NCBI RefSeq assembly: GCF_000828615.1
Contig: NZ_AP012273.1
Span: forward strand, 1,054,001 to 1,118,000
Direction of reading: 5' to 3'
Source: Thiolapillus brandeum
Lineage (GTDB): Bacteria > Pseudomonadota > Gammaproteobacteria > Chromatiales > Chromatiaceae
Length of the DNA stretch: 64,000 nucleotides
Shown: one piece after another, positions 1-64,000 of the stretch
How the letters are laid out: every line of letters starts with the position of its first letter
Position numbering within the stretch: position 1 is the first letter of the stretch
Program-made: the position numbers and the translations under genes
Notes under the pieces: model-generated
What the model was told of the DNA's origin: nothing
What the model saw: only the letters and a program-made list of their open reading frames with translations
The model's database searches: none

Positions 1-2
1 CC

Positions 3-959
3 GGAGCCGTGGCCGAGGGCTTGTGCCGCATGGGCTGGACCCGCCGCCCGGATACCCTGCATGAACTCCAGGCTGCCGCCGCCATTGGCCAGATGGGCCT
101 GGTGCAAGCCTGGGAAAGCTGTTTCCAGCGTCGTGGCCGACATACTGCCCAGGTACTGGTCACCCACGACGATCTATCCGACCGTAAGCGCTATCTCAAT
201 GCGCGCAGCACCCTGCAAACCCTGCTTTCCCTGGGGGTGGTGCCTGTGGTGAATGAGAATGACGTAGTGGCCAACGACGAACTGCGATTTGGCGACAATG
301 ACACTTTGGCTGCCCTGGTGGCCAATCTGATCGAAGCCGATCTGCTGATCCTGCTCACAGACCAGGACGGACTGTTCGATGCCGACCCGCGCAGCCGCAG
401 GGATGCCCGGCTCATCAAACATGCCCGGGTGGATGATGTTGCCCTGGATCGTTATGCCGGTGCCAGCAAGGGGATTCTGGGTAGTGGTGGAATGCATACC
501 AAGCTACGGGCTGCCCGCCTGGCGGCACGTTCCGGTACTGCTACTGTTATTGCTTCGGGAAAGCATCCTGATACCTTGCGCAGGATTGCAGCAGGGGATG
601 ATCTGGGTACCCTGCTGGTGCCCGCCCAGGAACCGGATGCGGCGCGCAAACGCTGGCTGGCGGGGCAGCTCCAGGCCCGGGGGCGTCTGCGCCTGGATGC
701 CGGGGCGGTGCAGGTACTGCGCCAATCCGGTTCCAGCCTGCTGGCCGTGGGAGTCACTGACGTGGAAGGCCGCTTTTCCCGAGGGGAAATGGTGGCCTGT
801 CTGGGGCCGGATGGTGAGGAGGTTGCCCGTGGCCTGGTGAATTATTCCGCCGATGAGACCCGGCGCATTGCCGGTCAGCCAAGTAGCCTCTTCGAAGAGA
901 TCCTCGGCTATGTGGACGAGGAAGAGCTTATTCATCGGGACAATCTGGTCGTTTTGTGA
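3..959 (+). CDS. proB: Glutamate 5-kinase (5' end missing)
   Basis: ProB phosphorylates L-glutamate with ATP in the first step of proline synthesis. The frame is open from the window edge; 318 residues remain, and comparison with the usual ~370-residue protein suggests about 50 N-terminal residues are lost. Visible are the kinase segments with PVVNENDVV and GDNDTLAAL (glutamate and nucleotide site), the TDQDGLF and GSGGMHTK stretches, and a C-terminal PUA domain from about fragment residue 225 (GRLRLDAGA to HRDNLVVL). The stop overlaps the start of the next permease gene by 4 bp (GTGA), so the two are probably co-transcribed. The real start lies outside the window. Confidence 0.95.
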
Positions 960-1741
960 TCGGGTACCTGGCCTATGCGATCCTGGGGGCTCTGGCCGGG
1001 ATGCTGGCAGGGCTTATGGGCATTGGCGGCGGACTGGTATTCGTTCCCGGCCTGTTGTTCCTGTTTCATCTTCAGGGCTTCGATCCCCACTGGCTTTCTC
1101 ATCTGGCCATCGGCACCTCCCTGGCAATCATCGTTCCCACCGCCATTTCTTCCATGCTGGCGCACCACCGGCGTGGTGCTGTTGATTGGCCTGCCGTGAT
1201 CCGCCTGACTCCGGGGCTGATCCTGGGGGCGGTATCGGGGGCCTGGCTGGCATCCCATATCAGTACGGAGTGGCTGAAAAATCTGTTTGGCTTGTTTCTT
1301 TTCCTGGTGTCCTGGCAGATGTTGTCCGGTACCGTGCCCAAAGCCCGTGAAAAAAATCATCGTGGTGGGCTGTATGTCCTGGTGGGTACGGTTATAGGAG
1401 CGGTATCCGGTCTGGTGGGCATTGGCGGTGGCACCATGACTGTGCCTTTTCTGCTGTGGCAAGGAAAAACCCTGCCGAAAGCCGTCGCCACTTCGGCGGC
1501 CTGCGGCCTGCCCATTGCTCTTGCGGGCGCTCTGGGCTTCATGCTGATGGGAGCGGGAAAGACATCGGTATCTGCCACAGGATTCGTGTTCTGGCCTGCG
1601 GTACTGGTGACAGGCTTGTTTGCAGTGCTGACAGCACCCCTGGGCGCCCGGCTGGCCCATAGCCTGCCGGTGAGGGCTTTGAAGCGCCTGTTTGCGCTGC
1701 TGCTGGTCGTAGTGGGGTTGCGTCTGTTGCTGAGTCATTGA
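956..1741 (+). CDS. TauE/SafE-family sulfite/sulfonate exporter-type permease
   Basis: This is a 261-residue polytopic inner-membrane protein with about eight hydrophobic segments. An internal duplication typical of the TauE/SafE family shows as the paired motifs GLMGIGGG near residue 20 and GLVGIGGG near residue 146. Family members export sulfite, sulfoacetate or related organosulfur anions; the substrate here cannot be read from sequence. The GTG start overlaps the proB stop. A second, diverged member lies at 48102-48848. Confidence 0.88.
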
Positions 1742-1814
1742 TCCGGCGATCAACTACATTGGGTTCAGGCTACACAGAAGGCCGCGGAATCAGCCCTTGG
1801 CAAGGGCCGAATAA

Positions 1815-2360
1815 TCAGGGGGTATTGGGATCCCAGAAATTGGGACCTTCTTCGGCATCAGGCTCGGGAGTGGGACGAGACTGAACATGGTCGTTCATAC
1901 GAATGAATTGCAGTATCCGTCCTTTGGGATCACGCAATGCCAGTTGCCTGTCTTTTAACCTCAACTCAAACTCCTGGCTCCTGCCGGTATCCGCATCGGT
2001 CAATTTCAGATGCCCGGGAAAGACTTCCACGTAGAAATCCCGATACTGATCCTTTGACCAGTACATGCGCGCATAATTTTTCTTGATGATCAGCAGCAGG
2101 CGTTTGGGGCTGGCCCAGGAACCTTCCAGATCAGCCATGGCTGGTGTGTCTCCGGTGGCCGGATCCGGAACAGGAGCCCTCATGGGGGGGTATGAAGAGT
2201 ATCCGGAGTGGCCGGAAAAGTTCTGCATGGCCTGCATGGCGTCGAACATGTTGAGCATGGCACGCATCATGTCTACGAAGGGATTGCTGTTGAGGTGATT
2301 GCCAGCAGATGCCGGGCTGATGCTCAGGAACAGGAAGATGGCACTGATGATCTGTTTCAT
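1815..2360 (-). CDS. Secreted hypothetical protein
   Basis: This 181-residue protein begins with a clear signal peptide (hydrophobic core ISAIFLFLSISPASAG, cleavage near residue 19-20). A Met-rich amphipathic stretch follows (MMRAMLNMFDAMQAMQNF, residues 31-48), then a Pro-rich linker and a compact C-terminal region (about residues 85-150) that looks like a small beta domain. I do not recognise a family. It is likely periplasmic. It is convergent with the TauE gene and divergent from rsd. The upstream ribosome site is weak (GAAG), so the start is moderately sure. Confidence 0.7.
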   Translation of the reverse strand: MKQIISAIFLFLSISPASAGNHLNSNPFVDMMRAMLNMFDAMQAMQNFSGHSGYSSYPPMRAPVPDPATGDTPAMADLEGSWASPKRLLLIIKKNYARMYWSKDQYRDFYVEVFPGHLKLTDADTGRSQEFELRLKDRQLALRDPKGRILQFIRMNDHVQSRPTPEPDAEEGPNFWDPNTP

Positions 2361-2548
2361 GAAGGTTCTTCGCCGGTAGCTTGTGCAGATTATAGCAGGC
2401 TGATGGCGCAGGGCTGCGGTTTTGCCTGACGGCAGCCGTTGTTTTGTGATGGTAGTCCAATTGTGTTTCCGGGAACGCGGTTAGACTGTGTACCATCGAA
2501 GGAGTACATTCAGTGTTCCTGTGCCGAAGTGGAATATATTCGTGAACT

Positions 2549-2974
2549 ATGGATACTGAAGAACCGAGAGAGCAGTTGGAGTCTGCCGTCAGGCAATTGC
2601 TTGTGGAAAGGCAACAGCTGCTGGTGACATTCTGCCGCGCAGCAGGCATTGCACCGGGGGCTGCAAAAGAGGATGAGAAGAGCGTGTTGCTGCATCTGTG
2701 CCAGGTGCTTATGGATTATGCCGCCTTGTGGCAATTTGAGATTCATGATGCCCTGAGCCGGGATGATTCACCCGCCTCCGGGGCATCCGATGTATTGCAG
2801 GCTGAACAGCCCATGCTGATGCAGGCTGCCAAAGCCATGCTGGATTTCAATGACCTGGTGGACGTGGCGTTACTGGAAGGGCGGTTGATGGATCTGGATC
2901 CCTACCTGTCCTCCCTGGGAGAGGTGCTGGCAGAGCGTTTTGAAGCAGAAGACCGGGTCATAACAGTCTTGTGA
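2549..2974 (+). CDS. rsd: Rsd/AlgQ-family regulator of the housekeeping sigma factor
   Basis: Rsd binds sigma-70 region 4 and sequesters it when growth slows, favouring alternative sigma factors; AlgQ is the Pseudomonas homologue. The 141-residue product is all-helical and matches the family across its length: LLVERQQLLVTFC near residue 18, the LCQVLMDYAALWQFEIH helix, and the C-terminal SLGEVLAERFEAEDRVI. It is slightly shorter than E. coli Rsd (158) and lacks its extreme C-terminal tail. The next gene begins 7 bp after the stop, so the anti-sigma protein is probably translated with the cyclase-like protein. Confidence 0.85.
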   Translation: MDTEEPREQLESAVRQLLVERQQLLVTFCRAAGIAPGAAKEDEKSVLLHLCQVLMDYAALWQFEIHDALSRDDSPASGASDVLQAEQPMLMQAAKAMLDFNDLVDVALLEGRLMDLDPYLSSLGEVLAERFEAEDRVITVL

Positions 2975-2981
2975 GAAAACC

Positions 2982-5282
2982 ATGGCATTGATTGGCAATA
3001 GCAGCATTCGTTCCACTGCCGCGCTCCTGCAGGATGAACTGACGGTTCCCAAGCGCAAATCCCTGCGCCTGGATACTTTTCCCCGGGGTATGGATAATGT
3101 GCGCATTGACGTAGACCTGGATCCTGCTCTGAATGATGCTATTGGCCGCCTGGTAATGTCCTCCATGGTACGTCGCCTGCGTGATCTCCGGTTGCTGGAC
3201 AGTAGCAATCCCCTTACAGAAGATCTCGAAGCCGTGGACAGGTTTCGGGAAGTCTTTGTGCCCCTGAGCCTGTCCGTGGCCCAGCAGGCCAGGCAGTCAT
3301 CCCGGCGTGAGGTATATCAGTTGTTCGTGCTGGCGGTGATCAAACGGATCTACCTAGCGGTGGATCGACACCTCAAAGAGTACCGGGATGGTCTGGATGA
3401 AGCGCCTTTACTGGGTGCTTTGACAACCACCGAGAGTGTCTCCCGGCACGAGAAATTGTGGCGCTTTGGCAGACATCAGGCTGAACTGCGCTACGAGGTC
3501 AGCCGGGAAGCTGTGAAGCTGGTGCATAGCCTGGAACTGGTGGGGCGCAAGCAGCGCAAGAGCATTCTGGCGCTTTCCTGGCCGGTGGCCGAAGACATGC
3601 TTTTCAATCCTCTGCTGCAACTGGGCAAACTGGATGAAGAAAGCACATTCATCGAGATCTATCCCTTCATGCTCATCAAGCCGGAGATCTTCCGGCGCTT
3701 TGAAACCGTGATTCTGGATGTACTTTGCCATTGGTTGCCGGATTGTCCCGTGAGGCGCCTCACAACATCCACGGACAGTGATCTCAACGACCTGCAACTA
3801 CGCCGGGATGAGGGGGAGTTTCCAGGCTATGCCCAGGTGGAGAGCTATCTGCGGGCGGTAATGTCGGATACCGAGTACCAGCGGGGTGAGACCAATTGGC
3901 TGGATAACCCGGGCAATCTCACCTGGCTCATGGGTGGGAATGGAGAAAGAAAAGGTCCCGGTTTCTGGGACAAGAAGCGCTGGCGGGAGTTTCAGGTCAA
4001 TCTGCTGCAGGAGCTGGAAAAAGCTTTGAACCGGGAAGGGCTGCTGGACATGCTTTTTGCCAGTGCCTTGTTGCCGGAGTTGTATCGTGATCTGGGTCGC
4101 AAGGGGTCCCTGCGGCTGCTGTTTGAATACCTGGCAGGCGGGCGCAGCCGCAAGGAGTTGCTATCCATACTCCAGCAGTTCAAGGAGATCACCAACCTGG
4201 AGCTCTACATGGATCGCATGGAAGCGGCATACAAGCAACTGGGACAGGCTGCCGGTGTTTCCCAGCGCCGGGAATGGCTGATTCAGGTGGTGGAAGGATA
4301 TGCCAGCCTGCGCCGGGATCTGAAGCTGTCCTGGGAAATGTACCGCGCCATGGATCTGATCCGACTGCCTTCACGGGCCGATGAACTGGAACTTTCCCGG
4401 GCCAACCGCTTGTTGCAGGAATTCCATTTGGGTTCCCAGGCGCAGAAGAACGAAATCCTGGGGCATGTCATCATCAAGGCGGACCTGCGCGGCTCCACGG
4501 AGCTTACGGCATCCATGATCCGGGAAGGGCTGAATCCGGCATCCTATTTCAGCCAGAACCTGTTTGATCCCATCAACAAGCTGTTGGAAAAGTATGGCGC
4601 TGAAAAGGTGTTTGTGGAGGGGGATGCCGTCATTCTGATGCTGCTGGAGTATGCCAGCCCGCCTTCACCGGCAGTGGCCAGAGCCTGTGCTTTGGCCTAT
4701 GACATTATTGATGAGGTTTTGGGGCGCAATTCGGAAAGCCGGCACCTGGGTTTGCCCGAACTGGAGTTGGGCATAGGTATTTCCTATGTCGATGAAGCGC
4801 CCTGTTACCTGTTCGATGCGGGACGGAAGATCACTATTTCTCCGGCAATCAATCGTGCCGACCGTCTTTCTTCATGCACTCACCGTGATCTGGATCTGTT
4901 CGGCCGGTCCGCAGTGCGTGGTGTGGAGGTCATTCGGCATTTGAAGACTGCCAACAAGGTCTCAGGTGATGCTGAGTTTTGCCGCTATAATGTTAACGGA
5001 ATCGAGCTGGATGCTGCGGCTTTTGAACATCTGAACGGCGAGCTGGTCCTGAAAAAAGTCAAGGCAAAGAGTCTTGGAAAAAAGGACGGAGACCGTTATT
5101 ATGTAGGACGTTTCCCGGACGCTGCGGGCAAGACTCGATGGCAGGTGTTGCGGCAGAGCAAAATGAAGGTTTGGGATGGTAAAAAACTCCAGCCATCAAA
5201 AAAAAGCGGTCGCAGTTTCTATGAGCTGATGACCGACCCAGAGATTTTGAACCGGACGCGGGAAAAATTGTCCGGTCGTTGA
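2982..5282 (+). CDS. Large soluble protein with divergent class III nucleotidyl cyclase domain
   Basis: This 766-residue protein has no signal peptide or membrane segment. The N-terminal ~480 residues are helix-rich and not recognised. Residues ~495-690 resemble a class III adenylyl/guanylyl cyclase: metal-binding D501 in ADLRGST, a second metal Asp D548 in VEGDAV, and the transition-state pair N624 and R628 in AINRADRL. The two positions that normally select adenine are changed: the Lys three residues before the GD is F544, and the Asp/Thr nine residues before the Asn is R615. A ~100-residue tail rich in Lys follows. Enzymatic activity and product are therefore uncertain. It sits tightly between rsd and a PilZ gene (overlap 4 bp with a TTG start of the latter). 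Confidence 0.75.
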   Translation: MALIGNSSIRSTAALLQDELTVPKRKSLRLDTFPRGMDNVRIDVDLDPALNDAIGRLVMSSMVRRLRDLRLLDSSNPLTEDLEAVDRFREVFVPLSLSVAQQARQSSRREVYQLFVLAVIKRIYLAVDRHLKEYRDGLDEAPLLGALTTTESVSRHEKLWRFGRHQAELRYEVSREAVKLVHSLELVGRKQRKSILALSWPVAEDMLFNPLLQLGKLDEESTFIEIYPFMLIKPEIFRRFETVILDVLCHWLPDCPVRRLTTSTDSDLNDLQLRRDEGEFPGYAQVESYLRAVMSDTEYQRGETNWLDNPGNLTWLMGGNGERKGPGFWDKKRWREFQVNLLQELEKALNREGLLDMLFASALLPELYRDLGRKGSLRLLFEYLAGGRSRKELLSILQQFKEITNLELYMDRMEAAYKQLGQAAGVSQRREWLIQVVEGYASLRRDLKLSWEMYRAMDLIRLPSRADELELSRANRLLQEFHLGSQAQKNEILGHVIIKADLRGSTELTASMIREGLNPASYFSQNLFDPINKLLEKYGAEKVFVEGDAVILMLLEYASPPSPAVARACALAYDIIDEVLGRNSESRHLGLPELELGIGISYVDEAPCYLFDAGRKITISPAINRADRLSSCTHRDLDLFGRSAVRGVEVIRHLKTANKVSGDAEFCRYNVNGIELDAAAFEHLNGELVLKKVKAKSLGKKDGDRYYVGRFPDAAGKTRWQVLRQSKMKVWDGKKLQPSKKSGRSFYELMTDPEILNRTREKLSGR

Positions 5283-5713
5283 AAACGAAACAACGCATAT
5301 ACCGGCTCAGGGTGGAATCGGCATATCAGGATTACTGCACTATGTTGTTAGCCCGCAAACGGAGATCGCACCGCATAAAGACTGCGTTGCGCGCCCATAT
5401 GAGCGTTCGAGGTGCAAGTCCTCAACCGGTTCTTATTGAAGAGATTTCCTCTTCCGGATTGGATTTCCTCTGTGATCATGGCGCCCAGTGCCGGATCATG
5501 CCCGAAGGGCGCAAGGTTCCCGGCCCGGTGTTTGGTGTGTATGTGGATATGGTATTCACACTGCCGGATTCCAGCCGCGAGTTGCGCACCCGCTGCCGGG
5601 TACTGTTCTGCCATCGCCTCTCCCAGGACAGCTATCGTTTTGGCTGCGATTTCCACCAACTCGATGAAACTGCACAGGAAGCACTGGACACTTTCGTCCG
5701 TGAATCCCTATAG
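5279..5713 (+). CDS. PilZ-domain protein (putative c-di-GMP receptor)
   Basis: A small soluble protein of up to 144 residues. The PilZ signature is present: RxxxR at R28-R32 (RRSHR), then E55-I-S-S-S-G60 in the place of the D/NxSxxG motif, followed by the beta-barrel and a C-terminal helix (FGCDFHQLDETAQEAL). Glu replacing Asp/Asn in the second motif may weaken c-di-GMP binding. The TTG at 5279 overlaps the upstream stop; an in-frame ATG at 5342 (residue 22) is an equally plausible start and keeps the whole PilZ domain. The 3' end overlaps slt tail-to-tail by 6 bp. Confidence 0.8.
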   Translation: MKTKQRIYRLRVESAYQDYCTMLLARKRRSHRIKTALRAHMSVRGASPQPVLIEEISSSGLDFLCDHGAQCRIMPEGRKVPGPVFGVYVDMVFTLPDSSRELRTRCRVLFCHRLSQDSYRFGCDFHQLDETAQEALDTFVRESL

Positions 5714-7693
5714 AGTCGTGTTCTTTTCCACTTCCGACTGAGCGGTTCGCTCAGCCTGGGTTCCCTGTATTGGCAGCATCCTGTCGGAAAGGCGGGTGAT
5801 GTTCCGCTTCAGCCGATAGTCGTAGATTGTGGCATAAGTGAATACCCGCTGCACATATCCCCGGGTTTCCTTGAAGGGGATCAACTCCACCCATATATCC
5901 GCTGGCAGACGATTTCGGGGCAACCAGCGTTTTACCCGGTGCGGCCCGGCATTGTATGCAGCGGTGGCCAGCACGGGATTTTCTCCCAGTGATGCCAGGA
6001 CATCTGCCAGATAGGCCGTTCCCAGCTCGATGTTGGTTTCCGGAGTGATAAGATCCTTACGCAGGGGAGTCTTCTTTCTCTTGAGCAGCTTTTTTGAAAC
6101 GTACCGGGCCGTGGCGGGCATCAACTGCATCAGGCCAATTGCGCCGGCATATGAGCGTACGCTGGGGTTAAAGGCGCTTTCCTGGCGTATTACGCCAAAA
6201 ACCCAGGACATGTCCAAACCATTCCGGCCAGAGAAATGACGAACCTGCTGGGTGTGTTCCAGGGGAAAGCGCAGTTCCAGGTCATCCCAGTAGTCGGATT
6301 TCGCCAGGGTGAATATGGCCTGATCATGCCAGTTCCAGGATTTCGCCAGGCGGGCAGCGGCCTTGTATTCCTCGCTGCTCAGGCCGGATGTGAGGAGGCG
6401 CCATTCCCGGCGCGCATCCACCCAGCGTTCCAGAGCCAGAAGTTCCCGAATGCGGGGCACGGCAGAATGCCCACTGATCCGGTTGTCGATGGAAGGATCC
6501 ACCGTGGTTTTCCGGGGCGCAAACCGGTAATTCCTGCCGAGCCGATCTGCAGATAGAAAACCATAGTAACTGCGCTCAGAGGCCAGTTCAGCATACAGGG
6601 CGTTGGCCTGTTGGCGTTTTCCTGTCTGCTCCAAAGCTCTGGCCATCCAGTAGCGCCAGCGCTCTGTGTGTTGTTCTTCCTCGGGCATTTCCTGAATGCG
6701 TCTGACCACCTGGTTCCAGTCGTTGTGTAAAAGCGCTGAACGTGCAAGGGCTTCCTGCAATTGTGTGTCATGGCCGCAGGGCTGAAGCTTCGTGAGGAAG
6801 CGTATGGCCTCGGGGGCGTCCTTTCGCACCAGCCAGAGCGCCAGTTTGCGATCCACAAGATGCTTGTCCATGGGAGAGAAACTGAAACGCTGTTGTAGTT
6901 TGTTCCAGTAATCGATGGCTGCCAGAGGATCTTTGCGGATCTGTCTGTAGGCGGCATCTCTCAATATGTGAAAACGCTGGGAATGAGGTTTTTTCAGCAA
7001 CTTGTCGCTGAAGGCAAGTTGAGGCTTGTGGTGGATTTGGATCCAGGTATCCACCCATCGATGTTCAGCCGCTGGCAGGGATTTTTTCAGATAGCGCGCC
7101 AACTGGATATTGCCCCTGTCCATGGCCAGCCCGATGCGCTGCCAGATCAATTCCCGTGTGAGTTTTCCCGCTTGCCTCCAGGCTTTGAATACCGGGTCGC
7201 AAGCCTTGGGGCGGGATTTTCCGTACAGCCAGAGAGCAGAAACCTTGCCGAAGGCTTGTTCTTTTCGACCGGTCTGAATCAGTGCATGCAGGTAATGGCA
7301 TTGGCGTGCCACATTGTTTTGCGGTTGGTAGAAACGCAGGTAGTTGTTCCAGTCGTTGCGTTTTGCCAGCACTGACAGCCAGCGACTGCGTAGCAGGGAG
7401 GCCAGCGGGGTATCGGCATACTTTTTAAGAAAAGCCTCGACTTGCGTTGCGGAGACCCTGGACAGCCTGGATTTCAGCCGGGCGTATTCCAGATAGGGGT
7501 ACAACGGGTAGCCCTTCAGTAGTGACTCCAATTGATGGGGAAGGGGTTTCCCTGCCAGCGCCAGTTTCTCTGCGCCCTGAAATGCCTTGCGCCTGGCCTG
7601 ATCGGTGAGGCTGGCCTGGCTGAACGTAACTGCCAGCATCAGTGACAGAAACAGTGTCAGGCGAAACATTGGACTTGGGCTGTGGGAATACAT
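5708..7693 (-). CDS. slt: Soluble lytic murein transglycosylase
   Basis: Slt cleaves the beta-1,4 MurNAc-GlcNAc bond of peptidoglycan, forming 1,6-anhydro products, in the periplasm. The 661-residue protein has a signal peptide (LTLFLSLMLAVTFSQA), a long superhelical U/L domain made of helical hairpins (residues ~30-470) and a C-terminal lysozyme-like domain. The catalytic Glu is E505 in VIRQESAFNP, followed by GAIGLMQLMPATA and AYNAGPHRV, which are the family motifs. Length fits Slt70. The anhydro-muropeptides made here are substrates for the AmpD encoded at 62.7-63.3 kb. An alternative start is the Met at residue 9. Confidence 0.93.
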   Translation of the reverse strand: MYSHSPSPMFRLTLFLSLMLAVTFSQASLTDQARRKAFQGAEKLALAGKPLPHQLESLLKGYPLYPYLEYARLKSRLSRVSATQVEAFLKKYADTPLASLLRSRWLSVLAKRNDWNNYLRFYQPQNNVARQCHYLHALIQTGRKEQAFGKVSALWLYGKSRPKACDPVFKAWRQAGKLTRELIWQRIGLAMDRGNIQLARYLKKSLPAAEHRWVDTWIQIHHKPQLAFSDKLLKKPHSQRFHILRDAAYRQIRKDPLAAIDYWNKLQQRFSFSPMDKHLVDRKLALWLVRKDAPEAIRFLTKLQPCGHDTQLQEALARSALLHNDWNQVVRRIQEMPEEEQHTERWRYWMARALEQTGKRQQANALYAELASERSYYGFLSADRLGRNYRFAPRKTTVDPSIDNRISGHSAVPRIRELLALERWVDARREWRLLTSGLSSEEYKAAARLAKSWNWHDQAIFTLAKSDYWDDLELRFPLEHTQQVRHFSGRNGLDMSWVFGVIRQESAFNPSVRSYAGAIGLMQLMPATARYVSKKLLKRKKTPLRKDLITPETNIELGTAYLADVLASLGENPVLATAAYNAGPHRVKRWLPRNRLPADIWVELIPFKETRGYVQRVFTYATIYDYRLKRNITRLSDRMLPIQGTQAERTAQSEVEKNTTL

Positions 7694-7821
7694 GGACTCA
7701 CAGTAGGGGCTCGGCGCTTTGCTGGCAATTGGGGTTTACCCTGTGCCTGCCGATGAATAGCGGGCCAGGGAATGGGCTACAATCCCTTGATTATAGACAA
7801 ATGATGAATTGGAGTTGTGAG

Positions 7822-8271
7822 ATGGCAGACAATAATGTCGATATGGAACAGGAAATGACCCTTAACAGTGGCATAGCCGCTTTTGAAGCCAAGCACTTTG
7901 TGCGGGCGGCAGAGTTGCTGGAACCCCTGGCGGACAGCGGAAATGCAGAAGCCCAATACCGGGTGGCCATTATGGCGCAAAATGGCCTGGGCATGGTGGA
8001 AAACCGGATGCAGGCCTATAAGTTCATGAAAGCAGCCGCAGAAGCCGGGTTGCCCCTTGCTCAACATGGCTTGGGCTTCATGTATCTTGAAGGGGAATGC
8101 GTGGACAAGAATGGGGAGAAGGCCCTGGAATGGTTCACCAAAGGCGCAGAGCAGGGCTTACAGGGTTCCATGACCACCATTGCCATGATGTACCAGGATG
8201 GAAATGGTGTGGCGGCGGATCCGGAAAAAGCCCGGGAGTGGTTTCACAAGGCAGGCTTTGATGAAATGTAG
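7822..8271 (+). CDS. Sel1-repeat (TPR-like) protein
   Basis: 149 residues with three Sel1-like repeats (NAEAQYRVAIMAQNG, PLAQHGLGFMYLEG, LQGSMTTIAMMYQDG). These form helical pairs for protein-protein contact. There is no signal peptide, so it is probably cytoplasmic. I start it at the ATG at 7822 because GGAG at 7811-7814 is well spaced, whereas the two in-frame ATGs at 7801 and 7804 have no ribosome site. Partners and role are unknown. Confidence 0.8.
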   Translation: MADNNVDMEQEMTLNSGIAAFEAKHFVRAAELLEPLADSGNAEAQYRVAIMAQNGLGMVENRMQAYKFMKAAAEAGLPLAQHGLGFMYLEGECVDKNGEKALEWFTKGAEQGLQGSMTTIAMMYQDGNGVAADPEKAREWFHKAGFDEM

Positions 8272-8289
8272 ATTTCCTTTCAGTCAGGG

Positions 8290-9348
8290 CTAGCAGGCAC
8301 GGCGTTTGCGCACGGCCTTGGCGAGATCATCCAGCAGGGGGGCGCTGTGCTCCCAGGACAGGCAGGCATCGGTAATGCTTTGGCCATAGACCAGGGGTTT
8401 GCCGGGGATCAGGGGCTGATTCCCCTCTACCAGATGACTTTCGATCATTGCGCCAATAATGCGGATGTCTCCGTGCGTGATTTGTCCCGCCACGTCCCGG
8501 CCCACTTCCAGTTGCTTTTCGTACTGCTTGTGGCTGTTGGCGTGGCTGAAATCGATCATCAGGCGTGGCGTAAGGCCGGATTTTTCCATTTCCTCGGCGG
8601 CCAGCTTGACCGACTCCGCATCATAGTTGGGACGTTTGCCACCACGCAGGATGATGTGTGTATCATTGTTCCCGGTGGTACTGAAAATCGCCGAATGGCC
8701 TTCCTTGGTCATGGACATGAATACATGAGGGCGTTCCGCCGCACGCATGGCATCCACGGCCACACGCATGGTGCCGTCGGTGCCATTCTTGAAGCCCACC
8801 GGGCAGGACAGTCCGGATGCCAGTTCCCGGTGTCCCTGGCTTTCCGTGGTGCGCGCTCCAATGGCGCCCCAGCTCACCAGATCCGCGACATACTGGGGTG
8901 AAATGAGATCCAGGAATTCCGTGCCTGCGGGCAGTCCCATGCTGTTGATGTCCAGCAGCAGGCTGCGCGCCATTTCCAGTCCCTTGTTGATCTGGTAACT
9001 GTCGTCGAGGTTCGGGTCGTTGATCAGGCCTTTCCAGCCCACGGTCGTGCGCGGTTTCTCGAAATACACCCGCATCACCACCAACAGGTCATCCGCCAAT
9101 TCCTGTTTCTTCTCCAGCAGTCGTTCGGCGTATTCCAGGGCGGCTTTTGGATCATGCACTGAGCAGGGGCCGATGACCACCAGCAGGCGGTCATCCTCGC
9201 CATGCAGAATGCGGTGAATCTGCTGACGGGTCTCATAAACTGTGCGGGCTGCTTCTTCCGTGATGGGGTAGCGCTCATGCAATACCTTGGCAGGCACCAC
9301 TTCCTGGGTGGCGCGGATACGCAGGTTGTCTGTTGGATACTGTTGCAT
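8290..9348 (-). CDS. aroG: 3-deoxy-7-phosphoheptulonate synthase (class I, AroG type)
   Basis: This enzyme condenses phosphoenolpyruvate with erythrose 4-phosphate, the entry step to aromatic amino acids. At 352 residues it matches the E. coli AroG/AroF/AroH length. Clear motifs are VVIGPCSVHDP (metal Cys), PRTTVGWKGLINDP, GARTTESQGHRELASG, IDFSHANSHK and VEGNQPL. The N-terminal extension that carries the feedback site in E. coli enzymes is present, but which aromatic amino acid inhibits it cannot be told. The promoter at 9383-9412 reads into it. Confidence 0.95.
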   Translation of the reverse strand: MQQYPTDNLRIRATQEVVPAKVLHERYPITEEAARTVYETRQQIHRILHGEDDRLLVVIGPCSVHDPKAALEYAERLLEKKQELADDLLVVMRVYFEKPRTTVGWKGLINDPNLDDSYQINKGLEMARSLLLDINSMGLPAGTEFLDLISPQYVADLVSWGAIGARTTESQGHRELASGLSCPVGFKNGTDGTMRVAVDAMRAAERPHVFMSMTKEGHSAIFSTTGNNDTHIILRGGKRPNYDAESVKLAAEEMEKSGLTPRLMIDFSHANSHKQYEKQLEVGRDVAGQITHGDIRIIGAMIESHLVEGNQPLIPGKPLVYGQSITDACLSWEHSAPLLDDLAKAVRKRRAC

Positions 9349-9382
9349 GAGCCTGTTCTACAATTCGACTGGAAAGCAGGCA

Positions 9383-9408
9383 ATTATAGCCCCTTGGTGT
9401 CGTGACAC

Positions 9409-9412
<4 letters not shown>
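9383..9412 (-). promoter_or_regulatory. Sigma-70-type promoter for aroG
   Basis: On the minus strand TTGAGT (9412-9407) and TATAAT (9388-9383) are separated by 18 bp, about 35 bp upstream of the aroG ATG. The -35 box overlaps the last codons of the upstream oppF gene, so aroG can be expressed independently of the transporter genes. Confidence 0.6.
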
Positions 9413-10382
<970 letters not shown>

Positions 10383-10386
<4 letters not shown>

Positions 10387-11363
10387 GATGCTTCCCCCAC
10401 GGGATGAAAACAGGCCACGGCCTGGTCATTGTGCCATTGCAGGTCGGGTTCGCGCTGGTGGCAGGCATCGTCCGCCCGGTAGCAGCGATCCACGAAGCGG
10501 CAGCCCGATGGCAGATGTAGAAGATCCGGTACGGTACCGGGAATGGTGGGCAACTCGTCCAGCTTCTGTTCCCGGATGCGGGGAATGGACTTGAGCAGGC
10601 CCTCGGTATAGGGATGTTGCGGGTGGTTGAACAGAGGGTGAATGGGCGCTTGTTCGGCCACTCGTCCGGCGTACATGACGACGGCGCGGCTGCAGGTCTG
10701 GGCCACCACCCCCAGGTCGTGGGTGACCAGCACCACAGAGGTATCGAATTCATCCTGCAGTTTGACCATCTGTTCCAGCACCTGGGCCTGGGTGGTGACA
10801 TCCAGGGCCGTGGTGGGTTCATCGGCCAGGAGCAGCTTGGGGTTGCAGCTCAGGGCCATGGCGATCATCACCCGCTGGCGCATGCCGCCGGACATCTGGT
10901 GGGGATATTCATCGATGCGTTTGCCCGGTGAGGGAATGCCCACCAGAGACAGCATTTCAATGGCGCGTTCCCGGGCCTGTTTGCGGGTCATGCCCTGATG
11001 ACGCATGATCACGTCGGTCATCTGGGTGGCGATGGTGAATACCGGGTTCAGGGCGGTCATGGGCTCCTGGAAGATCATGGAGATTTCCTTGCCGCGGATG
11101 TGCCGGTATTCGGATTCCGGCAATCCCACCAGTTCCCTTCCGTCCAGCCGGATGCTGCCGGAAATGATGCGCCCTGGTGGTGACGGAATGAGGCCCAGGA
11201 TGGCCAGGGAGGTCACGGACTTGCCGCAGCCGGATTCGCCCACCAGTCCCAGGGTTTCGCCGGGCATGATATCGAAGCTCACGCCGTCGATGGCGCGCAC
11301 GATGCCCCGCTGGGTGGAAAACTCGATGACCAGGTCTTTGACGCTGAGCAGGGGCTGGGTCAT
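10383..11363 (-). CDS. oppD: Peptide-type ABC transporter ATP-binding protein (OppD/DppD-like)
   Basis: The partner ATPase of OppF; 326 residues with Walker A GESGCGKS, signature [15 protein letters not shown], Walker [14 protein letters not shown]-loop VLVTHDLGV, and the C-terminal Cys-containing extension ([16 protein letters not shown]). It begins 325 bp downstream of oppC; that gap holds two large palindromic elements, whereas the other ATPase/permease junctions in this operon overlap. Expression may thus be uncoupled from the permease genes. Confidence 0.9.
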
Positions 11364-11385
11364 GATGGCGCTCCATTGTCTGTGA

Positions 11386-11493
11386 GCATGGCGAAGGGGT
11401 TACTGTTTGCAGGTCGCTGTATATACATCCTTGTACGCTCTGCGGCAGCATCCCTGCTGCCGAAGCCTGCAAACGGTAACCCCATTGCCATGC
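11386..11493. repeat. Palindromic intergenic element A (conserved core, private stems)
   Basis: Arms 11386-11413 and 11466-11493 are inverted copies of each other with 25 of 28 positions pairing. Between them lies a 52-bp core containing two small dyads: TACATCCTTGTA, and GGCAGCATCCCTGCTGCC. The core resembles those at 11597-11649, ~39895-39950 and 61460-61735, but the arms match nothing in those copies. It lies between oppC and oppD. It would fold as a three-way junction in single-stranded DNA or RNA. Confidence 0.75.
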
Positions 11494-11572
11494 AGCAGGT
11501 CACAGCAAAAAGTCTGTTTCCGGAGTTTGGGCGTAAACAAAGAAATAGATTTCTTCCGTAACCGTATTTGAT

Positions 11573-11673
11573 GACAGTCACTGCCCGGACGATGGGACGC
11601 CGCAAGTACATCCCTGTAGGCTCTCTTCGGCCATCCATGGCCTCAGAAGCCCATCGTCCGGTCAGTGACTGCC
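11573..11673. repeat. Palindromic intergenic element B (conserved core, private stems)
   Basis: Arms 11573-11596 and 11650-11673 pair at 22 of 24 positions. The 53-bp core has TACATCCCTGTA and the dyad GGCCATCCATGGCC, aligned with core A (both also share GCTCT between the dyads and GAAG after the second). The arms are unrelated in sequence to those of element A only 80 bp away. Together the two elements fill most of the 325-bp gap between oppC and oppD; no gene is visible there. Confidence 0.75.
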
Positions 11674-11688
11674 ATTTCCCAAGAACGA

Positions 11689-12576
11689 TCATGCGCTCAC
11701 CTTCTTCGGATCCAAAGCATCCTGCAGGGAATCGGAGAACATGTTGAAAGCCATCACCAGAATGAACAGAAACACCGAGGCCGTGATGAAGTTGGAATAA
11801 TGCCCCGCCTGCACTTCCTGAGTGGATTCGGCGATCATCAGGCCCCAGGAGACGCCGTCCACCACGCCCAGGCCCAGGAAGCTGAGGATGACTTCGGACT
11901 TGATGGCCCCCACGAACACGATGGTGGCCTGCACCAGCAGGATGTGGAAGGTGTTGGGGGTGATATGGCGGAAAATGATCAAACGCTGGGGCAGGCCAAT
12001 GGCCCGGGCCGCTTCCACGAATTCGAAGTTCTTCAGCTTGATCACCTCGCCGCGCACCAGGCGGGCGGTGGTGGTCCAGAAGGTGGCGATCATGGCCACA
12101 TGCATGGAATAGGCGTAACCCTGCAACGAGTAGGCGATGGCGGCCACGAACAGGTAGAAGGGGATGGAATCCAGTACGCCCATGAGCCAGAGAATCAGCT
12201 CATCCACCCAGGTATTGGTGAAATAGCCCGCCAGGGCGCCCAGCAGGCCGCCGAGGATGGTGGAGAGAATGGCCACCACCATGCCTACCTCAAATGCGGT
12301 CTTGGTGCTGTAGATGGCGCGCTCGAAGATGTCCTGGCCGATGATATTGGTTCCGGCCCAGTGCTCTGCCGAAGGCGGCGCCCACATGGGCCCTTCGATG
12401 CCGCTCCAGTTCTGGCCCCAAAGGCCTGCCCAGACCCCCAGGGCAATGATCATGAAGAAGATCACCACGCCCAGAGATACCATGCCGATGCGGTCGCGGC
12501 GAAACTTGTACCAGGCCTTGCCCCACAGGGACTCGCTTTCCTTCTTGCCCGGGATGTCGTCAGTCAGTGTATTCAT
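11689..12576 (-). CDS. oppC: Peptide-type ABC transporter permease (OppC/DppC-like)
   Basis: 295-residue inner-membrane permease. It has an N-terminal cytoplasmic segment and first membrane helix (GVVIFFMIIALGVWAGLW), a large periplasmic loop, then five more helices. The EAA loop that contacts the ATPases is visible as EAARAIGLPQRLIIFRHITPN. The start overlaps the oppB stop by 4 bp. It pairs with OppB to form the channel. Confidence 0.9.
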   Translation of the reverse strand: MNTLTDDIPGKKESESLWGKAWYKFRRDRIGMVSLGVVIFFMIIALGVWAGLWGQNWSGIEGPMWAPPSAEHWAGTNIIGQDIFERAIYSTKTAFEVGMVVAILSTILGGLLGALAGYFTNTWVDELILWLMGVLDSIPFYLFVAAIAYSLQGYAYSMHVAMIATFWTTTARLVRGEVIKLKNFEFVEAARAIGLPQRLIIFRHITPNTFHILLVQATIVFVGAIKSEVILSFLGLGVVDGVSWGLMIAESTQEVQAGHYSNFITASVFLFILVMAFNMFSDSLQDALDPKKVSA

Positions 12577-13526
12577 TTCAGGGACACTCGCGGATCCACC
12601 AGTTTGTAGAAGATGTCGTTGAGAATCAGCACCACCACGAACAACACGGCGGTGATGCCCACCACGGCTTTGAGGATGGGCTGGTCACCGGTAGTGATGG
12701 CATCATAGGTCACCAGACCCACCCCGGGGATGCCGAAATAACTTTCCAGCAGCAGAGAGCCGGAAATCACCACCAGGGGAATGGAGAACATGATGCGGGT
12801 GATGATGGGGATCATGGCGTTCTTCAGGATATGCTTGAACAGCAGTTCCCCCGGCGGGGTGCCGAAGGCCTTGGCGGTGCGGACATGGTCGCGGCCCATC
12901 TCTTCCACGATCACGGCCCGGTAGAAACGGGTGTTGTAGCCCAGAGCGACGAACACCGTGGCCAGGGTGGGCACGGTCACATAGCGCAGATAGTCCCAGA
13001 AGTCGTACACGTTCCAGCCCCGCACCGGGAACCAGCCCAGGCCGTCATTGGAGGAGAAAATGACCTGGAAGGCGATGATGACGATGAGGAAGCTCACGCT
13101 CATGCCCACCACCGAGCCGCCCATGATGAATTTGTCCCACCAGCGGCCGCGATGGTAGGCGGCGATGAGCGCCAGAGCGATGCCCAGCAGGTTTCCGAGG
13201 ACGAAGCCGGGAATGATCAGGGCCAGGGAAATGGGCACGGTGCGCGCCAGGATGCTGTTCACCCGCTCGCCGGTGGAATCGGAATAGCCGAAGTCGAAGG
13301 TCACCAGTTCCTTCAGGTATTCCAGGTAGCGGGTGACAAACGGCTGGTCGTAACCCAGCTGGTGGCGAACCTCCTGGATTTGTTCCGGGGTGGGGTTCTT
13401 GCCCACCAGTTCGTAGGTCTTGTCCGGGCCGAAATAGACCATGAGCAGGAAACTGATCAGGGTCACACCGATAATCAGGGGAATGCCGGTGATGAACTTG
13501 CGCAGGGCGTACTGGAGCATTTCCAT
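12573..13526 (-). CDS. oppB: Peptide-type ABC transporter permease (OppB/DppB-like)
   Basis: 317-residue permease with an N-terminal helix (KFITGIPLIIGVTLISFLLM), the periplasmic segment containing HQLGYDQPFVTRYLEYL that marks the OppB/DppB family, and a C-terminal transmembrane domain with an EAA-type loop (VRTAKAFGTPPGELLFKHIL). It starts just after the binding-protein gene (2-bp gap) and overlaps oppC, so the permeases are translationally linked. Confidence 0.9.
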   Translation of the reverse strand: MEMLQYALRKFITGIPLIIGVTLISFLLMVYFGPDKTYELVGKNPTPEQIQEVRHQLGYDQPFVTRYLEYLKELVTFDFGYSDSTGERVNSILARTVPISLALIIPGFVLGNLLGIALALIAAYHRGRWWDKFIMGGSVVGMSVSFLIVIIAFQVIFSSNDGLGWFPVRGWNVYDFWDYLRYVTVPTLATVFVALGYNTRFYRAVIVEEMGRDHVRTAKAFGTPPGELLFKHILKNAMIPIITRIMFSIPLVVISGSLLLESYFGIPGVGLVTYDAITTGDQPILKAVVGITAVLFVVVLILNDIFYKLVDPRVSLK

Positions 13527-13528
13527 GG

Positions 13529-15319
13529 TTACTTTTGCGCCTCTTTCACGTCCACGAACTTGAGATGGAAACCGCCCACGATGGACTGGTCGGGAAAGCT
13601 CACCACGTCCTTGTGCCAGAGGAAAATCTGCTGCCGGGACAGGCCGGAAATGGTGACACAGCTGTCGAGAACGATCTGGTTCATTCGGCGGTATAGCCGG
13701 GTGCGTTCCGGGGACTGTTGCATCACCGAGGTTTTTTCATACAGGCGATTGTATTCGGGATCATCGAAATTGGCATTGTTGGAGCCAGGGGAGCCGTTGG
13801 GGCCATAGAACAGTTGCAGGGTATTCTCCGCGTCAGGGTAGTCCAGGCCCCAGCCCATGCCCACGATCTTGATCTTGGCCTTCTTCACCGCCCGGTTGAA
13901 GTCGCCGAAGGAGGCGTAGGAGTCAAAAACGACCTTTTCCCTGGGATAGCCGATCTTCATCAGCCAGCCACGAAACTGCTCGAACATCTGGCGGCTATCC
14001 ACGGACGCCACGCCACCATAGGTCAGGGTGGGCAGCTTGTCTGCGGTCCAGCCTGCCTGTTGCAGCAGCTGGCGGGCTTTTTCGGGATCGTGGCGCAAGG
14101 TCTCCCGGGAGGCGTCGGGATCGTATTCGGGCACCACCGGTGGAATGATCCCCGGGAATATGAAGCCCATTTCGTTGTAGAACTTTTTATTCCGGTCGTC
14201 CCAGTTGTAGGCATAGCGGATGGCGCAGCGCAGAGCATGGTTCATCTTCTCGCGTTGCGGGTCATCGTTGTAACCGATCTCCGGGTCGCGCATGTTGAAA
14301 TCCGTGTGTACGAATCCGTTTTCATAGCCGGAAGTCATGAAATATTTTTTGGCGTACTCGGGCTTGAGAATGATTTCCGGCTGTTTTTGCGCCAGGACAT
14401 CGTCCAGCAATTCCTTGGGAATGCCGGCGTACTGGATTTCATCGCCCTTGGTGAAGGAATTCCAGCGTGACAGGGATTGCTTGATGAAGTGAATCTCCAG
14501 GCGATCCACCAGGGGCGGGATCTTGCCGTCGATTTCCTTGATGCCATATTTGCCGTGAATGGCTTCGTCATAGCCCTCAAAAGCCAGGTCGATGGGCTCC
14601 TTGCGGTAGTTGGGGTTTCTCACCAGCACCACGCCCACGGAATCGAAGCGCTGTAGTTTGAATGGGCCGGAGCCCACGGGATGCACGGAAAATTCCCGGC
14701 CATAGTATTCCACCGCTTCCCGGGGCACGATGGCGGCATAGCCCTGGGTCAGAGTGTGTATCAGTTGGGGGAAGGGCTTGTTCAGAATGATCTGGATGGT
14801 GTAACGGTCCAGGGCCTTGAGACCTTCCACGTCCTTGTCGTAATCCGAACCGGCTTTTTTCCAGGCATCCATGCCCTTGATGCGCCCGGCCCAGAACCAG
14901 CTGCCCTGGGAGCGGGTCTTGGGGTCGAAATGGCGTTTCAATGAATACACGAAATCAGCGGCGGTCACTTCCCGGCCTTTGCCATCAGGAAAAGCCGGGT
15001 CATCGATGAATTCCACACCTTGCTTGATACGGATGGTGTAGGTCAGACCGTCATCGGAAACTTCCGGCAGGGCCACGGCCAGGTTGGGCTTGATCTGGTA
15101 GGGGCGGGCCAGGTATTTGTAGGCATAAAGAGTGTCATAGACGTTGACCACCACATGGTTGGCATAGAGGGTGGCGCTTTGGGCCGGATCCAGGCTGCTG
15201 GGTGAACCGTTCAGGGAATGACGGTAGATTTTCATGCCCGTCGTGTCAGGGCCATCGGTGCAACCTCCCAGAATCAGGAAGAAGGACAGTGTCAGCAGTG
15301 CGCAGATTTGTTTTGACAT
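13529..15319 (-). CDS. Peptide-type ABC transporter substrate-binding lipoprotein (family 5)
   Basis: The first gene of the transporter operon, with a product of 596 residues from the ATG at 15319. That start gives a lipoprotein signal (LLTLSFFLILGGC, lipobox LGGC), so the protein should be anchored facing the periplasm. The family-5 fold shows in SLDPAQSATLYANHVVVNVYD, LTYTIRIKQGVEF, AADFVYSLKRHFDP and VGSGPFKL. The ligand may be oligopeptides, as in similar gammaproteobacterial systems, but cannot be deduced. A longer frame upstream to 15490 lacks a signal sequence and is not favoured. A TATACT -10-like box lies about 40 bp upstream. Confidence 0.88.
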   Translation of the reverse strand: MSKQICALLTLSFFLILGGCTDGPDTTGMKIYRHSLNGSPSSLDPAQSATLYANHVVVNVYDTLYAYKYLARPYQIKPNLAVALPEVSDDGLTYTIRIKQGVEFIDDPAFPDGKGREVTAADFVYSLKRHFDPKTRSQGSWFWAGRIKGMDAWKKAGSDYDKDVEGLKALDRYTIQIILNKPFPQLIHTLTQGYAAIVPREAVEYYGREFSVHPVGSGPFKLQRFDSVGVVLVRNPNYRKEPIDLAFEGYDEAIHGKYGIKEIDGKIPPLVDRLEIHFIKQSLSRWNSFTKGDEIQYAGIPKELLDDVLAQKQPEIILKPEYAKKYFMTSGYENGFVHTDFNMRDPEIGYNDDPQREKMNHALRCAIRYAYNWDDRNKKFYNEMGFIFPGIIPPVVPEYDPDASRETLRHDPEKARQLLQQAGWTADKLPTLTYGGVASVDSRQMFEQFRGWLMKIGYPREKVVFDSYASFGDFNRAVKKAKIKIVGMGWGLDYPDAENTLQLFYGPNGSPGSNNANFDDPEYNRLYEKTSVMQQSPERTRLYRRMNQIVLDSCVTISGLSRQQIFLWHKDVVSFPDQSIVGGFHLKFVDVKEAQK

Positions 15320-15510
15320 GGACGACCATGTTTTCCAGGTATCACAAGAGCGCGAGTATAACGGGTTCATTGCCAAGGGAAAATTGTTTTTGTCGTGCTC
15401 AAGCTTATTCTTTAATCCGGACTGGTGGAGCGGCAGGGAAAATGGCGCCAGGGTTCGGAGCATGTCAGGAATGCCCGGTTTCCCGGACAAAGGTGGTAAA
15501 ATAAGCGGCT

Positions 15511-16341
15511 ATGTCCCTGAAATACGACCTTCACAGCCATTCCACGATTTCTGATGGAACCCTGACTCCCGGCGAGCTTGTGGCCCTGGCGGCCCGGTCC
15601 GGGGTGGATGTGCTGGGGCTGACGGATCATGACAATGTATCCGGTATTGCCGAAGCGCGGGTTGTCGCCGGGCAAAAGGGCATTGCTCTGGTCCCCGGAA
15701 CAGAGATTTCCGTAAGCTGGAACGGCTATACCGTTCACATCCTGGGATTGAATGTCGATCCCGAAGCGCCGGAGCTGCTGGCAGGTTTGCACCAGCTTTG
15801 CCGTTACCGCACCTGGCGGGCCGAAGAAATCGGACGCAGGCTGGAGAAAAAAGGCATTTCCGGCGCTTATGCCGGTGCCTGTGAGCTGGCAACGGGCGCG
15901 TTGGTGGGGCGCCTGCATTTTGCCCGTTTCCTGGTGCAGCAGGGACATGCGCCGGATACCAGGGCGGTGTTCCGCAAATACCTGGTCAAGGGAAAGCCCG
16001 GCTATGTGAATGGCGAGTGGGCCAGCCTGGAAGATGCGCTGAGCTGGATAGAGCGGGCGGGAGGTTTGGCGGTGATTGCTCATCCGGCGCGCTACAGCAT
16101 GACCCGGGGAAAACTGAGACAGTTGATTGGCGAATTCAAGGCGCTCGGCGGCCGGGGCCTGGAAGTGGTTTCCGGCAGCCACAGCAGGGACGAATATTTC
16201 ACCATGGCGAAACATGCCCGGGATTTTGGCCTGTTGGCCTCTGCCGGATCGGATTACCACGGACCGGAAAATCCCTGGATCAACCTGGGTCAGTTGCCGG
16301 CATTGCCGCCGGGCTGCGAACCCGTATGGAATCATTTTTGA
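15511..16341 (+). CDS. rnm: PHP-domain 5'-3' exoribonuclease (RNase AM, YciV/TrpH family)
   Basis: 276 residues. The PHP metal site is clear: YDLHSHSTISDG at the N-terminus, LTDHDNVSG, the Glu in PGTEIS, VIAHPARY, and GSDYHGP near the C-terminus. E. coli RNase AM trims short RNAs and the 5' end of rRNAs and also hydrolyses 3',5'-bisphosphonucleotides. It opens a plus-strand run that continues through yciO, an M50 protease, trpS and scpAB, an order often seen in gammaproteobacteria. It is divergent from the ABC operon. Confidence 0.9.
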   Translation: MSLKYDLHSHSTISDGTLTPGELVALAARSGVDVLGLTDHDNVSGIAEARVVAGQKGIALVPGTEISVSWNGYTVHILGLNVDPEAPELLAGLHQLCRYRTWRAEEIGRRLEKKGISGAYAGACELATGALVGRLHFARFLVQQGHAPDTRAVFRKYLVKGKPGYVNGEWASLEDALSWIERAGGLAVIAHPARYSMTRGKLRQLIGEFKALGGRGLEVVSGSHSRDEYFTMAKHARDFGLLASAGSDYHGPENPWINLGQLPALPPGCEPVWNHF

Positions 16342-16342
16342 T

Positions 16343-16963
16343 ATGGCACAGTTTTTTCAAATTCATCCGGAGAATCCTCAAACCCGCCTGGTGCGCCAGG
16401 CGGTGGATATCCTGCGAGACGGGGGCGTCATTATCTACCCCACGGATTCCAGTTATGCCATCGGTTGCCATATCGGCGACAAGCATGCGCTGGACCGTAT
16501 CCGCCGGATTCGCCGCCTGGATGACAAGCACAACTTCACCCTGATGTGCCGGGACCTGTCGGAGATCTCCCACTACACCAAACTGGACAACCAGCAGTAT
16601 CGCCTGATCAAGGGTCTCACTCCCGGCCCCTATACTTTCATCCTAAAAGCCACCAAGCAGGTGCCCAAGCGCCTCATGCATCCCAAGCGCAAAACCATCG
16701 GCATCCGTATTCCGGACAACCGCATCGCCCTGGCTCTGCTGGAGGAACTCAATGAGCCCATACTCAGTAGTACGCTGATTCTGCCAGGGGATGACATGCC
16801 CCTGATGGACCCCTACGAGATGAAGGATCTCCTGGAGCACCAAGTGGATCTCATCATCGACGGGGGTTACTGCGGTTATGATCCCACCACGGTGATTGTC
16901 ATGGAGGATGATGAGCCCTGGGTGGCCCGCGAAGGCAAGGGCGATACCAGCCTGTTTGATTAG
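16343..16963 (+). CDS. yciO: YciO/Sua5/YrdC-family protein
   Basis: 206 residues, the same length as E. coli YciO. The YrdC fold motifs are visible: IIYPTDSSYAIGCHIG, RIRRLDDKHNFTLMC, LTPGPYTFIL, and RKTIGIRIPDN. Paralogues TsaC/Sua5 make threonylcarbamoyl-AMP for tRNA t6A; YciO is thought to have a related but weaker or distinct activity. I start at the ATG at 16343, immediately after the rnm stop, which removes an unlikely N-terminal extension. Confidence 0.9.
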   Translation: MAQFFQIHPENPQTRLVRQAVDILRDGGVIIYPTDSSYAIGCHIGDKHALDRIRRIRRLDDKHNFTLMCRDLSEISHYTKLDNQQYRLIKGLTPGPYTFILKATKQVPKRLMHPKRKTIGIRIPDNRIALALLEELNEPILSSTLILPGDDMPLMDPYEMKDLLEHQVDLIIDGGYCGYDPTTVIVMEDDEPWVAREGKGDTSLFD

Positions 16964-16977
16964 GATATAATCGCCCG

Positions 16978-17655
16978 ATGCCTCATGAACTCAATCTCAT
17001 ACAACAGCTGGTGGTGTTCGTCCTGCCGCTGATTTTTGCCATTACTGTCCACGAAGCCGCTCATGGCTGGGTAGCGGACAAGCTGGGGGATCATACGGCC
17101 CGCGCCATGGGGCGCGTGACCATCAATCCCATTCCGCATATCGACCCGGTGGGTACCATTATCGTGCCTCTGGCCTTGTACGCCATGACCACATTGGCGG
17201 GTGGCGGCGGCCTGATTTTTGGCTGGGCGAAACCCGTGCCCATCAATCCGCGCAATTTCGGCAACTACCGGCGGGATATGGCACTTACGGCAGCCGCGGG
17301 TCCGGTTTCCAATTTTATCATGCTGCTCATATGGGCCGTGTTGCTGCGTATGTCGGCAGGCATGGAATCCTCGGCGAGCTGGTTTGCCGAACCCCTGGCC
17401 TATATGGCCGTAGGTGGCATCCTGATCAATGCCATTCTTATGGTGCTGAACCTGCTGCCCATACTGCCTCTGGACGGTGGCCGGGTGTTGGCTTCTCTGC
17501 TGCCGCCCAGGCTGTCCTTCTCCTATGCCCGGCTGGAGCCCTGGGGGCTGTTCATCCTTATCGGCCTGATGGTCACCGGAATCCTCTGGCCCATCATGCG
17601 GCCCATGCTGCAGCTGGTGCAGGGGTTGGCCTATTCTGTTGCAGGGCTCATGTGA
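16978..17655 (+). CDS. Site-2 protease-type (M50) membrane metalloprotease
   Basis: 225 residues with about five membrane segments. The zinc site is VHEAAHGW (HExxH) near residue 26 and the third ligand lies in LNLLPILPLDGGRV near residue 160. NPIPHIDPVGT is typical of the small YwhC/Rv-type S2P homologues without a PDZ domain. These are thought to cut membrane-embedded substrates; the target is unknown. It lies 14 bp after yciO and ends 40 bp before trpS. Confidence 0.88.
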   Translation: MPHELNLIQQLVVFVLPLIFAITVHEAAHGWVADKLGDHTARAMGRVTINPIPHIDPVGTIIVPLALYAMTTLAGGGGLIFGWAKPVPINPRNFGNYRRDMALTAAAGPVSNFIMLLIWAVLLRMSAGMESSASWFAEPLAYMAVGGILINAILMVLNLLPILPLDGGRVLASLLPPRLSFSYARLEPWGLFILIGLMVTGILWPIMRPMLQLVQGLAYSVAGLM

Positions 17656-17695
17656 TCTTGGCAACATCCGAATTATTGAATCAACTGGGAAAATC

Positions 17696-18913
17696 ATGGA
17701 AAACGTAGCAACACAACATGCCCGTGTACTGTCCGGCATGCGCCCCACGGGGCGTCTTCACCTGGGGCACTATCATGGTGTGATCAAGAACTGGGTGGAA
17801 CTGCAGCACGAATATCAGTGCTTTTTCTTTGTCGCCGACTGGCATGCCCTGACCACGCATTATGAAGATCCTTCCATTATTCCCGACAGTGTCTGGGACA
17901 TGGTCATCGACTGGCTGGCGGCGGGGGTGAATCCCGGCGAGGCCACCCTGTTCATCCAGTCCCGGGTGCCGGAGCATGCCGAACTGCACCTGTTGCTTTC
18001 CATGACCACGCCCCTGGGCTGGCTGGAGCGCGTGCCCAGCTACAAGGATCAGCAGGAAAAACTCAAGGAAAAGGATCTGGCCACCTACGGCTTCCTGGGC
18101 TATCCCCTGCTGCAGGCGGCGGACATACTGATCTACCGGGCCGGCCTAGTGCCCGTCGGCGAAGATCAGGTGGCTCATGTGGAACTGACCCGGGAGATTG
18201 CCCGGCGCTTCAATCATCTGTATGGCCGGGAAGCGGATTTCGAGGCAAAAGCCGAGGAAGCCATGAAGAAAATGGGCAAGAAGAATGCCCGTCTCTACGC
18301 CGGTTACCGCAAGGCCTGGCAGGAGCAGGGGGATGATGAAGCCCTGGCTGCGGCCCGCGCCCTCCTCGAATCCCAGCAAAACATCAATCTCAGCGACCGG
18401 GATCGTCTGTTCGGTTACCTGGAAGGGGGCGGCAAGGTGATTCTTCCCGAGCCCCAGGCATTGTTGACCAAGGCATCCAAAATGCCTGGCCTGGACGGAC
18501 AGAAGATGTCCAAGTCCTATGGCAACACCATTCCCCTGGATGCCAAACCCGAGCAGGTGGAACAGCAGCTGCGCACCATGCCTACGGATCCGGCCCGGGT
18601 GCGGCGCACGGACCCCGGTGACCCCGGAAAATGCCCCGTGTGGGAGTTCCACAAGGTTTATTCTGATGACACCGTAAGGAACTGGGTGAAGGAGGGCTGC
18701 ACCAGCGCCGGTATTGGCTGCATAGAATGCAAGCAGCCGGTCATCGATGCCGTGCTGGCGGAACTCAAACCCATGCAGGAGCGTGCTGCCGATTATGAAA
18801 GTGATCCGGATCTGGTGCGCAATATCATCAACGAGGGTTGTGAAAAGGCCCGGGACGAAGCCCGTGATACCATGGAAGAAGTCCGCCACGTCATGTCCCT
18901 GGAATATCGATGA
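17696..18913 (+). CDS. trpS: Tryptophanyl-tRNA synthetase
   Basis: Charges tRNA-Trp with tryptophan. 405 residues from the ATG at 17696. The class I signatures are GRLHLGHYHG (HIGH variant) near residue 18 and GQKMSKSYGN (KMSKS) near residue 270. It is longer than the 334-residue E. coli enzyme because of an insertion (around EEAMKKMGKKNARLYAGYRKAW, residues ~185-230), as seen in Pseudomonas-type TrpS. The stop overlaps scpA by 4 bp. Confidence 0.95.
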   Translation: MENVATQHARVLSGMRPTGRLHLGHYHGVIKNWVELQHEYQCFFFVADWHALTTHYEDPSIIPDSVWDMVIDWLAAGVNPGEATLFIQSRVPEHAELHLLLSMTTPLGWLERVPSYKDQQEKLKEKDLATYGFLGYPLLQAADILIYRAGLVPVGEDQVAHVELTREIARRFNHLYGREADFEAKAEEAMKKMGKKNARLYAGYRKAWQEQGDDEALAAARALLESQQNINLSDRDRLFGYLEGGGKVILPEPQALLTKASKMPGLDGQKMSKSYGNTIPLDAKPEQVEQQLRTMPTDPARVRRTDPGDPGKCPVWEFHKVYSDDTVRNWVKEGCTSAGIGCIECKQPVIDAVLAELKPMQERAADYESDPDLVRNIINEGCEKARDEARDTMEEVRHVMSLEYR

Positions 18914-19755
18914 ATCCCGTTGATTCCGCTGCCTTGCAAGGGCCAGATCCCGGGCCTGTTCCCCAGCAGGAGGAAATGCCTTTTGCCGTGGTGGAAGGGC
19001 AGCCCCAGTATCAGTTGCCCAAGGATCTGTATATTCCCCCGGACGCTCTGGAAGTGTTTCTGGACGCTTTCGAAGGCCCCCTGGATCTGCTGTTGTATCT
19101 CATCAAGCGCCAGAACCTGGATATTCTCAATATTCCCCTGGCCAAGATCACCCAGCAGTACATGGAATATATCAACCTGATGAAGGAGCTGCGCCTGGAA
19201 CTGGCGGCGGAATACCTGGTGATGGCGGCCATGCTGGCGGAAATCAAGTCACGCATGCTGCTGCCGCGCCCGGAAAGCGAGGACGAGGACGGGGAAGATC
19301 CCCGCGCCGAGCTCATCCGGCGTCTGCAGGAATATGAACGCTTCAAGCAGGCTGCAGACGATCTGCACAATCTGGATCAGCTGGGCCGGGACGTATGGCC
19401 GGTTCAGGTGGAAGTGCCGGACAAACATATTCACCAGGAACCGCCAAAGCTGGAGCTGAAGGAACTGTTGCTGGCTCTGCGTGATGTGCTGCAACGTGCC
19501 GATATGTTCAGCAATCACCACATCACCCGGGAACCTTTGTCCCTGCGCGAGCGCATGAGCCGGGTGCTGGAAGCGGTGCGCCCGGATCGGTTTACCGATT
19601 TCCATGAGCTGTTCGATATCACCGAGGGACGTGATGGCGTGGTCGTTACTTTCATGGCGATCCTCGAACTGCTCAAGCAGACCCTGATAGAAATGGTGCA
19701 GAGTGAGACCTTTGGCCCCATTCATGTAAAGGCCAGTGGAGCGACCCAGACATGA
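18910..19755 (+). CDS. scpA: Segregation and condensation protein A
   Basis: ScpA is the kleisin of the bacterial SMC/condensin complex, bridging the Smc heads and binding ScpB. 281 residues; the N-terminal helical domain is evident (FEGPLDLLLYLIKRQNLDIL and AKITQQYMEYI), then an acidic linker (ESEDEDGEDPRAE), and a C-terminal winged helix (~residues 200-275, GVVVTFMAILELLKQTLIEM). There is a ~35-residue extra N-terminus compared with short homologues. It overlaps both trpS and scpB by 4 bp. Confidence 0.94.
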   Translation: MNPVDSAALQGPDPGPVPQQEEMPFAVVEGQPQYQLPKDLYIPPDALEVFLDAFEGPLDLLLYLIKRQNLDILNIPLAKITQQYMEYINLMKELRLELAAEYLVMAAMLAEIKSRMLLPRPESEDEDGEDPRAELIRRLQEYERFKQAADDLHNLDQLGRDVWPVQVEVPDKHIHQEPPKLELKELLLALRDVLQRADMFSNHHITREPLSLRERMSRVLEAVRPDRFTDFHELFDITEGRDGVVVTFMAILELLKQTLIEMVQSETFGPIHVKASGATQT

Positions 19756-20483
19756 ATCCCAGTGACAATCTGAAACAGATCGTGGAAGCGGCGCTGCTCG
19801 CGTCCGGCAAGGCCATGACCCTGGACAAGCTCCAGGACCTGTTCGACGAAATGGAGCGACCGGACAAGAAAGCACTGCGTGAGGTACTGCAGGAACTGTC
19901 GGAAGACTACCGGGAACGTGGTATCGAGGTGCGGGAAGTGGCCAGCGGTTGGCGCATCCAGGTCACCAAGGCCTGTGCCCCCTGGGTGTCGCGGCTCTGG
20001 GAGGAAAAACCCGCCCGTTACTCCAGGGCCCTCATGGAGACCCTGGCCCTCATTGCCTACCGGCAGCCCATTACCCGGGGTGAAATCGAGGATATCCGGG
20101 GCGTCAGCGTCAGCTCCAATATCATGCGCACCCTGGTGGAACGTGAATGGGTGCGGGTGGTGGGGCATCGCGATGTGCCAGGCCGGCCTTCCCTGTATGG
20201 TACCACCCGGGAATTCCTGGACTATTTCGGACTCAAATCCCTGGACGATCTGCCCACTCTGGCGGAGATTCGTGATTTGGATGTCATCAACGAAGAACTC
20301 AACCTGACAGAACCCGGTGGTGAAACTCCGGACGAGGCGGACAAGACATCTGAGGATCAGGGTGAAGAAGGCCGAACCCCCGGCGACACGGATGCCGAAA
20401 CGGATTCAGAACCGGAACAGGAAACACGAGAAACACCGGAAACCAGCAGCGAAGTACGGGAATCAGATGAAAAAGAAGCCTGA
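19752..20483 (+). CDS. scpB: Segregation and condensation protein B
   Basis: ScpB dimerises through tandem winged-helix domains and stabilises ScpA on Smc. The core spans residues ~1-185 (IVEAALLASGKAMTLDKL; RYSRALMETLALIAYRQP; GRPSLYGTTREFLDYFGL). The last ~55 residues are a low-complexity acidic tail (DEADKTSEDQGEEGRTPG and onward), probably disordered. The 3' end overlaps rluB by 17 bp in another frame. Confidence 0.94.
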   Translation: MNPSDNLKQIVEAALLASGKAMTLDKLQDLFDEMERPDKKALREVLQELSEDYRERGIEVREVASGWRIQVTKACAPWVSRLWEEKPARYSRALMETLALIAYRQPITRGEIEDIRGVSVSSNIMRTLVEREWVRVVGHRDVPGRPSLYGTTREFLDYFGLKSLDDLPTLAEIRDLDVINEELNLTEPGGETPDEADKTSEDQGEEGRTPGDTDAETDSEPEQETRETPETSSEVRESDEKEA

Positions 20484-21309
20484 AGTTCAGGGAGATCGCC
20501 TGCAGAAGCTCCTGGCCAACGCCGGTATGGGGTCACGTCGCCAGATCGAAGGCTGGATTCGTGAGGGGCGGGTGCAGGTCAATGGTGTCAATGCCAAGCT
20601 GGGAGACCGCGCCACCCTGGGGGATCAGATTACCGTGGATGGCCGGCCCGTGTCCGGCAGGAAGCTGGCCGCCAACAAGCGTCATGCCATTCTGTACAAC
20701 AAGCCGGAAGGCGAGGTGGTGACGCGCAATGATCCTGAGGGCCGCAAGACGGTCTTCGAGCGCTTGCCCAGGCTTCCTGAAGGGCGCTGGATTGCTGTGG
20801 GGCGCCTGGATGTGAACAGTGCGGGCCTGTTGTTGTTTACCAATGATGGTGAACTGGCGAATCGCCTCATGCATCCCCGTCAGCTCATCGAACGCGAATA
20901 TGCGGTGCGCGTACATGGCAGGGTCACTGAAGACATGCTCAAGCAGTTGGTCAACGGCGTGACCCTGGATGATGGACCCGCCCGCTTCGAGGAAGTGGTT
21001 TTCTCGGGAGGAGAAGGGAGCAACCAGTGGTATCACGTGGTGCTCATGGAAGGACGCAAGCGCGAAGTGCGCCGCATGTGGGAAGCCGTGGGCGTGGTGG
21101 TCAACCGTCTCAAACGGGTGCGTTATGGCCCCATTATTCTGGATAGCCGGGTCAAATTCGGCATGTGGCGGGAACTGGAGAAGGAAGAGAAAAAGGACCT
21201 GTTGCGTATTGCCGGCATCAGGGACAAGCGTCCCTGGGGAAGCCTCAAGCTCCCCGGTTCCCGGGCAGAGAAGAAGAACCGCCCCTCTCCCTGGGCAAAG
21301 AGACGCTGA
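20467..21309 (+). CDS. rluB: 23S rRNA pseudouridine(2605) synthase
   Basis: RluB converts U2605 of 23S rRNA to pseudouridine. 280 residues from the ATG at 20467, which lies inside the scpB tail. An S4 RNA-binding domain (RLQKLLANAGMGSRRQIEGW, residues ~10-60) is followed by the RsuA/RluB catalytic domain with the Asp in GRLDVNSAGLLLFTNDG, and EREYAVRVHG. A short basic C-terminal tail ends the protein. The longer upstream frame would overlap scpB by 167 bp and is rejected. Confidence 0.93.
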   Translation: MKKKPEVQGDRLQKLLANAGMGSRRQIEGWIREGRVQVNGVNAKLGDRATLGDQITVDGRPVSGRKLAANKRHAILYNKPEGEVVTRNDPEGRKTVFERLPRLPEGRWIAVGRLDVNSAGLLLFTNDGELANRLMHPRQLIEREYAVRVHGRVTEDMLKQLVNGVTLDDGPARFEEVVFSGGEGSNQWYHVVLMEGRKREVRRMWEAVGVVVNRLKRVRYGPIILDSRVKFGMWRELEKEEKKDLLRIAGIRDKRPWGSLKLPGSRAEKKNRPSPWAKRR

Positions 21310-21315
21310 CGGCCA

Positions 21316-21927
21316 GTGGACAAGGCGCTCCTTGAGAACACCCTGACACGGGGCATATCCCTAGGGGGGCGACTGCTGGTGGATTACCTGGCCTGGACTC
21401 AGAAGGCCCCCATGATCTTCCTCTGGGGATTCGCCGTTGTGGTGTTGCTGCTCATGCTTTTTACCGCGCATCAGGATACTGCGGCGGATATTGTCGATTC
21501 ATTTCTGGATATTCTGTTGAACCTGCCCTGGGTGGGTGATGATATCCATGCCTGGCTGGAAGCCTCCTCCGGGGAGTATGACCAGGCAGATCTCCGCAGG
21601 TTTATTTTTCTGGTGTGGGGCATACTGTCCCTGGTATTGATGTTGTTCGGGTATCTGCGTACCGCTTTGTTCGGGCCTGCCCGGGAGGCGGATTTTCCGC
21701 GCCTGCACCAGCGTCTGTGGCTGGCGCTGATGCTGCTGGGACTGGGCTTTGTCGGGGTCTATTGGTCAGCCAGTGATCAGTTTTCCGGGTCGGGTTGGGG
21801 ATGGTTGGGCATGCTGGCTGTTTTTCTCCTGGTATTGTATCTGGTCAGTCTGTATGGACTTGCAGTGAACCACCTGTCACGTAAACTGCTGGACAAGGGG
21901 GGATTTTATCCGACGCCCCGATCCTGA
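21316..21927 (+). CDS. Integral membrane protein of unknown function
   Basis: 203 residues from a GTG 6 bp after rluB. There are four strongly hydrophobic segments (about residues 32-50, 96-113, 133-150 and 162-183), with a loop around residues 52-92 (DTAADIVDSFLDILLNLPWV). No family is recognised. Its position between rluB and a secreted double thioredoxin, with 2-60 bp spacing, suggests a shared transcript, but no functional link can be proven. Confidence 0.7.
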   Translation: MDKALLENTLTRGISLGGRLLVDYLAWTQKAPMIFLWGFAVVVLLLMLFTAHQDTAADIVDSFLDILLNLPWVGDDIHAWLEASSGEYDQADLRRFIFLVWGILSLVLMLFGYLRTALFGPAREADFPRLHQRLWLALMLLGLGFVGVYWSASDQFSGSGWGWLGMLAVFLLVLYLVSLYGLAVNHLSRKLLDKGGFYPTPRS

Positions 21928-21992
21928 CGATGAGAAAACAAGATCCGGACAACCACCGGACGCCAAGAGAACTGACACCTGGAGGATCCAAT

Positions 21993-23027
21993 ATGCGTAC
22001 CCTGGCTATCCTGCTGCAACTGCTGTTTTCAACCCCCATGCTCATGGCTGCCCAGGAGGGCGGCCTGCCGGCGGGCATGGTCAATCCCGGTTATCACGCT
22101 CAGCCATCCTGGTTCAAGGAATCCTTTCTCGAACTGGGCGAAGATATCGCCGAGGCCAAGTCCGCGAACAAACGCGTGCTGCTGTATTTTTACCAGGACG
22201 GCTGCCCCTATTGCGCAAAGCTGCTGGAAGACAACTTTGGCAACAAGGTGATCGCTGACAAAACCCGCAGGCATTTCGATGTTATTGCATTGAATATCTG
22301 GGGGGATCGGGAAGTCACCCTGCCATCAGGCGAGACGATGACGGAAAAGCGTTTTGCCGAATCCCTGAAGGTGCAATACACCCCCACCCTGTTGTTCCTG
22401 GATGAACAGGGAAAGGGCGTGGCGCGCCTCAACGGCTATTACGCGCCGCACAAGTTCGAGGTGGTGCTGGACTATGTGGCTGGCAGGCATGAACAGGAGA
22501 TGAAACTGGCCCGCTACTATGCCGACAGGAATCCCATAGCGGCATCGGGCAAACTGAATGTGGAATCTTTTGCGCTGCCTCATCCTCTGCAACTGGCGGA
22601 AAACCGCCGGAATTCCTGGCGCCCCCTGCTGGTGATCTTCGAGCAGAAATCCTGCCAGCCCTGTGACGAGATGCACGAGGATGCGTTCAGCCGGGAACCC
22701 CTGCTCCTGGCACTGTCCAATTTTGATGTGGCTCAGGTGGATATGCGTTCCGCCAGCAAGCTCCAGACTCCTGATGGCCGGGAACTGCCCGCCCGGAAAT
22801 GGGCGGAAGAACTGAACATACAGTACGCTCCGAGCCTGGTGTTCTTCGATTCCAGGGCCAGGGAAATCTTTCGCTCGGAAGCTTATCTGAAAAATTTCCA
22901 TTTGCATGCCGTGCTGGATTATGTGGCCACTGGAGCCTGGCGCCACCAGCCCAATTTTCAGCGTTTTGTTCAGCATCGTGCGGATGTCCTGCGGGCCAGG
23001 GGGCTGGCGGTGGATCTGATGAAATAG
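21993..23027 (+). CDS. Secreted tandem-thioredoxin-fold protein (SoxW-like)
   Basis: 344 residues from the ATG at 21993, preceded by a strong CTGGAGG ribosome site. A signal peptide (LAILLQLLFSTPMLMAA) sends it to the periplasm. Two thioredoxin-like halves follow: the first with the CxxC motif DGCPYCAKL near residue 70, the second with KSCQPCDEM near residue 220. Each has the same flanks (NIQYAPSLVFFD and VQYTPTLLFLDEQGK) and ends in a VLDYV helix, so the gene arose by internal duplication. SoxW-type thioredoxins reduce proteins of the sulfur-oxidation system in thiotrophs; that role here is inference. Confidence 0.82.
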   Translation: MRTLAILLQLLFSTPMLMAAQEGGLPAGMVNPGYHAQPSWFKESFLELGEDIAEAKSANKRVLLYFYQDGCPYCAKLLEDNFGNKVIADKTRRHFDVIALNIWGDREVTLPSGETMTEKRFAESLKVQYTPTLLFLDEQGKGVARLNGYYAPHKFEVVLDYVAGRHEQEMKLARYYADRNPIAASGKLNVESFALPHPLQLAENRRNSWRPLLVIFEQKSCQPCDEMHEDAFSREPLLLALSNFDVAQVDMRSASKLQTPDGRELPARKWAEELNIQYAPSLVFFDSRAREIFRSEAYLKNFHLHAVLDYVATGAWRHQPNFQRFVQHRADVLRARGLAVDLMK

Positions 23028-23185
23028 CCGGCCAGGGCCGGGTAGGGGGCTCACCCGGGAAGCCGCCGGGGAAACCAAAACTCGTTATAATTGACCAAGG
23101 CCATGCAGCAGCCAGGAATCTGTTGTCTACCATCCCGGGATGTTTGACGATATTGGTTTCATGAGTTCAAAGAGGATCAGGTGAA

Positions 23186-25048
23186 TTGAAAACGGATGTT
23201 ACCAAGGATGTGCTTGCCGGGGTGTTGTCAGGCCTGCTGGTGTGGTTTGTTCCTCTATGGGCGGCCCCGTCTTCACCAGATACGACGGCGCAGGAGAGTG
23301 CCCAACCTGAAAAGTCTGAAACCGGAACCGGTAAACAACCGGCTTCCGGAGTGAAACTGGATATCAGGATATCCGGTATCGAGGGTGAGTTGCTGGACAA
23401 TGCCAGAGCTTATCTGGGCCTGGAGCAAAAAAAGAATGATCCGTTGCTCTCTTCCTTATGGATAAGACATCTATACAAAAAGGCCGTTGATCAGATACGT
23501 GAATCCCTGCGACCTTTTGGCTATTACAATGCACAGGTGAAAGCCTCCCTCGAACAACAGGGAGATCATCTTTGGCAGGCGCGTTTCCATGTGGATCCGG
23601 GGCCGCGAACAAAGGTGGTCGAACTGGATCTCAAATTGCTCGGCGAAGGCGCAGGGGAAAAGGAACTGCAAAAGGCCCTGCAGGGTTTTTCCCTGAAAAA
23701 GGGCGACTACCTGGATGATGCCGTTTATGAAAAGGGCAAGGCAGGATTGATCACCCTGGCGGAAGAAATCGGTTATCCGGATGCGCAGGCTTCCAAGGCG
23801 CAGATCGTTGTCGATCCGCGCAGCAATACCGCCCGGGTTGTGCTGCACCTCGATACGGGAAAGAAATATTATATCGACAGCATCCGCCTGCATCAGGATG
23901 TCCTGAATGAGGACTTCGTGCGCCGTTACCTGGTGGATGTGCAACCGGGAGATGTGTATTCCCAGGAAAATCTTCTGGAGATTCAGCGCGCACTGATTGA
24001 AGCGGGATACTTTTCCCTGGTGGGTATCAAACCGCAATTCGATGAGGTCCGGGAAAACCGTGTTCCTGTGGATGTGAGGCTGGAACCAGGCAAGCGCCAG
24101 TTCTACAGTTTTGGCCTGGGTTTCGACACGGACATAGGTGTAAATCTGTCAGTGCGCTGGAACCACCGGCGCCTGAATCGTAGAGGGCACAAGGCAGATG
24201 CCCAGATGAAGTTGTCCATGAACAATAGCTACCTGTTGGGTAACTATTGGATTCCCATTCGTGATCCGCGCACTACCAAGCTGGGATTTTCCGCCAGGCT
24301 GGAACGGGAAGTCCTGGATGACTCGGAAAGCAATATGTTCGATGTGAATGCGGGCTACTATTGGGAGAAAGGTGACTGGCTCACCAAATACTACACCGAA
24401 TTCAAGTATGAAAAATTCACCCTGGGAGACCAGGCTGCCCAAACCACCCACTTCCTGAGCCTGGGCGCAACACTGCAGCGCACCTGGCGCGCCCCCGACA
24501 AGCTCCCCTACCTGCGCCAGGCCTGGGCCATGTTTGGTGATATCAACGGTGCTCCCTCCGGCATTTCCTCTACCTATTATCTGCGTGCCCACCTGAAGGC
24601 AAGAGCCTATCTTCCTCTGTTCGGCAGGGGACGGCTGGTACTGCGGGGGGAATATGGAACGGCTACGGTAGGTGATTTCGACCTGTATCCCACGTCCCTG
24701 CGTTTTTATGCCGGGGGTGACAACAGCGTGAGGGGTTATGACTGGAAAACCCTGGGGCCAGAAGACACCCAGGGTAACGTGATTGGTGGCCGGCAAGTGC
24801 TCACAGCGAGCATGGAATATGATCATCAGGTTGCTGAGAAATGGCTGGCGGCAGGTTTCGTGGATGCGGGTAATGCCTACAATGATGCTCTGGATCATGT
24901 GTTTATCGGCGCCGGTTTTGGCGCCCGCTGGTTGTCGCCGGTGGGAACCGTGCGCCTGGATCTGGCCTGGCCGTTCAACCGGGAAAATGATGAGCAAACC
25001 CGGTTTTCCGACCTCCGGGTGCATTTCGGTTTCGAGGTGTTGATGTGA
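23186..25048 (+). CDS. tamA: Translocation and assembly module subunit TamA
   Basis: A BamA/Omp85-superfamily outer-membrane protein of 620 residues that works with TamB in outer-membrane biogenesis (autotransporter assembly and phospholipid transport). The TTG at 23186 is chosen because AGGATCAGGTG precedes it and it yields a signal peptide (LAGVLSGLLVWFVPLWA). Three POTRA domains occupy ~residues 55-330, then a 16-strand barrel with the family motif GGDNSVRGYDWKTLGP and a C-terminal LRVHFGFEVLM beta signal. The stop overlaps tamB by 4 bp. Confidence 0.93.
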   Translation: MKTDVTKDVLAGVLSGLLVWFVPLWAAPSSPDTTAQESAQPEKSETGTGKQPASGVKLDIRISGIEGELLDNARAYLGLEQKKNDPLLSSLWIRHLYKKAVDQIRESLRPFGYYNAQVKASLEQQGDHLWQARFHVDPGPRTKVVELDLKLLGEGAGEKELQKALQGFSLKKGDYLDDAVYEKGKAGLITLAEEIGYPDAQASKAQIVVDPRSNTARVVLHLDTGKKYYIDSIRLHQDVLNEDFVRRYLVDVQPGDVYSQENLLEIQRALIEAGYFSLVGIKPQFDEVRENRVPVDVRLEPGKRQFYSFGLGFDTDIGVNLSVRWNHRRLNRRGHKADAQMKLSMNNSYLLGNYWIPIRDPRTTKLGFSARLEREVLDDSESNMFDVNAGYYWEKGDWLTKYYTEFKYEKFTLGDQAAQTTHFLSLGATLQRTWRAPDKLPYLRQAWAMFGDINGAPSGISSTYYLRAHLKARAYLPLFGRGRLVLRGEYGTATVGDFDLYPTSLRFYAGGDNSVRGYDWKTLGPEDTQGNVIGGRQVLTASMEYDHQVAEKWLAAGFVDAGNAYNDALDHVFIGAGFGARWLSPVGTVRLDLAWPFNRENDEQTRFSDLRVHFGFEVLM

Positions 25049-28000
25049 AATGGCTCAAGGGTCTGCTGTTGGGGTTGGTTTCCCTGTTGTTGCTGACAGT
25101 GCTGGTCGTTTGGCTGGCACTGGGCACTGAGACCGGCCTGCGCTGGAGCTTGAATGCCGGAAAGGGATTCATACCGGGACAACTGCAACTGGCGAAAATA
25201 GAAGGCAATCTGCTGGGTGATCTGCGTTTGCAGGGGCTTACCTATGTCACGCCCCAGTTGAAAATGGAGGCCGCTGAACTGGTGTTGCGCTGGCAACCCG
25301 GAAAGCTGCTGCATGGGCTGGTGCTGATTGATGAACTGGGTGCTCAGGGTGTGCGTTACCAGCAGAAGCAGCAGGCGCCCAAACAAGACACTGAGCCATT
25401 GACCCTGACGGATGTGGATCTGCCTGTTGATCTGCAGGTGAACAAACTGGCCATCAATGATGTTCAGGTCGTGGCCTCCCCGGGAGGCAAACCCCTGGTG
25501 CTCAACGAATTGTTGCTCAGTGCGGTATGGAACGCCCAGGGCCTGACCCTGGACAAGTTGTCCCTCAAAGCCCCGGTTGCTGATTTGTCGGCCAGGGGGC
25601 AGCTCGACCCTCACAAGGACTATCCCCTGGGGTTGGATCTCAACTGGCAGTTGCATCAGGAAACCCTGCCGCGATTGTCCGGCAGTGGACGATTGTCTGG
25701 TGATCTTCACCTGCTCAAACTGGAACAGCGCATTCAGGGGGATGTGGATGCCCGGGTGAGCGCCCATGCTCGTCAGGTGCTGTCTGCCCTCAATTGGGAT
25801 GCCGATATTCAGCTGACGAAGTTGCCCGGGGAGTGGTTGCCCTATGATCCGGCAGTGGCAGCGATGCTACTGGACCTGAAGGCCAAGGGGGACCTGCAAC
25901 GGGCCAGTGCCCAGGTGGCATTGGATCTGGAGCCTGTACAAACAGCCGGTGTCCAAAAGCCCGTGAAGTTGAATCTTGAGGGCGACTTTCAGTTTGAAAC
26001 ACAGAAGTTTCAGGCGGATGCCCGTTGGTCGGATCTGCAATGGCCTTTGACCGGTTCGGCGCAGGTACAAAGTGAAACCGGCAGGCTGTCAGTGTCCGGG
26101 GTGCCCGATGGCTATCATTTTCAGCTCCAGGCCCTGTTGCAAGGCAGGGATATTCCTGCCGGTGATTGGGAGGGTGAAGGTGATGGCAATCTCAGGAGTG
26201 CCCGATTGAAGCTGTCCGGCAAGACCCTGCAAGGCCTTTTGCAGGCACAGGGCATGCTTGGCTGGTCCCCCGAGGTAAGCTGGGATATGAACATCCTGGG
26301 CCAGGACATCGACCCTGCTGAGCTGCAGGCAGACTGGAGCGGCCAGTTGGATATGAAACTTCATGCCAGGGGGAGTCTGCCCAATACAGGATTGAAGTTG
26401 GATCTGGATATCGAGGAACTGGCCGGCCAGTTGCGGGAGCAGGCCATTGGAGGATCCGGGCAGGTTCAGGTGGATGGCCAGCGGGTGAAGTTGGATCAAC
26501 TGGTGTTGAGCAGTGGTTCAGCCCGTCTCCAGGCCAATGGTGAACTGGATGAACGCTGGAATCTGCGTTGGAAACTGAATGTGCCTGGAATGGGGGATTT
26601 GCTCCCTGGCGCCACGGGTGTGGTGCAAGGCGAGGGACAGCTGACGGGCAGCATCGACAAGCCGGTGATCCAGGCCCGGCTTCAGTCCCGGGATCTGTTG
26701 CTGCAGGGCAATCGTTGCAAACAATGCGATATCAAACTGGATTTGGGCCTGGATCCGGCCTATATCTCTCATGCCACGGTAGCTGGTACCGGCATGTTGC
26801 TGGCAGGTCAGGGTATGCGCAGCCTGTCTCTGCGCGTGGATGGCCCCATGCCCGATCAACGTATAGGGCTGGATGTCGATCATGATCAGGGCAGGTTGCA
26901 GTTCTCTGCTGCAGGTGCACTGGATCTGCAGGAAGGGGCCTGGTCAGGACAGATTCGCGAGCTGGCCTTGAACACGCCGGACTATGGTCACTGGCGAATG
27001 GCCAGAGCTGCAGATCTGCAGGTGGCCGGGGACAAGGTGGAACTGAGTCCTCTGTGCCTGAGGGATCAACAGACCAGTCTTTGTGCTGAACTGCATCGCG
27101 GCGCCAAAACGGGCAAGGCCGTGCTCGATCTCAAGGGCTTTTCTCTGGAACGCCTGCGCCCCTGGCTGCCAGCGGAAATTGCCCGACTGGACGGCATGCT
27201 GAACTTGCAGGCCACAGCCGATCTGGATGCCCTTGTCAAAGGCCAGCTGCATGGGGCCATCAGCAAAGGTGAACTGGTTTATCTGGATGCCAAGCTCAAG
27301 GAACGCAGTTTGCCTCTGCATGACGGCAAGGTGGAAGCGGTATATGACGATCAGAAACTCTCGGCCAACTGGAACCTGGGCATTGGCGAGGATTCGGCAC
27401 AGGGGAGTCTGCTGGTGCCGCGTGATGCCCTGGATGCCGATCCCATGCAAGCACCGCTGAAGGGAAACATCGTCCTGGAAGTGAAAGACCTGGGCATTAT
27501 CACCGCTTTCGTACCTGATATTCAGAAGATCGAAGGCTTTGCGAGTGTGAATCTTGATCTGGGCGGAAAGCTGGGCGACCCCCGGATCACAGGGCATGCC
27601 CGGGTGCAGTCCGGAACCGTGGTCATTCCCAGAGCCGGCCTGGAACTGAAGGATCTGCTGGTGGAGATCACCGGCAATGGCGGCCAGCAACTACAGATCA
27701 GGAGTGGTGTGAAATCGGGTGAAGGCGAATTACAGCTGTCCGGGGAGGTCATCCTGGATGCCGCCAGGGGGTGGCCAGCGAAACTGAAGCTGGAGGGGCG
27801 CCAATTTCTGCTGGCTGATTTGCCGGAAGCACGGGTGATCGTGAGTCCGGATCTGACATTGGAAACCAGTCAGGATCTGATCAGGGTGAGGGGAAGGGTA
27901 GGCGTGCCTCTGGCCCATCTGGAGTTGAAAGATCTGCCCGCCGGTTCGCGCAGCCTTTCATCGGATGTGGTGGTGCTGAATCAGGATGGAAGCCTGACCC

Positions 28001-28596
28001 CCAAGGCCAGTTCCAGGATCGATGCGGAAGTGACGGTTACCCTGGGGCAGGATGTGCATTTCAAGGGCTTTGGGTTGAATGCCGACCTGGGAGGGCAGCT
28101 GTTCGTCGATCAGAAGCCGGGCAAGGTGGCCAATGCCAGCGGTGAGATCGAGATTCAGGGCGGCAGCTTTCGCGCTTATGGCCAGAACCTGACCATTGAG
28201 AAAGGCCGTATTGCCTATGCGGGTGGCCGTATCGACAACCCGGGCATGCGCTTGCGCGCCAGTCGCAAGATGGATGATATTACTGTTGGCGTCGAAGTCA
28301 GTGGTACCGCGAAGAAACCCAGGTTCACCACCTGGTCCACGGATCCGGATCTTGCGCAGAAGGATATCGTTTCCATACTGCTTACGGGACAGCGTACCGA
28401 CAATCTTTCAGAAGCCAAGGTTTACGCAGGCCGGCAGATCACCAAGGATTTGAGTGTAGGTGTCAACCTGGGGGGCGGCAAGGATGGCAGTGAGTTTGTG
28501 GCGCGCTACAAGTTGAGGGATAACGTCAACCTGGAAGGCACGAGCAGCGCCCGGAAGAGTGGTGTGAGCATCAACTACACCATACAAGTGGAATAG
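25045..28596 (+). CDS. tamB: Translocation and assembly module subunit TamB
   Basis: 1183 residues, within the usual range for TamB (AsmA-like/DUF490). An N-terminal membrane anchor (LKGLLLGLVSLLLLTVLVVW) is followed by a long repetitive beta-rich region that forms a hydrophobic groove across the periplasm. The C-terminal DUF490 domain contains ASGEIEIQGGSFRAYGQ, DNPGMRLRASRKM and DIVSILLTGQRTDNLSEAK. The GTG start overlaps the tamA stop, the standard tamAB arrangement. It ends 5 bp from the convergent GTPase gene. Confidence 0.94.
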   Translation: MKWLKGLLLGLVSLLLLTVLVVWLALGTETGLRWSLNAGKGFIPGQLQLAKIEGNLLGDLRLQGLTYVTPQLKMEAAELVLRWQPGKLLHGLVLIDELGAQGVRYQQKQQAPKQDTEPLTLTDVDLPVDLQVNKLAINDVQVVASPGGKPLVLNELLLSAVWNAQGLTLDKLSLKAPVADLSARGQLDPHKDYPLGLDLNWQLHQETLPRLSGSGRLSGDLHLLKLEQRIQGDVDARVSAHARQVLSALNWDADIQLTKLPGEWLPYDPAVAAMLLDLKAKGDLQRASAQVALDLEPVQTAGVQKPVKLNLEGDFQFETQKFQADARWSDLQWPLTGSAQVQSETGRLSVSGVPDGYHFQLQALLQGRDIPAGDWEGEGDGNLRSARLKLSGKTLQGLLQAQGMLGWSPEVSWDMNILGQDIDPAELQADWSGQLDMKLHARGSLPNTGLKLDLDIEELAGQLREQAIGGSGQVQVDGQRVKLDQLVLSSGSARLQANGELDERWNLRWKLNVPGMGDLLPGATGVVQGEGQLTGSIDKPVIQARLQSRDLLLQGNRCKQCDIKLDLGLDPAYISHATVAGTGMLLAGQGMRSLSLRVDGPMPDQRIGLDVDHDQGRLQFSAAGALDLQEGAWSGQIRELALNTPDYGHWRMARAADLQVAGDKVELSPLCLRDQQTSLCAELHRGAKTGKAVLDLKGFSLERLRPWLPAEIARLDGMLNLQATADLDALVKGQLHGAISKGELVYLDAKLKERSLPLHDGKVEAVYDDQKLSANWNLGIGEDSAQGSLLVPRDALDADPMQAPLKGNIVLEVKDLGIITAFVPDIQKIEGFASVNLDLGGKLGDPRITGHARVQSGTVVIPRAGLELKDLLVEITGNGGQQLQIRSGVKSGEGELQLSGEVILDAARGWPAKLKLEGRQFLLADLPEARVIVSPDLTLETSQDLIRVRGRVGVPLAHLELKDLPAGSRSLSSDVVVLNQDGSLTPKASSRIDAEVTVTLGQDVHFKGFGLNADLGGQLFVDQKPGKVANASGEIEIQGGSFRAYGQNLTIEKGRIAYAGGRIDNPGMRLRASRKMDDITVGVEVSGTAKKPRFTTWSTDPDLAQKDIVSILLTGQRTDNLSEAKVYAGRQITKDLSVGVNLGGGKDGSEFVARYKLRDNVNLEGTSSARKSGVSINYTIQVE

Positions 28597-28601
28597 CCCG
28601 G

Positions 28602-29969
28602 TCAGGTTCCGCGTTGCAAACGCAGGCGGATATCTTCCCTGGCCTGTTTGAGGATGGAATCCCTGTCCAGACTGTCGAGTATCTCTCGAACCACCAGTTT
28701 GGGTCCGCCTTCTCCCCAGGATTTTCCCTGGGCCAGGTAGCGCTCTGCGGCCTGGCCGACGATCCAGGTGCTGTAGTAGGCGACGGCCCCCTGGGCGCCA
28801 CCGGTGACCAGGGAGGATAGTCCCCAGGAACCCAGTTTCAGGGCCGAGGAGATGAAGTGTACGGCCCAGATGGTGCCCATGAGCAGGGCCATCTGCCCGC
28901 CAATGGTCTTTACCAGGTCGCCGGCTTCGTTGCGGGTCAGCGGCAGATTGTAGAGTTTGGATAGATGTACGATCATGCTTACGTCCACCACGGCGGCGGC
29001 GACCAGGTCTGCCACGGGTACGGGATTCAGGGCCACGGCTACGCCCTTGGTGGCGCAGTATTTGCGAATCAGCTTCTGTCCCAGTTCACGCCTGGCCTGG
29101 AGAATGCGTTCGCCCACCTTGTCGCTGAGGTCGCTGGCGAACAGAGAGGCATTCAGGGCAGCCAGGGTCTGGCCCTCGGCCTGGAGAATATCCCATAAGC
29201 GTTCCTTTACCTGACTGACATTCACAGGCGGACGGCGCCATTCTTCATCCTCGTTGCCGGCCTCGTCCACGCGGATGACCAGCCGCTCGGCAGGATCGGC
29301 GCTGGCGGTAACGACATTGTTTTCTTCCACGATGCCCCGGGTATGACGCTTCAGGGAAGCAAGGAGGGTTTCCTGCTCGGCAGTGCTGTAGCGATCCGCC
29401 TTGTTCAGCACCAGGATGATGGGGCGATGCAGGGCGGCAATTTCCTTGAGTGCCTGGACTTCGGTTTCCGTCAGATCCGAGTCCACCACGAACAGCACCA
29501 GGTCTGACCGCCCGGCCACTTCCCGGGCCAATTGCTCCCGGGCTTCACCATCCACCTCATTGATTCCCGGGGTGTCGATGAGGAATACGCCGCCGCTTTC
29601 ATATTCCTGCCACTGGCCACGCTCGGCGCGGGTGGTTTCTCCATGCAGAGGGCTGGTACTGAACCGCTGCTCCCCCAGCAGGGCATTGAGGAGGGCAGAC
29701 TTCCCCACGCTGACCCGGCCAAATACTGCGATGTGTATATGACCGTGCTCCAGGCGATCCAACATGGCCTGAACTTCCTGGTAGTCCTGTTCCAGGGATT
29801 CGCGCACGGATTCCGGTACCCGGGGATCCTCGATCAGGGCTTCCAGGCTTTCCTGGGCCAGATCCAGATGATCGGGATCGCCGTGTTCAGTCTTTGTCGT
29901 TGCGTCGTGTGACTTCGCGAAAAGCCAGTCGGGCATAATGCGCCGCAGACGCTTTGATATCTTCACCAA
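28602..29969 (-). CDS. Dynamin/Era-like GTPase with C-terminal DUF697 region
   Basis: 455 residues. The G domain shows G1 FGRVSVGKSALLNALLG, G3 DTPGINEVDG and G4 LNKADR. The C-terminal part (residues ~270-440) is the hydrophobic DUF697/YcjF-type domain, with helices around PVPVADLVAAAVVDVSMIVH. The TTG at 29969 (or GTG at 29966) follows a GAGG ribosome site and lies 83 bp inside the upstream GTPase gene. An ATG at 29936 is an alternative. It is the last gene of a long minus-strand run from the psp promoter region. Confidence 0.82.
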   Translation of the reverse strand: MVKISKRLRRIMPDWLFAKSHDATTKTEHGDPDHLDLAQESLEALIEDPRVPESVRESLEQDYQEVQAMLDRLEHGHIHIAVFGRVSVGKSALLNALLGEQRFSTSPLHGETTRAERGQWQEYESGGVFLIDTPGINEVDGEAREQLAREVAGRSDLVLFVVDSDLTETEVQALKEIAALHRPIILVLNKADRYSTAEQETLLASLKRHTRGIVEENNVVTASADPAERLVIRVDEAGNEDEEWRRPPVNVSQVKERLWDILQAEGQTLAALNASLFASDLSDKVGERILQARRELGQKLIRKYCATKGVAVALNPVPVADLVAAAVVDVSMIVHLSKLYNLPLTRNEAGDLVKTIGGQMALLMGTIWAVHFISSALKLGSWGLSSLVTGGAQGAVAYYSTWIVGQAAERYLAQGKSWGEGGPKLVVREILDSLDRDSILKQAREDIRLRLQRGT

Positions 29970-31377
29970 GTTGATCCTCGAACTGGTTGGCTACTTGCAA
30001 GGGGTGAAGTTCACCGCGGCTGTCCAGGGACGCCGCCAGGCTTTTTCCCAGTGCATCGAACAGAAACCCGTAGGCTACGGCATGCAGGATGCCGCCAGCC
30101 ACGGTGCCCATTCCCGGAAAGGCCTTGAGGGCGTTGCCCGCCACTGCCAGAACCAGGGTCAGATGCTTGCGCACCTGCTTTTGCACCAGCTTCAGCAGCA
30201 GATCGATGTCCACCTTGCGTACCGGTATATCATACAGTTTTGACAGGTCTCTGATCATCTGTGTACCGAGAAAACCCTGGATGAGAATATCCGTTCCAGG
30301 AGTCATGGCGGCGATGGCGCCAGCGACGGCTTTTTGCGCATAGCCGGTGACGATCTTTTGCGCTTCTTCCCGGCGGTGGATCCTCAATTGTTCGTCGATG
30401 CGCCGCTGCACCAGTACGAATACCGAGCTGTCGCGCAGGCTTTCCAGGGTTTCCGCATGGCTGTCGATGATGCGTTGCAGGGCCTCCTGCAAGGCTTCCA
30501 CCCTGGGAGGCAGCTGCCGTTCCACTTCTTCTTCCCGGCCATCGGGCAGTTGGCGCAGGGCGGTGATTGTGGCGCCGGTGCTCACACTGACCACCTGGGC
30601 CTCGCCCAGCTCATTCACTCGTTGCTGCAGACGCTCGCGCACCTGTTCCAGGTCGGCATCACTGTAGCGGTCGCTCTTGTTGAGAACCACCAGGGTGGGT
30701 TTCTTCAGGGCCATGAGGGCGGCCAGTTCCTGAGCCTGGCTGCGAGTGAGGTCACCTTCCACCACATACAGGACGATATGGGCGCGCAGGGCTTCCTCCC
30801 GGGCCAGTTTGTCCAGCTGGCCGCCCACTTCGTCCAGACCGGGCATATCCGTGAGCACCAGTTCATCCCCTGCGGGGCTGGTCCAGGTGTAGGTCTGGAT
30901 GGTTCTGGTGGTGCCACCGGTGACTTCTGTGCGCACATGGGCATCCGGCAGGAGGGCCTTGATGAGGCTGGATTTGCCGCTGCTGATGTCTCCGAACAGG
31001 GCCACCTGAATGCGGCCGGCGGCACGGCGATCTTCCAGTTCCAGGAGTTCCTGTTTGGCGGCGGTGGTGTCCAGGCCCAGATCCCGGGCGGTCTGCAACT
31101 GGTCTTCCAGGGTTTCCCGATCAGGAGGTTCCTGGCGATCCATGCCGGGCAATGTCCCGGGCGGACGCAATACCCGCAGTACCAGCCAGCCCGAGAACAG
31201 GGAGAACAGCGCCAACAGGCTGGCTACCCCCAGTTGCAGCCACATGGGGGCTTCGCGCAGGTTGTGCCAGATATTGACCAGGGTATCCGTGAGCAAAATG
31301 CCCAGGAGCAGGGCGAACAACAGGGCAATACCGGTCAACAGGGCCAGGATCAGGCGGATGGAGGATTTGTTGCTCAC
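29887..31377 (-). CDS. Membrane-anchored GTPase with DUF697 domain
   Basis: 496 residues. Two N-terminal membrane helices (LILALLTGIALLFALLLGI and LQLGVASLLALFSLFSGWL) distinguish it from its downstream paralogue. The G domain follows: G1 FGDISSGKSSLIKALL, a Thr-rich switch (GGTTRTIQTY), G3 DMPGLDEVGG and G4 LNKSDR. A DUF697 region fills residues ~340-470 (GTDILIQGFLGTQMIRDLSKL). The GTG start overlaps the RND permease stop by 4 bp. In enterobacteria the DUF697 protein YcjF and GTPase YcjX belong to the phage-shock regulon, which matches the position downstream of psp genes. Confidence 0.84.
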   Translation of the reverse strand: MSNKSSIRLILALLTGIALLFALLLGILLTDTLVNIWHNLREAPMWLQLGVASLLALFSLFSGWLVLRVLRPPGTLPGMDRQEPPDRETLEDQLQTARDLGLDTTAAKQELLELEDRRAAGRIQVALFGDISSGKSSLIKALLPDAHVRTEVTGGTTRTIQTYTWTSPAGDELVLTDMPGLDEVGGQLDKLAREEALRAHIVLYVVEGDLTRSQAQELAALMALKKPTLVVLNKSDRYSDADLEQVRERLQQRVNELGEAQVVSVSTGATITALRQLPDGREEEVERQLPPRVEALQEALQRIIDSHAETLESLRDSSVFVLVQRRIDEQLRIHRREEAQKIVTGYAQKAVAGAIAAMTPGTDILIQGFLGTQMIRDLSKLYDIPVRKVDIDLLLKLVQKQVRKHLTLVLAVAGNALKAFPGMGTVAGGILHAVAYGFLFDALGKSLAASLDSRGELHPLQVANQFEDQLGEDIKASAAHYARLAFREVTRRNDKD

Positions 31378-34300
31378 GATGGGATGCTTGCCGCGGGTTT
31401 TCCTGCGGGCAGGTTAGCAGATTCCACTGCCTTGTTGGATTTTTTCTGTTCACGCCGGGCGCCAAGTACCAGCATGCAGGGGGTGATGATCAGGGTCAGT
31501 AGCGTGGCGAAGGCCAGCCCTCCGGCAACTGCCGTGGCGAGTTGGGACCACCACTGGGTGGAAGGGCCGCCGATGTCGATGTTCCGGGTGAACAGGTCGA
31601 TGTTGATTTCCAGCACCATGGGCATCAGGCCAAGAATAGTGGTCACGGTGGTGAGCAGCACCGGTCTCAGGCGTTGGGCGCCGGTGCGCAGCACGGCCTC
31701 CATGGCCTCCATGCCCTGACGCCGCAGGACATTGTAGGTGTCGATGAGGACGATGTTGTTGTTGACGATGATGCCCGCCAGGGAAATGACGCCGATGCCG
31801 GACATGACAATGCCAAAAGGTTTCTGAAATATGAGCAGCCCCAGAAACACGCCCACGGTGGAGAAAAGCACGGCGCTGAGGATCAGGAATGCCTGATAGA
31901 AGGAATTGAACTGAGTGACCAGGATGATGGCCATGACCACCAGGGCAATGACAAAGGCCTTTTCCAGAAAAGCCTTTGATTCGTCCTGTTCCTTGTTTTC
32001 TCCCTTGAGATCGATTTCCACCCGGGGATCCAGGCCCAGTCCGGCAAGCTGTTCCTTCAGTTTCGGCAGTTCCAGGCTGAGAAGATGTCCTTCTTTCATG
32101 TTGGCGCTGACGGTGATCACCCGGCGCGCATCCACACGCCGGATACTGTCCACTTTGGGCACGGCCTTGCGCTGGACGAAATTGCTGATGGGCACCAGGC
32201 CGTGATCCGTGAGTATGCGGATACTGTCGAGATGGTTGATGGAACGCTTGTCCGTGGGAAAGCGGACCCGGATGTCCAGCTCCCGGTCCACGTCATCCGG
32301 GCGGTATTCGCCCACTTTCAGGCCGTTGGTGATCATCTGAATCATGCTCCCAACGCTGGCAGCATCAGTGCCGAAACGGGCGGCCGCGGCGCGGTCGATG
32401 ATGATCTGCCATTCGATGCCCGGCTTGGAACGGCTGTCTTCGATATCGGTGATGTTTGGATTGGCATTCAGCGCCTTGCGAATACTCGCGGCAGCCTTGT
32501 CCAGTTTTTTTGGAAAACGGGAGCTCAGTTCCAGTTTCAGGTCCTTGCCGCCGCCGACCCCGGACTCGTCCTTGCCGATTTCGATTTCCATCCCGGAGAT
32601 ACGGGCGGTGCGTTGTTTCATCTCCCTGATGATCTCACCGGCCTTGCGCCGCTGCTTCCAGTCCACCAGGTTGTAGCGGATGCGGCCGATACGGTTGCGT
32701 CCGCCCACACGCGTGTACAGGGTCTCGATTTCCGGCATGTCCAGGATGGCATCCTCCACCTCGCGCATGAGGCTGTCCTTTTCCCAGATGGAGAGGTCGC
32801 CATAGCCGCGCACAGTGATGTTGCCGCCTTCCGGCTCTACTTCGGGAAAGAACTGCATGCCCAGATTGGAGGCACCGTAGGCCATGAATACTCCAATGGA
32901 GAAGATGATGGTGGCGAGCAGCATCTTCCAGGCATGCCGGGTGGCGAAATGCAGTATTTTCACATACAGGCCGGTAAACCCGTCTACGCCCAGGATATCC
33001 CCCTGTTCCATCTGCAACAGCCGTTTGCAGGTGTGTTCCTCCACGGGCCGGGGACGGCCTATAACGGTTCCAAGGGTCGGCACGAACAGCAGGGCCATGG
33101 CCAGGGAAGCCGCCAGGGTGGCGATCAGGGTAATGGGCAGATACTTCATGAATTCGCCCATGATGCCGGGCCAGAAGATCAACGGGGCAAACGCTGCCAG
33201 GGTGGTGGCGGTAGAGGCGATGATCGGCCAGGACATGCGTTTTGCCGCTTCTCCATAGGCCACTTGAGGTTTCACGCCTTCGCTCATGAGCCGGTCTGCA
33301 TACTCGGTGACCACGATGGCGCCATCTACCAGCATGCCCACGGCCATGATCAGGGCGAACAGGACCACGATATTCACCGTGTAGCCCAGGGTCGCAAGGA
33401 TCAGGATGCCGCTGAGGAAAGAGCCGGGAATGGCCAGGCCCACCAACAGGGCTGTGCGTGCTCCGAGGAAGGCAATGATCACGATGACGACCAGAAGCAC
33501 TGCGGAAAGGACATTGTTTTCCAGATCCTTGAGCATGGAGTGGATTTGTTTGGAGCTGTCATTGGTAAAGGTAACCTGAATATGCTCAGGCCATTTCTGA
33601 CGTTCTTCCTTCACCACCCGGCGTACCGCCTCAACGGTTTCTATGATGTTGCGGCTGGGGCGTTTCTTTACTTCCAGACTGATGGTGTTCTGGCCATTGA
33701 GACGGGCGAAACTGCTGGGGTCTGTATAACTGCGCCTTACTGAAGCGACATCACGGAAATGTACGACACGGTCACCGCTGGTCTTGACCGGAAGATCCAG
33801 AATATCATCCAGAGTTTCGAATACGCTGGGAATCTTGATCTGAAAACTGCCTTTGCCGGTATCCAGCGAACCTGCCGCAATGAGCCGGTTGTTGCGTGAT
33901 ACCAGGGAATAGATATCCTGTTGATCCAGCCCATAACTTTCCATGGCCAGTGGGTCGAGGATGACTTCCAGCTGATCCCTGCGGTCACCACCCAGTTCGA
34001 CTTCCAGCACGTCCTTGATGGCTTCCAGCTTGTCCTGGAGGTGCCGTCCCAGCTCGATGAGCGCCCGCTGGGGAACAGGACCGGACAAACTGATGGTCAG
34101 CACCGGGTTTTGTTCCGCCATGGTCACCGGGTGAACCGTGGGCTCCCGGGTCTCGTCCGGTAGCCTGGCCTTGGCCAGGTTGACCTTGTCACGTACATCA
34201 TTGAGGGCTTTGTCCGGGTTGAAACCGGCGACGAATTCCAGTGTCACGGAGGCGTGGCCCTGGCCGGCATTGGCGGTCATCTCCTTGACCCCCTGGATGG

Positions 34301-34520
34301 CGCGCAGTTCATTCTCCATGGGGCGCACCAGCATGCGCTCAGCGTCTTCCGGGGAAATGCCGGGATGGGAAATGGACACGTAGATATAGGGGATGGCGAT
34401 ATCCGGCTCTGCTTCCTTGGGAATGTTCAACCAGGAGGACAGGCCTGCGCTGAACAGCAGCAGGAGCAACAGGATCATGGTGCGCCGATGAGCCAGGGCC
34501 CAGTCGATGATGGCATTCAT
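31374..34520 (-). CDS. RND-family efflux permease
   Basis: 1048-residue inner-membrane proton-driven transporter with the RND architecture: an N-terminal helix (RRTMILLLLLLFSAGLSSW), two large periplasmic loops and twelve membrane helices in two halves. The fourth helix carries VGMLVDGAIVVTEY, with only one of the two acidic residues of AcrB-type pumps, as in some CzcA-like and other RND subfamilies. The substrate is unknown. It starts 3 bp after its adaptor gene. No outer-membrane channel gene is nearby, so it may share one encoded elsewhere. Confidence 0.9.
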   Translation of the reverse strand: MNAIIDWALAHRRTMILLLLLLFSAGLSSWLNIPKEAEPDIAIPYIYVSISHPGISPEDAERMLVRPMENELRAIQGVKEMTANAGQGHASVTLEFVAGFNPDKALNDVRDKVNLAKARLPDETREPTVHPVTMAEQNPVLTISLSGPVPQRALIELGRHLQDKLEAIKDVLEVELGGDRRDQLEVILDPLAMESYGLDQQDIYSLVSRNNRLIAAGSLDTGKGSFQIKIPSVFETLDDILDLPVKTSGDRVVHFRDVASVRRSYTDPSSFARLNGQNTISLEVKKRPSRNIIETVEAVRRVVKEERQKWPEHIQVTFTNDSSKQIHSMLKDLENNVLSAVLLVVIVIIAFLGARTALLVGLAIPGSFLSGILILATLGYTVNIVVLFALIMAVGMLVDGAIVVTEYADRLMSEGVKPQVAYGEAAKRMSWPIIASTATTLAAFAPLIFWPGIMGEFMKYLPITLIATLAASLAMALLFVPTLGTVIGRPRPVEEHTCKRLLQMEQGDILGVDGFTGLYVKILHFATRHAWKMLLATIIFSIGVFMAYGASNLGMQFFPEVEPEGGNITVRGYGDLSIWEKDSLMREVEDAILDMPEIETLYTRVGGRNRIGRIRYNLVDWKQRRKAGEIIREMKQRTARISGMEIEIGKDESGVGGGKDLKLELSSRFPKKLDKAAASIRKALNANPNITDIEDSRSKPGIEWQIIIDRAAAARFGTDAASVGSMIQMITNGLKVGEYRPDDVDRELDIRVRFPTDKRSINHLDSIRILTDHGLVPISNFVQRKAVPKVDSIRRVDARRVITVSANMKEGHLLSLELPKLKEQLAGLGLDPRVEIDLKGENKEQDESKAFLEKAFVIALVVMAIILVTQFNSFYQAFLILSAVLFSTVGVFLGLLIFQKPFGIVMSGIGVISLAGIIVNNNIVLIDTYNVLRRQGMEAMEAVLRTGAQRLRPVLLTTVTTILGLMPMVLEINIDLFTRNIDIGGPSTQWWSQLATAVAGGLAFATLLTLIITPCMLVLGARREQKKSNKAVESANLPAGKPAASIPS

Positions 34521-34522
34521 GC

Positions 34523-35605
34523 TCAGCTGTCCCCCTGTTGGGTCTCCACCTGATCTCCTTCCCGCACGAATGCCTGGCCCACGGTGATGATGTCGGTCTG
34601 TTCTTCCAGCCCCCGTATCCAGGCGCCATCGGTGTCACTGCGTACCACATCGATGGGAGTGAACTGCACCACGTTGTCCTTTACCCATTTCACCCCAATA
34701 ACCCCGGTTTTGTTCAGAGCCAGCAAGGCAGGGCTGATGTGAACGGCCATGATGGTTTCCAGGGGGATCTGCAATTCCACGCCCAGACCGCCGGGAATAT
34801 GTGCGTCGGCATTGTCCAGGGCGACTTCTACACGGAAGGTATTGGTGTCTTCATCGGCGACCCTGGACAGGTAGCGGATATATCCCTCATGGCGCTGCCC
34901 GTTGCTCAGGGTGACCAGGGCTTTTTGCCCTGTGTGCAATTGGCTGATGTCCGCCTGAGTGACATCGCCCCGTACCACCAGGGGATCGAGATCCACCAAT
35001 TTGGCCAGTTTCGTACCAACATTCAGGTAGTCGCCAATCTCGACCATGCGCTCCAGAAGCAAGCCGTCAAAAGGTGCATGCACAACTGTGTTGCGCAATT
35101 CTCTCTGTAAAGCGGCCACCTTGGCTTCGGATTCCTTCATCAAGGCTTTCTTGCGCGCCAGTTCCGCCTTACCCTGAAAGCCCTTGGCCTTGAGGGACAG
35201 GGCGCCCTGGTATTCGAGTCGGCGTTGAGCCAGTTCGGCCCGGGCATGTTCCAGAAGATGGGGGCGGTCATTGGCCGCAATGCGGATGATGGCGTCACCA
35301 GCCTTTACCGGTTCCCCCCGTTTCTTCAGGATGGCTTCCACCCGGCCGTCCACTTCTGCCTTCAGATTCAGGCTGCGATTGGGTTCAGTGCGTCCATACA
35401 GCACGATGCTGCGTTCCACGGGTTCGCTGTGAACGGTGGCGACACGCACCTTGATTGCCACGGGGGCATGTTTCGCGGTTTGCCTGTCAGCATCAGAAGC
35501 CTGTTCCGTGCCGGCCTGATCTCCATTGATGCTGCCGGAGGCCAGCCATATGCCGAGTCCCAGAGCAAGGAGCAGGGAAATGATCCAGGGATGTTTGTTG
35601 AACAT
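34523..35605 (-). CDS. RND efflux periplasmic adaptor subunit
   Basis: 360-residue membrane-fusion protein. An uncleaved or weakly cleaved N-terminal hydrophobic segment (WIISLLLALGLGIWLASGS) anchors it to the inner membrane. A short alpha-hairpin (LEHARAELAQRRLEY to LQRELRN) sits between lipoyl half-motifs (LKAEVDGRVEAILKKRGEPV and VHAPFDGLLLERMVEIGDYL), then beta-barrel regions follow. It is the usual partner of the permease 2 bp downstream. The gap to the upstream pspC stop is 76 bp with no clear terminator, so read-through from the psp promoter is possible. Confidence 0.9.
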   Translation of the reverse strand: MFNKHPWIISLLLALGLGIWLASGSINGDQAGTEQASDADRQTAKHAPVAIKVRVATVHSEPVERSIVLYGRTEPNRSLNLKAEVDGRVEAILKKRGEPVKAGDAIIRIAANDRPHLLEHARAELAQRRLEYQGALSLKAKGFQGKAELARKKALMKESEAKVAALQRELRNTVVHAPFDGLLLERMVEIGDYLNVGTKLAKLVDLDPLVVRGDVTQADISQLHTGQKALVTLSNGQRHEGYIRYLSRVADEDTNTFRVEVALDNADAHIPGGLGVELQIPLETIMAVHISPALLALNKTGVIGVKWVKDNVVQFTPIDVVRSDTDGAWIRGLEEQTDIITVGQAFVREGDQVETQQGDS

Positions 35606-35681
35606 GTGAATGTCCTGTCAGGTAGCCGGTTTTCGCGGCATGAGAATGGTTATGGGCCATGGAGGGGCTGATCAGAGAGCC

Positions 35682-36077
35682 TCAGTTTTTTGGGTCCAGA
35701 TCATTCAGCTCTCTGTCCAGTTGATAGCGGTCTGAAGTTACATAAGCTTCCAGACGGCTGAGTTTGCGTTCCAGTTTGCGGAAGCGGTAACGGGCATCGG
35801 CCATGGTGTCCTTTGGTGATTTCCGGTAACGCCGCCAGTACTGTTCCTCTGCTTTGTCATCATATAGGTCTTTGGGCTTTTTCGGCAGCCAAAAAGCGGC
35901 AGCAATGTACAGGGCCACCGTAGCCACTGTAAAAAGAACGGCGGCGATGATGGTGGCGACACGCACGGCATCCACGTTCCAGGAGAAATAATCGGCGATG
36001 CCAGCGCATACGCCGGCAATCTTCGCATTCTTGGGATCACGATAGAGTTTGTTGTGGCAACCTGGGTCGCAGCTCAT
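35682..36077 (-). CDS. pspC: PspC-domain protein
   Basis: 131 residues. The PspC domain is at residues ~10-70: KLYRDPKNAKIAGVCAGIADYF then a membrane helix (VATIIAAVLFTVATVALYIAAAFWL). A charged C-terminal region with a predicted helix (FRKLERKLSRLEAYV) resembles the second half of PspC, which binds PspA/PspB. In the phage-shock system PspB-PspC sense membrane stress and release PspF from PspA. It overlaps the upstream pspB-like gene by 4 bp. Confidence 0.9.
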   Translation of the reverse strand: MSCDPGCHNKLYRDPKNAKIAGVCAGIADYFSWNVDAVRVATIIAAVLFTVATVALYIAAAFWLPKKPKDLYDDKAEEQYWRRYRKSPKDTMADARYRFRKLERKLSRLEAYVTSDRYQLDRELNDLDPKN

Positions 36078-36322
36078 GATTTATGCCTCCAGCCAGGAGC
36101 TTCCCGGTCGAGTATGGTTTCCAGCGATTCCACCCGCCGTTCCAGCTTTTCTGACAGCTGCCACAACTCTGCCAGGGTTTCCTCGTCAGCCTTGGACAAT
36201 GCCTTGCTGGCGCGGGACTTGTACCAATAATGAAGGCTCAGCCACAAAGGTACGATAATCACCATGAAGATGATGGGCAGGGCCAGCAGGGCATCGAAAT
36301 CAATATCAGCGTCCACGTTCAT
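36074..36322 (-). CDS. pspB: PspB-like envelope-stress protein (first copy next to pspC)
   Basis: 82 residues: a single N-terminal membrane helix (ALLALPIIFMVIIVPLWLSL) followed by a cytoplasmic coiled coil ending in ELWQLSEKLERRVESLETILDREAPGWR, the PspB pattern including the terminal LDxEAPxWR. It overlaps both neighbours by 4 bp. With PspC it forms the membrane sensor of the phage-shock response. Confidence 0.85.
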   Translation of the reverse strand: MNVDADIDFDALLALPIIFMVIIVPLWLSLHYWYKSRASKALSKADEETLAELWQLSEKLERRVESLETILDREAPGWRHKS

Positions 36323-36549
36323 TCCTCTTTGTCCAGATCGCGGAACTGCTGCTTGAGGTCGTAGTCTTCGTCAGTGACGATGCGTTCCAGTATGCGGATG
36401 CGCTTTTCAAGTTCGGCAATATGCTTTTCCATATGGCGGCGTTCCTTGCTGGATGCTTCGAGGTCACCACGGCTGTCGAAATAGTGTTTGATGACGCCGC
36501 CGAGAATGCCAAGGGCGACGATGATGACGACCATCTCGAATGGATTCAT
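36319..36549 (-). CDS. Second PspB-like small membrane protein
   Basis: 76 residues: an N-terminal membrane helix (MVVIIVALGILGGVIKHYF) and a heptad-like coiled coil (HMEKHIAELEKRIRILERIV) ending in DEDYDLKQQFRDL. Organisation and size resemble PspB, but the C-terminal end differs and it is a separate gene between pspA and pspB. It may be a PspD-like or duplicated PspB subunit. Overlaps pspB by 4 bp. Confidence 0.8.
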   Translation of the reverse strand: MNPFEMVVIIVALGILGGVIKHYFDSRGDLEASSKERRHMEKHIAELEKRIRILERIVTDEDYDLKQQFRDLDKEE

Positions 36550-36571
36550 GGGATTCTATCCTCTGTTGGGG

Positions 36572-37240
36572 TTATTGTTTGTCTTCTGACAGGCGGGACT
36601 TCAGCTTGCTCAGCTCATCTTCGATTATATCCTCTGCTTCCAGTTCGGCGAACTGATCGTGCAGGCTGGGGTCACGGCCAATATCATAGGCTTCAACCTT
36701 GCCTTCCATGTGTTCCATTTTCTGTTCTACCGTTTCGAAGCGGGACAAGGCATCGTCGATACGGGAATCGTGCAGTTTTTCCCGGGTGCGCAGACGGCCT
36801 GAGACCGTGTTGTGTTTCATCATCATGGTTTTGTGCCGGGCTTTGGCGTCATCCAGTTTCTTTTGCAACTTGCCTGTGTCCTGGTTCAGTTGGAGCAACT
36901 GGCTTTCCAGTATCTCCAGTTCCTTGTCCATACTGGCCACGGCATTTTCCAGGCTGTGTTTTTCTTTGAGAGCGGCTCTGGCCAGGTCTTCCCGTTCCTT
37001 GGACAGGGCCAGTTCGGCCTTGCGCTGCCATTCTCTTATCTCATGCTGCATCTGATCCATGCGGCGCTGCAGTTTTTTCTTCTCTGCGATGGTGCGCGCC
37101 GCATCAGAGCGCACTTCCACCAGGGTGTCTTCCATTTCCTGGATAACCAGGCGGATGATCTTCTCCGGGTTTTCTGCCTTGTCCAGCATGGCGGTGATAT
37201 TGGAATTGATGATGTCGTGTAATCTGCTGAAGATGCCCAT
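36572..37240 (-). CDS. pspA: Phage shock protein A
   Basis: 222-residue PspA/IM30 (ESCRT-III-related) protein. An amphipathic N-terminus (MGIFSRLHDIINSNITAMLD) binds damaged membrane, and the rest is a long coiled coil (for example ALSKEREDLARAALKEKHSL and LQKKLDDAKARHKTMMMKH). PspA both stabilises membranes and inhibits PspF, which is encoded divergently at 37851. Length matches the E. coli protein (222). Confidence 0.95.
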   Translation of the reverse strand: MGIFSRLHDIINSNITAMLDKAENPEKIIRLVIQEMEDTLVEVRSDAARTIAEKKKLQRRMDQMQHEIREWQRKAELALSKEREDLARAALKEKHSLENAVASMDKELEILESQLLQLNQDTGKLQKKLDDAKARHKTMMMKHNTVSGRLRTREKLHDSRIDDALSRFETVEQKMEHMEGKVEAYDIGRDPSLHDQFAELEAEDIIEDELSKLKSRLSEDKQ

Positions 37241-37310
37241 GTCTCGTGTTCCTCTGAATCAGTCGTTTAATTGAGCCATATCTGTATTTGATAGCAGGCT
37301 GCTCAGGGAA

Positions 37311-37640
37311 TTATCCCTGCTGTTCGGAAGTCCCCGGCTTCATGGATGGATTTTTTTTTTCATCCAGAGCCATGATGCCCTGTGTGCATTTGATGTTGGT
37401 GGCGGTCTCCGGGGCAAATGCCTGTTCCGCGAGTTGTTGTGCCATCTGCCGGGTCACTTGCTGGTTCCAGTGGGTATTGTGAACCAGGTTGCTGCTCATG
37501 GCTTCGAGGGCAGCATTTCCCTGAGCAAGAATCTCGTTTTTCAGGGTCTCCTGCCCGTCTGCTGCAACCGCAGCAGCAGGAGCCAGGACCGCAATAATTC
37601 CCGCAAGGACCAGGGTTTTTACTGTTTTGGTGTTTTTCAT
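37311..37640 (-). CDS. Small secreted protein, first gene of the psp transcript
   Basis: 109 residues from the ATG at 37640, preceded by AAAGGAGA. The signal peptide is strong (LVLAGIIAVLAPAAAVAA). The mature part (~85 residues) is helical with two Gln/Asn-rich stretches (NTHWNQQVTRQMAQQLAEQ), a single Cys (IKCTQGIM) and a Lys/Pro tail. No family is recognised. It is the first gene after the sigma-54-type promoter and 70 bp before pspA, so it is probably induced with the phage-shock genes, acting in the periplasm. Confidence 0.75.
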   Translation of the reverse strand: MKNTKTVKTLVLAGIIAVLAPAAAVAADGQETLKNEILAQGNAALEAMSSNLVHNTHWNQQVTRQMAQQLAEQAFAPETATNIKCTQGIMALDEKKNPSMKPGTSEQQG

Positions 37641-37690
37641 TTCCTTTCTCCTTTGGTGAAAGTGTTGTTTCGTTTGTGTGGTGAATACCA

Positions 37691-37706
37691 TTCACGAACC
37701 GTGCCA
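37691..37706 (-). promoter_or_regulatory. Sigma-54-type (-24/-12) promoter of the psp operon
   Basis: On the minus strand TGGCACGGTTCGTGAA gives a perfect -24 element (TGGCACG) and a degenerate -12 element (GTGAA against TTGCA). It lies about 50 bp upstream of the first psp-transcript ATG. The 100-bp AT-rich stretch upstream (37730-37845), rich in TTAATAA-type motifs, is the expected place for PspF and IHF sites and for the divergent pspF promoter. The combination with an adjacent PspF gene supports it strongly. Confidence 0.7.
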
Positions 37707-37850
37707 TATTTCGAGAAAAACCCCTAAGCAGATGTTAATAAAAGAGAAATATCCTGTTCCCCTGTTTTTTGTTTTCAATTAATAATGATTAATAACATCA
37801 AAAAGTAATAAAAAACCACAAATATAGATAAAAACGGCTATTATCGTGAC

Positions 37851-38879
37851 ATGGCTGAACATCAGAAACTTATTGGCCAGTCATCAGCATTTCTGGAAAC
37901 CCTGGAAAGAATTTCCATGGTGGCTCCTCTTTCCAAGCCGGTTTTGATTATTGGTGAGCGGGGTACAGGCAAGGAAATGATGGTGGAGCGCCTGCACTTT
38001 CTATCCAGTCGTTGGGAAAACGTGCTGGTGAAGGTCAACTGTGCGGCTTTGCCGGAGAACCTGTTGGAGTCCGAGTTGTTTGGTTATGAGGCAGGTGCAT
38101 TCACTGGAGCGGGAAAACGCCATGTCGGCCGTTTCGAACGTGCCCACCATGGCACGCTGTTTCTTGATGAAATTGCCAGCATGTCACTGCGATTGCAGGA
38201 GAAATTGTTGCGGGTCATCGAATATGGTGAATTCGAGCGGGTGGGGGGTGATGCCACCCTGACTGTGGATGTGCGGGTGGTAGGCGCGGCGAACGTGGAC
38301 TTGCCTGCCATGGCTGACAGGGGAGAGTTTCGTGCGGATCTTTTGGACCGGCTGAGTTTTGACGTCATTACACTGCCTCCTTTGCGGTATCGAAAGGAGG
38401 ATATTCCTTTGCTGGCGGAGCATTTTGCCCTGGGTATGACCCGGGAACTGCAACGGCCGTTTTTCGCCGGATTCACAGAGCAGGGTCTGGAGCAGATGCA
38501 GGCTTACCCATGGCCGGGGAATATCCGGGAGCTGAAAAATGTTGTCGAACGGGCGGTCTATCGGACTGTTGCTGATGAACCCGTCAGTGAATTTGAGTTC
38601 AATCCTTTTGCTTCGCCCTGGCAGCCGGTTGCCGGGGTTGAAGTAGACGAACTGCCCGAAGCGGATAGTGCTCCCCCGGTTGTTCCGGAACAACACATCT
38701 CCAGGATGAATCTGCCGGTGGATCTAAAGGCCCATATAAGGGAATATGAGCAGGATATCCTGCGAAAATCCCTTGAATCCAATCGCTTCAATCAGCGGCG
38801 CACGGCCCGGGCTTTGGGGCTTACGTATGCCCAGCTGCGCGGTTATCTGAAAAAATACGGAATATCGGTAAAGCATTGA
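37851..38879 (+). CDS. pspF: Phage shock operon transcriptional activator PspF
   Basis: 342-residue sigma-54 activator lacking an N-terminal receiver or sensor domain, as in PspF. AAA+ motifs: Walker A GERGTGKE (35-42), the sigma-54 contact loop GAFTGA (82-87), Walker B GTLFLDE (101-107), and an arginine-rich RADLLDRL. The C-terminal Fis-type helix-turn-helix is NQRRTARALGLTYAQLRGYL. The stretch between the two (residues ~240-295) is longer than in E. coli PspF. It is divergent from the psp genes it should activate. Confidence 0.94.
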   Translation: MAEHQKLIGQSSAFLETLERISMVAPLSKPVLIIGERGTGKEMMVERLHFLSSRWENVLVKVNCAALPENLLESELFGYEAGAFTGAGKRHVGRFERAHHGTLFLDEIASMSLRLQEKLLRVIEYGEFERVGGDATLTVDVRVVGAANVDLPAMADRGEFRADLLDRLSFDVITLPPLRYRKEDIPLLAEHFALGMTRELQRPFFAGFTEQGLEQMQAYPWPGNIRELKNVVERAVYRTVADEPVSEFEFNPFASPWQPVAGVEVDELPEADSAPPVVPEQHISRMNLPVDLKAHIREYEQDILRKSLESNRFNQRRTARALGLTYAQLRGYLKKYGISVKH

Positions 38880-38966
38880 GGCATTGGGCGGGGGAATACA
38901 GAAAAATGCCGATCAGGTGAACTCCTGATTCAGGAAAACGAATTTCCCCACACCCCGCATTGCATC

Positions 38967-39056
38967 ATGAAAAGTTTCTTTCCCTCATTCGTGGGTCTTG
39001 TCCTTCTGACGGGTATTTTCGAAGGACAAACCGCGGCACAGAAACTCCATCCATAA
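38967..39056 (+). CDS. Possible 29-residue signal-peptide-like small protein
   Basis: A short frame between pspF and rpmG encodes 29 residues with a basic start (MKSF), a hydrophobic core (FVGLVLLTGIF) and a small-residue exit (GQTAA). The stop is at the foot of the rpmG terminator. No good ribosome site is seen, so it may be chance. Confidence 0.25.
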   Translation: MKSFFPSFVGLVLLTGIFEGQTAAQKLHP

Positions 39057-39080
39057 AAAACCCCGCTCACAGGGCGGGGT
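39054..39080 (-). terminator. Rho-independent terminator of rpmB-rpmG
   Basis: On the minus strand, the stem GCGGGG pairs with CCCCGC around a short loop and is followed by TTTTTT (the plus strand shows AAAAAACCCCGC at 39055-39066 and GCGGGG at 39074-39079). It lies about 25 bp past the rpmG stop. Confidence 0.85.
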
Positions 39081-39102
39081 CATTGGAGCCTGATCCTGGG
39101 AC

Positions 39103-39270
39103 TTACTTGATCTTGGCTTCCTTGTACATCACATGCTTTCGCGCCTTGGGATCATATTTCTTGATCTCCATCTTGCCAGCCTGGGTACGCTTGTTCTTGG
39201 TGGTGGTATAGAAGTGTCCGGTACCTTCACTGGATACCAGGCGAATCTTTTCACGAACTGCCTTTGCCAT
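39103..39270 (-). CDS. rpmG: 50S ribosomal protein L33
   Basis: 55 residues, the normal L33 length ([20 protein letters not shown] ... [11 protein letters not shown]). It is the Cys-free type, lacking the zinc-binding CxxC pairs, typical of proteobacteria. It lies 11 bp downstream of rpmB, the standard pair. Confidence 0.96.
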
Positions 39271-39281
39271 GATCTTCTCCC

Positions 39282-39518
39282 TTAAACCTTTTCGCCACGG
39301 GCACGGATGTCCGCGAGAACGGCATCGATACCTTTCTTGTCTATGGTACGCATGCCTGCCGCAGTAACGCGCAGACGAACCCAACGCTGTTCGCTCTCCA
39401 CCCAGAAACGGTGGTAGTGGAGATTCGGCAGGAAGCGGCGACGGGTCTTCCTGTGAGAGTGGGAAACATTGTTTCCGGTAACCGGGCGCTTGCCTGTGAC
39501 CTGGCACACTTTGGACAT
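39282..39518 (-). CDS. rpmB: 50S ribosomal protein L28
   Basis: 78 residues, full-length L28: [20 protein letters not shown] at the N-terminus, [13 protein letters not shown] in the middle. First gene of the rpmB-rpmG operon with its own promoter at 39586-39614. Confidence 0.96.
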
Positions 39519-39585
39519 GGTTCTAGCCTCGAATAATCTGGTTCAACACGCCCAAGCCATGGACTTGAGCCGTAAAAGACGCGCA

Positions 39586-39614
39586 TTTATACCAAAGGGC
39601 TGCCGTGATAGCAA
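39586..39614 (-). promoter_or_regulatory. Sigma-70 promoter of rpmB-rpmG
   Basis: On the minus strand TTGCTA (39614-39609) and TATAAA (39591-39586) are spaced by exactly 17 bp, about 68 bp before the rpmB ATG. An A/T-rich run just upstream of the -35 box could be an UP element, as is common for ribosomal protein genes. Confidence 0.75.
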
Positions 39615-39786
39615 ATTTTTTTGGTGTCAGGAGGTGTACGAATCCATCCGCAACGGCAAATGGGCAGGTGCCCGCCCTGTCCGTGGTTCCTGATGTCGAT
39701 CACGGACGGAAACCGTGTTTGGTCTATGATGGGTATTCAGAGCAGGATGTCAGTGTTTGAGTAACAACAAACTTGAGAATATCTTA

Positions 39787-40007
39787 GGTGATTGGGTACG
39801 AGGCTCAGCTGATCATCAGGTTATGGGTAGATACTGGAGCGACACGCCGTGAACACCTCCCTGGTCGCTCCGGCATCCTGCCTCTCGCGACACTTGTATA
39901 TCCCTGTACGGCGTAGGCTCGACGGCGGTCGCCCTGCCGCCGACGGTCGCTCCAGCATTCGCCCATGCCCCGAATATCGGACCTGCTGAGCTTTGTAACC
40001 AATCACC
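39787..40007. repeat. Palindromic intergenic element C (221 bp, long imperfect inverted arms)
   Basis: The ends are imperfect inverted repeats about 57-62 bp long: GGTGATTGG-TAC-A-GCTCAGC at each outer end (23 of 26 pairing) and ATGGG..(G)AT.CTGGAGCGAC at the inner ends. Inside is a core of the same family as in elements A and B (TATATCCCTGTACG, then GGCGG...CCGCC) plus a second small hairpin (GGAGCGAC ... GTCGCTCC). The arms again match no other copy. It occupies about half of the 510-bp gap between rpmB and the next gene; the rest holds only the rpmB promoter. Confidence 0.7.
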
Positions 40008-40028
40008 ACATTTTATAAGGTGGATCGA

Positions 40029-40547
40029 ATGAACCAGACAGAAAAAGCGTTCGTACTTGGAGAAACTCGGGGCGAGTTGCATGTGGCGGGGTTGAACGAG
40101 ATGCGTGGGCATAGCTGCGCCATGGCAGCTGCCAGCCGCAGGCGGCTACTGATCTATTCGCATCGCCTCAATCCTGAGATCTACGGCCAATCCTGTTTTA
40201 CCGAAGCCGTGAGGCAACTGGTTATCCGCCATGCACATACGCGTATCCGGATTCTGGTTGCTGATACCACCAACCTGGTACGAGGGGGGCATGGGCTGGT
40301 CAGGCTGGCCCAGGATATGACCAGTAGTATGGAGATTCGTCGTATTGCGCCGGAATTCGAGGGTGATCTGCGCAGTTTCATGCTCGCGGATGAGTATGGT
40401 TACATCCTGCGTAACCTTTGGCATGACCTGAACAATGGCCGTGCAGACTATTATGATCCGCCCAGGGTGCGGAATCTGGCTGAAGAATTCATGCTGATCT
40501 GGGAGCAGAGCGAAGCGGATCCCGCCTTGCGCCGCCTGTCTCTGTGA
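40029..40547 (+). CDS. DUF7931-type protein of unknown function
   Basis: 172 residues from the ATG at 40029, which has AAGGTGG at good spacing. The pattern RRRLLIYSHRLNPEIYGQ, RIRILVADTTNLVRGGHGLV, SSMEIRRIAPEF, FMLADEYGYILR and a C-terminal EEFMLIWEQSEADPALRRLSL fits the DUF7931-type family of gammaproteobacteria, with a phospholipase-D-like alternating fold but no HKD motif. Soluble, no signal. Function unknown. Confidence 0.7.
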   Translation: MNQTEKAFVLGETRGELHVAGLNEMRGHSCAMAAASRRRLLIYSHRLNPEIYGQSCFTEAVRQLVIRHAHTRIRILVADTTNLVRGGHGLVRLAQDMTSSMEIRRIAPEFEGDLRSFMLADEYGYILRNLWHDLNNGRADYYDPPRVRNLAEEFMLIWEQSEADPALRRLSL

Positions 40548-40630
40548 ATTCCCGAGAACTCACGAATTTTCCGGGTAGGGAAATGTCGCTGGTTCTCTGC
40601 GGGTACATATTCTGATTCCAGGGGGGCGGG

Positions 40631-40838
40631 TTAAGGGCACCTCTATTGATTCTGTTTGAGCAGATCTGTGTTTGAGGAGCTCAAGAACAAGGCGAAGATC
40701 GCAGCAAATGCCCCAGGGCACCCTCTCTCGCGCAAGCGCGATTCACCTTGTAGCCGGCTATTTGCAAGATATTCAACGAAGTTATTGGGTTTCTCAAGCG
40801 CAGAGGTGCCAGACATGAATTATTAGAGGTGCCCTTAA
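40631..40838. mobile_element. 208-bp MITE-like element with 22-bp inverted ends and TTAA flanks
   Basis: Ends start TTAAGGGCACCTCTA on both strands and pair at 20 of 22 positions. TTAA at each end may be the duplicated target. The interior has no transposase frame but contains a small hairpin (TCGCGCAAGCGCGA) and a subterminal repeat of GGGCACC. This suggests a non-autonomous derivative of an IS, possibly of the IS5 superfamily (inference from 4-bp TTAA-like target). The right-hand TTAA supplies the radC stop codon. Confidence 0.75.
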
Positions 40839-41509
40839 ATCAGTCCCCGTTCGGCCAGGGATGTGCTTTGCCCGTCGCCTATTACGATATGATCGAGGAC
40901 ACGAATATCGACAAGGGCCAGGGCTTCCTTGAGTTGGCGTGTGATGCGTTCATCGGCATGGCTGGGTTCTGCAATTCCTGATGGGTGATTGTGGGCAAAG
41001 ATCACTGCGGCAGCGTTGTGATGCAGGCAGCGCCGCAGAACTTCTCTGGGGTACACGCTGGCACCGTCGATGGTGCCCTGGAACAGTTCCTCGAAAGCCA
41101 GTACCCGGTGCCGGTTGTCCAGAAAAAGGCAGGCGAAGACTTCATGGGGATAAGGTTGCAGGCGGCTGTGCAGGTAGTGGCGGGTGGTTTCAGGAGAGGT
41201 CAGTATGTCACCTTGTGTGAGGGATTCCCCAAGATGCCTGTGGGCCATTTCCAGTATCGCCTGGAGCTGGCAGTATTTGGCCTCTCCGAGCCCCGGCATG
41301 GCACAGAACTCTTTTCGGTCTGCCGCCAGCAGGGGGCGCAGTCCGCCAAACCTTTGTAATAGATCCCGGGCAAGATCCAGTGCGCTGGCGCCACGGATTC
41401 CGGTTCTGAGAAAGATTGCCAGAAGTTCTGCATCAGAGAGCGTTTTAGCCCCTGCGCGCAGCAGCTTCTCCCTTGGCCGCTCCTGAACGGGCCAGTCCTT
41501 GATAGCCAT
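40835..41509 (-). CDS. radC: RadC-family JAB/MPN-domain protein
   Basis: 224 residues, full length. A helix-hairpin-helix region ([33 protein letters not shown]) precedes the JAMM metal site [17 protein letters not shown]. RadC was long linked to DNA repair, but its biochemical role is unsettled. The protein ends normally (LAERGLI); its TAA lies within the inverted end of the adjacent MITE. It is divergent from coaBC. Confidence 0.93.
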
Positions 41510-41740
41510 TGCTTCATTCCATGAAGGGCACCCGGTATGAATCGTTTACACGGAATTACCTGAGTGTGCCTCGAAGTTATAGAGTTTCCGGGTACAGTAT
41601 ATCCTGAATCCGTGGGTTTCGGTATACATCAGCATCCGGCATGTGACTGTATTTTGGGATCCTTGTCTTTGCACCGTTTCCGCCTTGCAGGTACTCTATG
41701 TACCTAACTCAAACTAAAGTAAGCATCTTTGTGGTGATAT

Positions 41741-42940
41741 GTGAAAAGCATTGAAGCCGGGAACAATCTATTGCTGGGAGTGACCGGTGGAATTGCCGCT
41801 TATAAAAGCGTGGAACTGGCCAGGTTGTTTGTCAAAGGGGGGGTCAATGTCCGTGTGGTTATGACTGAGGCGGCAACCCGGTTCATCGATCCGATGACTT
41901 TTCAAGCGGTCACTGGTGAGGCTGTGCAGGTTCGTATGTTCGATCAGGCTCATGAGGCCGCCATGGGGCATATCGAATTGGCCCGTTGGGCGGATCACCT
42001 TCTCATAGCGCCCGCCAGCGCGGATTTTCTGGCGCGTATGGCGAATGGTCTGGCGGATGACCTTCTTGCCACTTTGTGTCTGGCTTGCCCGGCACCGGTG
42101 AGTGTGGCTCCGGCAATGAATGTACACATGTGGGAGCATGCCGCCACGCAAAACAATATATCGCTGTTGGCTGATCGGGGCGTGCGGTTGCTGGGACCAG
42201 CTTCCGGTGAGCAGGCTTGCGGTGATAGTGGTCCGGGACGGATGCTGGAAGCTGCTGAAATCGTTTCTGCCATGCTGTATTCTTCGAATACCGGGCTTTT
42301 TGCCGGGCAGAAAGTTGTGGTTACGGCAGGTCCTACACGTGAAGCCGTTGATCCGGTGCGCTTCATCAGCAACAGAAGTTCTGGAAAGATGGGGTTTGCT
42401 CTGGCGGAAGCTTTTGCTGCGGAAGGTGCAAAGGTGGTGCTGGTCTCCGGCCCGGTCAATATGGCTACTCCTGCCGGTGTGCAGCGTGTTGATGTGGTAT
42501 CCGCCTTGCAGATGCATGAAGCAGTATTTGATCATCTGCCCGGCACTGATGTATTTGCCGGTTGTGCCGCCGTCGCTGACTATCGTCCCGGAAACCCACA
42601 ACAACAGAAGATCAAGAAAGCTGAACAACAGCTGGAACTGACTCTGGTGAAGAACCCGGACATACTGGCGGAAGTGGCCGCACTCGACGATGGTCCTTTT
42701 ACTCTCGGATTTGCTGCCGAGACCCGGAAGCTGGCGGAGAATGCCAGAATCAAACTGGTCAGGAAGAGTGTCGATATGATTGCGGCAAATCTGGTCGGGG
42801 AAAACCGGGGCTTTGACATGGAGGGCAATGCCTTGTTGGTATTGTGGTCGGATGGCGAGACAGAGTTGCCCATGCAGAGTAAAAAAAGTCTGGCAAGGGA
42901 GCTCATCCAGGTAGTGGCGGAACAGCAGGTTCGGAAATAA
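41741..42940 (+). CDS. coaBC: Bifunctional phosphopantothenoylcysteine decarboxylase / phosphopantothenate-cysteine ligase
   Basis: CoaBC catalyses two steps of coenzyme A synthesis. 399 residues from a GTG. The N-terminal flavin-dependent CoaC half shows LLGVTGGIAAYKSVELAR, WADHLLIAPASADFLARMA, the APAMNVHMW motif and the active-site Cys in GEQACGDSGPGRM. The CoaB half shows VVVTAGPTREAVDPVRFISN, SSGKMGFALAEA and CAAVADYRP. The coaBC-algC-argB-slmA run is similar to that of pseudomonads. Confidence 0.94.
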   Translation: MKSIEAGNNLLLGVTGGIAAYKSVELARLFVKGGVNVRVVMTEAATRFIDPMTFQAVTGEAVQVRMFDQAHEAAMGHIELARWADHLLIAPASADFLARMANGLADDLLATLCLACPAPVSVAPAMNVHMWEHAATQNNISLLADRGVRLLGPASGEQACGDSGPGRMLEAAEIVSAMLYSSNTGLFAGQKVVVTAGPTREAVDPVRFISNRSSGKMGFALAEAFAAEGAKVVLVSGPVNMATPAGVQRVDVVSALQMHEAVFDHLPGTDVFAGCAAVADYRPGNPQQQKIKKAEQQLELTLVKNPDILAEVAALDDGPFTLGFAAETRKLAENARIKLVRKSVDMIAANLVGENRGFDMEGNALLVLWSDGETELPMQSKKSLARELIQVVAEQQVRK

Positions 42941-42967
42941 TTTGTTCAGGGCTTCCCTAGGGGGGGA

Positions 42968-45502
42968 ATGCATGAAAAGGGAGAATGGAAAATGCTAGGA
43001 AAAAAGAAGAAGGCGGAGACGGCGCCAGAGATGGATAGCCCTCAACCTAAACCCCAGCCTCAGCCTCAGCCTGGAGGCGGTAAACCACACACCATCTTTC
43101 ACTATTTTGTTCCAGTGCTGATTATTGCAGCGGTGGCGGTATCCGGTCTAGTGGTCGGACAGAGCTGGTTGAGTGAACGTTATGCCGCCGCCAAGTTGCA
43201 GGAGGCCGCAAAGTTTGTAGCAGTGACCATGCAGCGCTATGTGTCTTCTGTTGCTGCGGGGAAGAAGGAGTTGATCAAGGTGATTGCCGACTCGGCTCTG
43301 GTTCACCAGGCCTTGGCCGGTGATGACAAAGATCTCATGGAGGCAGACCGGGCATTACAGAAGAAATTGCCGGAGGCCGCATGGGTGCGTTTGCTTCCAG
43401 CCAGAGGCTGGGATGATGAAAAGATTCAAAAGACACTCATGGGAAGTTTTGCCGCAGCAGAAATGTATCAGCAGGTTCGTGAACATGGGAAAGTGGTTCC
43501 CGTTGAAGCGCTGAAGGATTCCAATGGGAAGCAGTATTTTTTGTTGGCGGTACCCGTCAATCAAGGAGGAAACCTCAAGGGTGTCCTGTTTGCAGGATTT
43601 CCCATGCGGCTTATTTCCGCAGGGTTACAGGGGTTTGAATCCGAGAATATGAGCCTGGTTCTTGAGCAGGGCAAGGGGCTGCAGTTGTTTACTGTGGGTT
43701 CCTCTGGAATAGCCCTTGATCAGTCCGAGAACCTGCCAGTGGATGGAACTCTGTGGCATATCCGCTATTCCACTGGCGGTATTGTCGGTTTGTCTGTACC
43801 CCTCCTGGTGGGGCTTGCTATTGGCAGCATTGTATTGTTGCTGCTGGCCATATATTGGGCTTACCAGCGTTTACGGCGTGATTACAGCGCGGATATGGGG
43901 ATGATGGTCGCACTTGTGGATGCCACGCTGAAAAGAAAGGGGAGTGTTTCCCAACTGCCACGCCTGGTCGAATCCCAACCTGCAGTGGAGATACTCACGC
44001 GATATGCCCAGGCAACCCGGACGGCAGCAATCGCTGCCGAACACAAAGACAATAAAGCCGGTCAGCCAAGCATCGTAGCGAGCGACCTGGAGGAACCTTC
44101 TGCTGATGAGCCCATGTGCATCCCTGCTGAGCAGCTTCCCGAATCCTTGTTCCGTTCCAGTCTGATCCGTGGCCGCAGCGGCATGGATATCGATGAGGAA
44201 AAGGCCCAGGCCATTGGTCTGGTGTTGGGCAGTATGGTGCAGGAAACAGGAGCCACCAGCATCTATGTCGGGCGTGACAACCGGCCCGGTAGCGATGCTT
44301 ACTCCGCTTCGCTGATTGCGGGCATACTGGCCTCTGGTTGTGACGCTACCGATGTGGGAATGGTTCCCACTCCGTTGTTGTCCTTTGCAGCCAGTGTGTC
44401 AGGAACGGGGTCGGCCGTTATGGTCACAGGCGGACACAATGCCCCGGACTTCAACGGGTTCAAGATCATTCTGGAAGGCAAGCCAATTTCCGATGAGCAG
44501 CTGTCGGAGCTGCGAAGCCGTCTTGTGAGCGGGGAATCCAGGCGCGGCGTTGGTGAGTTGGAAAGCCGTGAGTTGAGCAGCGAATATATACGTGCTCTTT
44601 CAGAAGACGTTCAACTTATTGAGAGCTTAAAAGTGGTGCTCGACTGTGGCAATGGAGTCACGGGTTCCCTGGCCACACGAGCGCTGGAAACTCTGGGTTG
44701 TGAAGTGATACCGATCTTCTGCGAATCGGATGGCAGCTATCCCAATCATCCTGCTGACCCTTCAAACCCGCAAAATATGGCTGCCTTGAGCGCAGAAGTG
44801 CAGGCTAAAGGCGCGGATATGGGATTGGCTCTGGACGTTGATGGTGATGCCCTTGCTGTCGTCGATGAGAAGGGACAACTGGTGTCAACAGATCAACTGA
44901 TTATGATGCTGGCAGTGGATATCATCCGCCGTCATCCTGGAGCGGACATCATTTATGACGTTGCCAGTAGTGCCAGCCTGGCGGCAACCATTCTCGCCAA
45001 TGGCGGGCGTCCCATTATGTGGAAAACCGGGCACGGAAACATGAGGGAGAAGCTGGAAGAGACTGGAGGCCTGCTGGCGGGGGAGCAGTCCGGTCATATC
45101 TATATCAAAGAACGTTGGTATGGCTTTGATGATGGAGTGTATGCTGCTGCGCGGTTGATGGAGATCCTGTCCATTGAGGCGGTTCCGGTTTCCAGCGCTT
45201 TTGCCGAGTATGCGCCAGCACTGGCCACCCCCCTGATAAAGCTTGAAACGCCGCAGGGTAAGGATGATCAGGTCGTTGAGTATTTTCGCAGTAAAGGCAA
45301 TTTCTCTGATGCTGATATCGTGGATATGGATGGTCTGCGGGTGGAATACTCTGAAGCCTGGGGGCTGATTCGCGCCTCCAATACCGAATCTGCCCTGGTG
45401 TTCCGTTTCGAGGCAAGCAGCAATGAGGCATTGAGCCGGATACAGGATCAGTTCCGCGCCCTGCTGAAGGAAGCTGCTCCGGAACTGCCCGCACCTTTTT
45501 GA
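42968..45502 (+). CDS. algC: AlgC-like phosphohexomutase homologue fused to membrane sensor-like domain; active site altered
   Basis: 844 residues. A Pro/Gln linker (PKPQPQPQPQP) precedes a membrane helix (FVPVLIIAAVAVSGLVVG), a ~210-residue periplasmic region, a second helix (IVGLSVPLLVGLAIGSIVLL) and, from about residue 390, a phosphomannomutase/phosphoglucomutase fold. Long AlgC forms with such N-termini are known. Here key residues differ from Pseudomonas AlgC: the phosphoserine loop TGSHN reads TGGHN (G489), the metal loop DGDGDR reads DVDGDA (623-628), the DVK Lys is A666, and FRAYDIRG reads FRSSLIRG (395-402). Retained are GEQSGH, KERWYGFDDG and RASNT. It may be inactive or regulatory. 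ATG at 42992 with a better GGGAG site is an alternative start. Confidence 0.85.
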   Translation: MHEKGEWKMLGKKKKAETAPEMDSPQPKPQPQPQPGGGKPHTIFHYFVPVLIIAAVAVSGLVVGQSWLSERYAAAKLQEAAKFVAVTMQRYVSSVAAGKKELIKVIADSALVHQALAGDDKDLMEADRALQKKLPEAAWVRLLPARGWDDEKIQKTLMGSFAAAEMYQQVREHGKVVPVEALKDSNGKQYFLLAVPVNQGGNLKGVLFAGFPMRLISAGLQGFESENMSLVLEQGKGLQLFTVGSSGIALDQSENLPVDGTLWHIRYSTGGIVGLSVPLLVGLAIGSIVLLLLAIYWAYQRLRRDYSADMGMMVALVDATLKRKGSVSQLPRLVESQPAVEILTRYAQATRTAAIAAEHKDNKAGQPSIVASDLEEPSADEPMCIPAEQLPESLFRSSLIRGRSGMDIDEEKAQAIGLVLGSMVQETGATSIYVGRDNRPGSDAYSASLIAGILASGCDATDVGMVPTPLLSFAASVSGTGSAVMVTGGHNAPDFNGFKIILEGKPISDEQLSELRSRLVSGESRRGVGELESRELSSEYIRALSEDVQLIESLKVVLDCGNGVTGSLATRALETLGCEVIPIFCESDGSYPNHPADPSNPQNMAALSAEVQAKGADMGLALDVDGDALAVVDEKGQLVSTDQLIMMLAVDIIRRHPGADIIYDVASSASLAATILANGGRPIMWKTGHGNMREKLEETGGLLAGEQSGHIYIKERWYGFDDGVYAAARLMEILSIEAVPVSSAFAEYAPALATPLIKLETPQGKDDQVVEYFRSKGNFSDADIVDMDGLRVEYSEAWGLIRASNTESALVFRFEASSNEALSRIQDQFRALLKEAAPELPAPF

Positions 45503-45535
45503 ATTTTTTTCTGTAACCGATTTGTTCGAGAGTAG

Positions 45536-46435
<900 letters not shown>

Positions 46436-46437
46436 TT

Positions 46438-47016
46438 ATGGCGGGTGAACGCAAGCAGGCTATCCTTGAGGCTCTGGCCAGGGAACTGGAAGACCGTCCG
46501 GGTGGCAAGGTCACCACGGCAGGTCTGGCCCGTGCGGTCGGTGTGTCTGAGGCGGCACTGTATCGCCATTTTCCCAGCAAGGCCCGTATGTATGAAGGCC
46601 TGATCAGTTTTGCCGAAGATGGGGTTTTTTCGCGCATCAACCAGATCATGGAAGATGACAAGGAGACCCGTCAACGCTGTGCCCGGGTGCTCTATCTGTT
46701 GCTGGGGTTTGCGGAACGGAATCCTGGAATTGTCAGGCTGCTGTTGGGAGATGCCCTGGTCGGTGAACATGAGCGGCTGCATGAACGCATTCAGGTATTC
46801 TTCGAGCGGCTGCAGACTCAATTCCGGCAGATCTTACGCGAGGCCCGCCTTCGAGAGGATGTGGTTCTGTCCGTGTCTTCAGAGGCGGCTGCCGAAACCC
46901 TGGTCATCTACCTGGAAGGACGCATGCGGCAGTTCCTGCGCACCCGGTTTGCGGTTTCTCCGCTCTCCAACTGGGAAACGGAGTGGCGGCTGATTGACCG
47001 GGGGATGTTCTCCTGA
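46438..47016 (+). CDS. slmA: Nucleoid occlusion factor SlmA
   Basis: 192-residue TetR-fold DNA-binding protein that blocks FtsZ assembly over the nucleoid. The N-terminal helix-turn-helix is VTTAGLARAVGVSEAALYRHFPSKA (residues ~22-46), followed by MYEGLISFAEDGVFSRINQI, the SlmA-specific stretch. Coupled to argB, as in related genomes. Confidence 0.93.
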   Translation: MAGERKQAILEALARELEDRPGGKVTTAGLARAVGVSEAALYRHFPSKARMYEGLISFAEDGVFSRINQIMEDDKETRQRCARVLYLLLGFAERNPGIVRLLLGDALVGEHERLHERIQVFFERLQTQFRQILREARLREDVVLSVSSEAAAETLVIYLEGRMRQFLRTRFAVSPLSNWETEWRLIDRGMFS

Positions 47017-47044
47017 ATGCCATGTGGTTCCTTTGATGCCGTAG

Positions 47045-48028
47045 CTACTGGCTGGCCTCTTTTTTCAGAAGCATGGGACGGAAGTTATTGCGCAGCTCCA
47101 ATGCATCCTTACGTGTGCACCAAGTGTCTGTGGCAACCTCTTTCTTGCACTGGATATCCAGAAATATGATTTCGCCTGGGGAGTTCTTGCTTTTCAGGCG
47201 GGACAAGGTAAGACTGAGGTCCTTGTCGTTTCTTGGTGGTTGGGTGATGAAGATGTGATCCGCATCCACATATACTGGTGTCGTGGCATGCTTTCTGACG
47301 AAATTCTTGGCTTTCTTCCATAGCTTGTCACATTCGGCCTGCTTTTCGCATCGTAATACGGTTTTCACGAGGGTCTCATCCCGGGTGTTAGCGGGGCTTT
47401 CAACCGCTCTGGGTCTGTTTTCTTCCTTGAGCTTGCTCAGTTCGCGGAAGCGTTTCAGATCCATGGCATAGCTTTCGCGAATTTTTTTCTTGCCGTGTTC
47501 CTGGCGCAGTATGGAAGCATAGTTTTGATTGATTTCCCTGCGTGTATTGTCGATGCTCACCTGTAGCTGCCTTGGAATGAGCTTTCCCTGGCGTTCCAGG
47601 GAGGCGGCACGCTTCTTCTGGTATGCAAGGCGGTCCTTCAGGCGGTCAATGTTGTTGTAGGTAATGCGGATCTGGGCGTCGTAGGTCGCCAGTTTCCCGT
47701 CTCTGGCCAGAATAATGTCGTCCTCACTCCGATAGGTACTCAACAGCACCCGGTCTTTGGCCCGTTGCTTCTCCAGGCGCCGCTGGGTTTCCAGCTGAAG
47801 TTTTCTGACCCGCTGTTCTTCCGCGATTTCTTCGGGGGTCTTGGCGCGTTCCTTTTTCTCCACCACCAGCCCGTGCTTGTCGAGCTGTTCGTGGGATTTC
47901 TTGACAGCGGTGGGAGGGATCTTGTCCGAATACTGGACATTGCCGTTTTCATCCACCCATTTGTAAAGCTTGGCTTCAGCGGTCAGGCTTGTACATGCGA
48001 GAAGAATACTGATGAAAAGAACGCGCAT
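47045..48028 (-). CDS. DUF4124-domain secreted protein with coiled coil
   Basis: 327 residues from the ATG at 48028, which gives a signal peptide (LFISILLACTSLTAEA). The DUF4124 motif follows directly (LYKWVDENGNVQYSDKIPP), then a long charged coiled coil (residues ~55-230) and a C-terminal globular part with four Cys (LRCEKQAECDKLW; DIQCKKEVATDTWCTRKD). Periplasmic; function unknown. An earlier ATG at 48058 would add a short extra leader. Confidence 0.78.
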   Translation of the reverse strand: MRVLFISILLACTSLTAEAKLYKWVDENGNVQYSDKIPPTAVKKSHEQLDKHGLVVEKKERAKTPEEIAEEQRVRKLQLETQRRLEKQRAKDRVLLSTYRSEDDIILARDGKLATYDAQIRITYNNIDRLKDRLAYQKKRAASLERQGKLIPRQLQVSIDNTRREINQNYASILRQEHGKKKIRESYAMDLKRFRELSKLKEENRPRAVESPANTRDETLVKTVLRCEKQAECDKLWKKAKNFVRKHATTPVYVDADHIFITQPPRNDKDLSLTLSRLKSKNSPGEIIFLDIQCKKEVATDTWCTRKDALELRNNFRPMLLKKEASQ

Positions 48029-48101
48029 AGGTTTTCTTGCCTGTAGGATAATTGTCATGATGTGCCAAAGAATAATCAATTTTTCGGGAAATTACATCTG
48101 A

Positions 48102-48848
48102 ATGGATCAACTGCTGTTGTTTTTTGTGTCCCTGGTGGCAAACTTGTTTTCCGCCTTTTCCGGGGGAGGCGCTGGCCTGTTGCAACTCCCGGTCCTTATT
48201 TTTCTGGGGTTGCCTTTCGGTGTGGCCCTGGCCACTCACAAGGTGGCATCTGTGGCTCTGGGGGCTGGTGCCACCTTGCGCCACTTGCGGGAAAATACTC
48301 TGGAACGGCATTTTACCCTGTTTGTCCTGGCAACAGGATTGCCGGGGGTGGTTCTGGGAGCCAGTATCATTTTGCAGGTACCGGGAAGAATGGCGGAAGT
48401 GGCCCTTGGTTGCCTTACCCTGGGGTTGGGGTTGTATTCCGGCAGCAAGGCCAGGCTGGGCCAGGACTATCATCCCGGGCACAGAGACAGGCGCGGCATG
48501 CTTCTGGGGGGCTGCGTGCTGTTTTTTCTGGGAGTGCTCAATGGCTCTCTGACTTCCGGTACTGGCCTGTTCGTGACTTTGTGGCTGGTGGGATGGTTTG
48601 GCCTGGACTACAAGCGTGCAGTGGCCTATACCCTGGTGCTGGTGGGCTTGTTCTGGAATGGCGCCGGAGCGCTGACTTTGGGGCTGCTTGGTAACATAAA
48701 ATGGGATTGGGTTCCCGCGTTGCTGGCGGGCTCCCTCATTGGGGGCTACACCGGGGCACACCTTGCCATTCGTCAGGGAAACCGCTGGATCAAGCGGGCT
48801 TTCGAGGTGGTTTCCATTCTGGTGGGCATCAAGCTGATTGTGGGTTGA
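48102..48848 (+). CDS. TauE/SafE-family permease (second copy)
   Basis: 248 residues with about eight hydrophobic segments. The paired family motifs are FSAFSGGGAGLLQLPVL near residue 18 and LNGSLTSGTGLFVTL near residue 150. It is diverged from the TauE protein at 956-1741 (GGG motif reduced to GTG in the second half). Probably exports a sulfur-containing or other small anion. A structured repeat follows ~55 bp after the stop and could act as terminator. Confidence 0.85.
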   Translation: MDQLLLFFVSLVANLFSAFSGGGAGLLQLPVLIFLGLPFGVALATHKVASVALGAGATLRHLRENTLERHFTLFVLATGLPGVVLGASIILQVPGRMAEVALGCLTLGLGLYSGSKARLGQDYHPGHRDRRGMLLGGCVLFFLGVLNGSLTSGTGLFVTLWLVGWFGLDYKRAVAYTLVLVGLFWNGAGALTLGLLGNIKWDWVPALLAGSLIGGYTGAHLAIRQGNRWIKRAFEVVSILVGIKLIVG

Positions 48849-48904
48849 AGTATCCACGCCAAAGGACAATTCGGGATAGAATTGGAACTACGATACTTGG
48901 CAGA

Positions 48905-49063
48905 GTGTTGAAAAAATCCATCCATGGGCTTTTTCAACTCGGAAAGACAAAAATGCGATTTTGTCTTTCCTCCATTATCAATGACTTACGGTCATTGATA
49001 ATGGCCGCACATCCTTGTGCGGCATTCGGGCTGTCGAAAAACGGTGTTTTTCAACGGCCTGCT
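48905..49063. repeat. Multi-hairpin intergenic repeat, copy 1
   Basis: About 160 bp made of four successive hairpins: TTGAAAAAATCC..GGGCTTTTTCAA; GGAAAGACAAAA..TTTTGTCTTTCC; CCATTATCAATGAC..GTCATTGATAATGG; and a CGAAAAACGGTGTTTTTC-type end, with TGCGGC/GCCGCA between. The copy at 51766-51920 is inverted and roughly 90% identical. No frame is present. Outer ends are both GTTGAAAAA-like, so it may be a MITE. Confidence 0.8.
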
Positions 49064-49177
49064 AGTGGGCAGCTTTACGGATTCGTTTCCGGCGGCTGCC
49101 CGAATCTGTGAATGAGATGGGGCGCATTGCGTTTGTACCGACACACGGTGCCAGTGTGAAATCCAACGGGAGAAACT

Positions 49178-50353
49178 ATGAATTTGCATGAATACCAGGC
49201 CAAAGGTCTGTTCAGCGAATACGGCATTCCGGTGCCGCAAGGGCGTGTGGCCTCAGATGTGGATTCTGCAATGGCCGCCGCGCGCGAACTGGGTGGGACG
49301 CTTTGGGTGGTCAAGGCCCAGGCCCATACCGGAGGACGGGGCAAGGCAGGGGGCGTGAAACTGGTCCGCAGCCTGGAGGAGGTCGGTACGGCGGCCGGGG
49401 AGATACTGGGTATGCGCCTGGTTACCCGGCAGACAGGTTCAGGAGGGCTGCCTGTCAACCAGGTGCTGGTCGAACAGGGCAGTGATATCCAGCGCGAGTT
49501 GTATCTTGGAGCCTTGCTGGACCGGGCCAGTTCCCGCATTACCTTCATGGCGTCATCAGCCGGGGGAATGAATATCGAGGAGGTTGCCGCCGAGACGCCG
49601 GAAAAGATCGTTACCACGGCAGTGGATCCCGCCGCCGGCCTCCAGCCCTGGCAGGGACGCCATCTGGCATTCTCCCTAGGACTGAAGGGTGACCAGGTGA
49701 AACTTTTTTCCCGCATCCTGATGGCTTTGTATCGCCTCTACCTGGATAAGGACGTGAGCCTCATTGAGATCAATCCCCTTATCGTGACGGGAGACGGGAC
49801 ATTGATGGCCCTGGATGCCAAAATCAATATTGATGACAGCGCCTTGTATCGTCATCCGGATATCCAGGCGTTGCGGGACATCTCCCAGGAAGATGCCCGG
49901 GAAGCTGCGGCAGCGGAACATGATCTGAACTATATTTCCCTGGATGGTGATATCGGCTGCATGGTCAATGGCGCCGGCTTGGCCATGGCCACCATGGACC
50001 TGGTAAAGCTTGAAGGTGGCGAGCCGGCCAATTTTCTCGATGTGGGGGGCGGTACCACTGCAGAAAGAGTGACCGAGGCATTTAAACTGATACTTTCCGA
50101 TCCCAAGGTAAGGGTCGTGTTTGTGAATATCTTTGGAGGCATCGTGCGATGCGACCTGATAGCAGAAGGTATCATTACCGCAGCCCGCAGCCTGGGCATG
50201 AAAGTACCCGTAGTGGTGCGCCTGCAGGGCACCAATGCGCTCCAGGGGCTGGCTATGCTGGAAGACAGCGGACTGGACTTCACTACCGCTGAAGATTTTA
50301 CCGAGGCGGCACGCATGGCAGTGGCGGCTGCAACCAGGGGAGGTAAGCAATGA
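49178..50353 (+). CDS. sucC: Succinyl-CoA synthetase (ADP-forming) beta subunit
   Basis: 391 residues with an ATP-grasp domain ([40 protein letters not shown]) and the C-terminal CoA-ligase domain ([38 protein letters not shown]). With SucD it interconverts succinyl-CoA and succinate plus ATP in the TCA cycle. Malate-CoA ligase (MtkA) is closely similar and cannot be wholly excluded. GGGAGA precedes the ATG; it overlaps sucD by 4 bp. Confidence 0.92.
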
Positions 50354-51222
50354 GCATTCTCGTGGATGGTGATACCCGGGTGATCTGTCAGGGGTTTACC
50401 GGCAGGCAGGGAACCTTTCATTCTGAACAGGCGATTGCCTATGGCACCCGGTTGGTGGGAGGCGTAACCCCCGGCAAGGGGGGGCAGATGCATCTGGGAC
50501 TTCCTGTGTTCAACACCGTCCATGAGGCAGTGCGTGAGACCGGTGCCGATGCCACCATGATATACGTGCCGCCCCCCTTTGCAGCAGATGCCATTCTGGA
50601 GGCGGCAGATGCCGGAATCCGGGTGATCGTCTGCATTACCGAAGGCATTCCTGTGCTGGACATGCTGAAGGTGAAGGCGGCCCTGGCGAATGGCCACTCG
50701 AGGCTCATCGGTCCCAACTGTCCTGGCATCATCACGCCGGGAGCCAGCAAGATTGGCATCATGCCCGGCAGCATCCATCAGCCAGGGCGTATCGGCATCA
50801 TTTCCCGCTCAGGAACACTCACCTATGAGGCGGTGCATCAGACCACCGTCGTGGGGCTCGGGCAGAGCACCTGTGTGGGACTGGGGGGCGATCCCGTCAA
50901 TGGCACCAGTTTTATCGACTGCCTGGAGCTTTTTGAAAAAGATGAGCAGACCGAAGGCATCATTATGGTCGGGGAGATCGGTGGCTCCGCAGAAGAGGAA
51001 GCGGCCACCTATATCCTTGAGCAGGTCAGCAAACCCGTGGTGGCCTATATTGCCGGTGTGACAGCCCCTGCGGGCAAACGCATGGGGCATGCCGGTGCCA
51101 TCATCAGCGGCGGTAAGGGCACGGCAGAGGCCAAGTTTCAGGCTCTGGAAGAAGCAGGTGTGCAGGTGGTGCATTCCCCCGCAGCCATGGGTGTGCGCAT
51201 GGCGGAAATACTGGCGGGTTAG
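50350..51222 (+). CDS. sucD: Succinyl-CoA synthetase alpha subunit
   Basis: 290 residues. The CoA-binding Rossmann part ([34 protein letters not shown]) and the ligase part with the phospho-histidine H247 in [13 protein letters not shown] are intact. [20 protein letters not shown] is a family signature. Forms the alpha2beta2 (or alphabeta) enzyme with SucC. Confidence 0.93.
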
Positions 51223-51341
51223 CCGAGTTATTGAAACAGGCGGATGTTTCTCTGTATGCAGCCAAAGCTGCGGGGCGGGGATGCATCGGCGCGAGGGCGG
51301 CGCTATCGAACCGTTGAAAGAGATGCCGCCAGGAGCAACGC

Positions 51342-51366
51342 AAAAAGCCGGCTGGTGCCGGCTTTT
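51342..51366. terminator. Bidirectional hairpin terminator between sucD and rpsT
   Basis: AAAAAGCCGGC, loop TGGT, GCCGGCTTTT: a GC stem flanked by A and T runs on both sides, placed between the converging sucD and rpsT genes (120 bp past sucD, 30 bp past rpsT). The minus-strand version ends in five T residues and is the stronger. Confidence 0.8.
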
Positions 51367-51396
51367 CAACGTTTTGGCAAACCAGGAAGTCGAGAA

Positions 51397-51657
51397 CTAC
51401 ATTGCTTTGATGTGGGCATTCAGACGGCTTTTGTGCCGGGCTGCCTTGTTCTTGTGAATAAGCCCTTTACTGACGGCATTGTCGATAGCGGGCACGACCA
51501 GCTTGTAAGCGGCACTGGCGGTTTCCTTGTCGCCAGCTTCAATGGCGTAAACGACTTTCTTGATATGGGTGCGCAGCATGCTGCGACGGCTCGCGTTATG
51601 GGCGCGGCGCTTTTCCGCCTGACGGGCGCGCTTGCGTGCTTGCAGAGAATTGGCCAC
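51397..51657 (-). CDS. rpsT: 30S ribosomal protein S20
   Basis: 86 residues from a GTG preceded by CAGGAG; non-ATG starts are common in rpsT and serve autoregulation in E. coli. The sequence is typical ([35 protein letters not shown]), a basic three-helix bundle that binds 16S rRNA. Confidence 0.96.
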
Positions 51658-51702
51658 CTTGTACTCCTGAAATCTTGAAGTTGTTCTGTAAAAAGACGCG
51701 GA

Positions 51703-51731
51703 ATTATGTCCGCTGCATGAAGCCTTGTCAA
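51703..51731 (-). promoter_or_regulatory. Sigma-70 promoter of rpsT
   Basis: On the minus strand a consensus TTGACA (51731-51726) and CATAAT (51708-51703) are separated by 17 bp, about 45 bp upstream of the rpsT GTG. The structured repeat begins just upstream (51766), so it does not interrupt the core promoter. Confidence 0.82.
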
Positions 51732-51765
51732 GGAAAAACCGTCACTTGGCCAATAAGGACAAGGC

Positions 51766-51920
51766 TGTTGAAAAACACCGTTTTTCGGCAGCCTGATTGC
51801 CGCACAAGGATGCGCGGCCATTTTCAATGGCGATAAGTCATTGAAAATGGAGGAAAGACAAAATCGCATTTTTGTCTTTCCGACTTGAAAAAGCCCATGG
51901 TAGGGCTTTTTCAACATCCT
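51766..51920. repeat. Multi-hairpin intergenic repeat, copy 2 (inverted)
   Basis: Reverse complement of the repeat at 48905-49063, about 90% identical over ~155 bp. The hairpin CCATTTTCAATG..CATTGAAAATGG replaces CCATTATCAATG..CATTGATAATGG of copy 1: both partners of one base pair changed, keeping the stem. It lies between the rpsT promoter and the 3' end of the DUF1631 gene. Confidence 0.8.
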
Positions 51921-51922
51921 GT

Positions 51923-54151
51923 TTAGGTATTATTCCCCGGGGAAGCGGTGGAGAAAGCGTTTCTCATTCGATTGAGCATCCGTGTTACAAAGGGCACGGA
52001 GGCGTCAGCGATAATTTCTGCTGTCCCGTTGCGCAACTGCTCTGCGAGCTGTATATCTTTGATTTGCAATGCCTTATGTCCGTTTCCATCGACAAAAAGC
52101 ATGGTGTGGGTAAATTGGCTGTGCCAAACCAGTTTGCATACCAAAGGGGGCTGGTCTCCTTTGCCGATCACTCGTATCCAGGTTCCGTCGGGCATGGACA
52201 AGGCCATTTCACTGAATTTGTCAGCTTCCTGGGCTGTTTCTGATTCTGTGGGAGGTGCTTTCGGAGGTTGTGCCGGGGCATTGCGCCGGGTTTCCTCCAG
52301 GGATACTTGAGACACTGTATCGAAAGCATCCAGAAATTGGCCGAGCATTTCATGGCTCTTGGCCTTATTGATGGAAATATAATCCAATCCTTGCTGGAAC
52401 GCCTTCATGATTCCGGGAATGCTGGCTCTGAACTGCTGTCGGTCGGCATCCGTAACGTCCGGGTCAAAATACTGCTCTACAGCCTGAGTTACCGCTATGG
52501 CTTTCTTCCAGGCTTTTCCTTCTTCTCCCTCGCGTAGCAGCACTAGTGTGAGGAAGTCGGCCCAAGGCTTGTTGATAATGTCCTGAACCGCCTGGGGGGC
52601 AGTTGCCAGGACCGGTGAATCCAGAAGATCGCTGATTTTCTGTTTGGCTACGGCCAGTTGCTCTTTGCCCGCGATAGCCTGGGTAATGCGCTGTTCCTTG
52701 ATTTTCTGCGCTTTTTCCCGGGTCTGCAGATACCTCTCAAAACCATGCAGTGTGTCCTCAAACACTGCCATGTCATCCTCATATTCCTCTACGATACGCT
52801 CGACGATCTGTTTCACCTGATTATGGAAAGCCTTGTCTGAGCTGTTGCTGCCAATGGAGGCAGAGGCGATGCTATCGAGGAGCTGCCGGGCAGCATGGGT
52901 TTCGTTGTCAACGAAAGTGGGATCCTGAATGGCTGTTTTGAGTACCGGTATCTGTAGTCTTCCCAGCAGTGTGCGGATGGTGCTGGGAATGGTGTCATCG
53001 CCCAGTATGTGGTCAAACAGGCGGAAGATGACTTCGATGACCTGCTGATCATTGCGTTCCACCCGCTGGGTGGGTTGCCCCTGGTCGTTCAGGCATAGCG
53101 CCTGATTCACCTGCTGGCGCAGATGTTCCTGAACGGAATTCCAATCGATCTGGTCGGTATCCACCTCAGACAAGACGGAAGCCTGGAGTTGACTCAGTGT
53201 CTGTAATACTTCATAACGTGGCAACACCGGTAGTGCAGGATTGGATGCGGACTGTATGACCGGAGCCCCCCCCTGAAACTGGTACCAGACATCCGGCAGG
53301 TTGGCACCCCGAGAGGTGGTGGCGGTAAACTCCGGGGAGGGCGAGTCTGCCTGGTGTGGTTGATGTTCGTAGGAAACATTCCGTATGTGATTGGTTTTGA
53401 GGTTTGGCAGTATTCCTCTGTTTTTCAGGTAACTGTTGGTGTCACGGTAGAGTGTCTTCAAATATTTGGAAAAGGTCTTGCTGAGGCTCTGATAGATAGT
53501 GATTCGGACGATAACCTCATCATCCCATGCATCCAGGATATCCCTTAGGGTATTGGCCAGCAAAACGGGGCTGATGGGCATGGTCGCCGCTGATTTGACG
53601 GGTTTTCCCTGCATCGAGGCAAAACGCTCTTCCAGTGCAAAGAGCTCTCGGGCAAAGGCCTGGTTGGCCTGTGAAATAGTCGTGGTCAGGGCAACGTTTT
53701 CTTCCAGTTGCTTGTCGTCAAGCAGGGAAAGGCGGGCTTCGTCTTCAAGTTTGTCCTTGTCGGATGACCAGGCAAAGCTCTCTTCCTCGTCATCGTCGTC
53801 ATCGTCCAGGTCAGGGAAATCTTCCTGGAGATGGTATTCGCTGAAGAACCATTGTGGTGCAATGCGCAGATACTCGTCCTGGATTTCCTGATGTCTTTCC
53901 TGAAAGCGCCACATGGACTCAAACAGCAAGGTACGGCGGGCTTCGCTGGTGCTTGCCTTGATCAGTCGGTAAATATCTTCGTCAACCTGCGCGAACAGTG
54001 CTTCACAGAAAGAGGGTAGGGTGTTTGAGAATCTCCTCTGACATTCCTCGACGATGTCTTTGTGGATACCCCAGTCTATGACGATTGCAGACGACTCATT
54101 TCCTGGCTCGGAAGGAGTGAATCCGGATTCGAGCATCACATGTTTCTCCAT
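51923..54151 (-). CDS. DUF1631-family protein
   Basis: 742 residues, soluble, largely helical. The family pattern is visible: an N-terminal helical region (LLFESMWRFQERHQEIQDEY), the acidic patch DLDDDDDDEEES, SLLDDKQLEENVAL, long central helices around LGRLQIPVLKTAIQDPTF, and a C-terminal beta region (GTWIRVIGKGDQPPLVCKLVW ... TMLFVDGNGHKAL) resembling a PilZ-like small barrel but without RxxxR. DUF1631 proteins are sometimes labelled thymidine phosphorylases without good evidence. A second family member begins at 63618. ATG at 54136 is an alternative start. Confidence 0.8.
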   Translation of the reverse strand: MEKHVMLESGFTPSEPGNESSAIVIDWGIHKDIVEECQRRFSNTLPSFCEALFAQVDEDIYRLIKASTSEARRTLLFESMWRFQERHQEIQDEYLRIAPQWFFSEYHLQEDFPDLDDDDDDEEESFAWSSDKDKLEDEARLSLLDDKQLEENVALTTTISQANQAFARELFALEERFASMQGKPVKSAATMPISPVLLANTLRDILDAWDDEVIVRITIYQSLSKTFSKYLKTLYRDTNSYLKNRGILPNLKTNHIRNVSYEHQPHQADSPSPEFTATTSRGANLPDVWYQFQGGAPVIQSASNPALPVLPRYEVLQTLSQLQASVLSEVDTDQIDWNSVQEHLRQQVNQALCLNDQGQPTQRVERNDQQVIEVIFRLFDHILGDDTIPSTIRTLLGRLQIPVLKTAIQDPTFVDNETHAARQLLDSIASASIGSNSSDKAFHNQVKQIVERIVEEYEDDMAVFEDTLHGFERYLQTREKAQKIKEQRITQAIAGKEQLAVAKQKISDLLDSPVLATAPQAVQDIINKPWADFLTLVLLREGEEGKAWKKAIAVTQAVEQYFDPDVTDADRQQFRASIPGIMKAFQQGLDYISINKAKSHEMLGQFLDAFDTVSQVSLEETRRNAPAQPPKAPPTESETAQEADKFSEMALSMPDGTWIRVIGKGDQPPLVCKLVWHSQFTHTMLFVDGNGHKALQIKDIQLAEQLRNGTAEIIADASVPFVTRMLNRMRNAFSTASPGNNT

Positions 54152-54278
54152 GGCTGTGCCAATATTAAAGTCATCGCTGAAGAAGCTCTGATCAATTCAT
54201 GAACGCGCATTTTATACCTGAAATGTCCGGTAACTTCGTTAAGGTTCTTGACGGTTGCTCCATGCGTTGTCCTGTTTT

Positions 54279-54314
54279 CCATGTCCATGCCTATGCCCAT
54301 GCCCATGCCCATGC
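54279..54314. repeat. Hexanucleotide repeat (CCATGY, six units)
   Basis: Six near-identical 6-bp units (CCATGT, CCATGC, CTATGC, then three CCATGC) in the 505-bp gap between the DUF1631 gene and murJ. The number of units could vary by slippage. No convincing gene covers it. Apart from this and the repeat remnant at 54589-54625 the gap shows nothing recognisable. Confidence 0.7.
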
Positions 54315-54588
54315 ACTTGCGGCATGGCGAATCTCGTTTTGTTCTCGAATATTTTTAGCGGCAATCTGCTTCGTACTGAATCAATACAGCCCCCCTAATG
54401 CCTGTCAGTCCCAAAATAGTAATGCAGATATCCTTTAAAATCCATATTTCCAGTGTTGGTAATGGAGTCCCTGGAAAGACCCGGGGAGGATCTTTGCTGT
54501 TTTGGGGGAATCTGCAAGGAAAACTATGCTTACTTTGATGCCAGCCAAACGGGTAACATGCACCTGATATTGACCGGTTGTTTGGCAG

Positions 54589-54625
54589 ACTGTTGAAAAA
54601 CACCATTTTTCGACATCCTGTTGGA
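54589..54625. repeat. Short remnant of the multi-hairpin repeat
   Basis: CTGTTGAAAAACACCATTTT then TCGACATCCTGTT joins the two outer ends of the repeat family (compare CTGTTGAAAAACACCGTTTT at 51765 and TCAACATCCTGTT at 51911) with the middle deleted. It lies 30 bp before the murJ ribosome site. Confidence 0.6.
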
Positions 54626-54655
54626 TCAGAGAACGGAATTTCAGGAGAGGAAATA

Positions 54656-56203
54656 TTGGCGTCGATGCTTAAATCCCTGACGACAGTCGGAGGGAATACC
54701 ATGGTATCCCGGGTACTGGGGTTTGTTCGTGACCTGATCCTGGCCCGGATATTTGGTGCGGATGCAGCCACAGATGCCTTTTTTGTGGCCTTCAAGATCC
54801 CCAATTTTTTACGCAGGCTGTTTGCCGAGGGGGCATTTGCCACGGCTTTTGTGCCGGTGCTCATGGAGTACAAGGAACAGCGTTCACATAATGATCTCAA
54901 GGCCCTGGTGGATCATGTGGCCGGTACCCTGGGTATGGTGCTGCTGATTGTGTCATTCGTCGGGGTGCTGGCAGCACCGTTGCTGGTTTCCGTGTTTGCC
55001 TTTGGCTGGGTCATGGAAGGTGCGACGGAAAAACTGGATCTTGCCGCCCGGATGCTGCGCCTGACTTTTCCCTATCTGCTGTTTATTTCCCTGACGGCCT
55101 TTGCCGGAGGGATTCTCAATGCCCACAATCGGTTTGCGGTTCCTGCGTTTACCCCGGTGCTGCTCAATCTGTGCCTGATTGGCGCCGCCCTGTGGCTTTC
55201 CCCGATGTTTGATACGCCGGTGGTGGCCCTGGCCTGGGGCGTGCTCATTGCCGGGATCGTGCAATTTACCTTTCAGTTGCCGTTTTTGCACCGGTTGAGG
55301 CTTTTCCCGGGCTTTCGTCCGGCGCCGCGCCATGAGGGTGTGAGACGTATCATGAAACTCATGGTGCCCGCCCTTTTTGCCGTATCCATCGTGCAGATCA
55401 ATCTGTTGCTGGACACAGTGTTGGCTTCTTTCCTGCAAACGGGCAGTATTTCCTGGCTGTACTATTCAGACCGGCTCATGGAATTTCCCCAGGGGGTGCT
55501 GGGGGTGGCGCTGGCTACAGTAATCCTGCCCGGCCTTTCCCGGCACCATGCGGACAGGGATCCTGTAGCGTTCAATCAGACCATGGACTGGGGATTGCGC
55601 ACCACGGTTTTGTTAGGGGCGCCGGCAGCCACGGGTTTGGCGGTGTTGTCGGCACCCATGATCACCACCCTGTTTCTGTCGCACAGCTTTGATGCAAAAG
55701 ATGTGCATATGGCCAGCCTCAGTCTTATGGCGTATTCGGTGGGCCTGCTGGCCTTTATTCTTATCAAGGTTCTGGCGCCCGGGTATTATGCCCGGCAGGA
55801 TACCCGTACCCCGGTGCGTATAGGGCTGATTGCCATGGTGGTCAATATGGCGTTCAATCTTGCTTTGATATTTCCCCTGCAACATGCGGGACTGGCTCTG
55901 GCAACCAGCTTGTCTGCTTTTGTGAATGCCGGATTGCTGTTTCGGGGACTGAGAAAGGGAAATGTGTACCAACCGGGCCCTGAATGGAGGGGGCTGTGGC
56001 TCAAGACTCTGGGAGGCTGCGCAGTCATGGCTGGAACCCTGGTATGGGGAATGCCGTCTCTGGAAGACTGGGTTTCGGCCAGTATCCTGCTCAGGGCAGG
56101 CTGGCTGACCTTATGGGTAGGAATTGGTATGGCTGTGTATGCGTTTTGCCTGTATGCCCTGGGTATTCGTCCGCATCATCTGCAAAATACGCGGCAAGCA
56201 TAG
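54656..56203 (+). CDS. murJ: Lipid II flippase MurJ
   Basis: Flips the peptidoglycan precursor lipid II across the inner membrane. About 515 residues and 14 helices. Family motifs: SRVLGFVRDLILARIFGA, DAFFVAFKIPNFLRRLFAEGA with the conserved Arg residues, and YYSDRLMEFPQGVLGVALATVILP. I start at the TTG at 54656 because AGGAGAGG ends 5 bp before it; the ATG three codons later (54665) is too far from that site but is the conventional residue by alignment. First gene of murJ-[discoidin]-ribF-ileS-lspA. Confidence 0.92.
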   Translation: MASMLKSLTTVGGNTMVSRVLGFVRDLILARIFGADAATDAFFVAFKIPNFLRRLFAEGAFATAFVPVLMEYKEQRSHNDLKALVDHVAGTLGMVLLIVSFVGVLAAPLLVSVFAFGWVMEGATEKLDLAARMLRLTFPYLLFISLTAFAGGILNAHNRFAVPAFTPVLLNLCLIGAALWLSPMFDTPVVALAWGVLIAGIVQFTFQLPFLHRLRLFPGFRPAPRHEGVRRIMKLMVPALFAVSIVQINLLLDTVLASFLQTGSISWLYYSDRLMEFPQGVLGVALATVILPGLSRHHADRDPVAFNQTMDWGLRTTVLLGAPAATGLAVLSAPMITTLFLSHSFDAKDVHMASLSLMAYSVGLLAFILIKVLAPGYYARQDTRTPVRIGLIAMVVNMAFNLALIFPLQHAGLALATSLSAFVNAGLLFRGLRKGNVYQPGPEWRGLWLKTLGGCAVMAGTLVWGMPSLEDWVSASILLRAGWLTLWVGIGMAVYAFCLYALGIRPHHLQNTRQA

Positions 56204-56261
56204 AAACATGATTAGATGTAAACTAAGGGGTTCGAAAGCAAATGATAGGGTGTTTTCAGGT

Positions 56262-57179
56262 ATGTCGTTCTCCGTAGGTTTGAAACTCCTTGCGCTGCCG
56301 CTGGTTCTGGCAATGACCGGTCTGCCCGATGTGAACGCGGGCGAGTCCGCCGCGCAGGTCAATGTGCTCGCCATGAAGAATGGTGGTGTGGTACTGGCGC
56401 ATACCAGTCAGTATGACAAGGAATATCCCGTAAACGCCATGATTGACGGTAGCCTGGAAAACTACTGGGCTAGCGGAAAGCCCTCACCAGAGGGTCCGTA
56501 TCCTCAGAGTTTTGTTATCGAGATGGATCAGGTGTATGCCCTGGAGAAGTTGGTCATCGACAATCGCGAAACCGATGAAGAGGACTATCCCGGGGTGTCC
56601 GCTCGCGAGGTGCGGTTTTCCGTGTCGGCGACCTCTTCCCGGGAAGGCTGGAAACCCCTGTTGACCGTACAAGCTTTGCAATTCGGTCGTAAGGAGATTC
56701 GTTTGCCCAAGCCTGTGAATGGGCGTTGGCTGAAAGTGGAGATTATGTCCAATTACGGCAATCCAATGTTTGTGGAGATCAACGAACTGGAAGCCTATGG
56801 CCAGCCCGTTGGAAAAAAAGCCCCCTTCCCCGATGCGAATGGTGTTTATCAAACCAACTATCAGTTGCTCATGCTTGAAGTCGATGGTGAGGAAGTGACA
56901 GGCTGCTATGAGTTGGACAAGGGATTCGTTTATGGCAAGACCAATGGAAGAGTGTTCGATATCAAATGGGTGGAGCACAAGGGCAAGGAATCCGGTACAG
57001 CCCTGTTGGTATCATCTTCTGATGGGTTTCTGAACGGCCTCTGGTATGAGGACGGGATCATGAAAGGCCCCTGGTTTGGCAACAAGTTGCCCGATCGCGC
57101 CACTATTCAATGTGATCCGGTCAGCGCGGCAATGGGAGTGGGATTCAACGCCAGTACCCTGGTGGATTATCGCCACTGA
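56262..57179 (+). CDS. Secreted F5/8 type C (discoidin-like) domain protein
   Basis: 305 residues from the ATG at 56262, which gives a signal peptide (LKLLALPLVLAMTGLPDVNA). A galactose-binding-like discoidin fold covers about residues 30-180 (YPVNAMIDGSLENYWASGKP; LEKLVIDNRETDEEDYPGV; RWLKVEIMSNYGNPMFVEIN). The remaining ~110 residues form a second beta domain (YQLLMLEVDGEEVTGCYELD). Such domains bind glycans or cell-surface polymers. In-frame ATG at 56208 is 4 bp after murJ; neither start has a clear ribosome site. Inserted in an otherwise conserved murJ-ribF junction. Confidence 0.75.
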   Translation: MSFSVGLKLLALPLVLAMTGLPDVNAGESAAQVNVLAMKNGGVVLAHTSQYDKEYPVNAMIDGSLENYWASGKPSPEGPYPQSFVIEMDQVYALEKLVIDNRETDEEDYPGVSAREVRFSVSATSSREGWKPLLTVQALQFGRKEIRLPKPVNGRWLKVEIMSNYGNPMFVEINELEAYGQPVGKKAPFPDANGVYQTNYQLLMLEVDGEEVTGCYELDKGFVYGKTNGRVFDIKWVEHKGKESGTALLVSSSDGFLNGLWYEDGIMKGPWFGNKLPDRATIQCDPVSAAMGVGFNASTLVDYRH

Positions 57180-57180
57180 T

Positions 57181-58113
57181 ATGCAACTGGTTCGTGGTCA
57201 GCATAATTTGCGCCCGTCGCATCGTGGCTGTGTGGCTACCATCGGCAACTTTGATGGTGTGCATCTCGGTCACCAGGCCGTGTTCCGTGCCTTGCGCGAG
57301 AAAGCCCGGCAGTATGGCGTGCCTTCCACGGTGATTCTCTTTGAACCTCAACCCATGGAATTCTTTCGTCCCGGACAGGCGCCGTCGCGCCTGACCCGCT
57401 TGCGGGAGAAGTTGATCCATATTCAGGCCAGTGGCATCGATCGTGTACTTTTGCTGGAGTTCAATCGGCGGCTGGCTGGTCAGGATGCCGGCAGTTTCAT
57501 CGAAGAAGTGCTGGTGGATGGCCTGGGGATACACTTTCTGTACGTGGGTGATGATTTTCGATTTGGCCGGGAACGCCAGGGAGATTTTCTCCTGTTGCAG
57601 GACAAGGGTCGAGAGCTGGGTTTTGAGGTGGCAAGCATGGATACGGTATGTCATGCCGACTGCCGTATCAGCAGTACCCGCATACGCACGGCTTTGGCCA
57701 CGGGTGATTTTGCCACCGCAAGGGCATGCCTGGGGCGTCCCTATCAGATTTGTGGTCGTGTGGCTCATGGCCATCAGCGGGGACGTACCATTGGCTTTCC
57801 CACCCTGAACATTAGTCTGCATCGCCGGGTGAGCCCCCTCACGGGAGTATTTGCCGTGCAGGTGCAGGGGCTGGGAGAACAGGATCTTCCCGGGGTGGCG
57901 AACATTGGCACCCGCCCCACGGTGGATGGTGAAGGGCGTCCCTTGCTGGAAGTGCATCTGTTCGATTTCGATCAGCAGGTATATGGCCACCAGGTGGGTG
58001 TGACTTTTATCTCCCGGATTCGGGAAGAGCGCAAGTTCCCGTCCTTCGATGACCTGAAACAACAGATACTGGAGGATGCGGCGGATGCCCGGCGCATTCT
58101 TGGCATTGCCTGA
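57181..58113 (+). CDS. ribF: Bifunctional riboflavin kinase / FAD synthetase
   Basis: 310 residues from the ATG at 57181, one base after the preceding stop. The N-terminal FAD-synthetase part has [17 protein letters not shown] and the [14 protein letters not shown] motif with [17 protein letters not shown]; the kinase part has [11 protein letters not shown] and [15 protein letters not shown]. Makes FMN then FAD from riboflavin. Confidence 0.94.
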
Positions 58114-58160
58114 GGGTAGCTCAGGTATCCTTTCAACCACTATGCAGGAATAATAAGTCC

Positions 58161-60977
58161 GTGAGTAAATACAAGGACACATTGAATCTTCCAAAAACCG
58201 ATTTTCCCATGCGTGGCAATCTGGCTCAGCGTGAGCCGCAGATGCTCAAGGAATGGGAGGCGCAGAATCTCTACCAGAAGATCCGCGAAGTGTCAGCCGG
58301 GCGAGAGAAATCCGTGCTGCACGACGGCCCTCCCTATGCCAACGGAGATATTCATATTGGTCATGCGGTAAACAAGATTCTCAAGGACATCATCAACAAG
58401 AGCCGTACCCTGGATGGCTTTGATGCGCCTTATGTGCCGGGTTGGGACTGCCATGGGCTGCCCATCGAGCTGCAAGTGGAAAAGAAGGTGGGCAAGCCCG
58501 GACGCAAGGTCAGTGCCGCAGATTTCCGCAAGGCCTGCCGCGCCTATGCCCAAAAGCAGGTCGACGGTCAGCGGGAAGACTTCAAACGCCTGGGAGTGCT
58601 GGGTGACTGGGACAACCCGTATCTGACCATGAATTACCAGCAGGAGGCGGATATCATCCGTTCCCTGGGACGCATCGTGGAGGCCGGGCATGTGCACAAG
58701 GGCTCCAAACCCGTGAACTGGTGCACCGATTGCGGCTCTGCCCTGGCCGAGGCCGAAGTGGACTATATGGACAAGACTTCCCTGGCCATCGATGTGGCTT
58801 TCGAGGTTCTGGATGATGAAGCCCTCATGTACCGCTGTCATTCCGTGCCCGGCGACCATGGGGAGGGGCCTCTGTTCGTAGTGATCTGGACCACCACTCC
58901 CTGGACCCTGCCGGCCAACCAGGCCGTGGCCTTGAATCCGGAACTGGATTATGCCGTGGTTCAGGCGGGCGAGCGCCGTTTCCTCGTGGCCGAGGGCCTG
59001 ATGAAGGATGCTCTGGGACGCTGGGGACTGGAGGATTACCGCGTTATTGCCTATGGGCGTGGTGATGCTTTTGAAGGATTGATGTTGAAACACCCGTTCT
59101 ATGATCGGGAAGTCCCTGTCATTCTGGGGGAGCATGTCACCCTTGAAGCAGGCACCGGTGCCGTCCACACAGCTCCCGGGCATGGCCTGGAAGACTACAT
59201 AGTGGGGCAGAAATATCACCTGAAGGTGGACAACCCCGTGCTTGGGAATGGCTGTTTTAACGAAGATACGCCTCTGTTTGCCGGCGAACATGTGTTCTCC
59301 GCCAACGACAAGGTCATCGACGTTCTCAAGGCTCACAATGCCTTGCTGCACGAGGAGAGGCTGGTTCACAGCTATCCTCACTGCTGGCGCCACAAGACCC
59401 CCATCATATTCCGCGCCACGCCTCAGTGGTTCATCAGCATGGACCAGAATGGCCTGCGCGAGGCCGCCCTGAAGGAAATCGACCATGTGGAATGGCTGCC
59501 CGAGTGGGGCAGGGACCGCATCCGCGGCATGGTGGAGAACCGCCCGGACTGGTGCATCTCCCGTCAGCGCACCTGGGGTGTGCCCATCACGCTGTTCGTG
59601 CATCAAAAGACGGGCAAGATGCATCCTGACAGTGCTTCCCTGTTCGAGCAGGTGGCGAAGAAAGTGGAGCAGGACGGTATCGAAGCCTGGTTCCAGCTGC
59701 AACCTGAGGATATTCTTGGTGCAGAGGCCGATGAGTACGAGAAGGTCACCGATACCCTGGACGTATGGTTCGATTCCGGTGTGACCCATGCTTGTGTGCT
59801 GGATCGCCGTGCGGAACTGCATCGTCCCGCAGAACTGTATCTGGAAGGCTCGGATCAACACCGCGGCTGGTTTCAATCCTCCCTGCTCACCTCCGTCGCC
59901 ATGACCGGCAAGGCGCCGTACAAGGCCTGTCTGACCCATGGTTTCACCGTGGATGCCAATGGCAAGAAGATGTCAAAATCCCTGGGCAATGTCATCCAGC
60001 CGCAGAAGGTGACTAAGAACCTCGGCGCAGACATCATCCGCCTGTGGGTGGCGGCTACGGACTATCGGGCCGAGATGAGTGTTTCCGATGAGATCCTCAA
60101 GCGTACCGCCGATGCCTACCGGCGCATCCGCAATACCACCCGTTTCCTGCTGGCCAACCTGTTCGACTTCGATCCGGAGAAAAACTCCGTGGCAGCGGAC
60201 GACATGGTGGAACTGGATCGCTGGGCTGTCGCACGTGCGCAGGAATTGCAACAAGAGGTGGAAGCCGCCTACAGGGAATACAATTTTCATCTCATCTACC
60301 AGAAAATCCTGCAGTTTTGTGTGGTGGACATGGGAGGCTTCTACCTTGATGTGATCAAGGATCGCCAATATACGACCAAAACCGACAGCCTGCCGCGCCG
60401 CTCCTGCCAGACCGCCATCTATCATATTGCGGAGGCCATGCTGCGTTGGCTGGCGCCTGTTCTCAGCTTTACGGCTCACGAGGCCTGGCAGCATGTACCC
60501 GGAAAGCGGGGTAAATCCGTATTTCTGGAAACCTGGTATGACGGTTTGTTTGGCCTGGAAGGCATGGGGGATCTGGATGAAGCTGACTGGCAGCGTGTCC
60601 TCGAAGCACGCAGCGCCGTAAGCCAGGAACTCGAGGGCATGCGCAAGGCCGGTGATATCGGTTCTTCCCTGGATGCCGAAGTGACCCTGTATTGCGATGC
60701 TGAGCTGCATGATTCCCTGGCCAAACTGGGCGATGAACTGCGTTTTGTGCTGATTACTTCCTACGCCAGCCTCAAGCCTCTTGCAGAACGCACTGATGCG
60801 GCAACTTCTGGTGAGCTGGAGGGCTTGGCCATTGAAGCCATTGCCAGCAAACATCCCAAGTGTGTGCGTTGCTGGCATCACCGTGAGGATGTTGGCAGTC
60901 ATGCCGAACACCCGGAACTGTGTGGCCGATGCGTGGAAAATGTCGATGGCGAAGGTGAAAGCCGCCATTATGGCTGA
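58161..60977 (+). CDS. ileS: Isoleucyl-tRNA synthetase
   Basis: 938 residues from a GTG. Class I signatures: [18 protein letters not shown] (HIGH) near residue 58 and [12 protein letters not shown] (KMSKS) near residue 600. The editing (CP1) domain includes [15 protein letters not shown] and [16 protein letters not shown]. The C-terminal zinc finger [12 protein letters not shown] ... CGRCVENV is intact. Bacterial type 1 enzyme. The stop overlaps lspA by 8 bp. Confidence 0.96.
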
Positions 60978-61449
60978 TCATCTGAGGGTTTGGCCGTATC
61001 TGTTGCTCAGTTTTCTGGTTCTGGTTGCTGATCAGACCAGCAAGTTCGTGGTGCTTGTGACTTTCCATCCCCATGAGATGATACCGGTCTTGCCGGTATT
61101 CAACCTGACTCTGGTGTTCAACGAAGGCGCGGCTTTCAGCTTCCTGAGTCATGCAGGAGGCTGGCAACGCTGGTTCTTTATTGGGTTGACCAGTGTGATT
61201 TCCCTGGGCCTGCTGGTGTGGCTGACGCGGTTGAAGCGGGGTGAACACTACACAGCTGTGGCTCTGTCCATGATTTTGGGGGGTGCTTTGGGCAATCTGC
61301 TGGATCGGGTACGCTTGGGGAAGGTTGTGGATTTCCTTGATTTCTACTGGCAGGGCTGGCACTGGCCGGCTTTCAACCTGGCGGATAGCGCCATTACGCT
61401 GGGTGTTGTTCTGATGCTGTATGCGACCTTGCGGCAGACGGATAACTGA
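60970..61449 (+). CDS. lspA: Lipoprotein signal peptidase (signal peptidase II)
   Basis: 159 residues from the ATG at 60970, four membrane helices. Aspartyl-protease residues lie in [16 protein letters not shown] and [24 protein letters not shown] is the other family motif. It removes signal peptides of lipoproteins such as the ABC binding protein here. The gene order usually continues with fkpB-ispH, but here it stops at tandem repeats. Confidence 0.94.
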
Positions 61450-61457
61450 CTTTAGCT

Positions 61458-61735
61458 GGTACATCCTGTACATATACCGCTACGGCCATCCGTGGCCTCT
61501 CGCGGCATACGACCGCCAGGGATGGCGGAAGCGCCGGAAATGCAGGAGCTATTTCCGGTCCATACATCCCTGGAGATTCGCCGCTACGGCCATCCATGGC
61601 CTCTCGCGGCATACGACCGCCAGGGATGGCGGAAGTGCCGGAAATGCAGGAGCTATTTCCGGTCCATACATCCCTGGAGATTCGCCGCTATGGCCTTCCA
61701 TGGCCTCTCGCGGCATACACTCCATCCCTGGAGAT
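61458..61735. repeat. 104-bp tandem repeat array with palindromic cores
   Basis: Starting points of the recurring CCGCTAYGGCC at 61477, 61581 and 61685 give a period of exactly 104 bp; two complete units and about half of a third are present, nearly identical. Each carries the core of the palindromic element family (TACATCC-TG..., GGCCATCCATGGCC inside GCCGC...GCGGC) plus hairpins CCGCCAGGGATGGCGG and GGAAAT...ATTTCC. No gene is visible. It fills the lspA-btuF-like gap together with the terminator. Confidence 0.85.
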
Positions 61736-61771
61736 AAAAAAACCCCGGCCACGTCCTGTGTGGCTGGGGTT
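61736..61771 (-). terminator. Terminator of the ampD / binding-protein operon
   Basis: On the minus strand AACCCCAGCCACAC pairs with GTGGCCGGGGTT (one mismatch) and is followed by seven T residues (plus-strand A run 61736-61742). It is placed ~160 bp past the minus-strand binding-protein gene. The stretch 61772-61930 between shows nothing else. Confidence 0.7.
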
Positions 61772-61930
61772 GTCGCCGGGCTTGGTTGTTTCCGTCCTTG
61801 ATTCGTCCCTGATCGTCTTTCCTTGTACGTTGTCATCCTTGTGCGTCTATGCAGTGGCGACGGTTAGAGTATTTCAAATACATCAGAGGTTGTCTGTAGG
61901 CGAAGGTGGAACAGTGTTGTAGGAATATTC

Positions 61931-62740
61931 CTACATTTGCCGGCACAGGGCTTTCAGTCCTTCCACCAGTCGGGGACCGGGACGCCCCAGTTCCGAGTTG
62001 GCCACAAAGACATGGCCTCCCTCTACAGGGCGGGGGGCGGTTGGTTGGCTGGTCACGATTACCTGGATGTCTTTGGTCATCAGGCTTTCCGGATTCACGG
62101 TAAAAACAAGGCGTGGCACCTGGGCAAAAACATTGTGCAGGCCCGCCCGCTCAAGCACCTCGTTGAGCCAGTGCCTGCCACCAATGGTCATGGGGGGGGT
62201 GGCCCAGATTTCGTAATATGTGGGAACTTTCATGCCAGAAGAGCGGTGTGGGCAGGCTTGGTCCAAATCCCTGAGAAAACGGGCAGCCGCTTTTCTGCCG
62301 GCTTTGGGCTCGCCGATCAGTCTCCCGAGTTTTTCCAGGGTGGTGGCAATATCATCCAATGTCCCGGGTTCACTGATGAACACGGGAATGTCTGAATGTC
62401 TGAGCCATTGCAGGTCTGCCTGCCGGTTTCCCGATCCCCAGGCAATGACCAGATCGGGATTTGTTTCCAGTAGGTACTCGCGGTTCAGGCTGCCCAGGGT
62501 GTCGATGCGGGGTATTTTGTCCAGGCTGTGGGGGTATTCGGAAAACTGCGCGACGGCCACCAGGCGCTTTTCTGCCCCTATTGCCAGCAACATCTCTGTG
62601 GCATGTGGTGCCAGGGTCAGAATGCGGGTGGCGGATGAAGCAAGACGAACTTCCCGGCCCAGGTCATCTTCCACCCGAATGTCGCCCCAAACGGGTGCAA
62701 GAAAACTGAAGAGTAGCAGAGCACGCAGAAAAACCGTCAT
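61931..62740 (-). CDS. Periplasmic cobalamin/siderophore-type binding protein (BtuF-like)
   Basis: 269 residues with a signal peptide (LRALLLFSFLAPVWG). Class III binding-protein fold: ILTLAPHATEMLLAIGAEKRL, IDTLGSLNREYLLETNPDLVIAW, the backbone helix region, and YYEIWATPPMTIGGRHWLNE near residue 170. The pattern is closest to BtuF-type vitamin B12 carriers; no permease or ATPase gene is adjacent, so the ligand is inferred. It overlaps ampD by 4 bp. Confidence 0.8.
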   Translation of the reverse strand: MTVFLRALLLFSFLAPVWGDIRVEDDLGREVRLASSATRILTLAPHATEMLLAIGAEKRLVAVAQFSEYPHSLDKIPRIDTLGSLNREYLLETNPDLVIAWGSGNRQADLQWLRHSDIPVFISEPGTLDDIATTLEKLGRLIGEPKAGRKAAARFLRDLDQACPHRSSGMKVPTYYEIWATPPMTIGGRHWLNEVLERAGLHNVFAQVPRLVFTVNPESLMTKDIQVIVTSQPTAPRPVEGGHVFVANSELGRPGPRLVEGLKALCRQM

Positions 62741-63288
62741 GGGTTGATCAATGCAGTGCGATATCGCTTCCAGTCGAAAGCAGGACCCGGATCCGTTTTT
62801 CTGCCGGGGGCGATATTCTCGTGTCCGGTGATACGCCTGGAGGTGATGCCGGGGTAGTATTCCATGATCTCCCGGGTGATTCGTGCCAGGGCCTGATACT
62901 GGGCATTGGTATAAGGTATCCGGTCACTGCCTTCCATTTCTATGCCGATGGAGTAATCGTTGCAGTTTTTCCGGTCATCGAAGCAGGACTCGCCTGCATG
63001 CCAGGCGCGCTTATCCAGAGAAACGAATTGAATGACCTCCCCATCTCTTCGCACCAGGGCATGGGCGGACACCTTCATATGATATATTTTCGCGAAATAA
63101 GGGTGGGCGCATGGATCGAGCTGATTGAGAAACAGATCGGCAATCCATGGTCCGCCATATTCATCGGGCGGCAGGCTGATATTGTGGATCACCAGCAGAT
63201 CCGGGGTCGTTCCTGCCGGGCGTTCATCATGATTGGGTGAGGGCAGGTACTGGTCGGCGGACAGCATCGTGTTGAATGGGGCTGGCAT
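62737..63288 (-). CDS. ampD: 1,6-anhydro-N-acetylmuramoyl-L-alanine amidase
   Basis: Cytoplasmic zinc amidase that recycles anhydro-muropeptides released by enzymes such as Slt, and thereby limits AmpR signalling where present. 183 residues, no signal. Zinc and catalytic residues: LLVIHNISLPP (His), IGIEMEGSD (Glu), ITGHENIAPGRKTDPGPAFDW (His, Lys, Asp). First gene of a two-gene transcript. Confidence 0.94.
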   Translation of the reverse strand: MPAPFNTMLSADQYLPSPNHDERPAGTTPDLLVIHNISLPPDEYGGPWIADLFLNQLDPCAHPYFAKIYHMKVSAHALVRRDGEVIQFVSLDKRAWHAGESCFDDRKNCNDYSIGIEMEGSDRIPYTNAQYQALARITREIMEYYPGITSRRITGHENIAPGRKTDPGPAFDWKRYRTALINP

Positions 63289-63617
63289 GCAGTGTTACTC
63301 CCGTGAACGCCAAATATTGATCCCGAACAAATGGTGGGGGGTTCAATACTAGGCTATAATTCTTTTGACTCAATAGTTTGATGTTTATTTTTTATAAAAA
63401 ACTTTAATTCATTTGGTGCTTGGAGGGGGTTTTGTCTCGGGTAGATCCATGTTTCTGCTCATTTTACCTGTGATCCTGTTCATATGAACTGTAAATCCCA
63501 TTGGCTTGCGTACCGATAAACTGTCAGACTAACCATATCACTGCTTTGGGACGATTTTCGTTTGATCCACTCATGTCACAACCAAAATCATTGCCAGGAA
63601 TACGCTGAGGCAGGAAT
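63289..63617. other. Divergent intergenic region with promoter-like and palindromic sites
   Basis: 329 bp between ampD and the partial DUF1631 gene. A plus-strand TATAAT sits at 63355-63360 without a clear -35 box, followed by an A/T-rich stretch (63390-63415). A perfect 12-bp palindrome GTTCATATGAAC lies at 63478-63489 and could be an operator. No small gene was found. Confidence 0.4.
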
Positions 63618-64000
63618 ATGCTGAGTCCGGTTCGGAAACGGGAGCTCCATGCTGCGATAGGCCGCCATTTTCAGGCATGGATGCAAGGGCTTTGGCCAGC
63701 ATTTACGGAGCAGATGGATGATGAGTTCTTCCGTCTGGCAGAGCAGTCTGTCAATGACATGGTACAGCGCGGGTACATCGATGCCATTCGCGAACTGCGC
63801 CAGGGGAAAAAACGCCTGTACCGGGAATGCCAACAGGAGTGCGCGAGAGCATCCCAACTGTTTTTTCTCGATTTCCGGGCTTATCAGCAGAATTTTCTGC
63901 GCCCCCATGTGCACATTGATGCCAATCAGGGTTCCCTGGAACTTATCGATGAGGAGGTTCTGGAGGAGGATCTTGCGGCCATGCGTGTCGTGCATCATGC
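63618..64000 (+). CDS. DUF1631-family protein, 5' part (runs off the window)
   Basis: 127 codons open to the window edge from an ATG with AGGCAGGA upstream. The protein matches the N-terminal part of DUF1631 proteins: FFRLAEQSVNDMVQRGYIDA, IRELRQGKKRLYREC, and GSLELIDEEVLEEDLAAMRV, which aligns with LSLLDDKQLEENVAL of the family member at 51923-54151. It is therefore a paralogue of that gene; identity beyond the N-terminal pattern is low. The opposite-strand frame here is a shadow. Confidence 0.75.
   Translation, partial: MLSPVRKRELHAAIGRHFQAWMQGLWPAFTEQMDDEFFRLAEQSVNDMVQRGYIDAIRELRQGKKRLYRECQQECARASQLFFLDFRAYQQNFLRPHVHIDANQGSLELIDEEVLEEDLAAMRVVHH

Follow-up and report, generated by a model that had tools for sequence, protein, structure and literature searches.

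A gene in the algC position of Thiolapillus brandeum encodes a protein that joins the fold of phosphomannomutase/phosphoglucomutase (PMM/PGM) to a membrane-anchored N-terminal half, and residues of its active site are replaced. Has this protein lost its catalysis, and if so, why has the gene been kept? We considered this question in a window of 64,000 nucleotides (the whole stretch of DNA analyzed), in the genome from which the window comes (3 contigs, completeness 100), in 15 genomes of its genus, and in wider sets of genomes from its family and class.

The gene and its neighborhood

The reading frame of the protein, here called P0001, encodes 844 amino acids with no internal stops (Table 1). 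The first-pass annotation took the frame at its full extent; the frame is open throughout, but translation probably starts at ATG 42992, downstream of GGGAGA, which gives a protein of 836 amino acids. With coaBC directly 5' of it and argB and the slmA-like gene 3' of it, the gene occupies the place of algC. None of the neighbors coaBC, argB and slmA points to a regulated partner.

The gap between coaBC and the mutase frame (window positions 42941-42967) is only 27 bases and contains no dut, and a profile search of the window's genome found no PF00692 dUTPase at E ≤ 0.001. A dUTPase motif lies between coaBC and algC in 16 of 16 named AlgC loci with a detectable coaBC motif. Farther upstream, pspC-, pspA- and pspF-like genes (phage-shock response; named by eye from their translations) are clustered at window positions 35682-38879. 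A 401-amino-acid open frame antisense to coaBC (window positions 41768-42973, minus strand) looks like a chance shadow frame.

Table 1. Features of the P0001 locus (window coordinates) and the CpsG-like gene (coordinates on locus L035)
Feature	Position	Strand	Basis or content
coaBC (dfp), upstream neighbor	41741..42940	+	PF04127, PF02441
P0001, dCache-TM-mutase protein, long-form AlgC predicted to be catalytically dead	42968..45502	+	whole ORF, 844 codons
First transmembrane segment (residues 46-64)	43103..43159	+	hydropathy; start of model helix 44-107
Predicted periplasmic dCache sensor core (residues 108-276)	43289..43795	+	fold model, structure matches
Second transmembrane segment (residues 277-295), helix running on to 322	43796..43852	+	hydropathy, model
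Cytoplasmic linker (residues 296-386)	43853..44125	+	model; 347-378 pLDDT <50
Phosphohexomutase-fold domains I-IV (residues 391-844)	44138..45499	+	PF02878, PF02879, PF02880, PF00408; Foldseek
Loop RSSLIR replacing RAYDIR (Y17 and D18 lost, R20 kept)	44153..44170	+	
Codon of G489 (= catalytic Ser108)	44432..44434	+	
Codon of A628 (= Arg247, after metal loop)	44849..44851	+	
Codon of A666 (= Lys285)	44963..44965	+	
argB, downstream neighbor, divergence clock	45536..46435	+	PF00696
slmA-like TetR regulator	46438..47016	+	PF22276, PF00440
CpsG-like second mutase	L035:7685-9043	-	motifs YDVRG, TASHN, DGDYDR, RASNT intact

A retained mutase fold with replaced catalytic residues

All four PGM_PMM Pfam domains score above their cut-offs in the C-terminal 454 residues of P0001. 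The fold matches P. aeruginosa PMM/PGM with a Foldseek TMt of 0.92, and phmmer aligns P0001 residues 385-844 to residues 4-463 of that enzyme without a gap, so that AlgC numbering is P0001 numbering minus 381. Based on fold and descent, we conclude that P0001 belongs to the phosphohexomutase-fold superfamily. P0001 remains below the curated NCBIfam equivalog cut-off (best model NF046027, 387.9 bits versus 600). The first-pass annotation had described a mutase with its fold and flanking motifs intact and its phosphoserine, metal-loop Arg and RAYDIRG residues replaced, and both parts of this description are borne out: GEQSGH, KERWYGFDDG and RASNT are present, and the substitutions are G489 for S108, A628 for R247, A666 for K285, and S398/L399 for Y17/D18. 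The loop at the phosphoserine position, VMVTGGHNAPDFNGFK, contains no Ser, so no neighboring residue substitutes for S108 and the reading of a lost serine stands.

We aligned 187 locus rows of AlgC-type mutase domains, 15 from the genus and 172 others. Because the collections overlap, some genomes appear twice among the 172: L018 = L067, L024 = L071 and L033 = L099 are identical (L018 is the G026 protein and L067 that of Sedimenticola sp. HyVt-446), L186/L066 and L217/L068 are probable further repeats, and L207 is the second mutase of G092. S108G, R247A and K285A occur in 15 of 15 genus genomes, which agrees with the earlier judgment that sequencing error does not explain them. In contrast, Arg247 is present in 171 of the 172 other rows and Ser108 in 163, the remainder being 7 Gly, 1 Thr and 1 gap. 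Arg247 is important for the activity of PMM/PGM.

Much of the rest of the site is retained. Of 86 sites that are ≥95% conserved in the 163 active rows, the genus keeps 62, partly keeps 12, and loses 12 (Y17, D18, S60, Y91, S108, G243, R247, G249, K285, A320, P368 and E375). The kept sites include R20, H109 and K118 (15 of 15 genus rows); the metal Asp residues D242 and D244 (15 of 15) and D246 (14 of 15, lost in G002), all three of which P0001 has; H308 (every genus row covering the site); E325 and H329 of the sugar loop (15 of 15); and R421, S423 and T425 of the phosphate-anchor loop (14 of 14 covering rows). S327 of the sugar loop is kept in 12 of 15 and replaced in 3, and N424 of the anchor loop is variable. 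AlphaFold confidence is <50 at residues 706-709 and 716-718, in or beside the sugar loop. The active site of the superfamily is described as four loops (PMC6443537). Read by that scheme, the genus sequences have lost the loop i serine and have an altered loop ii around the three Asp residues, and they largely keep sugar loop iii and phosphate-anchor loop iv.

Not all of the losses carry the same weight. The change of the DVK lysine is real, but as the sign of a dead enzyme for which the first-pass annotation took it, it is weak. In the P. aeruginosa enzyme, K285 and E375, both of which are lost in the genus, contact each other across the domain-4 interface, and K285A retains 10% of kcat/Km and E375A all of it (PMC3369874). 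We therefore rejected K285A as proof of a dead enzyme and base the case on Ser108 and Arg247. In the superfamily as a whole, the phosphoserine has been described as an integral part of the reaction mechanism (PMC5192239). Judging by structure titles among the matches, crystal structures exist for S108 mutants of the P. aeruginosa enzyme, in the case of S108D with Glc-1,6-bisphosphate. It is very improbable that P0001 is an active mutase by an unrecognized route, in which the place of the phosphoserine is taken by another residue (e.g., T487) or by Glc-1,6-bisphosphate as cofactor. Although T487 (T106), two residues ahead of site 108, is kept in the genus, it is equally conserved in active forms and is thus not a compensating change; moreover, the P0001 loop has gained no Ser and R247 has been lost in parallel.

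A second mutase in the same genome

A PF02878 search of the window's genome found three mutase-family proteins: P0001, GlmM (TIGR01455, 610.6 bits, cut-off 447.55) and a CpsG-like protein, for which the best NCBIfam model is CpsG, with 686 bits, below the curated 801. The CpsG-like protein, with its motifs intact (Table 1), is the second mutase for which the first-pass annotation proposed a search, and its genome also has ManC/GMP_PMI and should consequently need mannose 1-phosphate. Of the 15 genus genomes, 14 have a CpsG-like gene (full length with the motifs in 11, and a contig-end fragment in G003, G010 and G011), and none was found in G002 (85% complete). ManC/GMP_PMI was found in 13 of the 15, the window's genome included, and not in G004 or G008 (both 99% complete). 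The pathway argument thus fails in some species, those of G002, G004 and G008.

A CpsG-type second mutase accompanies 17 of 23 dead rows versus 6 of 59 active ones, but a single genus supplies 14 of the 17. We rejected a general tie between catalytic loss and this mutase, since independent pairs give no support and the association is not statistically established family-wide. The redundancy of mutases in general was rejected as a separator as well, since 3-4 PGM_PMM_II matches are common in genomes with intact AlgC too.

On the strand of the CpsG-like gene of the window's genome, a sulfotransferase gene (PF00685, E 1.2e-38) follows, and farther on there is a sub-threshold sulfotransferase match (region L035:3573-7655, which is G000 C1, about 1.735-1.739 Mb). 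These may point to a sulfated surface polysaccharide.

Recurrence of catalytic loss

An AlgC-type match at E ≤ 1e-60 is present in 138 of 210 family genomes and absent from 72, which indicates that AlgC is often dispensable in this family. Several near-complete genomes per genus, e.g., in g80, are without an AlgC-type match. Residue-by-residue examination of 77 of the 138 matching genomes found dead or broken forms in 8 family genomes beyond the genus (G030, G045, G049, G092, G117, G148, G180 and G236); in G236 (g36) the gene is split over two frames and the aligned piece lacks site 108. One dead form in another family (G071, L181) was found among 29 examined class genomes outside the family. 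Eight of these nine dead rows have unbroken frames of 803-1081 amino acids, six with two hydrophobic segments and two with one.

We built a tree from 82 rows after removing the catalytic columns, with L181 and L210 dropped as long branches. The genus is one clade with support of 100/100, and the substitutions that the first-pass annotation proposed to look for across a clade are therefore shared by this one. The dead state requires 7 changes (7-8 across bootstraps), and well-supported branches force at least 6 of them, the genus's own included; a quicker tree that contains L181 and L210 gives 8 changes, only 3 of them forced. The tree is silent on loss versus gain, and the direction of loss is taken from the fact that the surrounding class is active. 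G157, tree neighbor of the dead G030 and from the same genus, keeps Ser108.

Outside the family, Ser108 is kept in 27 of 27 covering rows among 29 low-scoring AlgC-type matches, which were hand-picked, with other low scorers left out, from a class draw of 369 genomes, 280 of them with a match. The tendency to lose it thus seems concentrated in this family. Ser108 is also kept in 80 of 80 named loci, which were chosen for similarity, and in all 5 of the family's short forms that were sampled, one of which has an internal stop; these are too few for a test. The scan of named genomes gave no match above 47% identity, and hence no evident member of the genus.

In the genome of G092, a 462-amino-acid mutase-family protein that is 32% identical to the window's mutase half (L207, G092:C64:1682-3049) coexists with the dead long-form AlgC; a CpsG query at E ≤ 1e-70 missed it. 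The short AlgC-type gene L210 (G168:C1:195400-196800) keeps TASHN but is interrupted by a TAG, perhaps a case of recent decay.

The other dead lineages differ in what they have lost: L151 loses R20, K118 and E325, and L209 loses H308, E325, H329, R421, S423 and T425. Ligand binding is thus not a general rule of dead lineages. These differences also bear on whether P0001 might be an altered rather than a dead enzyme, using the metal Asp residues, H109 and K118 for some other phosphoryl reaction without the phosphoserine, e.g., sugar-bisphosphate turnover. Such a reaction would be consistent with the retention of the three Asp residues and of R20, H109 and K118 in the genus, and a distinct mutase family is known to synthesize Glc-1,6-bisphosphate (PMC9426568). 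Nevertheless, we regard an altered enzyme as improbable, because the phosphoserine is described as integral to the superfamily's mechanism, R247 is lost as well, D246 is gone in G002, and the independent losses damage different parts of the active site, a pattern more in keeping with dispensability than with a single new reaction.

Selection and the shift of constraint

The Gly108 codons of the 15 genus genomes are GGA in 3, GGG in 6, GGT in 3 and GGC in 3, and this use of all four GGN codons indicates that Gly is held by selection. Ser108 is encoded by AGC or AGT in 160 of 163 active rows, from which Gly is one transition away, and Gly was retained afterwards. Identity between mutase halves falls as low as 46% within the genus, so the loss is old. 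For the mutase half, dN/dS values span 0.057-0.123 in the 7 genus pairs with dS <1 and 0.057-0.181 in all 27 genus pairs above 70% identity, for which dS is mostly near or past saturation; no active pair in the set exceeds 70% identity, so these figures stand without a matched active value. Judged by these sequences, the catalytic residues have been lost while purifying selection keeps the gene, and P0001 is in this sense a pseudoenzyme.

Ordinary decay, in which CpsG has replaced the active mutase and algC is becoming a pseudogene, is extremely doubtful as an explanation. A replacement enzyme is present, the G236 gene is split over two frames, and 72 family genomes have no AlgC-type match. 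However, in-frame stops are absent from 15 of 15 genus genomes (G013 is cut by a contig end), dN/dS is 0.06-0.12, 62 of the 86 conserved sites are kept, and a divergence down to 46% identity is too old for a decaying gene. For this genus, the sequences already contradict ordinary decay.

We used ArgB as a clock to compare the two halves of the protein in 14 genus rows and 47 active long-form rows, with pairs that are not independent. At ArgB identity of 0.85-0.90, mutase-half identity is 0.59 in the genus (52 pairs) versus 0.80 in active long forms (83 pairs), and N-terminal-half identity is 0.42 versus 0.48. At ArgB identity of 0.90-1.00, the mutase half is at 0.73 in the genus (38 pairs) versus 0.91 in active forms (22 pairs), and the N-terminal half at 0.59 versus 0.66. 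Pseudomonas, which the named loci include often, is probably the source of many of the close active pairs. These figures indicate that constraint on the enzyme half has loosened, with the sensor half evolving near its normal rate. A tighter constraint on the genus sensor half, suggested by an N-terminal excess at equal mutase-half identity, was rejected because the ArgB clock shows a faster mutase half instead, and per-region counts of conserved sites were discarded as evidence because the groups compared differ in depth.

A faster mutase half is also what would be expected if the mutase fold were a dead scaffold, a structural cytoplasmic module of a dCache receptor that offers a dimerization or docking surface while the old active site is free of ligand. 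Binding residues also go in the independent losses of L209 and L151, and GlmM uses a protein interface to control CdaA (PMC8573169). We consider a scaffold unlikely for P0001, since the genus keeps R20, H109, K118, H308, E325, H329, R421, S423 and T425 in all covering rows and a mere scaffold would need none of them.

A predicted sensor domain in the N-terminal half

About 210 residues separate the hydrophobic segments at 46-64 and 277-295, and a long model helix that starts at residue 44 precedes the sensor core. The model of the sensor core has a pLDDT of 88.5, and its Foldseek and VIA-align matches include KinD, DctB and chemoreceptors. A dCache fold is thus predicted between two transmembrane helices. 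Pfam Cache reached its gathering score in none of 8 N-terminal halves (sub-threshold Cache matches in 4, none in 4). Two hydrophobic N-terminal segments are present by hydropathy in 56 of 80 named AlgC loci. Both the membrane anchor and the role as sensor or regulator that the first-pass annotation had suggested are supported by these segments and fold models.

Proposed function

Genus-wide residue loss, purifying selection, a kept fold with kept binding loops, the prediction of a sensor fold, and an intact second mutase are the computed results to be explained. We think it probable that P0001 is a one-component receptor of the inner membrane, built from a dead enzyme, with catalysis passed to the CpsG-type mutase. 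The predicted periplasmic dCache domain would bind a small molecule, and the second transmembrane helix and the linker would relay the signal to the cytoplasmic phosphohexomutase-fold domain. This domain would no longer be able to transfer phosphate, because the nucleophile Ser108 and Arg247 are gone, and would probably still hold a sugar phosphate by means of the phosphate-anchor loop and the sugar loop. Its output would most likely be protein-protein: it may bind or gate a sugar-nucleotide or polysaccharide synthesis enzyme, or a signaling enzyme, as GlmM does with CdaA. Conversion of Glc6P and Man6P to the 1-phosphates would now be carried out by the soluble CpsG-type mutase encoded elsewhere. 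The lack of activity, the binding of ligands at both ends, and the regulatory output with its target are what we infer; a dCache receptor with a dead mutase output would account for lost catalysis, strong selection, the kept fold and loops, and recurrence in the sensor-fused form.

The repeated loss of catalysis with the sensor-fused form kept suggests that the long form has another selected role. We tentatively extend the proposal, with somewhat less than an even chance of being right, to long-form gammaproteobacterial AlgC in general, which would be a dCache receptor with an active mutase output whose receptor role has repeatedly (at least 6 changes) outlived catalysis; the window protein would then be a new type of one-component receptor with a dead output that reads sugar phosphates. 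If this is true, a periplasmic signal would be coupled to the cytoplasmic hexose phosphate pool. What the AlgC dCache half senses and what the mutase fold reports to are overlooked questions that are testable in laboratory strains. To our knowledge, nearly all work on AlgC, a classic enzyme, has concerned the soluble protein of 463 residues. In CC-licensed PMC text, we found neither a bacterial protein of this kind nor a Cache-mutase fusion described.

Comparison with known systems

P0001 resembles AlgC-type PMM/PGM, including the long form, in gene place (coaBC - (dut) - algC - argB), in its gap-free alignment and four PGM_PMM domains, and in an N-terminal half that in the long form has two hydrophobic segments. 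It differs in the genus-wide loss of Ser108, Arg247, Lys285, Y17 and D18 and in its score below the NCBIfam cut-off. With the dCache sensors KinD, DctB and the chemoreceptors it shares a predicted periplasmic fold between two membrane helices, but these matches are, by title, kinases, chemoreceptors and diguanylate cyclases, whereas the output of P0001 is a mutase fold.

A phosphohexomutase in a regulatory role at the membrane has a precedent. GlmM inhibits the membrane diadenylate cyclase CdaA by binding to it directly (PMC8573169), and regulation of CdaA/DacA by GlmM is also reported in PMC6368335. As in our proposal, a phosphohexomutase acts there as a regulator by binding a signaling enzyme. 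However, GlmM is a separate soluble enzyme that acts on another protein, while in P0001 the mutase fold is fused to the sensor and the serine is lost. PGM5 (aciculin), the inactive phosphoglucomutase of vertebrates, likewise has the mutase fold, with P0001 predicted to be inactive as PGM5 is. Herring PGM5 still binds glucose 1-phosphate (PMC7761743). PGM5 retains the serine of TASH and has been described as a structural protein of muscle (PMC5570346). In contrast, P0001, a bacterial membrane protein with a sensor half, has lost this serine and would be a bacterial counterpart of PGM5 in which the nucleophile itself is missing.
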